A DNA stretch of 37,643 bases. It comes from a virus. Each line of letters starts with the position of its first letter. The stretch's first letter is position 1. Below are positions 1 to 37,643 of this stretch, piece after piece. The translations under genes were made by a program, and so were the position numbers. The notes under the pieces are model-generated. The model saw nothing but the letters and a program-made list of their open reading frames with translations, made no database searches and had not been told where the DNA came from. The stretch is from positions 1 through 37,643 of the IMG/VR virus record IMGVR_UViG_3300025120_000188. The stretch is one strand, 5' to 3'.

Positions 1-95
1 ACAATACAAAGCCAATTAGGTTTGGTGGGTGGGAACACACTATAAAAGATGTTCAAGAAAAAATAAATAATCATTTTGAAATGGAGGGTAAGTAG
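1..95 (+). CDS. C-terminal end of a small gene cut by the left edge
   Basis: One frame is open from base 3 to the stop TAG at 93-95, giving 30 residues that end in HFEMEGK. The stop is followed directly by the ATG of the next gene at 96, the tight packing typical of this cluster, so I read it as the end of a real gene. The GGAGGG that serves the next gene lies inside its last codons. No fold or function can be assigned from the visible part. Confidence 0.5.
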   Translation, partial: NTKPIRFGGWEHTIKDVQEKINNHFEMEGK

Positions 96-284
96 ATGAG
101 CATTAAAGAACTAATCAAAGAACTAAAAAAGTTTGATGAGAATACAAAGGTTTCAATTACTGTTCCATATTCTAATGAAGAATACACAGATAAAGATTAT
201 AACTGTGAAGATTTTTGGATTTATAGTTGGGGTGGAAAATGGATTGAATTAACTACAACAAAAGAACTACAACAAGGAGGATAA
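96..284 (+). CDS. Small acidic hypothetical protein, 62 aa
   Basis: The start is ATG with GGAGGG seven bases upstream and directly follows the stop of the preceding gene. The protein begins with a Lys-rich helix-like stretch (MSIKELIKELKKFDENTKVS) and continues into an acidic and aromatic part with Trp at positions 42, 45 and 49. It has no signal peptide or membrane segment. It is the first complete gene of a run of tiny genes that share strong SDs. I recognise no family; such proteins are often host-takeover or early proteins in phages, which is inference here. Confidence 0.7.
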   Translation: MSIKELIKELKKFDENTKVSITVPYSNEEYTDKDYNCEDFWIYSWGGKWIELTTTKELQQGG

Positions 285-288
285 GTAG

Positions 289-504
289 ATGATAATTGAA
301 AATGAATTTACAAGAGCAGAAAGAAAACAAAAAAAAGCAGAAGCTTTAGCTTTTGAAAACGCTTACAACAATATTATTGAGAACAAAAAACTATCTAGGT
401 TTGAAAAACAATATGAGATAAGATTTCTTTTAGGACTTAATCATAGTTTTGAAGATGAAATTATGGAATTAATAAATGAATGGAGGATAAATGATGAAAC
501 TTAA
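289..504 (+). CDS. Small charged hypothetical protein, 71 aa
   Basis: The ATG at 289 has AGGAGG about seven bases upstream and lies 4 bp after the previous stop. The protein is mostly predicted helix and very Lys/Glu-rich (TRAERKQKKAEALAFENAYN near the N-terminus), with no Cys and no membrane segment. Its 3' end overlaps the next gene by about 10 bp, so the two are probably translationally coupled. The function is unknown. Confidence 0.7.
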   Translation: MIIENEFTRAERKQKKAEALAFENAYNNIIENKKLSRFEKQYEIRFLLGLNHSFEDEIMELINEWRINDET

Positions 505-688
505 AGTAATAGAAACAGTAGAAACTGTATGGGAACTACCTGATAATTATTTTGATGAGTATGATTATGATGAAGAAGATTGTGATGATAATGAGATAGC
601 AGAACATTACAAGTCTGGTAAAAGATTGCAATGGGAAATTACAGACACTGAAATATCTTATGATACGAGATGTTGGGAGGAACTGTAG
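494..688 (+). CDS. Small very acidic hypothetical protein, about 64 aa
   Basis: GGAGG at 482-486 precedes two possible ATGs at 491 and 494. The second has the better spacing (7 nt) and gives MKLKVIETVE. The centre is a dense Asp/Glu/Tyr cluster (DEYDYDEEDCDDNE), and the C-terminus has several Trp residues. A strongly negative small protein in a phage early cluster could be a DNA mimic that binds a host DNA-binding protein, but only the charge supports that. It overlaps the previous gene by 11 bp. Confidence 0.7.
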   Translation: MKLKVIETVETVWELPDNYFDEYDYDEEDCDDNEIAEHYKSGKRLQWEITDTEISYDTRCWEEL

Positions 689-689
689 A

Positions 690-863
690 ATGAAAAGACA
701 TACCGACTTTTACGAATACAAAACTATATCTTTTCACTTCTTTAAAAAGGTTGCGAACAAGAACGAGTTTAAAAAAGAGTGGGTGTCTGTTAGATGTCAA
801 GAAGATATTATGAAACAACAGCCACAGAATGTAGAGATAAGGAGGTTGAAAAAAAATGTTTGA
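690..863 (+). CDS. Small basic hypothetical protein, 57 aa
   Basis: The start at 690 (MKRHTDFYEY) has GGAGG about nine bases upstream and lies 1 bp after the previous stop. A longer in-frame start at 660 would overlap the previous gene by 29 bp and lacks a good SD. The protein is Lys/Arg- and Phe-rich and ends in RRLKKNV, so it could bind nucleic acid. There is no recognisable domain. It overlaps the next tiny gene by 8 bp. Confidence 0.6.
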   Translation: MKRHTDFYEYKTISFHFFKKVANKNEFKKEWVSVRCQEDIMKQQPQNVEIRRLKKNV

Positions 864-939
864 CAATATGACATTATGGATATTATTATATTTAATTGTA
901 GGATTTACTACAGCTTATTACTTACACAGGAGGGATTGA
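856..939 (+). CDS. 27-aa single-pass membrane microprotein
   Basis: The ATG at 856 has AAGGAGG about 9 nt upstream and reads 27 codons to TGA at 937-939. Residues 7-21 (LWILLYLIVGFTTAY) form one transmembrane helix, followed by a short positive tail, HRRD. The frame fits exactly between two genes with good SDs, and its end carries the SD of the next gene (AGGAGGG). Small single-helix proteins of this kind occur in phage early clusters, but the role is unknown. Its short length keeps confidence moderate. Confidence 0.5.
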   Translation: MFDNMTLWILLYLIVGFTTAYYLHRRD

Positions 940-941
940 GA

Positions 942-1079
942 ATGAATTGTGAATTATGTAAAGGTGTTGGGTGGATAGATACATTCAACACAGAAGATAG
1001 GGTACAGGAAATACAGAAATGTGATGACTGTAATATATTTAAAGATGATGTACAAGCAAGACAGGAGGTACAAGAATGA
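942..1079 (+). CDS. Zinc-ribbon-like microprotein with two CxxC pairs, 45 aa
   Basis: The start at 942 (MNCELCKGVGW) has GGAGGG nine bases upstream; a longer frame from 876 overlaps the previous gene and has no SD. CELC at residues 3-6 and CDDC near residues 29-32 form two CxxC knuckles that could bind one zinc ion. The first is in a CxxCxGxGW setting that resembles the cysteine repeats of the DnaJ central domain. Most likely it is a small protein-binding or nucleic-acid-binding adaptor; the partner is unknown. Its stop overlaps the next ATG (ATGA). Confidence 0.6.
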   Translation: MNCELCKGVGWIDTFNTEDRVQEIQKCDDCNIFKDDVQARQEVQE

Positions 1080-1240
1080 GCAACATAACAACAGAAACAT
1101 ATGCTGAGAAGCTATATGAAGAACTATACGATAAGCATTATAGAGAAGTAGGTAAGACTACAGATGATGTTGATTATATAGAAAGGGAAGCTGAACGATT
1201 AGCTTTAATAGATTTAGATAACTTTGAAATGGAGGGATAA
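1076..1240 (+). CDS. Small acidic helical hypothetical protein, 54 aa
   Basis: The ATG at 1076 overlaps the previous stop as ATGA, with GGAGG about eight bases upstream. It reads MSNITTETYAEKLYEELYDK and ends in DLDNFEMEG, where the last codons encode the SD of the next gene. The composition suggests a single long helix rich in Glu and Tyr. No family is recognised. Confidence 0.6.
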   Translation: MSNITTETYAEKLYEELYDKHYREVGKTTDDVDYIEREAERLALIDLDNFEMEG

Positions 1241-1242
1241 AG

Positions 1243-1461
1243 ATGAGTAGAACATACAACGATTATTATTTTGAAAAAGAAGATGTACTTCACACACTTG
1301 AAAAACTTGAAATGAGTGTAAGGTTTTTAAACGTATGGGTGAATGAGCCAATGGGTTTAGAGAATGCCAAGTATGTACTAGAGAAGAACGCCAATAGAAA
1401 GTTTGATTGGTTTGATAGAAACATGGTAAAGGAATTATTAGAGGAGGTAGATGATGAGTGA
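1243..1461 (+). CDS. Hypothetical protein, 72 aa
   Basis: The start ATG has GGAGGG seven bases upstream. The protein starts MSRTYNDYYFEKEDV and is mixed helix with Trp at 32 and 55 and an acidic end (LLEEVDDE). There is no signal peptide, membrane helix or Cys motif. It overlaps the next gene by about 8 bp, which suggests coupled translation. The function is unknown. Confidence 0.65.
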   Translation: MSRTYNDYYFEKEDVLHTLEKLEMSVRFLNVWVNEPMGLENAKYVLEKNANRKFDWFDRNMVKELLEEVDDE

Positions 1462-1714
1462 TTGGCTAGACGGAACTAAACCTAAAATTATAGAGTGTAT
1501 CTATGAAGCACCTATTACTTTTGACTTAGAAGAACTAGGTATTGATTGGGACAATGTCAAAGACTACTACATAAAGTATGGTACTTTGTATGTTGAGTTC
1601 AAAGATGGTACAACAAGTTGGTATGATGGAGACGAAGGAGAGACAGATTATAAATGGGCAAGATATGAAAATGTACTTGATGAGGACTGGAATAAAGTGG
1701 AGGGATTGAACTGA
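1454..1714 (+). CDS. Acidic hypothetical protein, about 86 aa
   Basis: AGGAGG at 1442-1447 precedes tandem ATGs at 1451 and 1454; the second has the better spacing. The sequence is rich in Asp, Glu, Trp and Tyr (for example DGTTSWYDGDEGETDYKW) and looks mainly beta, with alternating hydrophobic residues. It carries a strong negative charge and, like the acidic protein at 494, could be a mimic or anti-host protein, which is inference only. Its TGA overlaps the next ATG by one base. Confidence 0.65.
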   Translation: MSDWLDGTKPKIIECIYEAPITFDLEELGIDWDNVKDYYIKYGTLYVEFKDGTTSWYDGDEGETDYKWARYENVLDEDWNKVEGLN

Positions 1715-1893
1715 TGAAAGTTAAGATATCTAAAGTTGCTAAACACAATGGACAACCTACAGCTTTTACTGTTAAGGTTAGAGGTAGGAAATATCCAAGA
1801 GGATTTAGAGAGTGGTATTTTCCACACGATAACAAACCAGAGACAGCTATTGAAATGGCTATCTTAGATTACAAACGAGGACTATTACAATGA
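1714..1893 (+). CDS. Small basic hypothetical protein, 59 aa
   Basis: The ATG at 1714 overlaps the previous TGA (TGATG), with GGAGGG about 10 bp upstream. The reading frame gives MKVKISKVAKHNGQPTAFTV and ends AILDYKRGLLQ. The N-terminal half is basic with alternating beta-like residues (VKVRGRKYPRGF), a composition that suits nucleic-acid binding. A TGA/ATG overlap joins it to the next gene. No family is recognised. Confidence 0.6.
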   Translation: MKVKISKVAKHNGQPTAFTVKVRGRKYPRGFREWYFPHDNKPETAIEMAILDYKRGLLQ

Positions 1894-2126
1894 ACAGAAC
1901 TTTATACAAAAAACTAGAGGACATATGTGCAAGAGAATACATCATAAATAAATTATCGGCTAATAAGTTTAGAACATTTGTCGACTTTCTTTATGATGAC
2001 ATAAGAACGTGGGACAAACCAATGAACGTATCAGAAGTAGATATAATACATAGGATAGAAGAGCATATGAGCTACATGGTGAGCAGTTATCTTAACAAGT
2101 CATACGAGGGTATTAGTGTTGACTAA
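1890..2126 (+). CDS. Helical hypothetical protein, 78 aa
   Basis: The ATG overlaps the stop of the preceding gene (ATGA). The protein is predicted all-helical (MNRTLYKKLEDICAREYIIN, then repeated amphipathic segments) with one Cys and no membrane span. It is the last gene of the first sub-cluster; a 77-bp gap follows. That gap holds an imperfect inverted repeat at about 2128-2145 (AAGCC...GGCTT) and a T-run at about 2160-2166 that is too far away for a clear terminator. The function is unknown. Confidence 0.6.
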   Translation: MNRTLYKKLEDICAREYIINKLSANKFRTFVDFLYDDIRTWDKPMNVSEVDIIHRIEEHMSYMVSSYLNKSYEGISVD

Positions 2127-2203
2127 CAAGCCCTTATAAAGGCTTAGAAATAAATTGTATTTTTTTAATAAAATTACTTGACAAACTTTTAAGGAGGTAT
2201 AAA

Positions 2204-2347
2204 ATGCTTAACAAGTTAAAAAGAAAAAAAGAAAATAATAATAAAATGAATAATAAAAATATATATAATAATATACCTAAACATTTAAAACATTTATCAG
2301 TTGAAAAATTGAAGGGATTGTTTTATCTTTTTAGAAATAGAGTATAG
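2204..2347 (+). CDS. Lys/Asn-rich small protein, 47 aa
   Basis: The ATG at 2204 follows AAGGAGG with good spacing. The N-terminus is almost entirely Lys, Arg and Asn (MLNKLKRKKENNNKMNNKN), while the C-terminal half is an amphipathic helix (HLSVEKLKGLFYLFRNRV). Its very high AT content and low complexity leave open that only part is meaningful, but the strong SD and the tight 2-bp spacing to the next gene support translation. It could be nucleic-acid binding. No family is recognised. Confidence 0.5.
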   Translation: MLNKLKRKKENNNKMNNKNIYNNIPKHLKHLSVEKLKGLFYLFRNRV

Positions 2348-2349
2348 TT

Positions 2350-2505
2350 ATGGCTGTAAAATCAAAAGCATTTAAACAGACTCATACTTCAGCTACTGGT
2401 GTTAGAGGTAAGAGAACAAGTCAAGGTAGAAGGAATGTTGGCTACTCTACTATGAATAAAAATATTAAAGCTAACCATAAGAAATATAGAGGGCAAGGAA
2501 AATGA
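2350..2505 (+). CDS. Highly basic small protein, 51 aa
   Basis: The ATG at 2350 lies 2 bp after the previous stop, and the frame runs 51 codons. Lys, Arg, Gly, Thr and Asn dominate (for example TGVRGKRTSQGRRNVGYST), with a net charge above +10 and no acidic residues at all. The pattern resembles disordered tails of ribosomal or nucleoid proteins, so RNA or DNA binding is likely. No strong SD is visible, so it may be translated by coupling to the previous gene. ATGA joins it to the next gene. Confidence 0.5.
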   Translation: MAVKSKAFKQTHTSATGVRGKRTSQGRRNVGYSTMNKNIKANHKKYRGQGK

Positions 2506-2606
2506 TAGGCGAAGTAATAGGACTCATGTTTGTAATAGGGTTTATGTTATTCTGTTTAGTGGGTGTAGCTTTAATAGTTATGGATGATGAGAGGAAAGGT
2601 AAATGA
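2502..2606 (+). CDS. 34-aa membrane microprotein
   Basis: The ATG overlaps the stop of the basic protein (ATGA), and its own stop overlaps the next ATG the same way. Residues 4-27 form one very hydrophobic helix (VIGLMFVIGFMLFCLVGVAL), and the protein ends with the charged tail MDDERKGK. Both junctions are exact four-base overlaps, which argues that it is a real link in the chain. It could be an inner-membrane effector or a holin-like peptide; the function is unknown. Confidence 0.5.
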   Translation: MIGEVIGLMFVIGFMLFCLVGVALIVMDDERKGK

Positions 2607-2791
2607 TAATTACAAAAGATACTGAACTAACTCCAATGACTAAGGAAGAGTTTAGAGCATGGGAAGAATATGTTATTAAATATAATCACGATAATTCTAC
2701 AGACCAAATAGCTTACGAAGTCGTGTGGAACAAAGATGAATATAAAGTTAAATTATTAGATTTAAGAGTTGACAAAGAGGGACAGGAATAA
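2603..2791 (+). CDS. Acidic hypothetical protein, 62 aa
   Basis: The ATG overlaps the previous stop (ATGA), with AGAGGAAAGG about six bases upstream. It reads MIITKDTELTPMTKEEFRAW and ends in VDKEGQE, and looks alpha/beta without Cys or membrane segments. It is the last gene before the non-coding region. The promoter at 2769-2797 lies over its last codons and stop, so the following RNA has its own transcription start. The function is unknown. Confidence 0.65.
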   Translation: MIITKDTELTPMTKEEFRAWEEYVIKYNHDNSTDQIAYEVVWNKDEYKVKLLDLRVDKEGQE

Positions 2792-2797
2792 TATAAT
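2769..2797 (+). promoter_or_regulatory. Exact-consensus sigma70-type promoter before the non-coding RNA
   Basis: TTGACA at 2769-2774 and TATAAT at 2792-2797 are both perfect matches, separated by exactly 17 bp. Transcription should start near 2804, just before the first RNA stem. It overlaps the end of the 62-aa gene. The same exact arrangement occurs at 8015 and 13043. Confidence 0.85.
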
Positions 2798-2803
2798 TAC
2801 TCC

Positions 2804-3197
2804 TAATGTATAGGTATGTCTAAAGGTGTAGCCCTCAACTAACCTTCCTGAACCTAAAGACATACGAGCAATCGTGCTAGTTTCTGGTCTAGTGCCACTA
2901 AAACCAGACTAAGTTTTAAAAGTTTTACAAGGTGTTCGCGTTACTGTAAAATCTTTAGAGGTGTTTGCTCCATTAGACACTTATTAAAGTTGTAAATGAA
3001 ATGGGATAAGAACTGAACCGATTACCTTCCCTTGTGAATACAGTCTGATTTTCCCACATTGCGTGGTGGTTTGCACAGACTCTAAACAACAAAGCCACAA
3101 TTTGCGAGTGTTGACAGGCACTTTAAAAACCTATAGTTATGTTGCTGTTGGAGGAGTCGGTAGTTACTTCGGAACTGAGAAACTACCCTTTTAATTT
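2804..3197 (+). ncRNA. Candidate structured non-coding RNA, about 390 nt
   Basis: No convincing reading frame exists between 2792 and 3214, unlike the rest of this gene-packed window. The stretch begins at a consensus promoter and is full of perfect short inverted repeats. These are 2814-2821 with 2858-2865 (8 bp, extended by AGGT/ACCT); 2866-2871 with 2965-2970 (GAGCAA/TTGCTC), which encloses hairpins 2883-2908 (TCTGGT/ACCAGA plus TAGT/ACTA) and 2919-2956 (11 bp with one bulge); 3003-3006 with 3028-3031; and 3042-3047 with 3076-3081 (AGTCTG/CAGACT) around CCAC/GTGG. It ends in a hairpin at 3159-3187 followed by a T-rich tract. The loop at 2829-2836 reads TAGCCCTC, complementary to the SD region of gene 3215. 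I do not recognise the fold as tmRNA, RNase P RNA, a group I or II intron, or a named riboswitch. It could be an independent regulatory RNA or a long leader that controls the operon from 3215. Confidence 0.7.
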
Positions 3198-3198
3198 T
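3159..3198 (+). terminator. Terminator-like hairpin, possibly a switch
   Basis: GGTAGTT (3159-3165) pairs perfectly with AACTACC (3181-3187) and is followed by CTTTTAATTTT, the form of a Rho-independent terminator. The same 5' arm can instead form a shorter hairpin, AGTT/AACT, capped by a C(UUCG)G tetraloop (3167-3172). The two structures are mutually exclusive. It lies just upstream of the SD of gene 3215, so it could end the RNA or act as an attenuator. Confidence 0.55.
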
Positions 3199-3214
3199 AA
3201 AGCTGGAGGGCTAT
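3199..3214 (+). promoter_or_regulatory. Shared SD element, copy 1 (AAAGCTGGAGGGCTAT)
   Basis: This 16-base sequence lies directly before the ATG at 3215 and recurs identically at 13085-13100. Its core GAGGGCTA (3206-3213) also forms the SD at 4196-4203 and is the exact complement of the loop TAGCCCTC at 2829-2836 in the upstream RNA. Confidence 0.6.
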
Positions 3215-3457
3215 ATGATATTTAAATTCAACCAAATCGAATGGGCTTGGCAAGATGATTGTCAAGAGAAACAATACTGGGATACTTGGATTCCTAAGAA
3301 ATCAGATTTAAAAATAGTTACTAAGTTACCTAGGGCAGAGATGCAAGAGGTAAAGGATGAGCTATGGGAAGACTTGCAAAGTGCTATACAATTTACACGA
3401 GATAGAAACAATGCAAGAAGAAGACAGAAAAGACTTGCACAAAAAGAAAAAGTATGA
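3215..3457 (+). CDS. Hypothetical protein at the head of the replication block, 80 aa
   Basis: The ATG at 3215 has GGAGGG six bases upstream within the shared SD element. The N-terminal half is Trp-rich (IEWAWQDDC, then YWDTWIPKK), and the C-terminal half is a strongly basic helix (RDRNNARRRQKRLAQKEK), which suggests nucleic-acid or nucleoprotein binding. It is the first gene after the structured RNA and precedes the SSB-like gene by 51 bp. If the RNA acts in cis, this is its target. No family is recognised. Confidence 0.65.
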   Translation: MIFKFNQIEWAWQDDCQEKQYWDTWIPKKSDLKIVTKLPRAEMQEVKDELWEDLQSAIQFTRDRNNARRRQKRLAQKEKV

Positions 3458-3508
3458 TAGACTCCAAACACTTAATACTAAAAACTAAACCTATAGGAGG
3501 TACAATAT

Positions 3509-3922
3509 ATGTATGAGTATGTAGAAGGAAAAGCTATGTGGGCTAATGTCAGCACACCAAACACTAAGTTTGAACCACATAAGTACGGAATAGTTGTGTT
3601 GACTGATGAAGATACTGCTACTAGATTAGAAAGTGCAGGGTTATCAAGAGTAAGAACCAGAGATGGTCAAGCTAAGTATGATGAACCTGCTTTCTCATTT
3701 AGTAGAAAAGTAGAACGACATGATGGGACAACCAATCCTGCACCTAAATTAGTTGACGAAGATGGCAACGCTTTAGATGTTAGTCTTGGTAATGGTTCTG
3801 AAGTCACTGTGAAAATTAAACCTTACACAGGAAAGTATGGTACGTTTGCAGAGTTAATAGCTGTGAAGGTCACTAATTTAATTGAATACACTGAACCAAG
3901 TTCAGACAACGAGGAATTTTAA
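3509..3922 (+). CDS. Probable single-stranded DNA-binding protein, 137 aa
   Basis: The start ATG has TAGGAGG about ten bases upstream. The chain is mostly beta, as for an OB fold, with aromatic and basic positions (HKYGIVVLTDEDTATRLE, then SFSRKVERHD and VTVKIKPYTGKYGTF). It ends in an acidic tail with a final phenylalanine, EPSSDNEEF. Known phage and bacterial SSBs use such a tail to contact polymerase and helicase. Its place just before primase-helicase and polymerase fits a T7 gp2.5-like role: coating single-stranded DNA at the fork. The assignment rests on tail, size and context rather than a catalytic motif. Confidence 0.6.
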   Translation: MYEYVEGKAMWANVSTPNTKFEPHKYGIVVLTDEDTATRLESAGLSRVRTRDGQAKYDEPAFSFSRKVERHDGTTNPAPKLVDEDGNALDVSLGNGSEVTVKIKPYTGKYGTFAELIAVKVTNLIEYTEPSSDNEEF

Positions 3923-3923
3923 T

Positions 3924-4187
3924 ATGATTATTACGATTAAGAATGATGATGGCGAAGCAGTCTATGATGTTTCAAAGATTGAAGATGAGCAGAAGAGAGC
4001 AGGTGCTAACATATCTATCAGTAAGATAGGTACGTTAAACGTGTTGACTGAAGCTTTGAACTATGCTTCACAAGGTCATCAAAATAATCTTGAAGCTGTG
4101 CTAAAGGAAAGCCCTGAAGCAGTAGTTGAACAAGAAGAAACTGAAGAAGCTTCAAGCGAAGATGAGTCTTTAAACGAAGTATCATAA
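3924..4187 (+). CDS. Small acidic protein between SSB and primase-helicase, 87 aa
   Basis: The ATG at 3924 lies 1 bp after the SSB-like stop, with GAGGA about eight bases upstream; an in-frame extension to 3882 overlaps the SSB gene and lacks an ATG. The N-terminal half (MIITIKNDDGEAVYDVSKIE) is beta then helix. The last 30 residues are almost all Glu, Ser and Ala (VVEQEETEEASSEDESLNEV) and must be disordered. A replication accessory role is inferred from position only. No family is recognised. Confidence 0.65.
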   Translation: MIITIKNDDGEAVYDVSKIEDEQKRAGANISISKIGTLNVLTEALNYASQGHQNNLEAVLKESPEAVVEQEETEEASSEDESLNEVS

Positions 4188-4195
4188 TTCATAGT

Positions 4196-4203
4196 GAGGG
4201 CTA
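4196..4203 (+). promoter_or_regulatory. Shared SD core GAGGGCTA, copy 2, before primase-helicase
   Basis: GAGGGCTA precedes the ATG at 4206 by two bases and provides its SD (GAGGG, five-base spacing). It is the same octamer as at 3206-3213 and 13092-13099 and is complementary to the RNA loop at 2829-2836. It also settles the start: ATG 4206 rather than the GTG at 4194. Confidence 0.5.
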
Positions 4204-4205
4204 AC

Positions 4206-5870
4206 ATGGATAAAACTTGGGATAAGTTGCATCAACCTTGTCCACTTTGCGGAAGCAGTGATGCTGTAGGAATCAATGAAGATGACTCAGCAAAATGTTT
4301 TAGCTGTGGAGAGTTTATGCCTAGCTATACTAAAGCATGTGGAGGAAAGGATATGCAAACAACAACAACACCAGTTAAACAACCAGATACAGTAGGAGAA
4401 GGAAAGTTTTCAGCCCTTACGGACAGGAAGATTTCCATGAACACTGCTCAGAAGTATGGGGTTAAATGTGTACATGACTTACAAGGTAATGTCGTTAAAC
4501 ATTTTTATCCTTACTACAATGGGCATGAGTTGTCAGCTACTAAGGTTAGAAACTGTAAGGACAAAGACTTCTTTGTATCTGGTAGTTATAATGATACAGG
4601 TTTGTTTGGTCAACAACTTTTCAAAGGCGGTAAATATGTCACCGTCACTGAAGGGGAGTGTGATGCTATGGCTACTTATGAACTGCTTGGTTCTAAGTGG
4701 GCTGTAGTATCTATTAAGCGTGGAGCAAATGGTGCAGTCAGAGATATCAAGGAAAGCTTAGAGTTCTTTGATGACTTTGAAAATGTTATCATTGCTTTTG
4801 ATAAAGATAAGGCAGGACAAGAAGCTAGTATAAAAGTTGCTAGACTTTTCAAACCGGGAAAAGCTCGTATCGTGACTTTACCTAACGGTTGGAAAGACCC
4901 TAACGATATGCTAAGAAATAACAAGCATAAAGAGTTTGTTGAAGCTTGGTGGGCTAGTAAAGTTTATACACCTTCTGGTGTTATAAATGTTTCTGAACAA
5001 CGTGAGAAGTTTCACAATCGTGAGAAGAAACAAAGCGTACCTTACCCTTATGAAGGACTGAACAAGAAATTGTATGGTCTTAGAGCAGGAGAACTGGTCA
5101 CACTTACAGGTGGTACTGGTCTTGGTAAGTCAAGTGTGACAAGAGAACTTGAACATCATCTTATTAAGAACACTACAGATAACGTAGGTATCATAGCACT
5201 AGAAGAAGATTGGAGAAGAACCATTGATGGTATCTTATCTATTGAAGCTAATGCTAGACTATACGTTGACCAAGAACGTGAGAAGTTTTCTAAAGAAGAA
5301 CTAGATAAGATGTTTGATATTCTCTATGATGGACAGAACAAGAATAGAGTATGGGTTCATTCACACTTTGGTACGAATGACATTGATGATATCTTTACTA
5401 AGCTTCGCTTTATGATTATAGGATGTGATTGCAAGTGGGTGGTCGTTGACCATTTACATATGTTAGTCAGTGCTGTACATGAAGGAGATGAAAGACGAGC
5501 TATTGATTCTATTATGACTAGACTTAGAAGTTTGGTAGAAGAGACAGGTGCAGGAATCATTTTGGTTTCACACTTACGTAGAGTTGATGGTAATAAAGGA
5601 CATGAGAATGGTATAGAGGTTTCTCTATCTCATCTTAGAGGTTCTAATAGTATTGGACAACTTAGTGATTGTGTTATAGCACTAGAAAGAAATCAACAAT
5701 CAGATGACCCTGAAGAAGCTAGGACTACAAGACTTCGTATACTTAAATCAAGGTATACTGGAGATGTAGGTATGGCATGTAGAGTTGTATATGATGGAGA
5801 AACTGGTAGACTATCTGAACTAACAGATGAGGACATAACCTTTGACAATAGTTTAGATGAGGCATTTTAA
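4206..5870 (+). CDS. T7-like primase-helicase
   Basis: This bifunctional replication protein makes RNA primers and unwinds DNA at the fork as a ring. The N-terminal zinc-binding domain has C12, C15, C31 and C34 (CPLCG and CFSCG). The TOPRIM primase core shows EGECDA and FDKDKAG (the DxD-type metal site). The helicase half has a Walker A motif (GGTGLGKSS), Walker B (WVVVDHLHML), the switch motif ILVSHLRR, and LRGSNSIGQLSDCVIALERN followed by an arginine-rich strand, as in T7 gp4. At about 554 aa it is close to the T7 length (566 aa). I place the start at ATG 4206 because GAGGG is correctly spaced from it; a GTG at 4194 is possible. TAATG joins it to the polymerase gene. Confidence is high. Confidence 0.95.
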   Translation: MDKTWDKLHQPCPLCGSSDAVGINEDDSAKCFSCGEFMPSYTKACGGKDMQTTTTPVKQPDTVGEGKFSALTDRKISMNTAQKYGVKCVHDLQGNVVKHFYPYYNGHELSATKVRNCKDKDFFVSGSYNDTGLFGQQLFKGGKYVTVTEGECDAMATYELLGSKWAVVSIKRGANGAVRDIKESLEFFDDFENVIIAFDKDKAGQEASIKVARLFKPGKARIVTLPNGWKDPNDMLRNNKHKEFVEAWWASKVYTPSGVINVSEQREKFHNREKKQSVPYPYEGLNKKLYGLRAGELVTLTGGTGLGKSSVTRELEHHLIKNTTDNVGIIALEEDWRRTIDGILSIEANARLYVDQEREKFSKEELDKMFDILYDGQNKNRVWVHSHFGTNDIDDIFTKLRFMIIGCDCKWVVVDHLHMLVSAVHEGDERRAIDSIMTRLRSLVEETGAGIILVSHLRRVDGNKGHENGIEVSLSHLRGSNSIGQLSDCVIALERNQQSDDPEEARTTRLRILKSRYTGDVGMACRVVYDGETGRLSELTDEDITFDNSLDEAF

Positions 5871-7600
5871 TGGACTTAGTATTTGACATAGAAACAGATG
5901 ACTTGAAAGCAACTTTGGTACACTGTATTGTTGCACAAGACATGGACACTGGAGAGATATATAAATATCCACCAGATAAATTGTCTGAAGGATATGAACT
6001 GTTGACTAAGGCAGATACTTTAATAGGACATAACATCATCGGATTTGATATACCTATGGTAGAGAAGTTCGGTGGTGTAGACTTGTCAAAGATACCAGTG
6101 ATTGATACTCTTGTACTATCAAGACTATTTAATCCTAATAGAGAAGGTGGTCATAGCCTTGAGAAATGGGGATATAAATTAGGCTATCATAAGATAGAGT
6201 TCTCAGACTATCTTAATTATTCTAAAGAGATGATGGACTATTGTGTTAGAGATGTACAACTCAACGCTGTAGTATTAAAGAAACTAAGAGAGGAGAGTAA
6301 AGGATTCTCTAAACAATGTATATCTTTAGAACAAGGTGTAGCTAGGATAATGAAACAGCAAGAGGTAAATGGTTTTAAGTTTGATTTGGAATCAGCTTTG
6401 TTATTACTTGCTGAACTTAGAGAAAAGAAACAATCCATTGAAGATGAAGTACATAATACATTTAAACCTAAATGGGTAGATGATAAGTTAGTTAATCCTT
6501 ATATTAAAAAAGATGGAGACTTATCAAAGCGTGGGCTTACAGATGATGAGTATCAAAGATGTTTAGATACAAATAACTTTGAACCTTTTATGAGACAAAC
6601 ACTACAAGACTTTAATCTTGGTAGTCGTAAACAGATAGGAGAATATCTTATTGACTTTGGTTGGAAGCCTGAAAGGTTTACACCAACAGGTCAACCTATA
6701 GTAGATGAGAAAACTCTATCAGCAATCACACACATACACGAAGCTAAACTTATAGCAGACTTCTTACTACTTCAAAAGCGTATAGCTCAAGTTGACTCTT
6801 GGGTTGAAGGAGTACAAGATGATGGTAGAGTACATGGCTTTGTAATACCTAACGGTGCTATCACAGGAAGAATGACACATAGGAATCCTAACATGGCACA
6901 AGTACCGGCAGTCTATAGTCCTTATGGTAAAGAATGTAGAGCATGTTGGACTGTTGAAGAAGGTAATGTTTTAATCGGAGTTGATGCTTCTGGTCTTGAG
7001 ATTAGAATGTTAGCTCACTACATGAATGACGAGGAGTACACAAATGAAATTCTCAATGGAGACATACACACCGCTAATCAAAAACTTGCAAACCTTGAAT
7101 CTAGAGATAAAGCAAAGACATTCATCTATGCACTTATGTACGGAGCAGGAGATGAAAAACTTGGTAGCGTGGTCGGAGGAGGTACAGCAGATGGTAAGAG
7201 AGCTAGACAATATTTCTTTGATAATAAGCCTACATTTAAGTCTCTTAGAGACAGGGTACAAAGAGCTTCAGCAAAAAATTACCTCAAAGGATTAGATGGT
7301 AGGAAGCTGTATGTTCGTAATCAACATTCAGCATTGAACACTTTACTACAAGGTGCAGGTGCTATTGTAATGAAACAAGCATTGGTTATGTTAGATGATG
7401 TGTTAAGATTAAACACAATGGATTATAAATTCGTAGCTAACATACATGATGAGTGGCAGATAGAAGTACCAAAAGATAAAGCTGATTTTATAGGGAACTT
7501 TGCAGTACATAGTATTGTAAAAGCAGGAACACATTTTAATCTTCGTTGTCCTTTAGATGGCGAATACAAGATAGGAGATAACTGGAGTGAAACCCACTAA
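5870..7600 (+). CDS. Family A (T7-like) DNA polymerase with 3'-5' exonuclease
   Basis: This is the replicative DNA polymerase. The exonuclease domain has Exo I D6 and E8 (FDIETD), Exo II D60 (NIIGFD) and Exo III Y124...D128 (YCVRDVQ). The polymerase domain has motif A D372 (VDASGLEIRMLAHY), motif B K416 and Y420 (KTFIYALMYGAG) and motif C D527-E528 (IHDEW). The LDGRK and ALNTLLQGAGA blocks match T7 polymerase. At 576 aa it is about 130 residues shorter than T7 gp5 (704 aa). Part of the loss falls in the thumb, where T7 carries its thioredoxin-binding loop; here only a short segment stands between the helices (around residues 200-260). It overlaps the helicase stop (TAATG). Confidence is high. 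Confidence 0.96.
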   Translation: MDLVFDIETDDLKATLVHCIVAQDMDTGEIYKYPPDKLSEGYELLTKADTLIGHNIIGFDIPMVEKFGGVDLSKIPVIDTLVLSRLFNPNREGGHSLEKWGYKLGYHKIEFSDYLNYSKEMMDYCVRDVQLNAVVLKKLREESKGFSKQCISLEQGVARIMKQQEVNGFKFDLESALLLLAELREKKQSIEDEVHNTFKPKWVDDKLVNPYIKKDGDLSKRGLTDDEYQRCLDTNNFEPFMRQTLQDFNLGSRKQIGEYLIDFGWKPERFTPTGQPIVDEKTLSAITHIHEAKLIADFLLLQKRIAQVDSWVEGVQDDGRVHGFVIPNGAITGRMTHRNPNMAQVPAVYSPYGKECRACWTVEEGNVLIGVDASGLEIRMLAHYMNDEEYTNEILNGDIHTANQKLANLESRDKAKTFIYALMYGAGDEKLGSVVGGGTADGKRARQYFFDNKPTFKSLRDRVQRASAKNYLKGLDGRKLYVRNQHSALNTLLQGAGAIVMKQALVMLDDVLRLNTMDYKFVANIHDEWQIEVPKDKADFIGNFAVHSIVKAGTHFNLRCPLDGEYKIGDNWSETH

Positions 7601-8006
7601 AGAAGATAGAAAGAAATTTGATATTGACTTAGAGTATGGAGAGATAAGAGAAGATAAAATTAAAGACATGCTAACTGGAAAAAAGATAGAGGTTAAATCA
7701 GAGAAAGGCATGTGGATGAAGACAGGAAATATATGTATAGAGTATGAGTCTTGGAATAAACCATCAGGAATAAGAGCAACGGAATCAGACTATTGGTTTC
7801 ATAATTTATGTGTAGGAGACAATGAGTTTTGTACTCTTGTATTTAAAACAGATGTACTTAGAACTATTGTTGATGACCTTGATAGTTTTAAAACTGTATG
7901 TGGTGGAGACCATAACGCTAGTAAAATGTTCTTAGTTAATCTTCAGAAATTATTCTCATCAGATGTTATTAAAGCATTTAAGGAAACTGAAGATGAAAAA
8001 AAATAA
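7587..8006 (+). CDS. PD-(D/E)XK-type nuclease-like protein, 139 aa
   Basis: The likely start is GTG 7587, with TAGGAG about ten bases upstream and a 14-bp overlap with the polymerase gene; no suitable ATG exists before the conserved region. The sequence shows an acidic helix (FDIDLEYGEIREDKIKDML) followed by KKIEVKSEKG and NICIEYE. That is the D...(E/D)-x-K arrangement of restriction-endonuclease-like folds, with E35-V-K as the likely catalytic pair. Similar small proteins lie next to the polymerase in other T7-like marine phages, as far as I recall. It could nick or trim DNA during replication or host DNA breakdown. Function is inferred from the motif only. Confidence 0.65.
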   Translation: MKPTKEDRKKFDIDLEYGEIREDKIKDMLTGKKIEVKSEKGMWMKTGNICIEYESWNKPSGIRATESDYWFHNLCVGDNEFCTLVFKTDVLRTIVDDLDSFKTVCGGDHNASKMFLVNLQKLFSSDVIKAFKETEDEKK

Positions 8007-8868
8007 AAAAACACTTGACACATTGGTAGAAGATATATATAATGAATTGTCGGCATTAGGAAAAGGCGAACATCTTAACATAGATGAAGACACAATAGAG
8101 CAGTTTGGAGAGTCTATGAAACAGATTCTATACGACTGGTCTCATCCTAGTCCACGAGGTAAACCTGCCTTACGTATGTCTAACATAGGCAAACAACCTA
8201 GACAGTTATGGTATGAGATGAACTCTGATTCTGATAATACAGAAGTCATATCGCCACCTACATTTATTAAGTTCTTATACGGACACTTACTTGAAGAGAT
8301 AGTTTTATTTCTTGTTAAGTTATCTGGACATGAAGTGACGAGTGAACAAAAAGAAATAAAAGTTTCTGGTATTAAAGGACATATGGATTGTGTTATTGAT
8401 GGAGAAGTTGTTGATGTAAAGACTGCTTCAAGTTATGCCTTTAAGAAATTTAAAGATGGTACTCTAGCAGAGGATGACCCATTCGGATACATGGCTCAAC
8501 TTGCAGGATACGAATCAGCAGAAGGAACTACTCATGGTGGTTTCCTTGCTCTTAATAAAGAGTCAGGAGAGTTAGCTATGTTTAAGCCTGATAACTTTGA
8601 TAAACCTAATATCAAAAAGAAAATAACTGATATTAAAAAGGCTGTTAAGTTAGCAACACCTCCGGATAAATGTTATGATGATGTACCAGATGGTAAGTCT
8701 GGTAATATGAAACTTGCAAAGGGTTGTACTTGGTGTAGGTTTAAACATGATTGTCATAAAGATGCTAACGATGGACAAGGTTTAAGAGTGTTTAAATATT
8801 CAACAGGTTATAGATACCTAACTCAAGTACCTAAAGTTCCTAATGTTATAGAGGTAAAGAATACATGA
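7993..8868 (+). CDS. PD-(D/E)XK exonuclease, Cas4/RecB-like
   Basis: This is a DNA exonuclease of the RecB/Cas4 nuclease superfamily and probably replaces T7 gp6 in host DNA degradation and recombination. Visible motifs are MSNIGKQPRQLWYEM (N-terminal motif), FLYGHLLEE, GHMDCVIDGEVVDVKTAS (metal-binding D and the D-V-K core) and the downstream YMAQLAGYE motif. A C-terminal cysteine cluster, CTWCRFKHDC, is suggestive of the Cas4/AddB-type iron-sulphur site, though not a complete proven set. I choose ATG 7993, with AAGGA about eight bases upstream; an upstream ATG at 7963 lies deeper in the previous gene. An exact-consensus promoter lies inside the first codons, with a second SD-led in-frame ATG at 8116. 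ATGA links it to the next gene. Confidence 0.85.
   Translation: MKKNKKTLDTLVEDIYNELSALGKGEHLNIDEDTIEQFGESMKQILYDWSHPSPRGKPALRMSNIGKQPRQLWYEMNSDSDNTEVISPPTFIKFLYGHLLEEIVLFLVKLSGHEVTSEQKEIKVSGIKGHMDCVIDGEVVDVKTASSYAFKKFKDGTLAEDDPFGYMAQLAGYESAEGTTHGGFLALNKESGELAMFKPDNFDKPNIKKKITDIKKAVKLATPPDKCYDDVPDGKSGNMKLAKGCTWCRFKHDCHKDANDGQGLRVFKYSTGYRYLTQVPKVPNVIEVKNT
8015..8043 (+). promoter_or_regulatory. Exact-consensus sigma70-type promoter inside the exonuclease gene
   Basis: TTGACA at 8015-8020 and TATAAT at 8038-8043 are separated by 17 bp. Transcription from it would begin near 8050, inside the coding region. It could express the genes from 8865 onward, or a shorter exonuclease from the in-frame ATG at 8116, which has GGAGAG just upstream. 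Confidence 0.6.
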
Positions 8869-9113
8869 GTGGTAAGAAATCAAAATTATTAAGACGTAAA
8901 GCTGAAGGATTACTTATTGATTGGATAAGGACTATGGTTCCTGAAGGAGAAGATACTAAAAAGATTAACAAGAAAAACTTACATGAGTTTCTACCAGAGC
9001 AAACACATATTTTTGCTAATAATAAATTTATGTTAAGTGCTTATAGTCTTAGATGGTTTTATAAAAAAGTAAAACAAAATCCTAACTTTCATTTAGAAGA
9101 GTTAGATGCCTAA
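8865..9113 (+). CDS. Small basic hypothetical protein, 82 aa
   Basis: The ATG overlaps the exonuclease stop (ATGA) and its own end overlaps the next gene by 8 bp. The N-terminus is very basic (MSGKKSKLLRRKAEGLLIDW) and is followed by helices with KKINKKNLHEF and LRWFYKKVKQNP. This looks like a helical nucleic-acid-binding domain between two nucleases. A DNA-binding accessory role is inferred from charge and neighbours. I do not recognise the family. Confidence 0.65.
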   Translation: MSGKKSKLLRRKAEGLLIDWIRTMVPEGEDTKKINKKNLHEFLPEQTHIFANNKFMLSAYSLRWFYKKVKQNPNFHLEELDA

Positions 9114-9543
9114 AAGAGTACCAAGAAAACCAAGACCAAAGAAGGTTGGTGTACCTAAAGGGTATGACAGTTTATGGGAAGCAATGCTACATGAGACTGT
9201 TCTACAAGAATGGAAACATCATTGGGATAATATTAATTATGTTGTTAAACATAAATACGAACCTGATTTTGTAAAAGTTATAGATGGTAAAACAATTTTA
9301 CTAGAAGCTAAAGGTAGGTTTTGGGACTATGCAGAGTATAGTAAGTACATACATATACGAGAAGCTATACCTAATGACTATGAGTTAGTATTTTTATTTC
9401 AGAAACCTTTCTCTCCAATGCCGGGTGCAAAGGTAAGAAAAAATAAAACAAAAAGAACTCATGCTGAATGGGCAGAGACAAATAACTTTAGATGGTATAG
9501 TGAAGATACACTACCGGATGATTGGAGAAATGATGAACTATAA
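9106..9543 (+). CDS. T7 endonuclease I-like Holliday junction resolvase
   Basis: This is a junction-resolving nuclease that cuts branched DNA during replication and packaging. It has the PD-(D/E)XK core in the T7 gp3 layout: an acidic helix with E25 (SLWEAMLHET), D54 in YEPDF, and E67/K69 in LLEAKG, followed by a basic stretch with IHIREAIPNDYELVF. T7 endonuclease I uses E20, D55, E65 and K67, and its length is similar (149 aa against 145 here). The N-terminus is Lys/Arg/Pro-rich (MPKRVPRKPRPKKVG), which suits binding of four-way junctions. It overlaps both neighbours. Confidence 0.85.
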   Translation: MPKRVPRKPRPKKVGVPKGYDSLWEAMLHETVLQEWKHHWDNINYVVKHKYEPDFVKVIDGKTILLEAKGRFWDYAEYSKYIHIREAIPNDYELVFLFQKPFSPMPGAKVRKNKTKRTHAEWAETNNFRWYSEDTLPDDWRNDEL

Positions 9544-9805
9544 GTTTAACGAAGATAAAATATTAAATGAACTAAAAGCTTACGTAGGTAATACGTATGA
9601 CCAACACTATGCTAATGGTAAGTATCAAGCAACAGATATGATAATTGATTCTGGATATGGAGAAGGCTTCTGTCTTGGAAACATTATGAAGTATGCTATG
9701 AGGTTTGGAAAAAAGAACGGTAAAAACAATTTAGACTTATATAAAATCATACACTATGCTATAATAGCAATATACGTAAACAATAAGGAACAAGATAATG
9801 GTTGA
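9533..9805 (+). CDS. DUF3310-like small protein, 90 aa
   Basis: Tandem ATGs occur at 9530 and 9533; the second has GGAG at the better spacing and overlaps the resolvase end by 11 bp. The pattern GFCLGNIMKYAMRFGKKNGK followed by NLDLYKIIHYAI matches phage DUF3310 proteins, which share HY...FxLGNxxKYxxRxGxK...DLxKaxxY. The family is common in phage nucleotide-metabolism neighbourhoods and has been loosely labelled nucleotide kinase or MazG-related, without a proven reaction that I know of. Its place just before nrdA fits a role in dNTP supply. It overlaps nrdA by 8 bp. Confidence 0.7.
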   Translation: MNYKFNEDKILNELKAYVGNTYDQHYANGKYQATDMIIDSGYGEGFCLGNIMKYAMRFGKKNGKNNLDLYKIIHYAIIAIYVNNKEQDNG

Positions 9806-11693
9806 AGATAAGATAGGAAAGAAACCTTACCTAGGTATAGAGATAGATTATGATAGAGAAAAAACATTTGATAAGTTTAGTTTAGATACACTCAGAGATA
9901 GATATCTTTGGGAAGGAGAAACACATGCCCAAGAAGCATTCGCAAGAGCCTCAGTATTCGGAGCAACTTTTAAAGGCGAGACAGATTTTGAATTGGCTCA
10001 GAGACTTTATGAGTACAGTTCCCATAGGTGGTTCATGTTTAGCACTCCTATACTTAGCAACGGAGGAACAACTCGTGGGCTTCCTATCAGTTGTTTTCTT
10101 AATTATGTTCCTGACAGTAGGAATGGTTTATCAGCTCATTATGATGAGAACATATGGTTGGCGAGTTCGGGTGGCGGTATCGGTGGATATTGGGGAGACA
10201 TTAGAAGTAACGGTATATCTACTACTCATGGCAGTCGTTCTACTGGTTCAATTCCTTTCATGCACGTAGTTGATTCTCAGATGTTAGCTTTCAATCAAGG
10301 CACTACAAGACGTGGTTCTTATGCGGCTTATATGGATATAAGTCATCCGGAGATTGAAGAGTTTATAAACATGCGAAAAGAATCAGGTGGAGATATAAAC
10401 AGAAAGAATCTTAATCTTCATAATGGTGTCAACATTACTAATGCTTTCTTACAAGCTGTAGAAAAAGATGAAGACTGGAGATTGATTGACCCTAAGACTA
10501 ACGAAGCTGTTAAGACTATTAACGCTAGAGATTTATGGTGGCAGATAATAAATGCCAGAGCAGAAACAGGTGAACCTTACATGGTTAATATTGATACATG
10601 TAATGAAGCTTTATCTAAATCACAAAAAGATTTAGGATTAAAGATAAGACAAAGTAATTTATGTTCTGAGATTACTTTACCAACGGATGAAGAGAGAACA
10701 GCAGTATGTTGTTTATCATCTGTAAACTTAGAATACTTTGATGAGTGGTCAAAGGACGATAACTTTATACAAGATTTAATAACCATGCTTGATAATATAC
10801 TTCAACATTATATTGACAATGCAATAGACACAACACAGTTAGGAGAATATAGTGCAAATTTTAAACGCTTTCAAAAATATGTTAAGGAAGGTAAAGAAGG
10901 CTTTACCAAGAGTGCCTACTCAGCGTATAGAGAAAGGAGTCTCGGTCTTGGTGCTATGGGTTTCCATGCTTATCTTCAATCTAGGTCACTTCCTTTTGAA
11001 GGTATTTACGCAACTGGGTTTAACTATAAGGCATTCACTTATATTAAAGGAAAGGCGAAAGAAGCAACTAGAGAGTTGGCTATTGAAAGGGGCGAGGCTC
11101 CTGATATCCATGGCAGTGGTAAGCGGAATGCTAATCTCCTTGCTATTGCTCCTAATGCTAGTAGTGGTATCATTTGTAGTGGGACTTCTCCTAGCATTGA
11201 GCCTTACAGGGCTAACTGCTATACTCACAAGACTTTATCCGGCAGTTACCAAGTTAAAAATAAATACTTAGAAAAGATTTTAAAAACTAAAGGATTAAAA
11301 GCACAAGAGTTAGAAAACATTTGGAAAGATATATCTGGTAGTGATGGTTCAGTCCAACACATAAATGTTCTTACTGATGATGAGAAAGAAATATTTAAAA
11401 CAGCTAATGAGATAAATCAAATATGGATTGTTGAACATGCTGCAAAACGACAGGAGTTTGTGTGTCAAGCACAGTCCGTCAACCTGTTCTTTACTTTACC
11501 AAAAGCAACTGAACCTCAAGAAGTACATGATGAATACATGCAGTACGTAAATGATGTTCACTGGTATGGTATGAACAAACTTAAATCGCTTTACTATTTT
11601 CGTTCTAATGCTGCTCGTACAGTAGAGAATGTAAATGTTAAAGTACCTAGAATAAATTTAGAAGATACAGAATGTATCGCATGTGAGGGATAA
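9798..11693 (+). CDS. nrdA: Ribonucleoside-diphosphate reductase, large subunit
   Basis: This is the class I aerobic RNR alpha subunit, which reduces ribonucleotides to deoxynucleotides for phage DNA synthesis. Visible active-site residues are C99 (LPISCFLN), N287/C289/E291 (NLCSEI), the partner cysteine in AVCCLSS (304/305), the radical-transfer pair Y599-Y600 (SLYYFRS) and the C-terminal redox cysteines C626 and C629 (CIACEG). SGGGIGGYWGDIR and GTTRRGSYAAY are typical family blocks. At 631 aa it begins almost at the catalytic barrel, so the regulatory ATP-cone domain is absent. That is common in phage RNRs and would make it insensitive to dATP shut-off. It overlaps the DUF3310-like gene and is followed by a zinc-ribbon gene and nrdB. 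Confidence 0.96.
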   Translation: MVEDKIGKKPYLGIEIDYDREKTFDKFSLDTLRDRYLWEGETHAQEAFARASVFGATFKGETDFELAQRLYEYSSHRWFMFSTPILSNGGTTRGLPISCFLNYVPDSRNGLSAHYDENIWLASSGGGIGGYWGDIRSNGISTTHGSRSTGSIPFMHVVDSQMLAFNQGTTRRGSYAAYMDISHPEIEEFINMRKESGGDINRKNLNLHNGVNITNAFLQAVEKDEDWRLIDPKTNEAVKTINARDLWWQIINARAETGEPYMVNIDTCNEALSKSQKDLGLKIRQSNLCSEITLPTDEERTAVCCLSSVNLEYFDEWSKDDNFIQDLITMLDNILQHYIDNAIDTTQLGEYSANFKRFQKYVKEGKEGFTKSAYSAYRERSLGLGAMGFHAYLQSRSLPFEGIYATGFNYKAFTYIKGKAKEATRELAIERGEAPDIHGSGKRNANLLAIAPNASSGIICSGTSPSIEPYRANCYTHKTLSGSYQVKNKYLEKILKTKGLKAQELENIWKDISGSDGSVQHINVLTDDEKEIFKTANEINQIWIVEHAAKRQEFVCQAQSVNLFFTLPKATEPQEVHDEYMQYVNDVHWYGMNKLKSLYYFRSNAARTVENVNVKVPRINLEDTECIACEG

Positions 11694-11695
11694 CC

Positions 11696-11848
11696 ATGAA
11701 TTGTTGGCATTGTAATACACAATTAATATGGGGCGGAGACCACGACATAGAAGAAGAAGACGAAGATTATATTATGGAGACTAACCTAAGTTGTCCTAAA
11801 TGTAATTCATTAATAATAGTATATTTACCAAAGGAAGAAAAATTATGA
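11696..11848 (+). CDS. Zinc-ribbon microprotein between nrdA and nrdB, 50 aa
   Basis: The ATG at 11696 lies 2 bp after the nrdA stop, and the TGA overlaps the nrdB ATG (ATGA). It has two CxxC knuckles, CWHC at 3-6 and CPKC at 33-36, separated by an acidic loop (DHDIEEEDEDYI): a classic zinc ribbon. Similar proteins follow nrdA in marine cyanophage-type genomes, as far as I recall. Its fixed place inside the nrd operon suggests a link to RNR, perhaps redox or protein interaction, but no mechanism is known to me. The upstream SD, GAGGG, lies in the end of nrdA. Confidence 0.75.
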   Translation: MNCWHCNTQLIWGGDHDIEEEDEDYIMETNLSCPKCNSLIIVYLPKEEKL

Positions 11849-12828
11849 GCTTATTAACAACGAGAGATTACTACAAACCATTTGAATATCCATGGATGTT
11901 TGACTACTATGTATTACAGAATCAAATGCATTGGATGCCTGAATCTGTACCATTACATACAGATGTTAAAGATTGGCAGGAACTTTCAGATATAGAAAAG
12001 AATTTACTTACACAAATATTTAGATTGTTTACTCAGTCCGATGTAGATGTAGCTTCTGGATATATAGATAAATATATGCCTATCTTTAAAAAGCCTGAAG
12101 CAAGAATGATGATGGGTTCTTTTGCAAACATGGAATCAATACATCAACATGCTTATTCTTTATTACTTGATACAGTTGGTATGCCTGAGATAGAGTACAA
12201 AGCTTTTGCAGAGTATGAAGAGATGTCAGACAAGCATGATTATGTTGGTAACTTTAAACCTTCTAAAGCTAAGAAAGAAACTATTGCAAAAACTTTAGCA
12301 GTCTACTCAGCTTTTACAGAAGGACTACAGTTGTTCAGTAGCTTTGCTATTCTTTTAAACTTTCCAAGGTTCGGTAAGATGAAAGGTATGGGACAGATAG
12401 TTACTTACTCTATCCGTGATGAGTCTATGCACGTTGAAGCTATGACTAAATTGTTTAGAGAGTTTATAAAAGAGAACATAGAAATATGGACAGATGATTT
12501 TAAAGCAGAGCTATATCAAATATGTAGACATATGGTAGAACTTGAAGATAAGTTTTTAGATTTAGTTTTTGATATGGGAGATATACAAGGACTAACTAAA
12601 AAAGATATGTATGCTTACAATAGATACATAGCAGATAGAAGATTATTACAACTTGGTCTTAAAACTAATTATGACCAAAGAGAAAATCCACTTGGTTGGA
12701 TTGATGAAGTGACAGGTGTAGAACACCAGAACTTCTTTGAAGGTAGGGCTACTACCTATATGAAGGCAGGGTTGAGAGGTAGACAGGACAATATTAAATT
12801 TACAAATTTAGAGGAGTCCCATGATTAA
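11845..12828 (+). CDS. nrdB: Ribonucleoside-diphosphate reductase, small subunit
   Basis: This is the class I RNR beta subunit, which holds the dimetal site and generates the radical used by NrdA. Metal ligands match the family spacing: D66, E97, H100, E159, E193 and H196. The radical tyrosine is Y104 (MESIHQHAY), as in E. coli D84, E115, H118, Y122, E204, E238 and H241. This points to a tyrosyl-radical subclass rather than a tyrosine-less one. The length of 327 aa is usual. It is coupled to the zinc-ribbon gene by ATGA and overlaps the following small gene by 8 bp. Confidence 0.95.
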   Translation: MSLLTTRDYYKPFEYPWMFDYYVLQNQMHWMPESVPLHTDVKDWQELSDIEKNLLTQIFRLFTQSDVDVASGYIDKYMPIFKKPEARMMMGSFANMESIHQHAYSLLLDTVGMPEIEYKAFAEYEEMSDKHDYVGNFKPSKAKKETIAKTLAVYSAFTEGLQLFSSFAILLNFPRFGKMKGMGQIVTYSIRDESMHVEAMTKLFREFIKENIEIWTDDFKAELYQICRHMVELEDKFLDLVFDMGDIQGLTKKDMYAYNRYIADRRLLQLGLKTNYDQRENPLGWIDEVTGVEHQNFFEGRATTYMKAGLRGRQDNIKFTNLEESHD

Positions 12829-13039
12829 CAAGGACGAAGCTAACCTAGTTAGTTTCAAAATTATCTTAACAAGAGATAATAAAATAATGACAGAGTTTAG
12901 TATGCTTCCGGAGAATATGGTTGATGAAGTATTTCCTATTGATGATAGACCATTGATGAAAACTATTATTAGAAATGGTAAAGCTAAACTAGAAAACCTA
13001 CATGATTACTTTCAAAGAGAACTTAATGTTCTAAAGTAG
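12821..13039 (+). CDS. Hypothetical protein after nrdB, 72 aa
   Basis: The ATG lies 8 bp inside the nrdB end with GAGGAG about six bases upstream. The chain is beta then helix (VSFKIILTRDNKIMTEFSM, later NLHDYFQRELNVLK), with no Cys, signal or membrane segment. It closes the nrd operon; a promoter follows immediately. I recognise no family. Confidence 0.65.
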   Translation: MINKDEANLVSFKIILTRDNKIMTEFSMLPENMVDEVFPIDDRPLMKTIIRNGKAKLENLHDYFQRELNVLK

Positions 13040-13042
13040 GGG

Positions 13043-13071
13043 TTGACATATAGTTTTAGTTATGTTATAAT
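13043..13071 (+). promoter_or_regulatory. Exact-consensus sigma70-type promoter before the last rightward gene
   Basis: TTGACA at 13043-13048 and TATAAT at 13066-13071 have a 17-bp spacer. The predicted start near 13078 gives a short leader of about 27 nt to the ATG at 13105 that contains the shared SD element. The promoter drives a single 114-aa gene. Confidence 0.85.
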
Positions 13072-13084
13072 AATTTTTTAATTA

Positions 13085-13100
13085 AAAGCTGGAGGGCTAT
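13085..13100 (+). promoter_or_regulatory. Shared SD element, copy 2 of the 16-mer
   Basis: AAAGCTGGAGGGCTAT is identical to 3199-3214, and both copies are preceded by a TTTTAATT-type tract. Its core GAGGGCTA (13092-13099) matches the loop TAGCCCTC of the RNA at 2829-2836. This gene has its own promoter, so any pairing with that RNA would be in trans. Confidence 0.6.
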
Positions 13101-13104
13101 TAAC

Positions 13105-13449
13105 ATGACAGAAGAAACTACTTATATGTATATCGTTGACTACTATTGTCCAGATGAAGATAACAGGCTGTTCAAACTAAATAAGAAAAAAGACCTAGAA
13201 AGATTTGGTACAAAACTTACCAGAAAAAATTTTTACGAAGATGGAGGATACGGAGATTCTTTTTTATTTAGTGAGTTACATATAAAAGAAAAAGACGCTT
13301 GTAATTTCGCAAAGAAACAAAGTAAAAAAACTAAAGATTTAGCTAACGTAAAAGCCTGTTGGTGTAGTAAAAACGAATGGGGCGAATTTGAAATAGATGA
13401 TATGAATGAAAATTATTTACGTCAGTTTAGTGTAGGAAAAGAAGTATAA
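13105..13449 (+). CDS. Hypothetical protein with its own strong promoter, 114 aa
   Basis: The ATG at 13105 has GGAGGG nine bases upstream. The protein is alpha/beta, acidic overall, with Cys at about 15, 70 and two in KACWCSKNEWGEFEIDD. It is the last rightward gene and ends 3 bp before the convergent cyclase gene. A dedicated consensus promoter and the shared SD suggest early or high expression and co-regulation with the gene at 3215. It may be a host-directed effector; that is inference. No family is recognised. Confidence 0.7.
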   Translation: MTEETTYMYIVDYYCPDEDNRLFKLNKKKDLERFGTKLTRKNFYEDGGYGDSFLFSELHIKEKDACNFAKKQSKKTKDLANVKACWCSKNEWGEFEIDDMNENYLRQFSVGKEV

Positions 13450-13452
13450 TAC

Positions 13453-15186
13453 TTATTGAACGGTATAAATAATTATCTCATCTTTCTTACCCTTAACTTT
13501 TATAGGGTCTAGATATCTAGTGGGTATATCAGAGTTCATAGCTGTGGTGTACCCAATTACTATATCCTCTCCTACTTCTTTAGTAGAACTCTCTAGCCTT
13601 GCAGCTAGATTAACAGCATCACCAATAGCAGAGTAATCAAACCTTGTATCACTTCCCATATTACCGACTACTGCCTCTCCTGTATTTATACCTATACCTA
13701 TTTCAATACCTAGTTTGGCTTCTGCCATATCTCGGTGGATTTGTAATGCTGCTTGGATGGCTTTGGTCTCATGGTCTTCAAGGTCTATTGGTGCATTAAA
13801 GATAGCCATCATTGCATCTCCAATATATTTATCAACCATACCGTCATACTTTTTAACTGCATTAGCTTGTATCGTTAATGCTTTGTTCATAATTTCTGTG
13901 ACTTCTTCAGGCTGTAATCTTTCTGATAAACTTGTAAAGCCTCTAACGTCTGTAAATAAAAACGTACAACGTCTTCTTTCTCCGCCTAACTTCAGAAGTT
14001 CAGGATTATCTTGTAGTTGTTTGACTTGTCTTGGGTCAAGATAATGTTCAAATTGTTTCTTGATTTGTTGTCTAAGTTTGTATTGAGTTCTAAAGTTTAA
14101 ATAGAATTGTAAGGTAGCAATAAGTGTCATACTTATTAGAGACCATGTAAAGTCTATCAAGATATTATAGCTTACAAAGTGATACTCCATATAGCCCATA
14201 AAAGAGAACAAACCTAAGAATGATACAACACCCTTAGTGATACCAAGATACTTTATTACAAGAGCTGTGAGTAAGCCTGAGACTATTAATAATAATAGTT
14301 CAACAAACAATCTATAGTCTGGTATTTGTGGTGTGTCCATCAACATACTTTCTGATAAAGCTGTTTGTATTTTATGAGGTTCTAACAAGCCTATAGGTGT
14401 TGCAAGTTGTGGTGATATACCCTTGGCTGTAAAACCTACAAAGACAAACTTACCTTCTACATTCATTTCAGATAGTGTTGTCTGTGGTGTGTCAACCCAA
14501 CTAATCCATTTACGTCCTAGACTATCAGTGGTAATGGGCGGAATACCTCTAACTCTAACCTGTTCTATTCCATTCAGATTTGTGACAATCTGATAAGTAC
14601 GACCACCTCCTAGTATTTTTAAAACTTCTGTTCCAAACGAAGCAACCCACCCATTATTAGTTTGTTGTAGTAAAGGTATTCTCCTTACTAAATTATCTAC
14701 ATCTACTGGTGCAGAGATAGCACCTTGACTAGCTGATTGTTTTAAAGGTTCTATGTTCTCTAAAAAGCCTTGAGCTTTTGGTAGAGATACTATTGGTCCT
14801 TTGATAACTGTACCATGTGTCTTAGGATAAATACCATTAGATATTTCAGGCATAGCTATGACACTTGGAGAACTTTGTAAGGCTTTAGAAAACTCATCAT
14901 CTCCACCCATTCTATCTGGATGTGGAAATAACATAACCCATCCTACACCTAATGCACCTTTGTTTATTATATCGTTATGAATCTTTGCAAGTGTTTCTCT
15001 AGGCAGAGGATATCCACCTTGTTCATCTAGGAATTGTTCGTCAATATTGAGGATTGTAAAGTATCCGGTAGGTTCTGGAGTTGTGACAAGAGCATCAAAA
15101 GTTTTAAGTCTTAGTACTTCTAATGGTACACTATTGAAGAGGAGAGGCAAAGTTAATAGAGTTAATAAGGTGATTGCCCACTTCAT
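13453..15186 (-). CDS. CHASE2-domain transmembrane class III adenylate cyclase
   Basis: This is predicted to be an inner-membrane sensor that makes cyclic AMP from ATP. An N-terminal hydrophobic anchor (about residues 3-20) leads into an extracytoplasmic CHASE2 region (about 25-285). Three membrane helices follow (about 292-311, 314-332 and 341-362), then a linker and the cyclase homology domain (about 404-577). The catalytic set is complete: metal aspartates D413 (FTDVRGF) and D457 (KYIGD), base-contact K453, and transition-state N526 and R530 (IGDAVNLAARLE). The second base-contact position is S519, a Thr/Ser variant seen in many bacterial enzymes, so AMP over GMP is likely but not certain. 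CHASE2 is a known extracytoplasmic sensor domain. It starts one base after the FecR gene, with GGAGA before the ATG. It lies last in the late operon and is rare cargo for a phage. Confidence 0.9.
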   Translation of the reverse strand: MKWAITLLTLLTLPLLFNSVPLEVLRLKTFDALVTTPEPTGYFTILNIDEQFLDEQGGYPLPRETLAKIHNDIINKGALGVGWVMLFPHPDRMGGDDEFSKALQSSPSVIAMPEISNGIYPKTHGTVIKGPIVSLPKAQGFLENIEPLKQSASQGAISAPVDVDNLVRRIPLLQQTNNGWVASFGTEVLKILGGGRTYQIVTNLNGIEQVRVRGIPPITTDSLGRKWISWVDTPQTTLSEMNVEGKFVFVGFTAKGISPQLATPIGLLEPHKIQTALSESMLMDTPQIPDYRLFVELLLLIVSGLLTALVIKYLGITKGVVSFLGLFSFMGYMEYHFVSYNILIDFTWSLISMTLIATLQFYLNFRTQYKLRQQIKKQFEHYLDPRQVKQLQDNPELLKLGGERRRCTFLFTDVRGFTSLSERLQPEEVTEIMNKALTIQANAVKKYDGMVDKYIGDAMMAIFNAPIDLEDHETKAIQAALQIHRDMAEAKLGIEIGIGINTGEAVVGNMGSDTRFDYSAIGDAVNLAARLESSTKEVGEDIVIGYTTAMNSDIPTRYLDPIKVKGKKDEIIIYTVQ

Positions 15187-15187
15187 G

Positions 15188-16312
15188 TTAGTCTCCTTGT
15201 GTTATTTTTATAGTAGAGTCTCCTCCACCATTAACTATTATCTGTGTACTCTTACCATTCTGTATCATTACAACGGTGTAAGCATTTGATTTATCTAAAT
15301 CTAATTTAATAGTATCTTCTAAAGCTTTGTAGAATGTTATGACGTTATCTGTCAAAAAAGTATTTATCTGAGTCTCACTATCGTATCCTACTTTAGTACC
15401 TTTTAAATCTATAGCAGTTTTTAAAATTGTTGAAGTTTGGTCTAGCTCATTAACATCTTCTATAATGTCTAACAAGTCTTCAAGAAAGTTTACATCAAGA
15501 TAATTAATGTCTAACTCTGTAAACTCTAAATTGTCTTCTGCAAGATAGTCTGTTTCTAAATCATCAAACTCAAGGAAGTCAACATCAAGACTACTAACAT
15601 TACTCCCTCCATCTTCTCCTTCATTTTGTTTTACTTCCCTAGGTGTATTTACAATTAACATGTTATCAATTAACTCTAGGGTTAAGTCAAGGATAACGGG
15701 ATTTGTTGGTTTAGTTTCAAACATAGAAACTGTAGTAGCTTGGTAAGGCTTGTTAAGAACTACCTGTCCCATAGCTGTTGCGACAACTATCTCTCCACTT
15801 GGAAGACCATCATCATCTGGTAATAATATAACTAAGCTTCTACCTAACTCATCTACAGTCACAGTAAAATCTGTACCACGTATACCAATCGTAGCACTTG
15901 GAGTATTGATAGTTATATTTTCTTTGTCTATTGTAGCTAACTTACCTGTGATAAATCTTGCAGTACCACTTGCAAATTGTAGAGCCATCTTAGATTTAGA
16001 AGGGTCTGGGTCATAGATAAATTCATCTATAATTAATTCAGAATGTTCAGTAAGTCTAACTTGACTGTCATCTAAAAAAGTAATGCCCAATCTCCCATTA
16101 GAAGTTTGGACATTATCGTAGCTGTTGATGTCTAGGTCTATAGAGGCTTGGAAGGTTTCGTCTAAGTCTTTAGGGACTTCTCTTACAACTCTACCTGTTC
16201 CATTTAGTTCAGTTATGTTGCCTATATTAGCAGCTTGTGCCTGTACCTTGGTCGTTTTGAATGACACAAACAGTACCATTAGAACCATTAGACGTAATAC
16301 GTAACCAGTCAT
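15188..16312 (-). CDS. FecR-domain secreted protein, 374 aa
   Basis: An N-terminal signal peptide (about 1-26, ending VQAQA) sends this protein to the periplasm. Residues about 30-160 form a FecR-type beta domain: LGITFLDDSQVRLTEHSELI, then ALQFASGTARFITGKLA and TPSATIGIRGTDFTV. The C-terminal part is acidic and leucine-rich, with short repeats (for example YLDVNFLEDLLDIIEDVN). Secreted or membrane FecR-domain proteins next to CHASE2 cyclases are a known bacterial pairing, and the two genes here are 1 bp apart. A likely job is to bind an envelope ligand and present it to the cyclase sensor, but that is inference. The first 86 nt overlap the curlin-like gene in another frame. In-frame ATGs at 16288 and 16279 would shorten the leader. 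Confidence 0.85.
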   Translation of the reverse strand: MTGYVLRLMVLMVLFVSFKTTKVQAQAANIGNITELNGTGRVVREVPKDLDETFQASIDLDINSYDNVQTSNGRLGITFLDDSQVRLTEHSELIIDEFIYDPDPSKSKMALQFASGTARFITGKLATIDKENITINTPSATIGIRGTDFTVTVDELGRSLVILLPDDDGLPSGEIVVATAMGQVVLNKPYQATTVSMFETKPTNPVILDLTLELIDNMLIVNTPREVKQNEGEDGGSNVSSLDVDFLEFDDLETDYLAEDNLEFTELDINYLDVNFLEDLLDIIEDVNELDQTSTILKTAIDLKGTKVGYDSETQINTFLTDNVITFYKALEDTIKLDLDKSNAYTVVMIQNGKSTQIIVNGGGDSTIKITQGD

Positions 16313-16943
16313 TATCTTGAGTACTCAGTTGATTTATATTAAAGGTTCTTGAATTACCCACTTGAGTTAATTTAAAGTACCCACCTGCAAACCCTTGACC
16401 TGTAAAGTTTACAGTGTTGTCATCTCCATCAACATTTACATCATTGGTTGCATCAGCATTATTAATATTAAAATCAAATGTGTTACCATCTCCATTAATA
16501 ACCCAGTCAACATCTGCATTACTTGCTAAAGATGTTGTAGCTAAGTCAAGTGTAAAAGTGTTTGTACCACCTGTTACATCTACATTAACATTAGAGCCAT
16601 CAGCACCATAAGTATTAGTAGGGTCTATCTGTACATTAAACACGTTGGTAGAACCATCAAACTCCCAAAAACCTACAAAGTTATCAGCAGTAATGTCTCC
16701 TAAAAATTTATTACTTGACCCTATTTGATTAATATCAATAGTCTGCACACCACCGTCTAAGTCTAATGCAGTCATTGACCCAGCAGCAGCAGTAGCACCA
16801 CCTATAATATTACCTGAACCAAGCTGTTCTGCATCTAAATTAAATGTAGCACCAGACTGGTCTATATATATTTCGTTATCAGCCCCGTATAGAAGTGATG
16901 CACTCATCATCACAACTAGGCTCATTAATTTTAAAGTTTTCAT
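16227..16943 (-). CDS. Curlin-like secreted protein, candidate CsgG/CsgF cargo
   Basis: This 238-residue protein has a clear signal peptide (MKTLKLMSLVVMMSASLLYG). The mature part is rich in Asn, Asp, Gly, Thr and Gln, with curlin-like Q-x-G-x-x-N motifs at Q40-N45 (QLGSGN) and Q73-N78 (QIGSSN) and a looser copy in LTQVGNSRTFNINQ. Repeated short beta strands with G-x-N-T-F turns (NGDGNTFDFNI, DGDDNTVNF) suggest a stacked beta-solenoid, as in CsgA. Two Cys residues lie in the last 11 residues (VCVIQNDQGTGTSC). The repeats are more irregular than in E. coli CsgA, so amyloid formation is an inference. It overlaps csgG by 65 nt and the FecR gene by 86 nt. Confidence 0.75.
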   Translation of the reverse strand: MKTLKLMSLVVMMSASLLYGADNEIYIDQSGATFNLDAEQLGSGNIIGGATAAAGSMTALDLDGGVQTIDINQIGSSNKFLGDITADNFVGFWEFDGSTNVFNVQIDPTNTYGADGSNVNVDVTGGTNTFTLDLATTSLASNADVDWVINGDGNTFDFNINNADATNDVNVDGDDNTVNFTGQGFAGGYFKLTQVGNSRTFNINQLSTQDNDWLRITSNGSNGTVCVIQNDQGTGTSC

Positions 16944-17733
16944 ATTTCCAATAGCCTCTCTCTATTCCAATATTTATTATATTTAATACCCCAGTTTCTA
17001 CAGCTTTTTGTAAAGCTATTGAAACACTTTCATTCTCTGATATACCACCTTCTATTTCTACTAGCTCAGTGCCAGTTTCAATAAAACGAAATACATCCTG
17101 AGAAACACTTGTTGATAAAATACTTTTGGATACTAATGTTTCCATAAGAACTTCACCGGTAGATACAGATACTAACCTTAAAGATATAGTAACTGTGTCT
17201 TCCCTAAACTGTTTACTTGTCCCAATACCTAAGTACCTTGCACCAGAACCTCCAGATTTTAGATTAGCTTCGTAACTAATTACTCCACCTTGGACTAACA
17301 ACCCTGCAAATAACAGTGGTTGCATCTTATTATCTTCTTTAAAATCTTTACGTGTGCTACGTATGAGTTGTCTTTCTTTTGTTAGGTCATCTAAACCTAC
17401 ACGTTCTACAACTCTAAAAAACTCTCCACCTGCTGTGTGCTTAAAAGCTCTAATAAGAAAAGCTTCAGGTGCTTGTGTTACAGCAGTACTAAACAAAGCA
17501 AAGGTACTATTACTTCTTCTTTGACCTGTTAAATCTCTAAAGCTATTAGGGTATATTGCTATCGTTGGTTTTACTTTAGCTGGTGGTAAATTTCTTAACT
17601 CTTCTGATTGTAAATCTAATGTAGAACTAGACTGGATTCTTTTAGTTAAAACTAAATCTCCACTCTCTTGTACTACTGCACAACTAGAAAGTAAAATTAC
17701 CAACAGGCAAAGATATAGTCGTTGTATTGCCAT
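16879..17733 (-). CDS. csgG: CsgG-like curli secretion channel lipoprotein
   Basis: This is predicted to form the outer-membrane secretion pore of the curli pathway. ATG 17733 is preferred; an adjacent GTG at 17736 is possible. The lipoprotein signal ends in lipobox LSSC with the acylated Cys at residue 18. Strong family blocks are FSTAV in the constriction region (about 81-85), SYEANLKSGGSGARYLGIG (about 153-171), VSTGEVL, KSILS, VFRFIE and the C-terminal VETGVLNIINIGIERGYW. The length of 284 aa is close to E. coli CsgG (277 aa). Against the E. coli constriction trio Tyr51, Asn55 and Phe56 only the Phe is clearly kept; Asn is replaced by Leu and the loop is one residue longer. It overlaps csgF by 50 nt and the curlin-like gene by 65 nt. 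Confidence 0.92.
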   Translation of the reverse strand: MAIQRLYLCLLVILLSSCAVVQESGDLVLTKRIQSSSTLDLQSEELRNLPPAKVKPTIAIYPNSFRDLTGQRRSNSTFALFSTAVTQAPEAFLIRAFKHTAGGEFFRVVERVGLDDLTKERQLIRSTRKDFKEDNKMQPLLFAGLLVQGGVISYEANLKSGGSGARYLGIGTSKQFREDTVTISLRLVSVSTGEVLMETLVSKSILSTSVSQDVFRFIETGTELVEIEGGISENESVSIALQKAVETGVLNIINIGIERGYWKYENFKINEPSCDDECITSIRG

Positions 17734-18178
17734 CACTATCCGTTATAGTTAAAGTTATTATTCCATCTTCCACGTTATAAACAATTGTATTGCCTTCTAA
17801 AGTTAATGTACCACTATCAGAAGGAACCTCACCAAACAAGTTCTCTACTAATTGTCTTGATAGCTGTGAGTATATACGTGATTCTAAGTTTCTTATAAAC
17901 CTTGCAAGAGTTGTGTTTTCTTTGTCTCTTTCTATCTGGTCTTGAAGTGCTTTAATCTCTGCCTTCAATGCTTCTTTACGATTAAACTCTTGATTCTGAA
18001 TAGTAAGATAATGTGAGCTAGTATTAATACCACTAAAGCTAGGACTCTTAAACTTAAATACTATCTCATCTGCAATGTTTCCTACAGACCAGAACATAAT
18101 TAACATAGACCAAAAGAACATACACCACTTGCAGTTCCTTGAAGTCTTTTCACTTTTAAATGTTGGTTTTAATTTCAT
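17684..18178 (-). CDS. csgF: CsgF-like curli assembly factor
   Basis: CsgF caps the CsgG channel at the cell surface and couples secretion to fibre nucleation. The mature start, after a signal peptide ending near residue 36 (GNIA), is DEIVFKFKSPSFSG. It matches the channel-inserting N-terminus of E. coli CsgF (F-x-F-x-x-P-x-F-x-G). A helical segment rich in Lys and Glu follows (about 65-110) and then a beta-rich C-terminus (TIVYNVEDGIITLTITDSDG). At 164 aa it is longer than E. coli CsgF (138 aa), mainly in the helical neck and the N-terminal leader. The start at 18178 overlaps the preceding 58-aa gene as ATGA; an internal Met20 would also leave a usable signal peptide. It overlaps csgG by 50 nt. 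Confidence 0.88.
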   Translation of the reverse strand: MKLKPTFKSEKTSRNCKWCMFFWSMLIMFWSVGNIADEIVFKFKSPSFSGINTSSHYLTIQNQEFNRKEALKAEIKALQDQIERDKENTTLARFIRNLESRIYSQLSRQLVENLFGEVPSDSGTLTLEGNTIVYNVEDGIITLTITDSDGNTTTISLPVGNFTF

Positions 18179-18351
18179 AATATTTTACTGTTTATCCAAA
18201 ACATAAATAACATAAATCCAAATACAATTACTTGTACTATAGAAGCTACAGTAATTTGCTTCATTGGATGTATGTCTACAATTTTTTCTATCCAAGATTC
18301 ACTTGGAGAAAGATTAACTACTTGTAATATTTTCTTATCGTCTATCTTCAT
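18175..18351 (-). CDS. 58-aa single-pass membrane protein before csgF
   Basis: The frame starts at ATG 18351 and ends in a TGA that overlaps the csgF ATG (ATGA). The first 33 residues are soluble and charged (MKIDDKKILQVVNLSPSESW). Residues 34-53 form one membrane helix (TVASIVQVIVFGFMLFMFWI). Its own start overlaps the 29-aa gene in the same way, so the three are probably coupled. It could belong to the lysis group (spanin-like or antiholin-like) or to the curli module; nothing in the sequence decides. Confidence 0.6.
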   Translation of the reverse strand: MKIDDKKILQVVNLSPSESWIEKIVDIHPMKQITVASIVQVIVFGFMLFMFWINSKIL

Positions 18352-18437
18352 TGTAGTTGTTCTAATACACTTATAATAAATAAGAATATAAATATACTTA
18401 TAACTGGTATTTCAAACTTAATCTTTTCTTTGGTCAT
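18348..18437 (-). CDS. 29-aa membrane microprotein
   Basis: ATG 18437 opens 29 codons to TGA 18350-18348, which overlaps the next ATG. After MTKEKIKFE comes one hydrophobic helix (IPVISIFIFLFIISVL) and then EQLQ. Its start lies 20 bp inside the end of the 115-aa gene. The exact ATGA junction and clean membrane topology support it; the length and weak SD do not. It may be a small lysis or envelope peptide. Confidence 0.45.
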   Translation of the reverse strand: MTKEKIKFEIPVISIFIFLFIISVLEQLQ

Positions 18438-18765
18438 CTCTATCTGCCTTTGCAATTTTATCTATATCTACTAAGTTGGGTACGCCTAGTAAAGTTTTCA
18501 AGAGTACATCTTGTCTAATACTTTGATTATCCATAGCTCTTACTCTATCAATTAAACTTACTATAATACCATATTGACTATCAAGCTTTGTAGATACTCT
18601 TTCTTCCATAGTATCTAAAGATGTTTGTACTTTATCATCTAAAGTATCTAGTTTAGTTTCCATCCCATCAATAATTCTATTGATAAGTTTCCATACAAAC
18701 ATACCTAAACCTAAAGCTGCTGCAATAGGAAAGCCTAGTTCGGTTATTACTGCTACTGCATCCAT
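18418..18765 (-). CDS. Membrane-anchored coiled-coil protein, 115 aa (possible holin or lysis accessory)
   Basis: The start overlaps the stop of the holin-like gene (TAATG). One membrane helix spans about residues 10-28 (LGFPIAAALGLGMFVWKLI). It is followed by a long heptad-like stretch (METKLDTLDDKVQTSLDTME, then VSTKLDSQYG) that should form a parallel coiled coil, and a charged tail (KADRDDQRKD). Its position directly after the holin gene suggests a lysis accessory or second holin. The 80-aa protein at 30490 has the same anchor-plus-coiled-coil plan. Confidence 0.65.
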   Translation of the reverse strand: MDAVAVITELGFPIAAALGLGMFVWKLINRIIDGMETKLDTLDDKVQTSLDTMEERVSTKLDSQYGIIVSLIDRVRAMDNQSIRQDVLLKTLLGVPNLVDIDKIAKADRDDQRKD

Positions 18766-19238
18766 TAGTCTTTTTGTGTGTTAGAAGCTCCGAAGTAAAA
18801 AGATATAACAGCACTTGCTAAACCACCAAGATATCCTAGTACAAGGTTTATAAGGGCTTCAGAGTTCTGCTCTGGTGGTTGTAAAGTAACAAGGAATATA
18901 TATCCCATGAATCCACCTACAACAGCTATACCCATTATACGGGCTGTCCAGTCTTTACTGAATTTATTCCTAGCATCTTGACCATCAGCTACTTCTAACT
19001 TAAATACATCTACATCAAGCTCTTTCATTTGAACTTCAAAATCTTGTTCAGCTTTTTTAAGTTCTAACATTTGTTCAGGTGTAGCTTCAGCTAATCCTTT
19101 CTCTATAGCTTTTGGAGTATTGGGAACACCTAACACATCAGCTATCATATTAGCTGCCATTCCACCCATAGGTCCACCTAATGCAGTTCCTAATGTAGGT
19201 GCAACAGCTCCAACTATGTTCTTTAACATATTTTTCAT
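18765..19238 (-). CDS. Probable holin of the three-membrane-segment (gene-transfer-release) type, 157 aa
   Basis: The N-terminus has a Gly/Ala-rich hydrophobic segment (APTLGTALGGPMGGMAANMI). A charged helical middle follows (TPEQMLELKKAEQDFEVQMK, then DGQDARNKFSKDW) and two strong membrane helices (about 102-120 and 129-150). This layout, with the AEQDFE motif and the DARNK...W region, matches the GTA_holin_3TM family as I remember it. Holins open the inner membrane at lysis. It lies two genes after the lysozyme gene, the expected lysis neighbourhood. The start overlaps the 49-aa gene (ATGA). Confidence 0.75.
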   Translation of the reverse strand: MKNMLKNIVGAVAPTLGTALGGPMGGMAANMIADVLGVPNTPKAIEKGLAEATPEQMLELKKAEQDFEVQMKELDVDVFKLEVADGQDARNKFSKDWTARIMGIAVVGGFMGYIFLVTLQPPEQNSEALINLVLGYLGGLASAVISFYFGASNTQKD

Positions 19239-19384
19239 TCTATATCCTCGTATGTTGTTATTAATAAATTTTCAAATAAAATTCTAAAGTCTTCTAAAGA
19301 AACAAAACCCATATCATGCTTTCCTTGAAAAACACAATATTGTTTATAGCAATCTTCTAGTTGTTTTTCAGTATACAAAAGCAT
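19235..19384 (-). CDS. 49-aa protein between lysozyme and holin
   Basis: The ATG at 19384 follows the lysozyme stop without a gap (TAGATG), and its TGA overlaps the holin ATG, so it is packed as a real gene. It reads MLLYTEKQLEDCYKQYCVFQ and ends LITTYEDIE. It is predicted helical, with two Cys and no membrane segment. Its placement suggests a link to lysis control, but there is no recognised family. Confidence 0.6.
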   Translation of the reverse strand: MLLYTEKQLEDCYKQYCVFQGKHDMGFVSLEDFRILFENLLITTYEDIE

Positions 19385-19858
19385 CTATTGTTCTAAAATT
19401 ATTTTTTGTAGTTCTATACTACGTCTGCCTACTTGTTTAAACCAACGACTATCTTCCATTTGTACAGACATCTCTTTCCAATTATGTTCTTTACAAGCTT
19501 TTAACATGTTACGAAACTTTGAAAGTCTTGTACCACCTAGATTAAAACACATGTTGACTAACACTCTTTGTACAGGCTCTGGTAACTTTTCAAAGTCTTC
19601 CTCGCTACCAAAGACATGTATGGTTTCCTTATAGTGCTTTTCAAAGTCATCCTCATAGTACATGTCTACAACTTCTTGAGTAACAGGTGTGCCAACTTCC
19701 CAATCATATTCCGGGTCGTTAGGTTGGCAGAGGTGTCCAACTCCTAAAGTTTTATAGCCTAGACTATCCATATAAATTTCTAACACTTCACCTTCGTGTC
19801 TCTTTATTTCAGCTTTGCAAAGTTCTATATCCATTTTATTATTTTTCTTGAAAAACAT
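19385..19858 (-). CDS. Endolysin, T4-lysozyme-like (glycoside hydrolase family 24)
   Basis: This muramidase cleaves cell-wall glycan at lysis. The catalytic triad has exactly T4 spacing: E22 (KRHEG), D31 (YMDSLG) and T37 (KTLGVGH), against E11, D20 and T26 in T4 lysozyme. The rest of the fold is visible in QRVLVNMCFNLGG and the final helix with GRRSIELQKI. At 157 aa it is close to T4 (164 aa). There is no signal peptide or anchor helix, so it needs the holin for release. ATG 19858 is preferred because AGGA lies just upstream; it overlaps the large virion gene by 20 bp. The GNRR-type tail is GRR here. Confidence 0.93.
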   Translation of the reverse strand: MFFKKNNKMDIELCKAEIKRHEGEVLEIYMDSLGYKTLGVGHLCQPNDPEYDWEVGTPVTQEVVDMYYEDDFEKHYKETIHVFGSEEDFEKLPEPVQRVLVNMCFNLGGTRLSKFRNMLKACKEHNWKEMSVQMEDSRWFKQVGRRSIELQKIILEQ

Positions 19859-22800
19859 TTAATCCTAATTCCTCCATTTGTGATGAGTAAGGTTGTCCTG
19901 TAAAGGGGTCAACTCTATTAGCTGGATTTTCTTTTGTAAAAGGTACATCGTCTTTACCTTCTACTAATCCGCCTGTTGCATATCCTTTTACAGGGTCATA
20001 TCCTTTGTTAGATTTTCTATTAGCTTTATCTTCTAATAATTTTTCTTCTGTTAAAATTTGTGAAGCTCTATTAGTATAATCTACAAGCTCTCCTCCTAAA
20101 GGAAGAGTTCTTAATCCAGATACAGTAGCTCCTTCATAGTCTCCTGCTTCTAAATTTCTATATGTTTTACCAATATTATTATACCATCTATCTATTAAAC
20201 CAAACAAAGGAGATATAGCAGATGTTGCAGTTCCATAACCTGAACCCGCCCATGTTCCAAATATTCTAGAAAGTTTTTCAGCTCTCCAATCTATTAAACC
20301 CGATAAAGCTGCCCCTTCTCCCCACCACTTTGCACTAAAATTTTCCGGTTCGTTTTTTTCGTAATATTCTCTAGCTGGACTAGCTGCAATTTGTGCTTCT
20401 CTTAAACCTGCAAATATTCCAATTGTTCCTAACATCTTAATAGCTAGTTTTAAATCTCCATCTTCTACTCTTTTAATTAAAGAGTTCATTTGAGCTACTT
20501 TATATTGCGACCAAGATAAAAATAAACCTGCTGACTTAACTGCAGGATTATTACTTTGTGCAAAAAATTGTCTGTTACCCACTCCGGGCAAACCGACATC
20601 TCTTATTTTAGCTCTATTACCTGCTTTTACAAGTATTCTTTCACCAGCTTCTGATTTAATAGCATCTTGTACATTTTTAAATTTATTTAAAGTTTGTATT
20701 TCTTTCATACTAACACCATAATAATTTAATTTATTTTTTAATGCAGGACTAATTATTTTATCAGTTCCTATTTTTTTAGCTATATTAAATGTTTCATCTA
20801 TCCCTGTACTAAACGCACCCTTTGCAGCAAAGTTTGTAGCTGGAGCCATTAAATTAAATTTAAAAAATGTTTGAGTCCACTCAGATAATTTTTCTTGAAA
20901 TTTTGTACTTGGATGTAATCCAGAAGATAATGCTGCATCTATATCTTTATTAACTGTAGAAGCTATGTCTCCTTTACCTGTACCAAATACTCCTTCACCA
21001 CCTATTCTATATTTACTTGCAAGACTATCTTTTTTAGAAGCTTCTGCAAATCCTCTAAACGAAGAATAAACACTGCTATTTTGAAAAGGTTGTAAAAAAT
21101 CTCCTAGTTGTGGAATAATAGAACGAGGCAACATAGTTGTATTAGATAAAAAAGTAAGTAAAGCAAAACCATCTTTTCCTAAATTACTTTGGAAAGGGTC
21201 TGCAGCACTTTTGTGTAAAGTTCCGAAGTAAGCGTTAATAGTTTTAGAAAGTGTTTTTACTTTATCTTTATATTCACGTTCATTTATTAATCCTTTTTCA
21301 TACTTACCGCGAATACGAGCATATGTTTTATTTAATAACTCTCCATTTTCTCCAATTTTTCTAGCAAACTCTGTGCCTTTTGTAGTATTTTTAACAAGAG
21401 TATTTAAAATTATTTTTATATCTTTTTCTAATATAGGTTCTAAAATTTTCCTAGCTTCTAAACTTTTAAATATTCTTTCTTTTTGAAAGTTTTTTAATTC
21501 TGGAATACCTACAAATTTTCCAAGTATGCCACTTCCTATGTTATCATCTTTAAACATACTGGAAGTTCCTCTACCGCTAATATTTTCTACAATTATTTTA
21601 GCTACGTCTTTTACGTTAGCAGTTTTATTTATGTCAGGGTAATGTTCTTGTAAAGTTTTTATTGTAATTTTATCCCATTTAGGAAACTCTGCAATCAAAG
21701 CATTTTCAATTATTTTTCTAGCTTCAACAGCACTGCCTAAAACTTTAGATTGAACATACATCTGAGGTAAATCATAATTATCAATTTGTTTAACAGTAAC
21801 TCCAGCATCTTGAACATATTTTAAATTTTCTCTTACGAATAATTTTGAATTAGAAGCAAGAGTATCTATATCTTTCATTTCTTTGGTAGTAAAACCAAGT
21901 GCTTTAATTTCTGCACGAGTTGCTGTTTTAGTAGCTATTTTACCAGCAGCTATTCTTTGAGCCTCAGAAGCATCTTGAACAACTTCTGAAACTCTTCTAG
22001 AGAAAAGGTCTTTCATTAAATCAGAACTTTCTTCAGCAGAAAGTATTCCTCTGTGTTTACCATCTAATACAGTAAATAAATTACGTCCTATTACTTCGAG
22101 TTCATCTCCGTGATTTACTAATCTATTAGCAGTTGTTCCAGAACCTTTAACTTTTAAAAAGTTGTGTAGCATTCTTGCAGATTCATTTTCTATAATTCCA
22201 AAAGCTTTTTCTTTTTGACCTTTTAAAAGATAGTCTGCATCTTTTACTCTATTATACATTAAACCAAAAGTCATACCCGCACCTATTAAAGTATAATTAA
22301 TAGTATCATCTTCGTCACCTATAAAAGTACCTGCTGTAAAACCAACACCTCCTCCAAATAAAGGTCTAAAACTTTCATTTAATACTGTTTTTAATAAACT
22401 ATCTGTTAGTTCAAAATCTTTAGATAATATTTTTAATTGACCATCTACTACTTCTACTTGACCAAGAGCAGTTTTTTTCATTAAATCAAAATAGTCATCT
22501 GCTAAAAATCTTTTAGCTTCATCACTTTTATTTTTTAAATTTTTTAATTTTGTAGGACTTAACCTAACTTTATTTTTAACATCTAATCTAGCTATATCTG
22601 GAAAATCTAATTGACCTGTAGAAGGATTAAATTTACTTTCTAAAGATTTAACATTATCATAATTTAAAATATCATTTTTTGCTTTTCTATACATGTTTAC
22701 TAATATAGGAGAAGCTTCTAACTCTTTTAATATAACTGGATTTTCTTTTACTAATTTTTGTATACCGTTATCTAAGTCATTAATTTCTTTTGAAGTTAAT

Positions 22801-23681
22801 GTTATAACTTCTTCGTCTTTTACGGAACTTTTAACAACAGTATCTACTTCAGGATTATTTATTTTACCTAAATTAATTTCATCGCCATCTACAGACCTAT
22901 ATCTATTAGCAACTACAGAACCTAATAAAGAACTTCCTCCACCTACAGCAGCACCAAACAATACATTATTAGGGTTGACCTCACCGTATGCAGAGTACTC
23001 ATATAATGCCATATCTGTTGCACCTATACCGGCACCTACCCCAGTAGCTGTAAGTTTACCTAGCTTTGCAACTTTTGCCCAAGGTATAAAAAAAGTAACT
23101 GGGTCAGCTATTGCTACACCTACTCTACCTGTTATAGTTGCTGCATCATTTTCATGTTCTCTAAAACTTGTGCCATATTTTTCTTCTAACGTATTAAATA
23201 TTTTAGTACGTCTTTCTTCTTCAATTTGTTTTATATTATCTTGAAAAGTTTTATTGTTGCTTAAAGTAGCTACTCCAGCTTTTACAGTTCTAAAAAGATT
23301 TCCAAGTGTGTGACGTTCTAAAGAAGCACCGAGTTCTATTTTTTGTGCAGTAGTAGGTTCTTCATCATCGACCTTATCCTCTATAATAGGTGTTTCATTA
23401 AACTTATTTAAAAAATAATTAGAGTCATATTGAGGTTTTTCAGAAATTATAGAATCAGAAATTATTTTTTCTTCTAACTCAGGAGCTTCAAACTTTTCTT
23501 TTTTACCTTCATAATTTAAAAGTTCTACATCTTCATCACGAATAAGTTCAGCTATCTGTTGTTCTTGTTTTAATCTTTCTTCTTCTTCTCTTTTCTTTTT
23601 TTCTTCTTCTGTTTCACCGGGTTCTGCATTAAACTTATTTAAAAAATAATTAGAGTCATATACAGTATTATCAGTTAACAT
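19839..23681 (-). CDS. Large internal virion / DNA-ejection protein candidate, 1280 aa
   Basis: Its size and place before the lysis genes correspond to T7 gp16 (1318 aa), an internal core protein injected with the DNA. The N-terminus holds two identical motifs, YDSNYFLNKFN at residues 9-19 and 86-96, which flank an extremely charged Glu/Lys coil. Gly/Ala-rich hydrophobic segments (TATGVGAGIGATDMALY, later FGAAVGGGSSLLGSVV) could insert in a membrane. The rest is largely helical, with a C-terminal GYATGGLVEGKDDVPFT segment of a type common in phage internal proteins. I see no N-terminal transglycosylase motif such as T7 gp16 has, so wall cutting may lie elsewhere. Function is inferred from order and size. 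Confidence 0.65.
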   Translation of the reverse strand: MLTDNTVYDSNYFLNKFNAEPGETEEEKKKREEEERLKQEQQIAELIRDEDVELLNYEGKKEKFEAPELEEKIISDSIISEKPQYDSNYFLNKFNETPIIEDKVDDEEPTTAQKIELGASLERHTLGNLFRTVKAGVATLSNNKTFQDNIKQIEEERRTKIFNTLEEKYGTSFREHENDAATITGRVGVAIADPVTFFIPWAKVAKLGKLTATGVGAGIGATDMALYEYSAYGEVNPNNVLFGAAVGGGSSLLGSVVANRYRSVDGDEINLGKINNPEVDTVVKSSVKDEEVITLTSKEINDLDNGIQKLVKENPVILKELEASPILVNMYRKAKNDILNYDNVKSLESKFNPSTGQLDFPDIARLDVKNKVRLSPTKLKNLKNKSDEAKRFLADDYFDLMKKTALGQVEVVDGQLKILSKDFELTDSLLKTVLNESFRPLFGGGVGFTAGTFIGDEDDTINYTLIGAGMTFGLMYNRVKDADYLLKGQKEKAFGIIENESARMLHNFLKVKGSGTTANRLVNHGDELEVIGRNLFTVLDGKHRGILSAEESSDLMKDLFSRRVSEVVQDASEAQRIAAGKIATKTATRAEIKALGFTTKEMKDIDTLASNSKLFVRENLKYVQDAGVTVKQIDNYDLPQMYVQSKVLGSAVEARKIIENALIAEFPKWDKITIKTLQEHYPDINKTANVKDVAKIIVENISGRGTSSMFKDDNIGSGILGKFVGIPELKNFQKERIFKSLEARKILEPILEKDIKIILNTLVKNTTKGTEFARKIGENGELLNKTYARIRGKYEKGLINEREYKDKVKTLSKTINAYFGTLHKSAADPFQSNLGKDGFALLTFLSNTTMLPRSIIPQLGDFLQPFQNSSVYSSFRGFAEASKKDSLASKYRIGGEGVFGTGKGDIASTVNKDIDAALSSGLHPSTKFQEKLSEWTQTFFKFNLMAPATNFAAKGAFSTGIDETFNIAKKIGTDKIISPALKNKLNYYGVSMKEIQTLNKFKNVQDAIKSEAGERILVKAGNRAKIRDVGLPGVGNRQFFAQSNNPAVKSAGLFLSWSQYKVAQMNSLIKRVEDGDLKLAIKMLGTIGIFAGLREAQIAASPAREYYEKNEPENFSAKWWGEGAALSGLIDWRAEKLSRIFGTWAGSGYGTATSAISPLFGLIDRWYNNIGKTYRNLEAGDYEGATVSGLRTLPLGGELVDYTNRASQILTEEKLLEDKANRKSNKGYDPVKGYATGGLVEGKDDVPFTKENPANRVDPFTGQPYSSQMEELGLNVFQEK
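23396..23661 (-). repeat. Pair of identical 35-bp direct repeats inside the ejection-protein gene
   Basis: Bases 23396-23430 and 23627-23661 are identical over 35 bp, 231 bp apart (an exact multiple of three). They encode YDSNYFLNKFN twice in the N-terminal region of the 1280-aa protein. Identity at the DNA level, including third positions, points to recent duplication or conversion. Confidence 0.85.
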
Positions 23682-23689
23682 AATGCTTC

Positions 23690-25645
23690 CTATTGATTTA
23701 AAAATTCTAAAAATTCTTTTGCATATTTAATTTTATCTTCTTTATTAATCTTAGAAGATTGTATTTCTTTTGTTTCTCTTAACCACCTAGAAAAAGTAAA
23801 AGGAAGTAACATGCTTTCACCGCTTATAAAGTTTTCAGTTTTTTTAATTTCTCTATTTTTAACAGATTCTTTATCTACTCCAATAATTTTTGCTAATGCT
23901 GGTAGTGTTTGTGAACGAGCTTTATCAGCAGCTTCGCTTCTCATTATTTCATCCTCATCTATTTCCAGTATAGATTTAAACGTACTTGCTTTAGTATCAT
24001 CTACTGGTCCTCTTTGTTTCATATCAGTAACTTTAGTATCGTCTACTTTTCCACGTTGTTTCATATCTTGTGGTTTAGTAAGGATATCTACAAACATATC
24101 TGTTAAAGGTGCAGCCATTTCAGGATATTGAAGTATTATAGCTTTAATAGTAGCTGCTCGGTCTTCTGGAGAAACTTTATCATAATTAGGGTCTGACATT
24201 ACTGTGGCTTTAAATTGATTTATAACTTCATCAGGGGTTGTAAATTTATTAATATTATCTTTTTCATTCTTTAAATCTTCATCAGTTAAAACATTATCAA
24301 TAGAACCTTGAGAAATTTCTAAATCTTTACCTTTAGAATCTGGTATAGTTATAATATCTTTATCTATAATACTATTTAAAAAATTGTTTACTGTAGTTCT
24401 TTTATAAACTCCTCTAGCCTCATCAGCACCAAAACCTAATTTACTAGGGTCTTTACCTATTTGATAACTAAAATCTCCAAGTATAACTTCTTGTAAAGCA
24501 TCTTCATAAAATTTTAATTTACCTCCATCTGGTAAAGCTAAAGCACCAAGTCCAGTTTTTTTAGTTTCAGCTATGTACATTTTGTATTTATAATCTGCTA
24601 ACTTTAAAGCATCTAAATAAACTTGTGATTTTTGAGTATCGTTTAAATATATGTTTGACCCTTTACCTTCTTCACTTATCTCAAATTGATTTAAAAATTC
24701 ATATACTGTTGTTTCCCCATCACCAAGTTTAACTTTAAAGTTTTCTTGTTTTAAAGAACCTGTAGCTCCTTCTCCAGTTGATGCAATGTTATAAATTGTT
24801 TTTAATTCTGAATCAGGTTCTATTGAAGGAATAAATTTAGGAACTAATGCATTCATTTCAAGATTTGTAAGATTTTGTTTAACACCTACTGCATTCTGTA
24901 TTGTACTCCAATTAGTCATTGTTTTTTCTACAGAATCAATAATAGCAGTTCTAGTTTCTTTTCCAAGTCCTTCAGGAATCATTGTAACATTTCCTTTGTT
25001 ATCTGTTACAGTGTTACCATCTTTATCTTTTAAAGGAACTAATTCTGCTGAAGGTCCTAAACCAACTTTGTTAAATAACCATCCTCCAACACTATCTTGT
25101 TGATTAATTATATCTACAGCTTTTTGAAGTTTGTCTCTTAAAGGTTTTTCATAAGCTGCTTTAGTTTCTTTATCAGCACTTGTAATATTTTTAAAGTCTG
25201 AATAAACTTCTAATTCTTGTCTATAACTTTCTCTATTTTTTAAAAGTTTAGGCTGTATTATTTTATTAAATTCTTGTGGGTTATTTTTATATACATCTTT
25301 GTATTCTGGAGAAGATTGATACTGTGCTAGTTTCATACTATCAAAAGCACTTGTCCAGTTTTCTCCTGTTATAGCATCTTCATACTTACCATATTTTTTT
25401 AACATAGCACGATGATTATTATGCCAATCAACACCCGCTTCAAGTTGACTTGTTCTTTGATTAAGTAACCCTTGATTACTTGTCCAAAATTCATTAGCTC
25501 TTTTTTCAGCCTGTTTTCTTAATTGAGCATTCCCAATTTTTACTCCCAACATAAGACCTGTAAATAACTTAGCTTTTTTCTTTGATTTTTTATTTCTATC
25601 TCTAGCTTGAGATAATAAAGATTCTCCTAATTGTTCTATTGCCAT
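23690..25645 (-). CDS. Internal virion protein candidate, 651 aa (gp15-like by position)
   Basis: This is a long helical, charged protein immediately before the 1280-aa gene, with AGAGGA well spaced from its ATG. The N-terminus has a basic stretch and a short hydrophobic part (ARDRNKKSKKKAKLFTGLML). There are no Cys motifs or catalytic signatures. Around residues 527-554 it carries a perfect-phase 14-residue duplication, DMKQRG-x-VDDTK. T7 gp15 (747 aa) precedes gp16 in the same way and forms the ejection tube, so a similar role is inferred from order and size, not from recognised sequence similarity. Confidence 0.55.
   Translation of the reverse strand: MAIEQLGESLLSQARDRNKKSKKKAKLFTGLMLGVKIGNAQLRKQAEKRANEFWTSNQGLLNQRTSQLEAGVDWHNNHRAMLKKYGKYEDAITGENWTSAFDSMKLAQYQSSPEYKDVYKNNPQEFNKIIQPKLLKNRESYRQELEVYSDFKNITSADKETKAAYEKPLRDKLQKAVDIINQQDSVGGWLFNKVGLGPSAELVPLKDKDGNTVTDNKGNVTMIPEGLGKETRTAIIDSVEKTMTNWSTIQNAVGVKQNLTNLEMNALVPKFIPSIEPDSELKTIYNIASTGEGATGSLKQENFKVKLGDGETTVYEFLNQFEISEEGKGSNIYLNDTQKSQVYLDALKLADYKYKMYIAETKKTGLGALALPDGGKLKFYEDALQEVILGDFSYQIGKDPSKLGFGADEARGVYKRTTVNNFLNSIIDKDIITIPDSKGKDLEISQGSIDNVLTDEDLKNEKDNINKFTTPDEVINQFKATVMSDPNYDKVSPEDRAATIKAIILQYPEMAAPLTDMFVDILTKPQDMKQRGKVDDTKVTDMKQRGPVDDTKASTFKSILEIDEDEIMRSEAADKARSQTLPALAKIIGVDKESVKNREIKKTENFISGESMLLPFTFSRWLRETKEIQSSKINKEDKIKYAKEFLEFLNQ
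23984..24067 (-). repeat. Tandem 42-bp repeat encoding DMKQRGxVDDTK
   Basis: Two adjacent 42-bp units (24067-24026 and 24025-23984, read on the minus strand) encode DMKQRGKVDDTKVT and DMKQRGPVDDTKAS. They lie in a likely disordered linker of the 651-aa protein. The DNA copies differ at several positions, so the duplication is older than the 35-bp repeat. Confidence 0.75.
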
Positions 25646-25646
25646 A

Positions 25647-26243
25647 CTATTCCTCTTTACCTAATAAACTTTCTGGTTGATTTGTTGTTGGTTTTTCTAA
25701 TAAACTTGGTTGTTCTGGTGGTGTAAACTGTTCTAGTCTTTTTTCTATTTCTTTTGGAAATACTCCTGCTTTTGCTTTAGGTACAATTCTATCTTGTGCA
25801 ATATCTATAGCTTTTTCTATTCCATCTAACTGTTCATCTTCCTCATCTGGCTCTTCATCTTCACCTTCATAAGTAACATAATCTTGTATACCTGCTTTTT
25901 CTGCAAATGCAATAATCATATACATAGTAGGTTCAACAAGTAACATTAATAAATCAGGATTCCACATTCCTTTTTGAAAACCATCTGTTAATAATATTTG
26001 AGCTATGTCTCCTATAGGCATACCATTTCTAACCAAATCCATAGTAGAATGATAAGCTTCAGGCTCTGTAAGTTCTAAAAACAGTGCATCTATAGCAGGT
26101 TGTAACTCTACAAACTGTGGTGCTTGTTCCCAAACATAAGGTGCTTCAGGACTATTAGTTAAAGAAGAACCGGGTATTGGTCTACCATTATTTGCTAAAA
26201 ACTCTAATCCTTCTTGGTCAAAGTTTTTATATTCTTTTTCCAT
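25647..26243 (-). CDS. Probable virion structural protein, 198 aa
   Basis: The ATG at 26243 has GGAG about ten bases upstream, and the gene ends 1 bp before the 651-aa gene. The N-terminal part (NNGRPIPGSSLTNSPEAPYVWEQAPQFVE) is proline- and aromatic-rich and resembles a structural protein I associate with T4-like and T7-like marine phages. The middle is helical with a hydrophobic stretch (DLLMLLVEPTMYMIIAFAEKAG). A run of Asp/Glu (EGEDEEPDEEDEQ) and a disordered tail follow. It may be a small core or scaffolding protein; the function is not established. Confidence 0.55.
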   Translation of the reverse strand: MEKEYKNFDQEGLEFLANNGRPIPGSSLTNSPEAPYVWEQAPQFVELQPAIDALFLELTEPEAYHSTMDLVRNGMPIGDIAQILLTDGFQKGMWNPDLLMLLVEPTMYMIIAFAEKAGIQDYVTYEGEDEEPDEEDEQLDGIEKAIDIAQDRIVPKAKAGVFPKEIEKRLEQFTPPEQPSLLEKPTTNQPESLLGKEE

Positions 26244-26245
26244 TA

Positions 26246-27157
26246 TTATTTAACTCCTTGCATATAACTAGTCCAAACACTATCCTGCAAACCAAAATTA
26301 GAATCTGATTGTACACTTGCACCGTGTACCAACCCTCCAAACATTCCACCTTGACTTTGTAATTTTGCATCTTCGGCTACTAAGTCTGTTTCGTTATATA
26401 CAGTATTATAGTTTGGAGTACTTCCTATCATATCTACAATGTTTTGAGGATAAATGACATCTCCTTCTGGTGATATAGAACGTGCTACACCTTCTTGAAC
26501 TCCTGCTGTTGCACTAGCAATCGTACCTTCTACAAGTTTTCCGGGAGCATCAAGTACTGCTTGTTTAACATTACCTACTAAAGTTTTTTCTGTTGCTTGT
26601 TTTGAAATATCTCCAATAACATCTTTAGTAACTTTACCAATTGCATCAGGAATAGTAGAAGCTAATTGACCTTCTACAGTTTTTGAAGCTGCCACATCTG
26701 CTACAGCTTTTTCAGATAAATTACTACCTAAATCAAACTCTTTCATATCAGGAGCATTCTTTACAAAGTCTGAAGCATCTGCATTAATACCAAACATTTC
26801 TTTAGCTTTACCAGTAACAGTTTCTAATCCACCACTAATTGCATCAGTAACTTTAGTAAAAGCTCCTTTAACTGCAGTAGCTCCTGCATGAATACCTTTC
26901 ATAACTGTACCAGCAGCTTTAATAAATAAATTACTACTCCCAGCCATAGTTGTTGCTAGTGTGCCAAAACCACTAAAAATAGCACCCGCAGCCCAAGGCA
27001 TTAAAAATCCTAAAGCTATTTGCCCAACAATACCTAACTTTGCAAAGGGCTTCATAATTTTACCCATTACTTTTTTAAGACCTTTACCAATTTTTTTAAT
27101 ACCTTTACCAATTTTTTTTACAATTTTTTTTAAATTTTTAAAAGGATTCCATCCCAT
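26246..27157 (-). CDS. Membrane-active virion protein candidate, 303 aa (gp14-like by position)
   Basis: The N-terminal 40 residues are a repeated cationic amphipathic segment (KKIVKKIGKGIKKIGKGLKK and onward), like a pore-forming peptide. A hydrophobic region follows at about 44-73 (GQIALGFLMPWAAGAIFSGF). Then comes a long helical Ala/Lys/Val region, and the C-terminus is Gln/Ser/Gly-rich. In T7-like phages the smallest ejection protein, gp14, inserts in the outer membrane; this protein has the composition and position for such a role. That is inference without recognised sequence similarity. The start has AGGAGA at good spacing. Confidence 0.5.
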   Translation of the reverse strand: MGWNPFKNLKKIVKKIGKGIKKIGKGLKKVMGKIMKPFAKLGIVGQIALGFLMPWAAGAIFSGFGTLATTMAGSSNLFIKAAGTVMKGIHAGATAVKGAFTKVTDAISGGLETVTGKAKEMFGINADASDFVKNAPDMKEFDLGSNLSEKAVADVAASKTVEGQLASTIPDAIGKVTKDVIGDISKQATEKTLVGNVKQAVLDAPGKLVEGTIASATAGVQEGVARSISPEGDVIYPQNIVDMIGSTPNYNTVYNETDLVAEDAKLQSQGGMFGGLVHGASVQSDSNFGLQDSVWTSYMQGVK

Positions 27158-27166
27158 AATATTCTC

Positions 27167-30100
27167 CTATTTTCCACCAAAGATGGTATTAATTAATGTT
27201 CCTACAGAACTTATATTGTTTTTCCAATTTTCAGCAGACCCGCCTTCGTTAGCTAAAGCCTGTGCATATAATTGAGCTTTTCTGTTTTCTTCATTTTCTG
27301 CAGCTTGAAAAGTATAGTTAGCTTGGTCTCTTAGTTCTTGCCATAAAAATGATTGAGCTTGTGAAGTCATGTTAAAAGCATTCTGTACATTCTGCATAGC
27401 AACTTGATTAGCTGCTGCAGTATTTATAGTATTAGCCTGTCTTCTCCATGCTAAATTAGATTGTTCAATAGCCTGTGCATTAGCTGTATTAAACTTATCT
27501 CTGTCAAAAGCTACTTGCTCATTAAATTGATTAACTTGATTGACCATAGCAGCATTAGCTTTTTCTAAATCAGCTTCTACTTGAAACTCTAAAGCATCTC
27601 TAGCATTTGTTTGTGAAACATTAAATTGTTCTGCAGTATTTAATTGATTAGCATTAAACTGTTCTATTTGTGCAGCTAGGCTAGACATAAATTGATTAGT
27701 TTGATTTTCACTAGAAGCATTAAATTGAGCAGCAGCGTTATTAGCAGATTGATTAGATAATAGTTGTTGTTGTTCCATTTGTGACTTTAACATACTAGCT
27801 TGTTGTCTATTGCTAAGATTAGCCATATCCATAGATAAGAATGACTGAGCATTAGTAACTGCTAGTTTTGTTCTTTGGTCAACAGTTGCTAAATCTAAAG
27901 ATGCCATAGCTGTAGCATTTTGCATAATAGTTTGTTGCTCTGCATCAAAGTTTGCAAGAGTAGCTGTTTGCATAAACTTACTATTAGCTAACACTACTTG
28001 TTGCTCGTTATTAAAGTTAGCCATGTCCATATTAGCTACAGTATTTGCATTAGCCATTGCTCTTTGTTGGTCTACATTAAGATTAGCTATTCCCATTTGT
28101 TGAGCTAATTCAGCATTCTTAATATTAACTTGCATAGTCTTATTAAGATTTGCTAACTCTGTTTGTTGTTCAGCATTTAAGTTATCAGCACTAGCTTGGT
28201 TAAGAGCTGACAAGTTTGCAAGTTTCATCTGTTGGTCATTAGATAAATTAGCTAAATTCATTTGCTGTTTAAAATCAGCATTCTTAGCTATAAACTCTGC
28301 AGCTATATTCATCTCTGCTAATCTTTCTTGATTCTCAGCAGTCATGTTTTCACGTTCTGTCTGATTCATTATTTCAAGATTTGCAAGTTCCATCTGTTGC
28401 TCATTACCTAAGTTTTGAGCATTCATAGCTTGTTGATTTTGAGTATTAAGAACAGCAGCTTGTTGTCTATTTTGTAAATTCTGTGTTCTTGTTTGTTGCT
28501 GTTGCTGAGCAGTAGTCATTACAGCTTCTTGTTTAAACTGACTTTGTAGAACTCCCATCTGTTGAGCAAACTGTGCGGTTTGACTTGCAGCATCTTGACG
28601 ATTTGCTAAGTTCTGCATTCTTATTTGTTGAATTTGTGAAGCTTCTTGTAAGTTAGCTTGTTGTTGATTACTTAAATTTTGTGAAGCTCTTTGTTGTAAA
28701 GCTTGTGCATTACTCTGAGCCATTGGCATAGCTGATTGAATAATAGCATTGAATAAAGAATCTCTACCTACTGTAGAAACACTTAATCCTCTAGCAGCCA
28801 TATTAGAGTTGATAGCATCTACAGCAGGTCTAGCCCATGCAGGTATGTTGCCGTCTTCTAAACCACCCAATAAGCTTTCCATTTGTGAAGATACTAAAGC
28901 TTCTTCTGGTAAAGCTGCAATAGCTGCAACAACTTCAGGGTCTGCTCCGGTATCTAACTGAGCTTCAACAGTTGCAGGGTCTTCTACAATAGCTGATGTT
29001 ATTTCTGGTGGTAATTCTGAAACTTCTGCAATCATTGAAGCAGCAGCACCTTTTGCAGCAGTACCTTTTACTGTTCTACGTTTAGCAGCTTCATAACCTA
29101 CTTGGTCTACAATTTGAGCAGCAGCTCCAACTGCAGCTTCTCCTGTTAATGCTTCTCTTTGTTTAACTTCTGCATCAGGAGTTTCTGATACTTTCTCTGG
29201 AGTTAAATCATCTACTTCAGGAACAAAAGCACCAGCAGATAATATGCCTTCAACTGTATCTGCTTTAGAAGCATCGATAGCTTTTTGAGAAATTTCTTTA
29301 GCTACTGCAGGTCCTGATAATTTACTAATCTCGTTTACTTTAGCAATTGCATCATCTGATAATTCTCCTATAATAGGTTCTATATCAGGAATAGCTGTAA
29401 CAAGTTCAGCTTTGTATGTTTCAGCTTGTAATTGTTCTGGAGTTTTTGCAGTTGTTACATCTTCTATTGTTGCAGCTTCTGGAGCAGCACCTACTTCAGC
29501 TAGTTCAGCTTCAAGAGCTTCTCTTTCTTCCATAATCTTAGCTTCACCTAACTCTCCTACTTCTACTTGTTGAGGAGCTTCAGCCATAGGTATGCCTTCC
29601 ATATTACCTTGTAATATTTGTTCAGCTCTACCTCTTGCAGTTACTAATTTTTTTTCTACTTCATCTTTCGGAGGTGTTTCACCAATACCAGTTCCAGTAC
29701 CTGCTTGTTGTCCTGTATTAACCCAACCATTAGGAGTATATACATATAAAAAACCATCTACAATTTTTGTGTCTCCTACTGAAGGTCCTGTACCACCTGT
29801 ACCACCTGTACCACCTGTACCACCTGTACCACCTGTACCACCTGTACCACCTGTACTACCTATACTATCTGTATATTGACCTACTAATCCGGGAGGAAGA
29901 CTTACAAAAGGATTTATTTGATTAGATTGATTAGAAAATTTTCCAACTGGTTTAGCGACTTGTGGTTGAGCTGTTTGATTACCACCACTTTTTAATGCTG
30001 ATATTTCTTCAGGAGTTGTAGCGGTTTGTTGATTACTCGTATTTACATTAGGTATTATTTGATTATTACTTACATTTTGATTAGCTAACTCTACCTCTTC

Positions 30101-30466
30101 TCTACCAATAAACATTTGGTCAGAGCCTTTATCGGTTGTTGGAGCTTGTCTAAATGTAGTATCTATGTTGTTTGAAGCAGTACCTAAGTTTTCTATAAAT
30201 GTTGCTTGAGGTTGAATAACATTAGGTCTTTTAGATTCTATTGGAGCTTGAGTAAATGTAGGTTGTTGTTTTGTAGTACTAGGAGTACTTACCATAGGTT
30301 CTTCTTCTCTTTCTATAGACATAGAAGGTTTTTTACGATTTATAGGAGCTTTTTGTATACCACCTACAGCAGCTTTAACTCTACCACCTTTAGACATATC
30401 AACTCTACCCTTAGTAGTTAATTTCTTTTTATACTGTTTTAATTTGTTATTATTTTTTTTATCCAT
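27167..30466 (-). CDS. Gln/Asn-rich repetitive virion protein, 1099 aa
   Basis: Four zones are visible. The N-terminus is basic then disordered (about 1-200). A Gly-Gly-Thr linker follows at about 205-226. An acidic Ala/Glu/Val/Pro-rich region runs to about 560. The long Gln/Asn-rich region (about 570-1050) is built from degenerate units such as NLSNDQQMKLANLSALNQAS and NLNAEQQTELANL, which should form a very long helical rod. There are no catalytic motifs. The gene follows the fibre and precedes the ejection-protein candidates, so it is probably structural: a tail or core rod, or a length-setting protein. A near-consensus minus-strand promoter lies 21 bp upstream of its start. Confidence 0.6.
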   Translation of the reverse strand: MDKKNNNKLKQYKKKLTTKGRVDMSKGGRVKAAVGGIQKAPINRKKPSMSIEREEEPMVSTPSTTKQQPTFTQAPIESKRPNVIQPQATFIENLGTASNNIDTTFRQAPTTDKGSDQMFIGREEVELANQNVSNNQIIPNVNTSNQQTATTPEEISALKSGGNQTAQPQVAKPVGKFSNQSNQINPFVSLPPGLVGQYTDSIGSTGGTGGTGGTGGTGGTGGTGGTGPSVGDTKIVDGFLYVYTPNGWVNTGQQAGTGTGIGETPPKDEVEKKLVTARGRAEQILQGNMEGIPMAEAPQQVEVGELGEAKIMEEREALEAELAEVGAAPEAATIEDVTTAKTPEQLQAETYKAELVTAIPDIEPIIGELSDDAIAKVNEISKLSGPAVAKEISQKAIDASKADTVEGILSAGAFVPEVDDLTPEKVSETPDAEVKQREALTGEAAVGAAAQIVDQVGYEAAKRRTVKGTAAKGAAASMIAEVSELPPEITSAIVEDPATVEAQLDTGADPEVVAAIAALPEEALVSSQMESLLGGLEDGNIPAWARPAVDAINSNMAARGLSVSTVGRDSLFNAIIQSAMPMAQSNAQALQQRASQNLSNQQQANLQEASQIQQIRMQNLANRQDAASQTAQFAQQMGVLQSQFKQEAVMTTAQQQQQTRTQNLQNRQQAAVLNTQNQQAMNAQNLGNEQQMELANLEIMNQTERENMTAENQERLAEMNIAAEFIAKNADFKQQMNLANLSNDQQMKLANLSALNQASADNLNAEQQTELANLNKTMQVNIKNAELAQQMGIANLNVDQQRAMANANTVANMDMANFNNEQQVVLANSKFMQTATLANFDAEQQTIMQNATAMASLDLATVDQRTKLAVTNAQSFLSMDMANLSNRQQASMLKSQMEQQQLLSNQSANNAAAQFNASSENQTNQFMSSLAAQIEQFNANQLNTAEQFNVSQTNARDALEFQVEADLEKANAAMVNQVNQFNEQVAFDRDKFNTANAQAIEQSNLAWRRQANTINTAAANQVAMQNVQNAFNMTSQAQSFLWQELRDQANYTFQAAENEENRKAQLYAQALANEGGSAENWKNNISSVGTLINTIFGGK
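29791..29853 (-). repeat. Seven tandem 9-bp units encoding (Gly-Gly-Thr)n
   Basis: On the plus strand TACCACCTG repeats seven times without error from 29791 to 29853; the eighth unit is degenerate. Read on the minus strand it encodes Gly-Gly-Thr units in the 1099-aa protein. A perfect short tandem repeat in frame is prone to slippage and could vary in length between relatives without breaking the frame. Confidence 0.9.
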
Positions 30467-30486
30467 TTATAAATACCTATAAGTAT

Positions 30487-30515
30487 ATTTTACTTAACTT
30501 CAAAGAGTTTGTCAA
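30487..30515 (-). promoter_or_regulatory. Near-consensus minus-strand promoter before the 1099-aa virion gene
   Basis: Read on the minus strand, TTGACA lies at 30515-30510 and TAAAAT at 30492-30487 with a 17-bp spacer (11 of 12 consensus bases). Transcription would start near 30480, 14 bp before the ATG at 30466. It lies over the end of the 80-aa gene and would boost the downstream virion, lysis and curli genes. Confidence 0.55.
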
Positions 30516-30732
30516 GCTTTTCTCCGATTTTATCTATCCTATCCATGAGGATTCCCATGTCATCTTTTAATTCTGTTTTGGTGACGTACTCTTTAGCCAT
30601 CTCTTCACGAGTTTTATTTAAGAGTATGTCTAATCTTTTGTTTTCTGCTGTGTTACTTTTAATGCTATAAAGCACCGGAGCTAACACCAAAGTTATAAAG
30701 ATGTTCCAAAATAAATAGGGTGTTAATTCCAT
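30490..30732 (-). CDS. Membrane-anchored coiled-coil protein, 80 aa
   Basis: One N-terminal membrane helix (about 5-24, PYLFWNIFITLVLAPVLYSI) is followed by a charged coiled coil (ENKRLDILLNKTREEMAKEY, then MDRIDKIGEKLDKLF). The layout, outside-in anchor plus coil, is the same as in the 115-aa protein near the holin. No strong SD is seen before the ATG at 30732. The function is unknown; an envelope or lysis-related role is possible. Confidence 0.6.
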   Translation of the reverse strand: MELTPYLFWNIFITLVLAPVLYSIKSNTAENKRLDILLNKTREEMAKEYVTKTELKDDMGILMDRIDKIGEKLDKLFEVK

Positions 30733-30737
30733 TGTAC

Positions 30738-31016
30738 TTAACTGTTGTCAGTTATGTATGTCTTACCAGTTGCAACTGCTGCAACGTGAGTAGTTTTTTT
30801 ACTACCTGCTGCTCCTGCTACATCCGGAGTATCATCATCACTATCAACAGGTGCATACGTTAAAATAACTTCTAAGTGGTCTACGTTCCTTTGGACCATT
30901 TCATTTATTTCAGCTTGTGTCATTCCTTCCACGTTCCAACTTCCGGCTTTTACACCGTCAATTAAGTTTACGCTATCAGTTCCTGCTGTTAAACATTCTG
31001 TTACTGTTTGTGCCAT
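30738..31016 (-). CDS. Small protein after the fibre gene, 92 aa
   Basis: The ATG at 31016 has GGAG about seven bases upstream and lies 1 bp after the fibre stop. The chain (MAQTVTECLTAGTDSVNLID, then VQRNVDHLEVILTYAPVD) is alpha/beta, acidic in the middle (DSDDDTPD), and ends in a Thr/Ala/Gly-rich tail. Its tight coupling to the fibre gene suggests a fibre accessory, chaperone or decoration protein. I do not recognise the family with certainty. Confidence 0.6.
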   Translation of the reverse strand: MAQTVTECLTAGTDSVNLIDGVKAGSWNVEGMTQAEINEMVQRNVDHLEVILTYAPVDSDDDTPDVAGAAGSKKTTHVAAVATGKTYITDNS

Positions 31017-31017
31017 A

Positions 31018-34000
31018 TTATTCTCCTTTTAAAGTTTTTATTTCGGCTTTTAATTTATCTACTTGCGTAGATAGTTCTTGTACTGCTTTGATTAAAGGAT
31101 GGACAAACATCTCTTGAGAGATTCTTTGTGAGCCATCTTCATCTTCTAACCAACCACCAAAAGTATCTACGCCTTCTACGTCTAATGCTGCTTTTACTTC
31201 TTGGGCTATCATTCCGTGTAATCTTGTATCAGTGTCCATGTGATTTTCAGTTTCAGAATAATCGTTGTAATGTTTAGGAAACTCACTATTAGGTCTCCAG
31301 TTAAATTTAACCGTTCTTAAATTATTTATAAAACTTAATCCTAAAGAATCATCTTCTATATTGGTCTTTTTATTTACATCTGAACTTCTACTAAAAGATG
31401 CATTAGTTGTAAATACATTTGAAACAATATTACTAGCTTTACCAAATTTAAAATTATTACTTGTACCTGTTATCCCTACACCTATCGTAATGGAATTAGA
31501 TGAATCATGTGCAGCATCAGCATTGACACCAACACAAATATTATTTGTACCAGCTTGAATTGCATCACCAGCATTAACTCCAATACAAGTATTTTCACCG
31601 CCTGTTGTTATAGCTGAACCTGCATTATATCCAAATGCAGTGTTACTGGTAGATGTTGTTTGTGTTTGTAGTGTTCCATAACCAAAACCTGTATTAAAAG
31701 AACCAGTAGTATTAGAATCTAAAGAAAAAATACCACCTGCTGAATTTGAATGTCCTGTAGTGTTTGTTGCTAAAGCATCTTTACCCAAGGCAGTATTAGA
31801 AGCACCTGTAGTGTTTGATAGTAATGCTAAAAAGCCTACTGCTGTGTTATTTGCAGCTGTAGTGTTTGCCGCTAATGAACCTTTACCTAATGATGTATTT
31901 CCTGCACCTGTAGTGTTTGCTATTAAAGAAGCCGAACCCATAGCTACGTTATTAGCACCTGTGGTGTTTGCTCCTAAAGCATTTACACCTACTGCTGTGT
32001 TATCGGCTGCTGTAGTGTTAGCGTCTAATGCAGAAGTACCTACAGCTACGTTATTAGCACCTGTAGTATTGGCTGCTAAAGCATTATCACCTACTGCTGT
32101 ATTATTATCTGCTGTAGTGTTTGCAGCTAAACTGTTATGTCCTACACAAACATTTTTAGCTCCTGTGGTATTTGCTAACATAGCTTGTTGACCAACTGCT
32201 ACACATAAATGCCCTGTAGTATTTGCTTTCATGGATTCCCAACCAACAGAAGTATTATTATACCCTGTGGTGTTTGATGTCATAGCTGAACCACCTACTG
32301 CTACTTGTTGAGCACCTGTAGTGTTTGCTGTAAGAGCTGCAAAACCTATTGCTGTGTTGTTATTGGCTGTTGTATTAGCTCTTAATGCTGAATCTCCTAT
32401 ACCTATATTGCTATGTCCTGTTGTATTTACGAACATAGATTTATGTCCAATACTAACATTACTATCTGCTGTAGTGTTATCGGTTAAAGCAAATTTACCA
32501 AGTGCTACATTATAGTTTCCTGTGGTATTTGCGTCTAAGGCGTTTGCACCTACTGCTGTATTTTCAGCACCAGTAGTATTTGCTAACAAAGCATCTTTAC
32601 CAACTGCTGTATTATTATCTGCTGTAGTGTTTGCTGTTAAAGCACTTTGCCCAATTGCTACGTTACTAGAACCTGTTGTGTTAGCATCTAATGTTCTGTA
32701 ACCCATAGCTACGTTTCCTGAACCTGTTGTATTAGCATTCATACATTCTGTACCAACTGCGGTGTTGTTACTTCCAGTATTACAAGTATCTAATGCTAAA
32801 TAACCAACTGCTACATTGTCCGAAGCTGTATTTAATTTTAATGCTTCAAAACCCATAGCGGTGTTTCTAGAACCTGTGGTAACTGTTTTTAATGAATTTG
32901 CACCAACTGCTGCGTTATTAGTACCTGTTGTATTTGCTCCTAAAGAACTTTTACCAACTGCGGTGTTGTTGTTAGCAGTTGTATTAGCATCTAGTGCTGC
33001 TTGACCTACTGCTGTGTTTCCATCACCAGTTGTATTGGCTGCCATAGTATTTTGTCCAACAGCAACATTAGAATGTCCTTCTGTATTTGCTGTTAAAGAA
33101 TCTCTACCTAAAGCTGAATTACTATATCCTGTAGTATTTGCATCAAGTGAAGTTGCACCTACTGCAACATTATCTGCACCTGTTGTATTTGCTCCTAATG
33201 CACTTGAACCTACTGCTGTGTTATTAGATGCTGTAGTATTAGCTGATAAAGCATCTTTACCCAAAGCAGTATTAGAAGCACCTGTTGTATTTGCTCCTAA
33301 TCCACCATGACCAACTGCGGTGTTATTTGAAGCTGTTGTATTAGCATTTAAGGCACTTCTTCCTATTGCAGTATTTTGTGAACCAGTAGTGTTTAGAGTA
33401 AGAGATATAGCACCGAGTGAGGTATTATTAGAACCAGTGGTGTTTGTGTATGCAGATTGCAGACCCATAGCTGTATTGTTTGAACCCGTTGTCAGTTTTG
33501 TTAAAGACTGATTACCAACACCAGTATTACCATCACCTTCTGTTAAGTCATCAAATACTTCCCAACCTAATCCAGTATTATTAGAAGCAGTAGATAAAGT
33601 ACCTGTACCAGCATCATTGCTAATAAGTATGCTGTTTGAGAAGTTTGTAATATTAGAAGCTATACCTACGCCATTGATTGTACCTGAAAAAGTTGAATTA
33701 CCAGAACTATTAATACTCAACCTTTCTGAACCTGCTGTAGAGAAAGCAAGAGTACCGTCAGATGGTAAGTACATACCTGCACCACGACCACCATTAGAAC
33801 CTATTTGACCATCAAATCCAAAAGCAGGATATTGTGGGTCGCTAATATCTCCAGCAGCCATTACTGCTACTTGCGAATCTGCTGCAGTTGCTTTAACTGT
33901 ACCTGTTACGTCTATGCCTGTTGAGTTTGTTTGGAGTTTAGTAGCTCCTCCACTTTTTATAAAAGCATTCCCATTAATTAAATTAAGAGCATCTTGTCCT

Positions 34001-36624
34001 GATGAATTTTGAAGATAAATGTTAGTGCCTTTGATAAATAAATTGCCTGTATCATTAGACTCACTAATATAACTATTAGAGCCATCATGATAAATTTCTA
34101 AATCTGGACCAGCTCCTAAAATTACTTTAGCATTATCTGCAAAAGTTGCATTACCTGCGTGAGCTGTTGTAGATGCAAAATCTACAGCACCATCTATATC
34201 TACTACGTCTAGGTTAGTAGTTCCGTCTACATCTATATCGCCTGAAATGTCTAAGGATGTTGCAGTAATGCTTGAATTAAACGTAGCCGCACCATCTGAG
34301 GCTATAACAAATTTATTAGAAAAACTTGACCCCGGAGTTTGGAACACTATTGACCCTGCATCAACACCTATAAAACCAGAAGTTCCATCATCGTCTTTAA
34401 TTTGGATATATGCCGCACCATCTGTTGCTTCAAATGTTGCGACATTTCCTGTGCCATTAACCTGCAATTCAGCGTTGGCTGTTAAAAGACCTCCAACCGC
34501 TAGAGTACTAGCCATATCTACAGCTCCGTCTATATCAACAACATCTAAGTTAGTAGTACCGTCAACATCTATATCACCTGAGATGTCTAGTGAAGCTACT
34601 ACAGCAGTACCTGTAAGAGTAGGAGCAGTTAGTGTTTTGTTTGTTAATGTTTCTGTTCCAGTTATTAACGAAAGAGTACCAGTAGCATTAGGTAAACTAA
34701 TTGTTCTATCAGCTGTTGGGTCTACTACGCTAAGTGTAGTTTCGTGTGCGTCTGCTGTAGCTCCTTCAAATATAATAGCATTTGAAGCTTCCATAGTAAC
34801 TGTATCTACTTGAGTAGTTGTACCTGCTACAGTAAGTTTAGGAACTAATAGTTCTCCTGTACTTGGATTATATCTTAAAGCACCTGTGTCATCTAATAAA
34901 CCATTTGATTCATTGTGAAAAACTACAGGGAAATTTGTATTCGCTGTACTGTCTGTAACTGTTGTTGTTGCAGCTAGAGTAGCTGTTGCAGCGTTACCTG
35001 TTGTATCTTGATTACCTGCAGCATTTACACCCGGTAAATTAATATTAGCACTACCATCAAAACTTACACCACCAATAGTTCTTGCAGTTGTTAAAGTAGC
35101 TGCTGAACCTGTAGTATTTTGATTAAGTGTACCAACTGTAAAGTCTAAAGTACCATCACTATCTTCGTAAGCTACTGTAATACCACTTTCAGTATTACTA
35201 GATACCATAGCTCCTACAGTATCTTGAATAACTTCTGATAAATCTATGTTAGCTGTACCATCAAATGATACACCATGAATTGTTCTAGCTGTTGCTAAAG
35301 CTGTAGCTGTAGCTGCTAAACCTGTTGTATCTTGGTTAAGTGTACCGATTACAAAGTCTAATGTATTGTCTGAGTCTTCGTAAGTAACTGTAATGTTAGT
35401 CTCTGTATTAGAAGATACCATAGCACCTACAGTATCACTAATTGTTTCTGCTAAAGTTACACCACCAATAGTAATTGCATCGGCTTCTAAAGTACCATCA
35501 ATGTCTGCATTACCTGATATGTCTAAGGTTGCAGCGTCTAGTTCACCACTAATAGTAATATTTCTACCACCAGTAATATCTATGTTTGCATCTGTAACGA
35601 TTGCTTTACTTGCTATAACTGTTCCGTTAGTTATACCGTCTATTAAATTTATGTCTGCTGCACTAGCTGTAACTGTTGTTCCGTTTAAAGATAGTGCATC
35701 TGTTTCAAGTGTACCATCTATGTCTACGTTTCCTGATATATCTAAACTTGCTGCTGTTATTTCACCACCAACTGTAAGAGTTGTAGCCATGTCTACAGCA
35801 CCATCAATGTCCACGACATCAAGATTAGTAGTACCATCTACATCTAAATCACCGTTGAAGTCTACGTTACCTGCAACTGCAAGAGTTGTAGCCATATCAA
35901 CAGCTCCATCTATATCAACAACATCTAAATTAGTTGTACCATCAACATCAATGTCTCCAGAAATATCTAAGCTTGTACCAGTTAGTACGCCTGTAACACC
36001 TAAAGTTCCTGCGATTGTAGCATTTACATCTACATCTAATGTGTCTATATGTGCAGTACCGTCTAAGTATAAGTCTCTCCACTCTTGTGTAGAGCTACCA
36101 AGGTCATATGCACCGTCATCGTCTGGTATAATGTTAGAGTCTACGTCAGCACCAAAGACTACGTTATCAGTAGCTGCATCACCCATAGTGATTGTACCAC
36201 CATTAAAAGTTGTAGTACCTGTGACTGTTAAATTACCACCTACTGCAACATTACCAGTTGTAGTAATTGAATCTATATAAGCATTTTTAAAGTATAAAGA
36301 ACTAGTACCTAAGTCTACATCACTATCTGTAACAGGTATGATAGCTCCATCGGCTATATATAACTGTTGTACAGAACTGCTTGATACTTGTACATAAAAT
36401 TCTATAAAGTTATTAGTAGTATCTATTAAGACTTTATTGTTTGGAGAAGTTTCACCAGCATCACCAATTAATCCTATAACTGGTCCACTTGCTGCTGTAC
36501 CATCATGACTGTGACCTGATGTATTACTAAATGCATTTACTAACTGGTTATATTCATTATTAAATAATGCAGAAGTAATTGTATCTCCGTCTGAAAAAGA
36601 ACTTTGTCTTGTATATCCTGCCAT
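31018..36624 (-). CDS. Giant tail fibre / adhesin with YadA-head-like repeats and S74 chaperone domain, 1868 aa
   Basis: This is the receptor-binding fibre. The N-terminal part (about 1-190) includes SGHSHDGTAASGPVIG and DSDVDLGTSSLYFKNAYIDS, a particle-attachment and early shaft type seen in marine phage fibres. Residues about 200-850 hold repeated beta-shaft blocks, LDISGDIDVDGTTNLDVVDI and variants. Residues 1013-1708 form 41 near-tandem 17-residue units of the type NNTAVGxxALxANTTGA, as in trimeric autotransporter (YadA-like) heads. The C-terminus (about 1740-1868) is a peptidase S74 intramolecular chaperone with S1748-D and K1753 (SDVNKKTNI), followed by FINNLRTVKFNW, HGMIAQEV and a coiled-coil end. 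S74 domains trimerise and then cut themselves off. The start overlaps a 27-aa gene (TAATG). Confidence 0.92.
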   Translation of the reverse strand: MAGYTRQSSFSDGDTITSALFNNEYNQLVNAFSNTSGHSHDGTAASGPVIGLIGDAGETSPNNKVLIDTTNNFIEFYVQVSSSSVQQLYIADGAIIPVTDSDVDLGTSSLYFKNAYIDSITTTGNVAVGGNLTVTGTTTFNGGTITMGDAATDNVVFGADVDSNIIPDDDGAYDLGSSTQEWRDLYLDGTAHIDTLDVDVNATIAGTLGVTGVLTGTSLDISGDIDVDGTTNLDVVDIDGAVDMATTLAVAGNVDFNGDLDVDGTTNLDVVDIDGAVDMATTLTVGGEITAASLDISGNVDIDGTLETDALSLNGTTVTASAADINLIDGITNGTVIASKAIVTDANIDITGGRNITISGELDAATLDISGNADIDGTLEADAITIGGVTLAETISDTVGAMVSSNTETNITVTYEDSDNTLDFVIGTLNQDTTGLAATATALATARTIHGVSFDGTANIDLSEVIQDTVGAMVSSNTESGITVAYEDSDGTLDFTVGTLNQNTTGSAATLTTARTIGGVSFDGSANINLPGVNAAGNQDTTGNAATATLAATTTVTDSTANTNFPVVFHNESNGLLDDTGALRYNPSTGELLVPKLTVAGTTTQVDTVTMEASNAIIFEGATADAHETTLSVVDPTADRTISLPNATGTLSLITGTETLTNKTLTAPTLTGTAVVASLDISGDIDVDGTTNLDVVDIDGAVDMASTLAVGGLLTANAELQVNGTGNVATFEATDGAAYIQIKDDDGTSGFIGVDAGSIVFQTPGSSFSNKFVIASDGAATFNSSITATSLDISGDIDVDGTTNLDVVDIDGAVDFASTTAHAGNATFADNAKVILGAGPDLEIYHDGSNSYISESNDTGNLFIKGTNIYLQNSSGQDALNLINGNAFIKSGGATKLQTNSTGIDVTGTVKATAADSQVAVMAAGDISDPQYPAFGFDGQIGSNGGRGAGMYLPSDGTLAFSTAGSERLSINSSGNSTFSGTINGVGIASNITNFSNSILISNDAGTGTLSTASNNTGLGWEVFDDLTEGDGNTGVGNQSLTKLTTGSNNTAMGLQSAYTNTTGSNNTSLGAISLTLNTTGSQNTAIGRSALNANTTASNNTAVGHGGLGANTTGASNTALGKDALSANTTASNNTAVGSSALGANTTGADNVAVGATSLDANTTGYSNSALGRDSLTANTEGHSNVAVGQNTMAANTTGDGNTAVGQAALDANTTANNNTAVGKSSLGANTTGTNNAAVGANSLKTVTTGSRNTAMGFEALKLNTASDNVAVGYLALDTCNTGSNNTAVGTECMNANTTGSGNVAMGYRTLDANTTGSSNVAIGQSALTANTTADNNTAVGKDALLANTTGAENTAVGANALDANTTGNYNVALGKFALTDNTTADSNVSIGHKSMFVNTTGHSNIGIGDSALRANTTANNNTAIGFAALTANTTGAQQVAVGGSAMTSNTTGYNNTSVGWESMKANTTGHLCVAVGQQAMLANTTGAKNVCVGHNSLAANTTADNNTAVGDNALAANTTGANNVAVGTSALDANTTAADNTAVGVNALGANTTGANNVAMGSASLIANTTGAGNTSLGKGSLAANTTAANNTAVGFLALLSNTTGASNTALGKDALATNTTGHSNSAGGIFSLDSNTTGSFNTGFGYGTLQTQTTSTSNTAFGYNAGSAITTGGENTCIGVNAGDAIQAGTNNICVGVNADAAHDSSNSITIGVGITGTSNNFKFGKASNIVSNVFTTNASFSRSSDVNKKTNIEDDSLGLSFINNLRTVKFNWRPNSEFPKHYNDYSETENHMDTDTRLHGMIAQEVKAALDVEGVDTFGGWLEDEDGSQRISQEMFVHPLIKAVQELSTQVDKLKAEIKTLKGE
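31501..33588 (-). repeat. 41 near-tandem 51-bp units in the fibre gene
   Basis: Reading the minus strand from 33588 to 31501, 41 consecutive units fit in frame; 40 have 17 residues and one (GSRNTAMGFEALKLNT) has 16, giving exactly 2088 nt. Unit consensus is about G-A-x-N-T-A-V-G-x-x-A-L-x-A-N-T-T. Two alternating kinds can be seen, units starting GA/GS and units starting AN/AD/AS. The first two and the last four units are the most diverged, as expected at the ends of a beta-roll. Confidence 0.9.
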
Positions 36625-36707
36625 TATGCACTCTCCAATGTTTCTATTCTAGTTTTTAAATTGTCTATTATTTTTTGTTGTTCTTGTATAACTTTGGTTA
36701 TTGCCAT
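36624..36707 (-). CDS. 27-aa coiled-coil microprotein before the fibre gene
   Basis: ATG 36707 has AGGAG about ten bases upstream and opens 27 codons to a TAA that overlaps the fibre ATG (TAATG). The product (MAITKVIQEQQKIIDNLKTR and on to TLESA) is one amphipathic heptad helix. It resembles the helical end of the fibre after its S74 domain (LSTQVDKLKAEIKTLK). The good SD and exact junction support translation. It could be a chaperone or trimer seed, or only a coupling leader. Confidence 0.55.
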   Translation of the reverse strand: MAITKVIQEQQKIIDNLKTRIETLESA

Positions 36708-36713
36708 TTGTTT

Positions 36714-37643
36714 TTATCTCCTGCCTGAAGGTATAAAGTCTACATAAAAACCATTAATTGTATATGGTGCTTTTGTATCGTCACTTATAATTGTAAAATT
36801 GTTACTTGTCCCGCTTCCCTGTAATGGAACTCTTATTAAAGGATTATCTCCACCACCGAAGACGTTTGTATTAAATAAAGCATCTCCAAACTTTGAAGGT
36901 GGATTAATAACTCCTAAATCAAACAAATCTGGTGGTTGTGGTATATCTGTATTACCATAATCAAATCTAACTTGTACATCTGGTTCTGTTATACCTTCGG
37001 AACTTGCTGAAACTCTTACATAGTGTAAAGTTTTTAAAGTTCCTAAATCACCATAGTCATAGTTAGGTGTTTCATATCTTGCTAATATGTTAGCACCATC
37101 AAAATTACTACCTATATCGTGTTGATAAACATATCCGTTTGTATCACCATGATAATATTGTTCTACATTATTACTATCAAATCCTGAACCTATTGCAGTA
37201 ACTTCTAAACTTCTTGTCTCTGACCACTGAAACCCATCAGGTCTTAGTGTTCCTATAATTCCTTTTTGTTGTGTTTGTTCTAAACTTGTATCTGTATAAA
37301 ATAATCTGTATTGTGATTTTTCTCTTAATACAACACTATTTATTACAAATGTATTTATGTTTTCTGCTAGTTCAGTTACTAAAGGTTGTATAGCCTTACT
37401 AACTGTACCTAACTCAACGTCACCAATTCTCGCTGTACCAGCAACTGTTCTTAAACCATCTGGTGCTAAAAATATTAAGTCACCACCAATCTCTTGAATA
37501 CTATAACCACTTAAACAACCTACGTTTTTAGTAACAGGTACAATAGCTATATTACTTGAATCATTTATATTTATTAATTTAAATATACTGTTAGTACAAA
37601 ATATAAATAACTCATTACGAAATCCTCTGATTCCTTCTATCTG
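36714..37643 (-). CDS. C-terminal part of a tail structural protein, probably tail tubular B / nozzle-like
   Basis: The frame is open from the right window edge to TAA 36716-36714, 309 residues without a stop. An internal TTG at 36926 is not a real start. The sequence has repeated beta blades: RGFRNELFIFCTNSIFKL, then SIQEIGGDLIFLAPDGLRTV, GIIGTLRPDGFQWSETRSLE and HDIGSNFDGANILARYETP. This is propeller-like, as in the platform of T7 gp12-type nozzle proteins. It lies directly before the fibre gene, where tail tubular proteins sit in T7-like phages. The N-terminal part lies outside the window, so the assignment stays tentative. Confidence 0.55.
   Translation of the reverse strand, partial: QIEGIRGFRNELFIFCTNSIFKLININDSSNIAIVPVTKNVGCLSGYSIQEIGGDLIFLAPDGLRTVAGTARIGDVELGTVSKAIQPLVTELAENINTFVINSVVLREKSQYRLFYTDTSLEQTQQKGIIGTLRPDGFQWSETRSLEVTAIGSGFDSNNVEQYYHGDTNGYVYQHDIGSNFDGANILARYETPNYDYGDLGTLKTLHYVRVSASSEGITEPDVQVRFDYGNTDIPQPPDLFDLGVINPPSKFGDALFNTNVFGGGDNPLIRVPLQGSGTSNNFTIISDDTKAPYTINGFYVDFIPSGRR

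Follow-up and report, generated by a model that had tools for sequence, protein, structure and literature searches.

We analysed a 37,643-base virus record as a whole, hereafter the window, which probably derives from a marine podovirus of the HTVC023P type of pelagiphages. One of its genes is an ATG-initiated tail-fibre ORF on the minus strand that encodes 1868 residues and takes up 14.9% of the record, in agreement with the share of about 15 percent given by an earlier sequence-only reading. That reading divided the protein into shaft repeats, 41 short units and a C-terminal S74 chaperone, and each of these parts is confirmed by our analysis. The features of the gene are as follows.

31018–36624, minus strand: tail-fibre gene, 1868 aa (ORF and PHROGs)
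36271–36624, minus strand: conserved N-terminal piece, aa 1–118 (best segment 70–92% identical in the 80 best viral loci)
33580–36270, minus strand: shaft with internal repeats of 101 nt and 51 nt, aa 119–1015
35040–35304, minus strand: shaft block, 95.5% identical to locus L013 at a 75-residue offset, with flanks at 36% and 27%
31492–33579, minus strand: array of 41 units of 17 residues each (one of 16), aa 1016–1711 (unit scoring and beta-solenoid models)
32902–33183, minus strand: 282-nt block in units 8–14, identical to units 18–24 of the L003 fibre
31562–31719, minus strand: 158-nt block in units 37–40, 96% identical to units 20–23 of L085
31018–31383, minus strand: Peptidase_S74 intramolecular chaperone, aa 1748–1868, with Ser1748, Asp1749 and Lys1753 (Pfam PF13884)

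In PHROGs the fibre falls among tail spike and virion structural families (E ≤ 1e-112), and NCBIfam holds no family for it or for four other window proteins. The N-terminal piece likely serves attachment to the tail. This part of the protein matches Pelagibacter phage HTVC033P, whose gp66, a putative tail fiber protein, resembles the N-terminal and shaft regions of the window fibre in a joined match over aa 1–428 (21% of the query, 44.9% identity) that stops short of the array. Within the shaft, the 101-nt repeat occurs in four copies with 77–100% identity to the reference copy and the 51-nt repeat in three; a link of 36 residues joins the end of the array to the S74 domain.

The 41 units follow one another at a spacing of 17 residues, broken by a single unit of 16. 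Forty of them were used to build a unit matrix, against which they score 15.8 to 35.8, while the best score in 200 shuffles of the fibre protein has a median of 5.3 and a 95th percentile of 9.9; this scoring is partly circular, as the same units are in the matrix, and the 17-residue spacing is independent of it. Across 95 distinct arrays comprising 1830 units, the Gly at position 5 is close to 100% conserved and the Asn and Thr at positions 1 and 13 exceed 90%; variation is greatest at positions 6, 7, 10, 16 and 17, with entropies of 3.2–3.8 bits. The sequence-only reading called these units YadA-like, a description that holds for the predicted fold of the best-modelled coils and fails for the sequence. 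At E ≤ 1 the window protein is not matched by the YadA_head family PF05658, which recognises just one of the 61 members of alignment A1 (E 0.042). The C-terminal membrane anchor PF03895 is likewise absent among the Pfam matches of the fibre at E ≤ 1, the C-terminus being occupied by S74.

Structural modelling coupled with structure comparison supports a long beta-solenoid, as had been predicted under the name of beta-roll. A model of aa 1440–1868 from 61 aligned sequences reaches a mean pLDDT of 85.5, with block means above 90 over residues 101–280, and places a strand every 17 residues. VIA-align ranks the BpaC head first (Z 20.0, rmsd 5.3, 287 aligned), and also recovers CbpF (Z 15.0), YadA (Z 13.5, rmsd 2.4, 142 aligned) and UspA1 (Z 13.2); these scores are re-alignments of chains picked by Foldseek, which by itself finds YadA at E 1.3, and generic solenoids also score high against the model (CsgA 14.8, an ice-binding protein 14.4, GlmU about 12). 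For the last coils the models support a trimeric-autotransporter head fold, with a beta-roll common to BpaC, CbpF, YadA and UspA1. The window fibre differs from trimeric autotransporters in its 17-residue unit, in having neither PF05658 nor the YadA membrane anchor, and in its S74 C-terminus. The adhesin-head prediction is limited to those last coils: the whole-array model, built from 18 sequences and weaker (mean pLDDT 74.7), ranks beta-helix tailspikes first (Z up to 16.4), which we take to be right-handed. This lower-confidence model speaks against a single fold along the whole array, and the first 30 or so units may belong to either fold class. A search of PDB chains with the single sequence of the array plus S74 returned nothing meaningful (two matches, E > 1).

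The S74 domain begins at about aa 1748 and scores 32.9 bits against a cut-off of 22; PF13884 matches all 61 members of alignment A1 at E ≤ 0.1. Relatives for the S74 alignment (60 sequences) were filtered from 102 ORFs with an S74 match, and none of the 61 aligned sequences departs from Ser1748, Asp1749 and Lys1753. We take this conserved Ser-Asp...Lys set to be the catalytic residues at the S74 cleavage site. Run against PDB chains, a profile of the array plus S74 finds only S74 relatives at E ≤ 0.001, among them the ICA domain of MyRF (E 8.5e-07) and a tail-fibre protein from a phage (E 0.00019). Foldseek pairs the S74 part of the model with MyRF ICA and with the intramolecular chaperones 3gw6 and 3gud, all at E above 0.02. 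Family membership and the invariant residues together point to self-cleavage at or next to Ser1748, in keeping with the self-cleaving chaperone proposed earlier for the end of the fibre.

An array followed by S74 is a known and ordinary architecture, found in many phages and bacteria, and the suggestion that the combination is unusual is not supported. Matches to the fibre by tblastn occur in 149 phage records, and BFVD contains 97 viral proteins at E ≤ 0.001, several of them named intramolecular chaperone or S74 proteins. Among 80 of the 110 confirmed bacterial or archaeal genome loci there are 82 array ORFs with their own stop codon, 48 of them with S74 and the longest with 120 units. Tail genes of cultured marine phages share the layout: Methylophilales phage Venkman gp55 and Pelagibacter phages HTVC112P gp48 and HTVC111P gp52 carry, like the window, a 17-residue array and then S74, with 32, 28 and 29 scored units. 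These proteins are shorter than the window fibre (742, 761 and 816 aa between stops, in the same order), and their best joined match, 46–47% identical, involves array residues only and leaves the window N-terminus uncovered. In a different type of phage, the tail spike gp2.52 of Bacillus phage SPO1 matches both the array region and the S74 end (31.9% identity over 35% of the query).

Descriptions of YadA domains in such phages predate our analysis. A 2014 report describes a pelagiphage tail fibre that terminates in a YadA domain and lies in a region of weak recruitment (PMC3909814), and a 2020 report describes structural proteins of marine myophages that contain YadA domains (PMC7029224). The 2014 fibre resembles that of the window in its adhesin-type C-terminal domain within a region of low metagenomic recruitment and differs in belonging to phage cluster C24 and in having a T7-like N-terminus; the relevant passages of that paper mention neither the number of units nor their exchange, nor an S74 chaperone, in this fibre. 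Two further observations concern cellular records. Bacteroidetes and Ignavibacteria ORFs (L173, L170 and L175) carry up to 120 units of this 17-residue type without an S74 match, and several of their ends look alike. L167, a contig assigned to a Candidatus Pelagibacter MAG, encodes a 35-unit array with S74 (E 5.8e-46) and is perhaps phage DNA binned with its host.

The number of units varies widely among relatives. Complete arrays are found in 64 of the 102 ORFs with an S74 match and hold 1 to 54 scored units, counts that depend on the threshold, as units below 6 bits are missed and gaps of 34–38 residues in some relatives may hide one. The N-terminus of the window fibre is shared by 83 ORFs, 41 of which have their own stop. 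Twelve of these 41 contain at least five units (range 11–53). Of the 29 others, four are accompanied within their locus by a distinct array ORF, and 25 have an array neither in the ORF nor elsewhere in the locus as an ORF of its own. Outside the fibre, the locus most like the window (L014, 86.4% DNA identity, among five loci with more than 4,800 aligned bases) encodes a fibre ORF of 1106 aa that is devoid of units.

Comparison of arrays at the DNA level suggests that phages swap blocks of coils between fibres. We identify a block of 282 nt that is identical between units 8–14 of the window and units 18–24 of L003, with flanks at 63% and 46%; against the 104 other array genes the next best value is 67% and the median 62%. 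The distance from the beginning of the array to the block is 132 aa in the window and 302 aa in L003, a difference of ten units, and that from the block to the end of the array is 470 and 506 aa, respectively. In both genomes the identity breaks off at either end of the block, and the crossovers fall in the conserved core of the units. The two contigs are about 86–87% identical in DNA in the fibre N-terminus and in the genes on the other side of the fibre, and 74% in the upstream gene; because these surroundings are so much less alike, the block looks more recent than the split of the lineages. Its exact middle is present in one viral contig, L003.

Further tracts extend this pattern beyond a single pair. 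Blocks in the window shaft have counterparts at different offsets in L013, L012 and L097, and a tract in the S74 region is shared with L082. Loci L104 and L105, with 17 and 13 scored units, have end tracts of 98.5–99.7% DNA identity around a middle of 56% protein identity; L154 and L160 share an end tract at 98% and are about 57% identical in part of the middle; and L096 and L114 have a block common to units 14–18 and 39–43. A seed-and-extend scan of 105 array genes (36-nt exact seeds, tracts of at least 60 nt) yields 23 bounded tracts inside arrays, which are not independent and reduce to about nine pairings once mutually repeating contigs are merged. In a blastn screen neither the window nor the interior of any array yielded a shared tract, probably because extended alignments fell under the identity filter. 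The earlier proposal that recombination could change the repeat number gains support from these exchanged blocks and from the variation in unit number; a constant number with no sign of recombination, named beforehand as the outcome that would speak against it, is not what the relatives display. Among the publications listed by literature searches, judged mostly by their listing and the start of the abstract, we recognise no description of coil-block exchange in S74 fibres. As judged from the sequences, exchange between arrays is a real and the more interesting detail of an otherwise ordinary architecture.

We propose, with reasonable though not full confidence in the account as a whole, that the gene encodes a long tail fibre with a docking N-terminus, a 41-coil solenoid, a releasable S74 domain and an array that recombines. 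The N-terminus would dock on the virion, and the 41 one-coil units would build up a beta-solenoid that is probably trimeric, as are the heads of trimeric autotransporters. The S74 domain would trimerise and register the chains and then cut itself off at or next to Ser1748, and upon its release the array would become the exposed tip, with the variable coil positions 6, 7, 10, 16 and 17 as its likely contact surface. The sequences show recombination within the array, whether or not the coils stay in register; it would take place between co-infecting phages and draw on the conserved core that adjacent coils have in common. Such exchange of blocks would alter the number of coils without breaking frame or fold, with possible consequences for adsorption and, as suggested earlier, perhaps for reach or host range.

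A less probable but still credible reading is that the array acts as a mere passive spacer or as shaft, with receptor binding placed elsewhere, in a different fibre or in a tail protein, and the number of units setting length only. The regularity of the units and their strongly conserved core would suit a spacer, and the 25 relatives whose locus lacks any array show that it is dispensable. A spacer, however, sits poorly with an array that would form the distal end after S74 release, with the concentration of variability at five coil positions, and with blocks that appear to be exchanged in the manner of host-recognition modules, points that may suggest receptor contact but do not prove it.

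Replication slippage or recent tandem duplication within one genome is improbable as the main source of change in unit number. The DNA identity of units is slightly higher within arrays than between them (0.550 vs 0.511; 0.592 vs 0.541 for the window), and because of this difference we conclude that within-array duplication also seems to have played a part at some time. Against slippage as the main process, neighbouring units are no more alike than distant ones, identity at lag 1 showing no excess; exact repeats within the window array reach 32 nt, and those in the 105 array genes 42 nt at most; and these genes contain no within-gene tract of at least 60 nt (36-nt exact seeds), a test biased by short-read assembly, which hides perfect recent duplicates. 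Least probable is a chimeric assembly of the array or the exchanged block: these are metagenomic contigs and neither of the window's two block junctions turns up in another viral contig (0 and 0), but one false join would not give a block bounded on both sides in two genomes, cultured phages carry arrays of 28–32 units, and final assembly graphs commonly use words longer than 32 nt, so that misassembly, which had been raised as a possible undoing of the repeat count, appears unlikely, as does repeat collapse because no exact internal repeat is longer.

Returning to a recombining fibre tip, we tentatively extend the proposal beyond the window, as an idea that we hold with well under even confidence: the coil arrays of marine phages may form a shared pool, in which out-of-register exchange through the coil cores makes combinatorial mosaics, and tip and length are remade with no dedicated enzyme. 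The slightly greater likeness of units within arrays than between them speaks against a pure form of such a pool. The cells that a phage is able to enter are determined by its tail fibres. If the idea is correct, phages of very abundant ocean bacteria could change both tip and length in one recombination event, and the fibre tip would consist of interchangeable coils, folded in any number by a chaperone that then leaves. The evidence already at hand makes coil exchange testable with long-read viromes.

The window also carries a curli cluster, and its co-occurrence with an adhesin-like fibre had been read as a hint of an unusual focus on cell-surface structures. Pfam places CHASE2-cyclase, FecR, CsgG and CsgF at 13453–18178, in the published order; a CsgA-like protein at 16227–16943 is assigned by position alone and is without a Pfam match. 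A scan for the histidine kinase of published clusters did not find it. Of the three ORFs next to csgF, the two covered by the scan (18418–18765 and 18765–19238) have no kinase match; the third, at 18175–18351, encodes 58 aa. Such T8SS/curli clusters are published for HTVC023P-type pelagiphages (PMC9599517) and for pelagimyophages (PMC7029224), the former being probably the phage group of the window itself. Among 28 records, comprising the window and the 27 longer records of 80 N-terminal loci, CsgG is present in 12, namely three of six with an array and nine of 22 without (Fisher p = 1.0; all of these records may be fragments). We reject a link between curli genes and arrays on this lack of association in the records searched.

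Two further features were noted alongside these results. A 9-nt repeat at 29787–29873 (9.7 copies, 94% matches) encodes a Gly-Gly-Thr run within a 1099-aa minus-strand ORF at 27167–30466, whose product is without a PHROGs match. In record G003, to which locus L017 belongs, the CsgG match at 36478–37123 is split over two frames and perhaps marks a broken or frameshifted gene.
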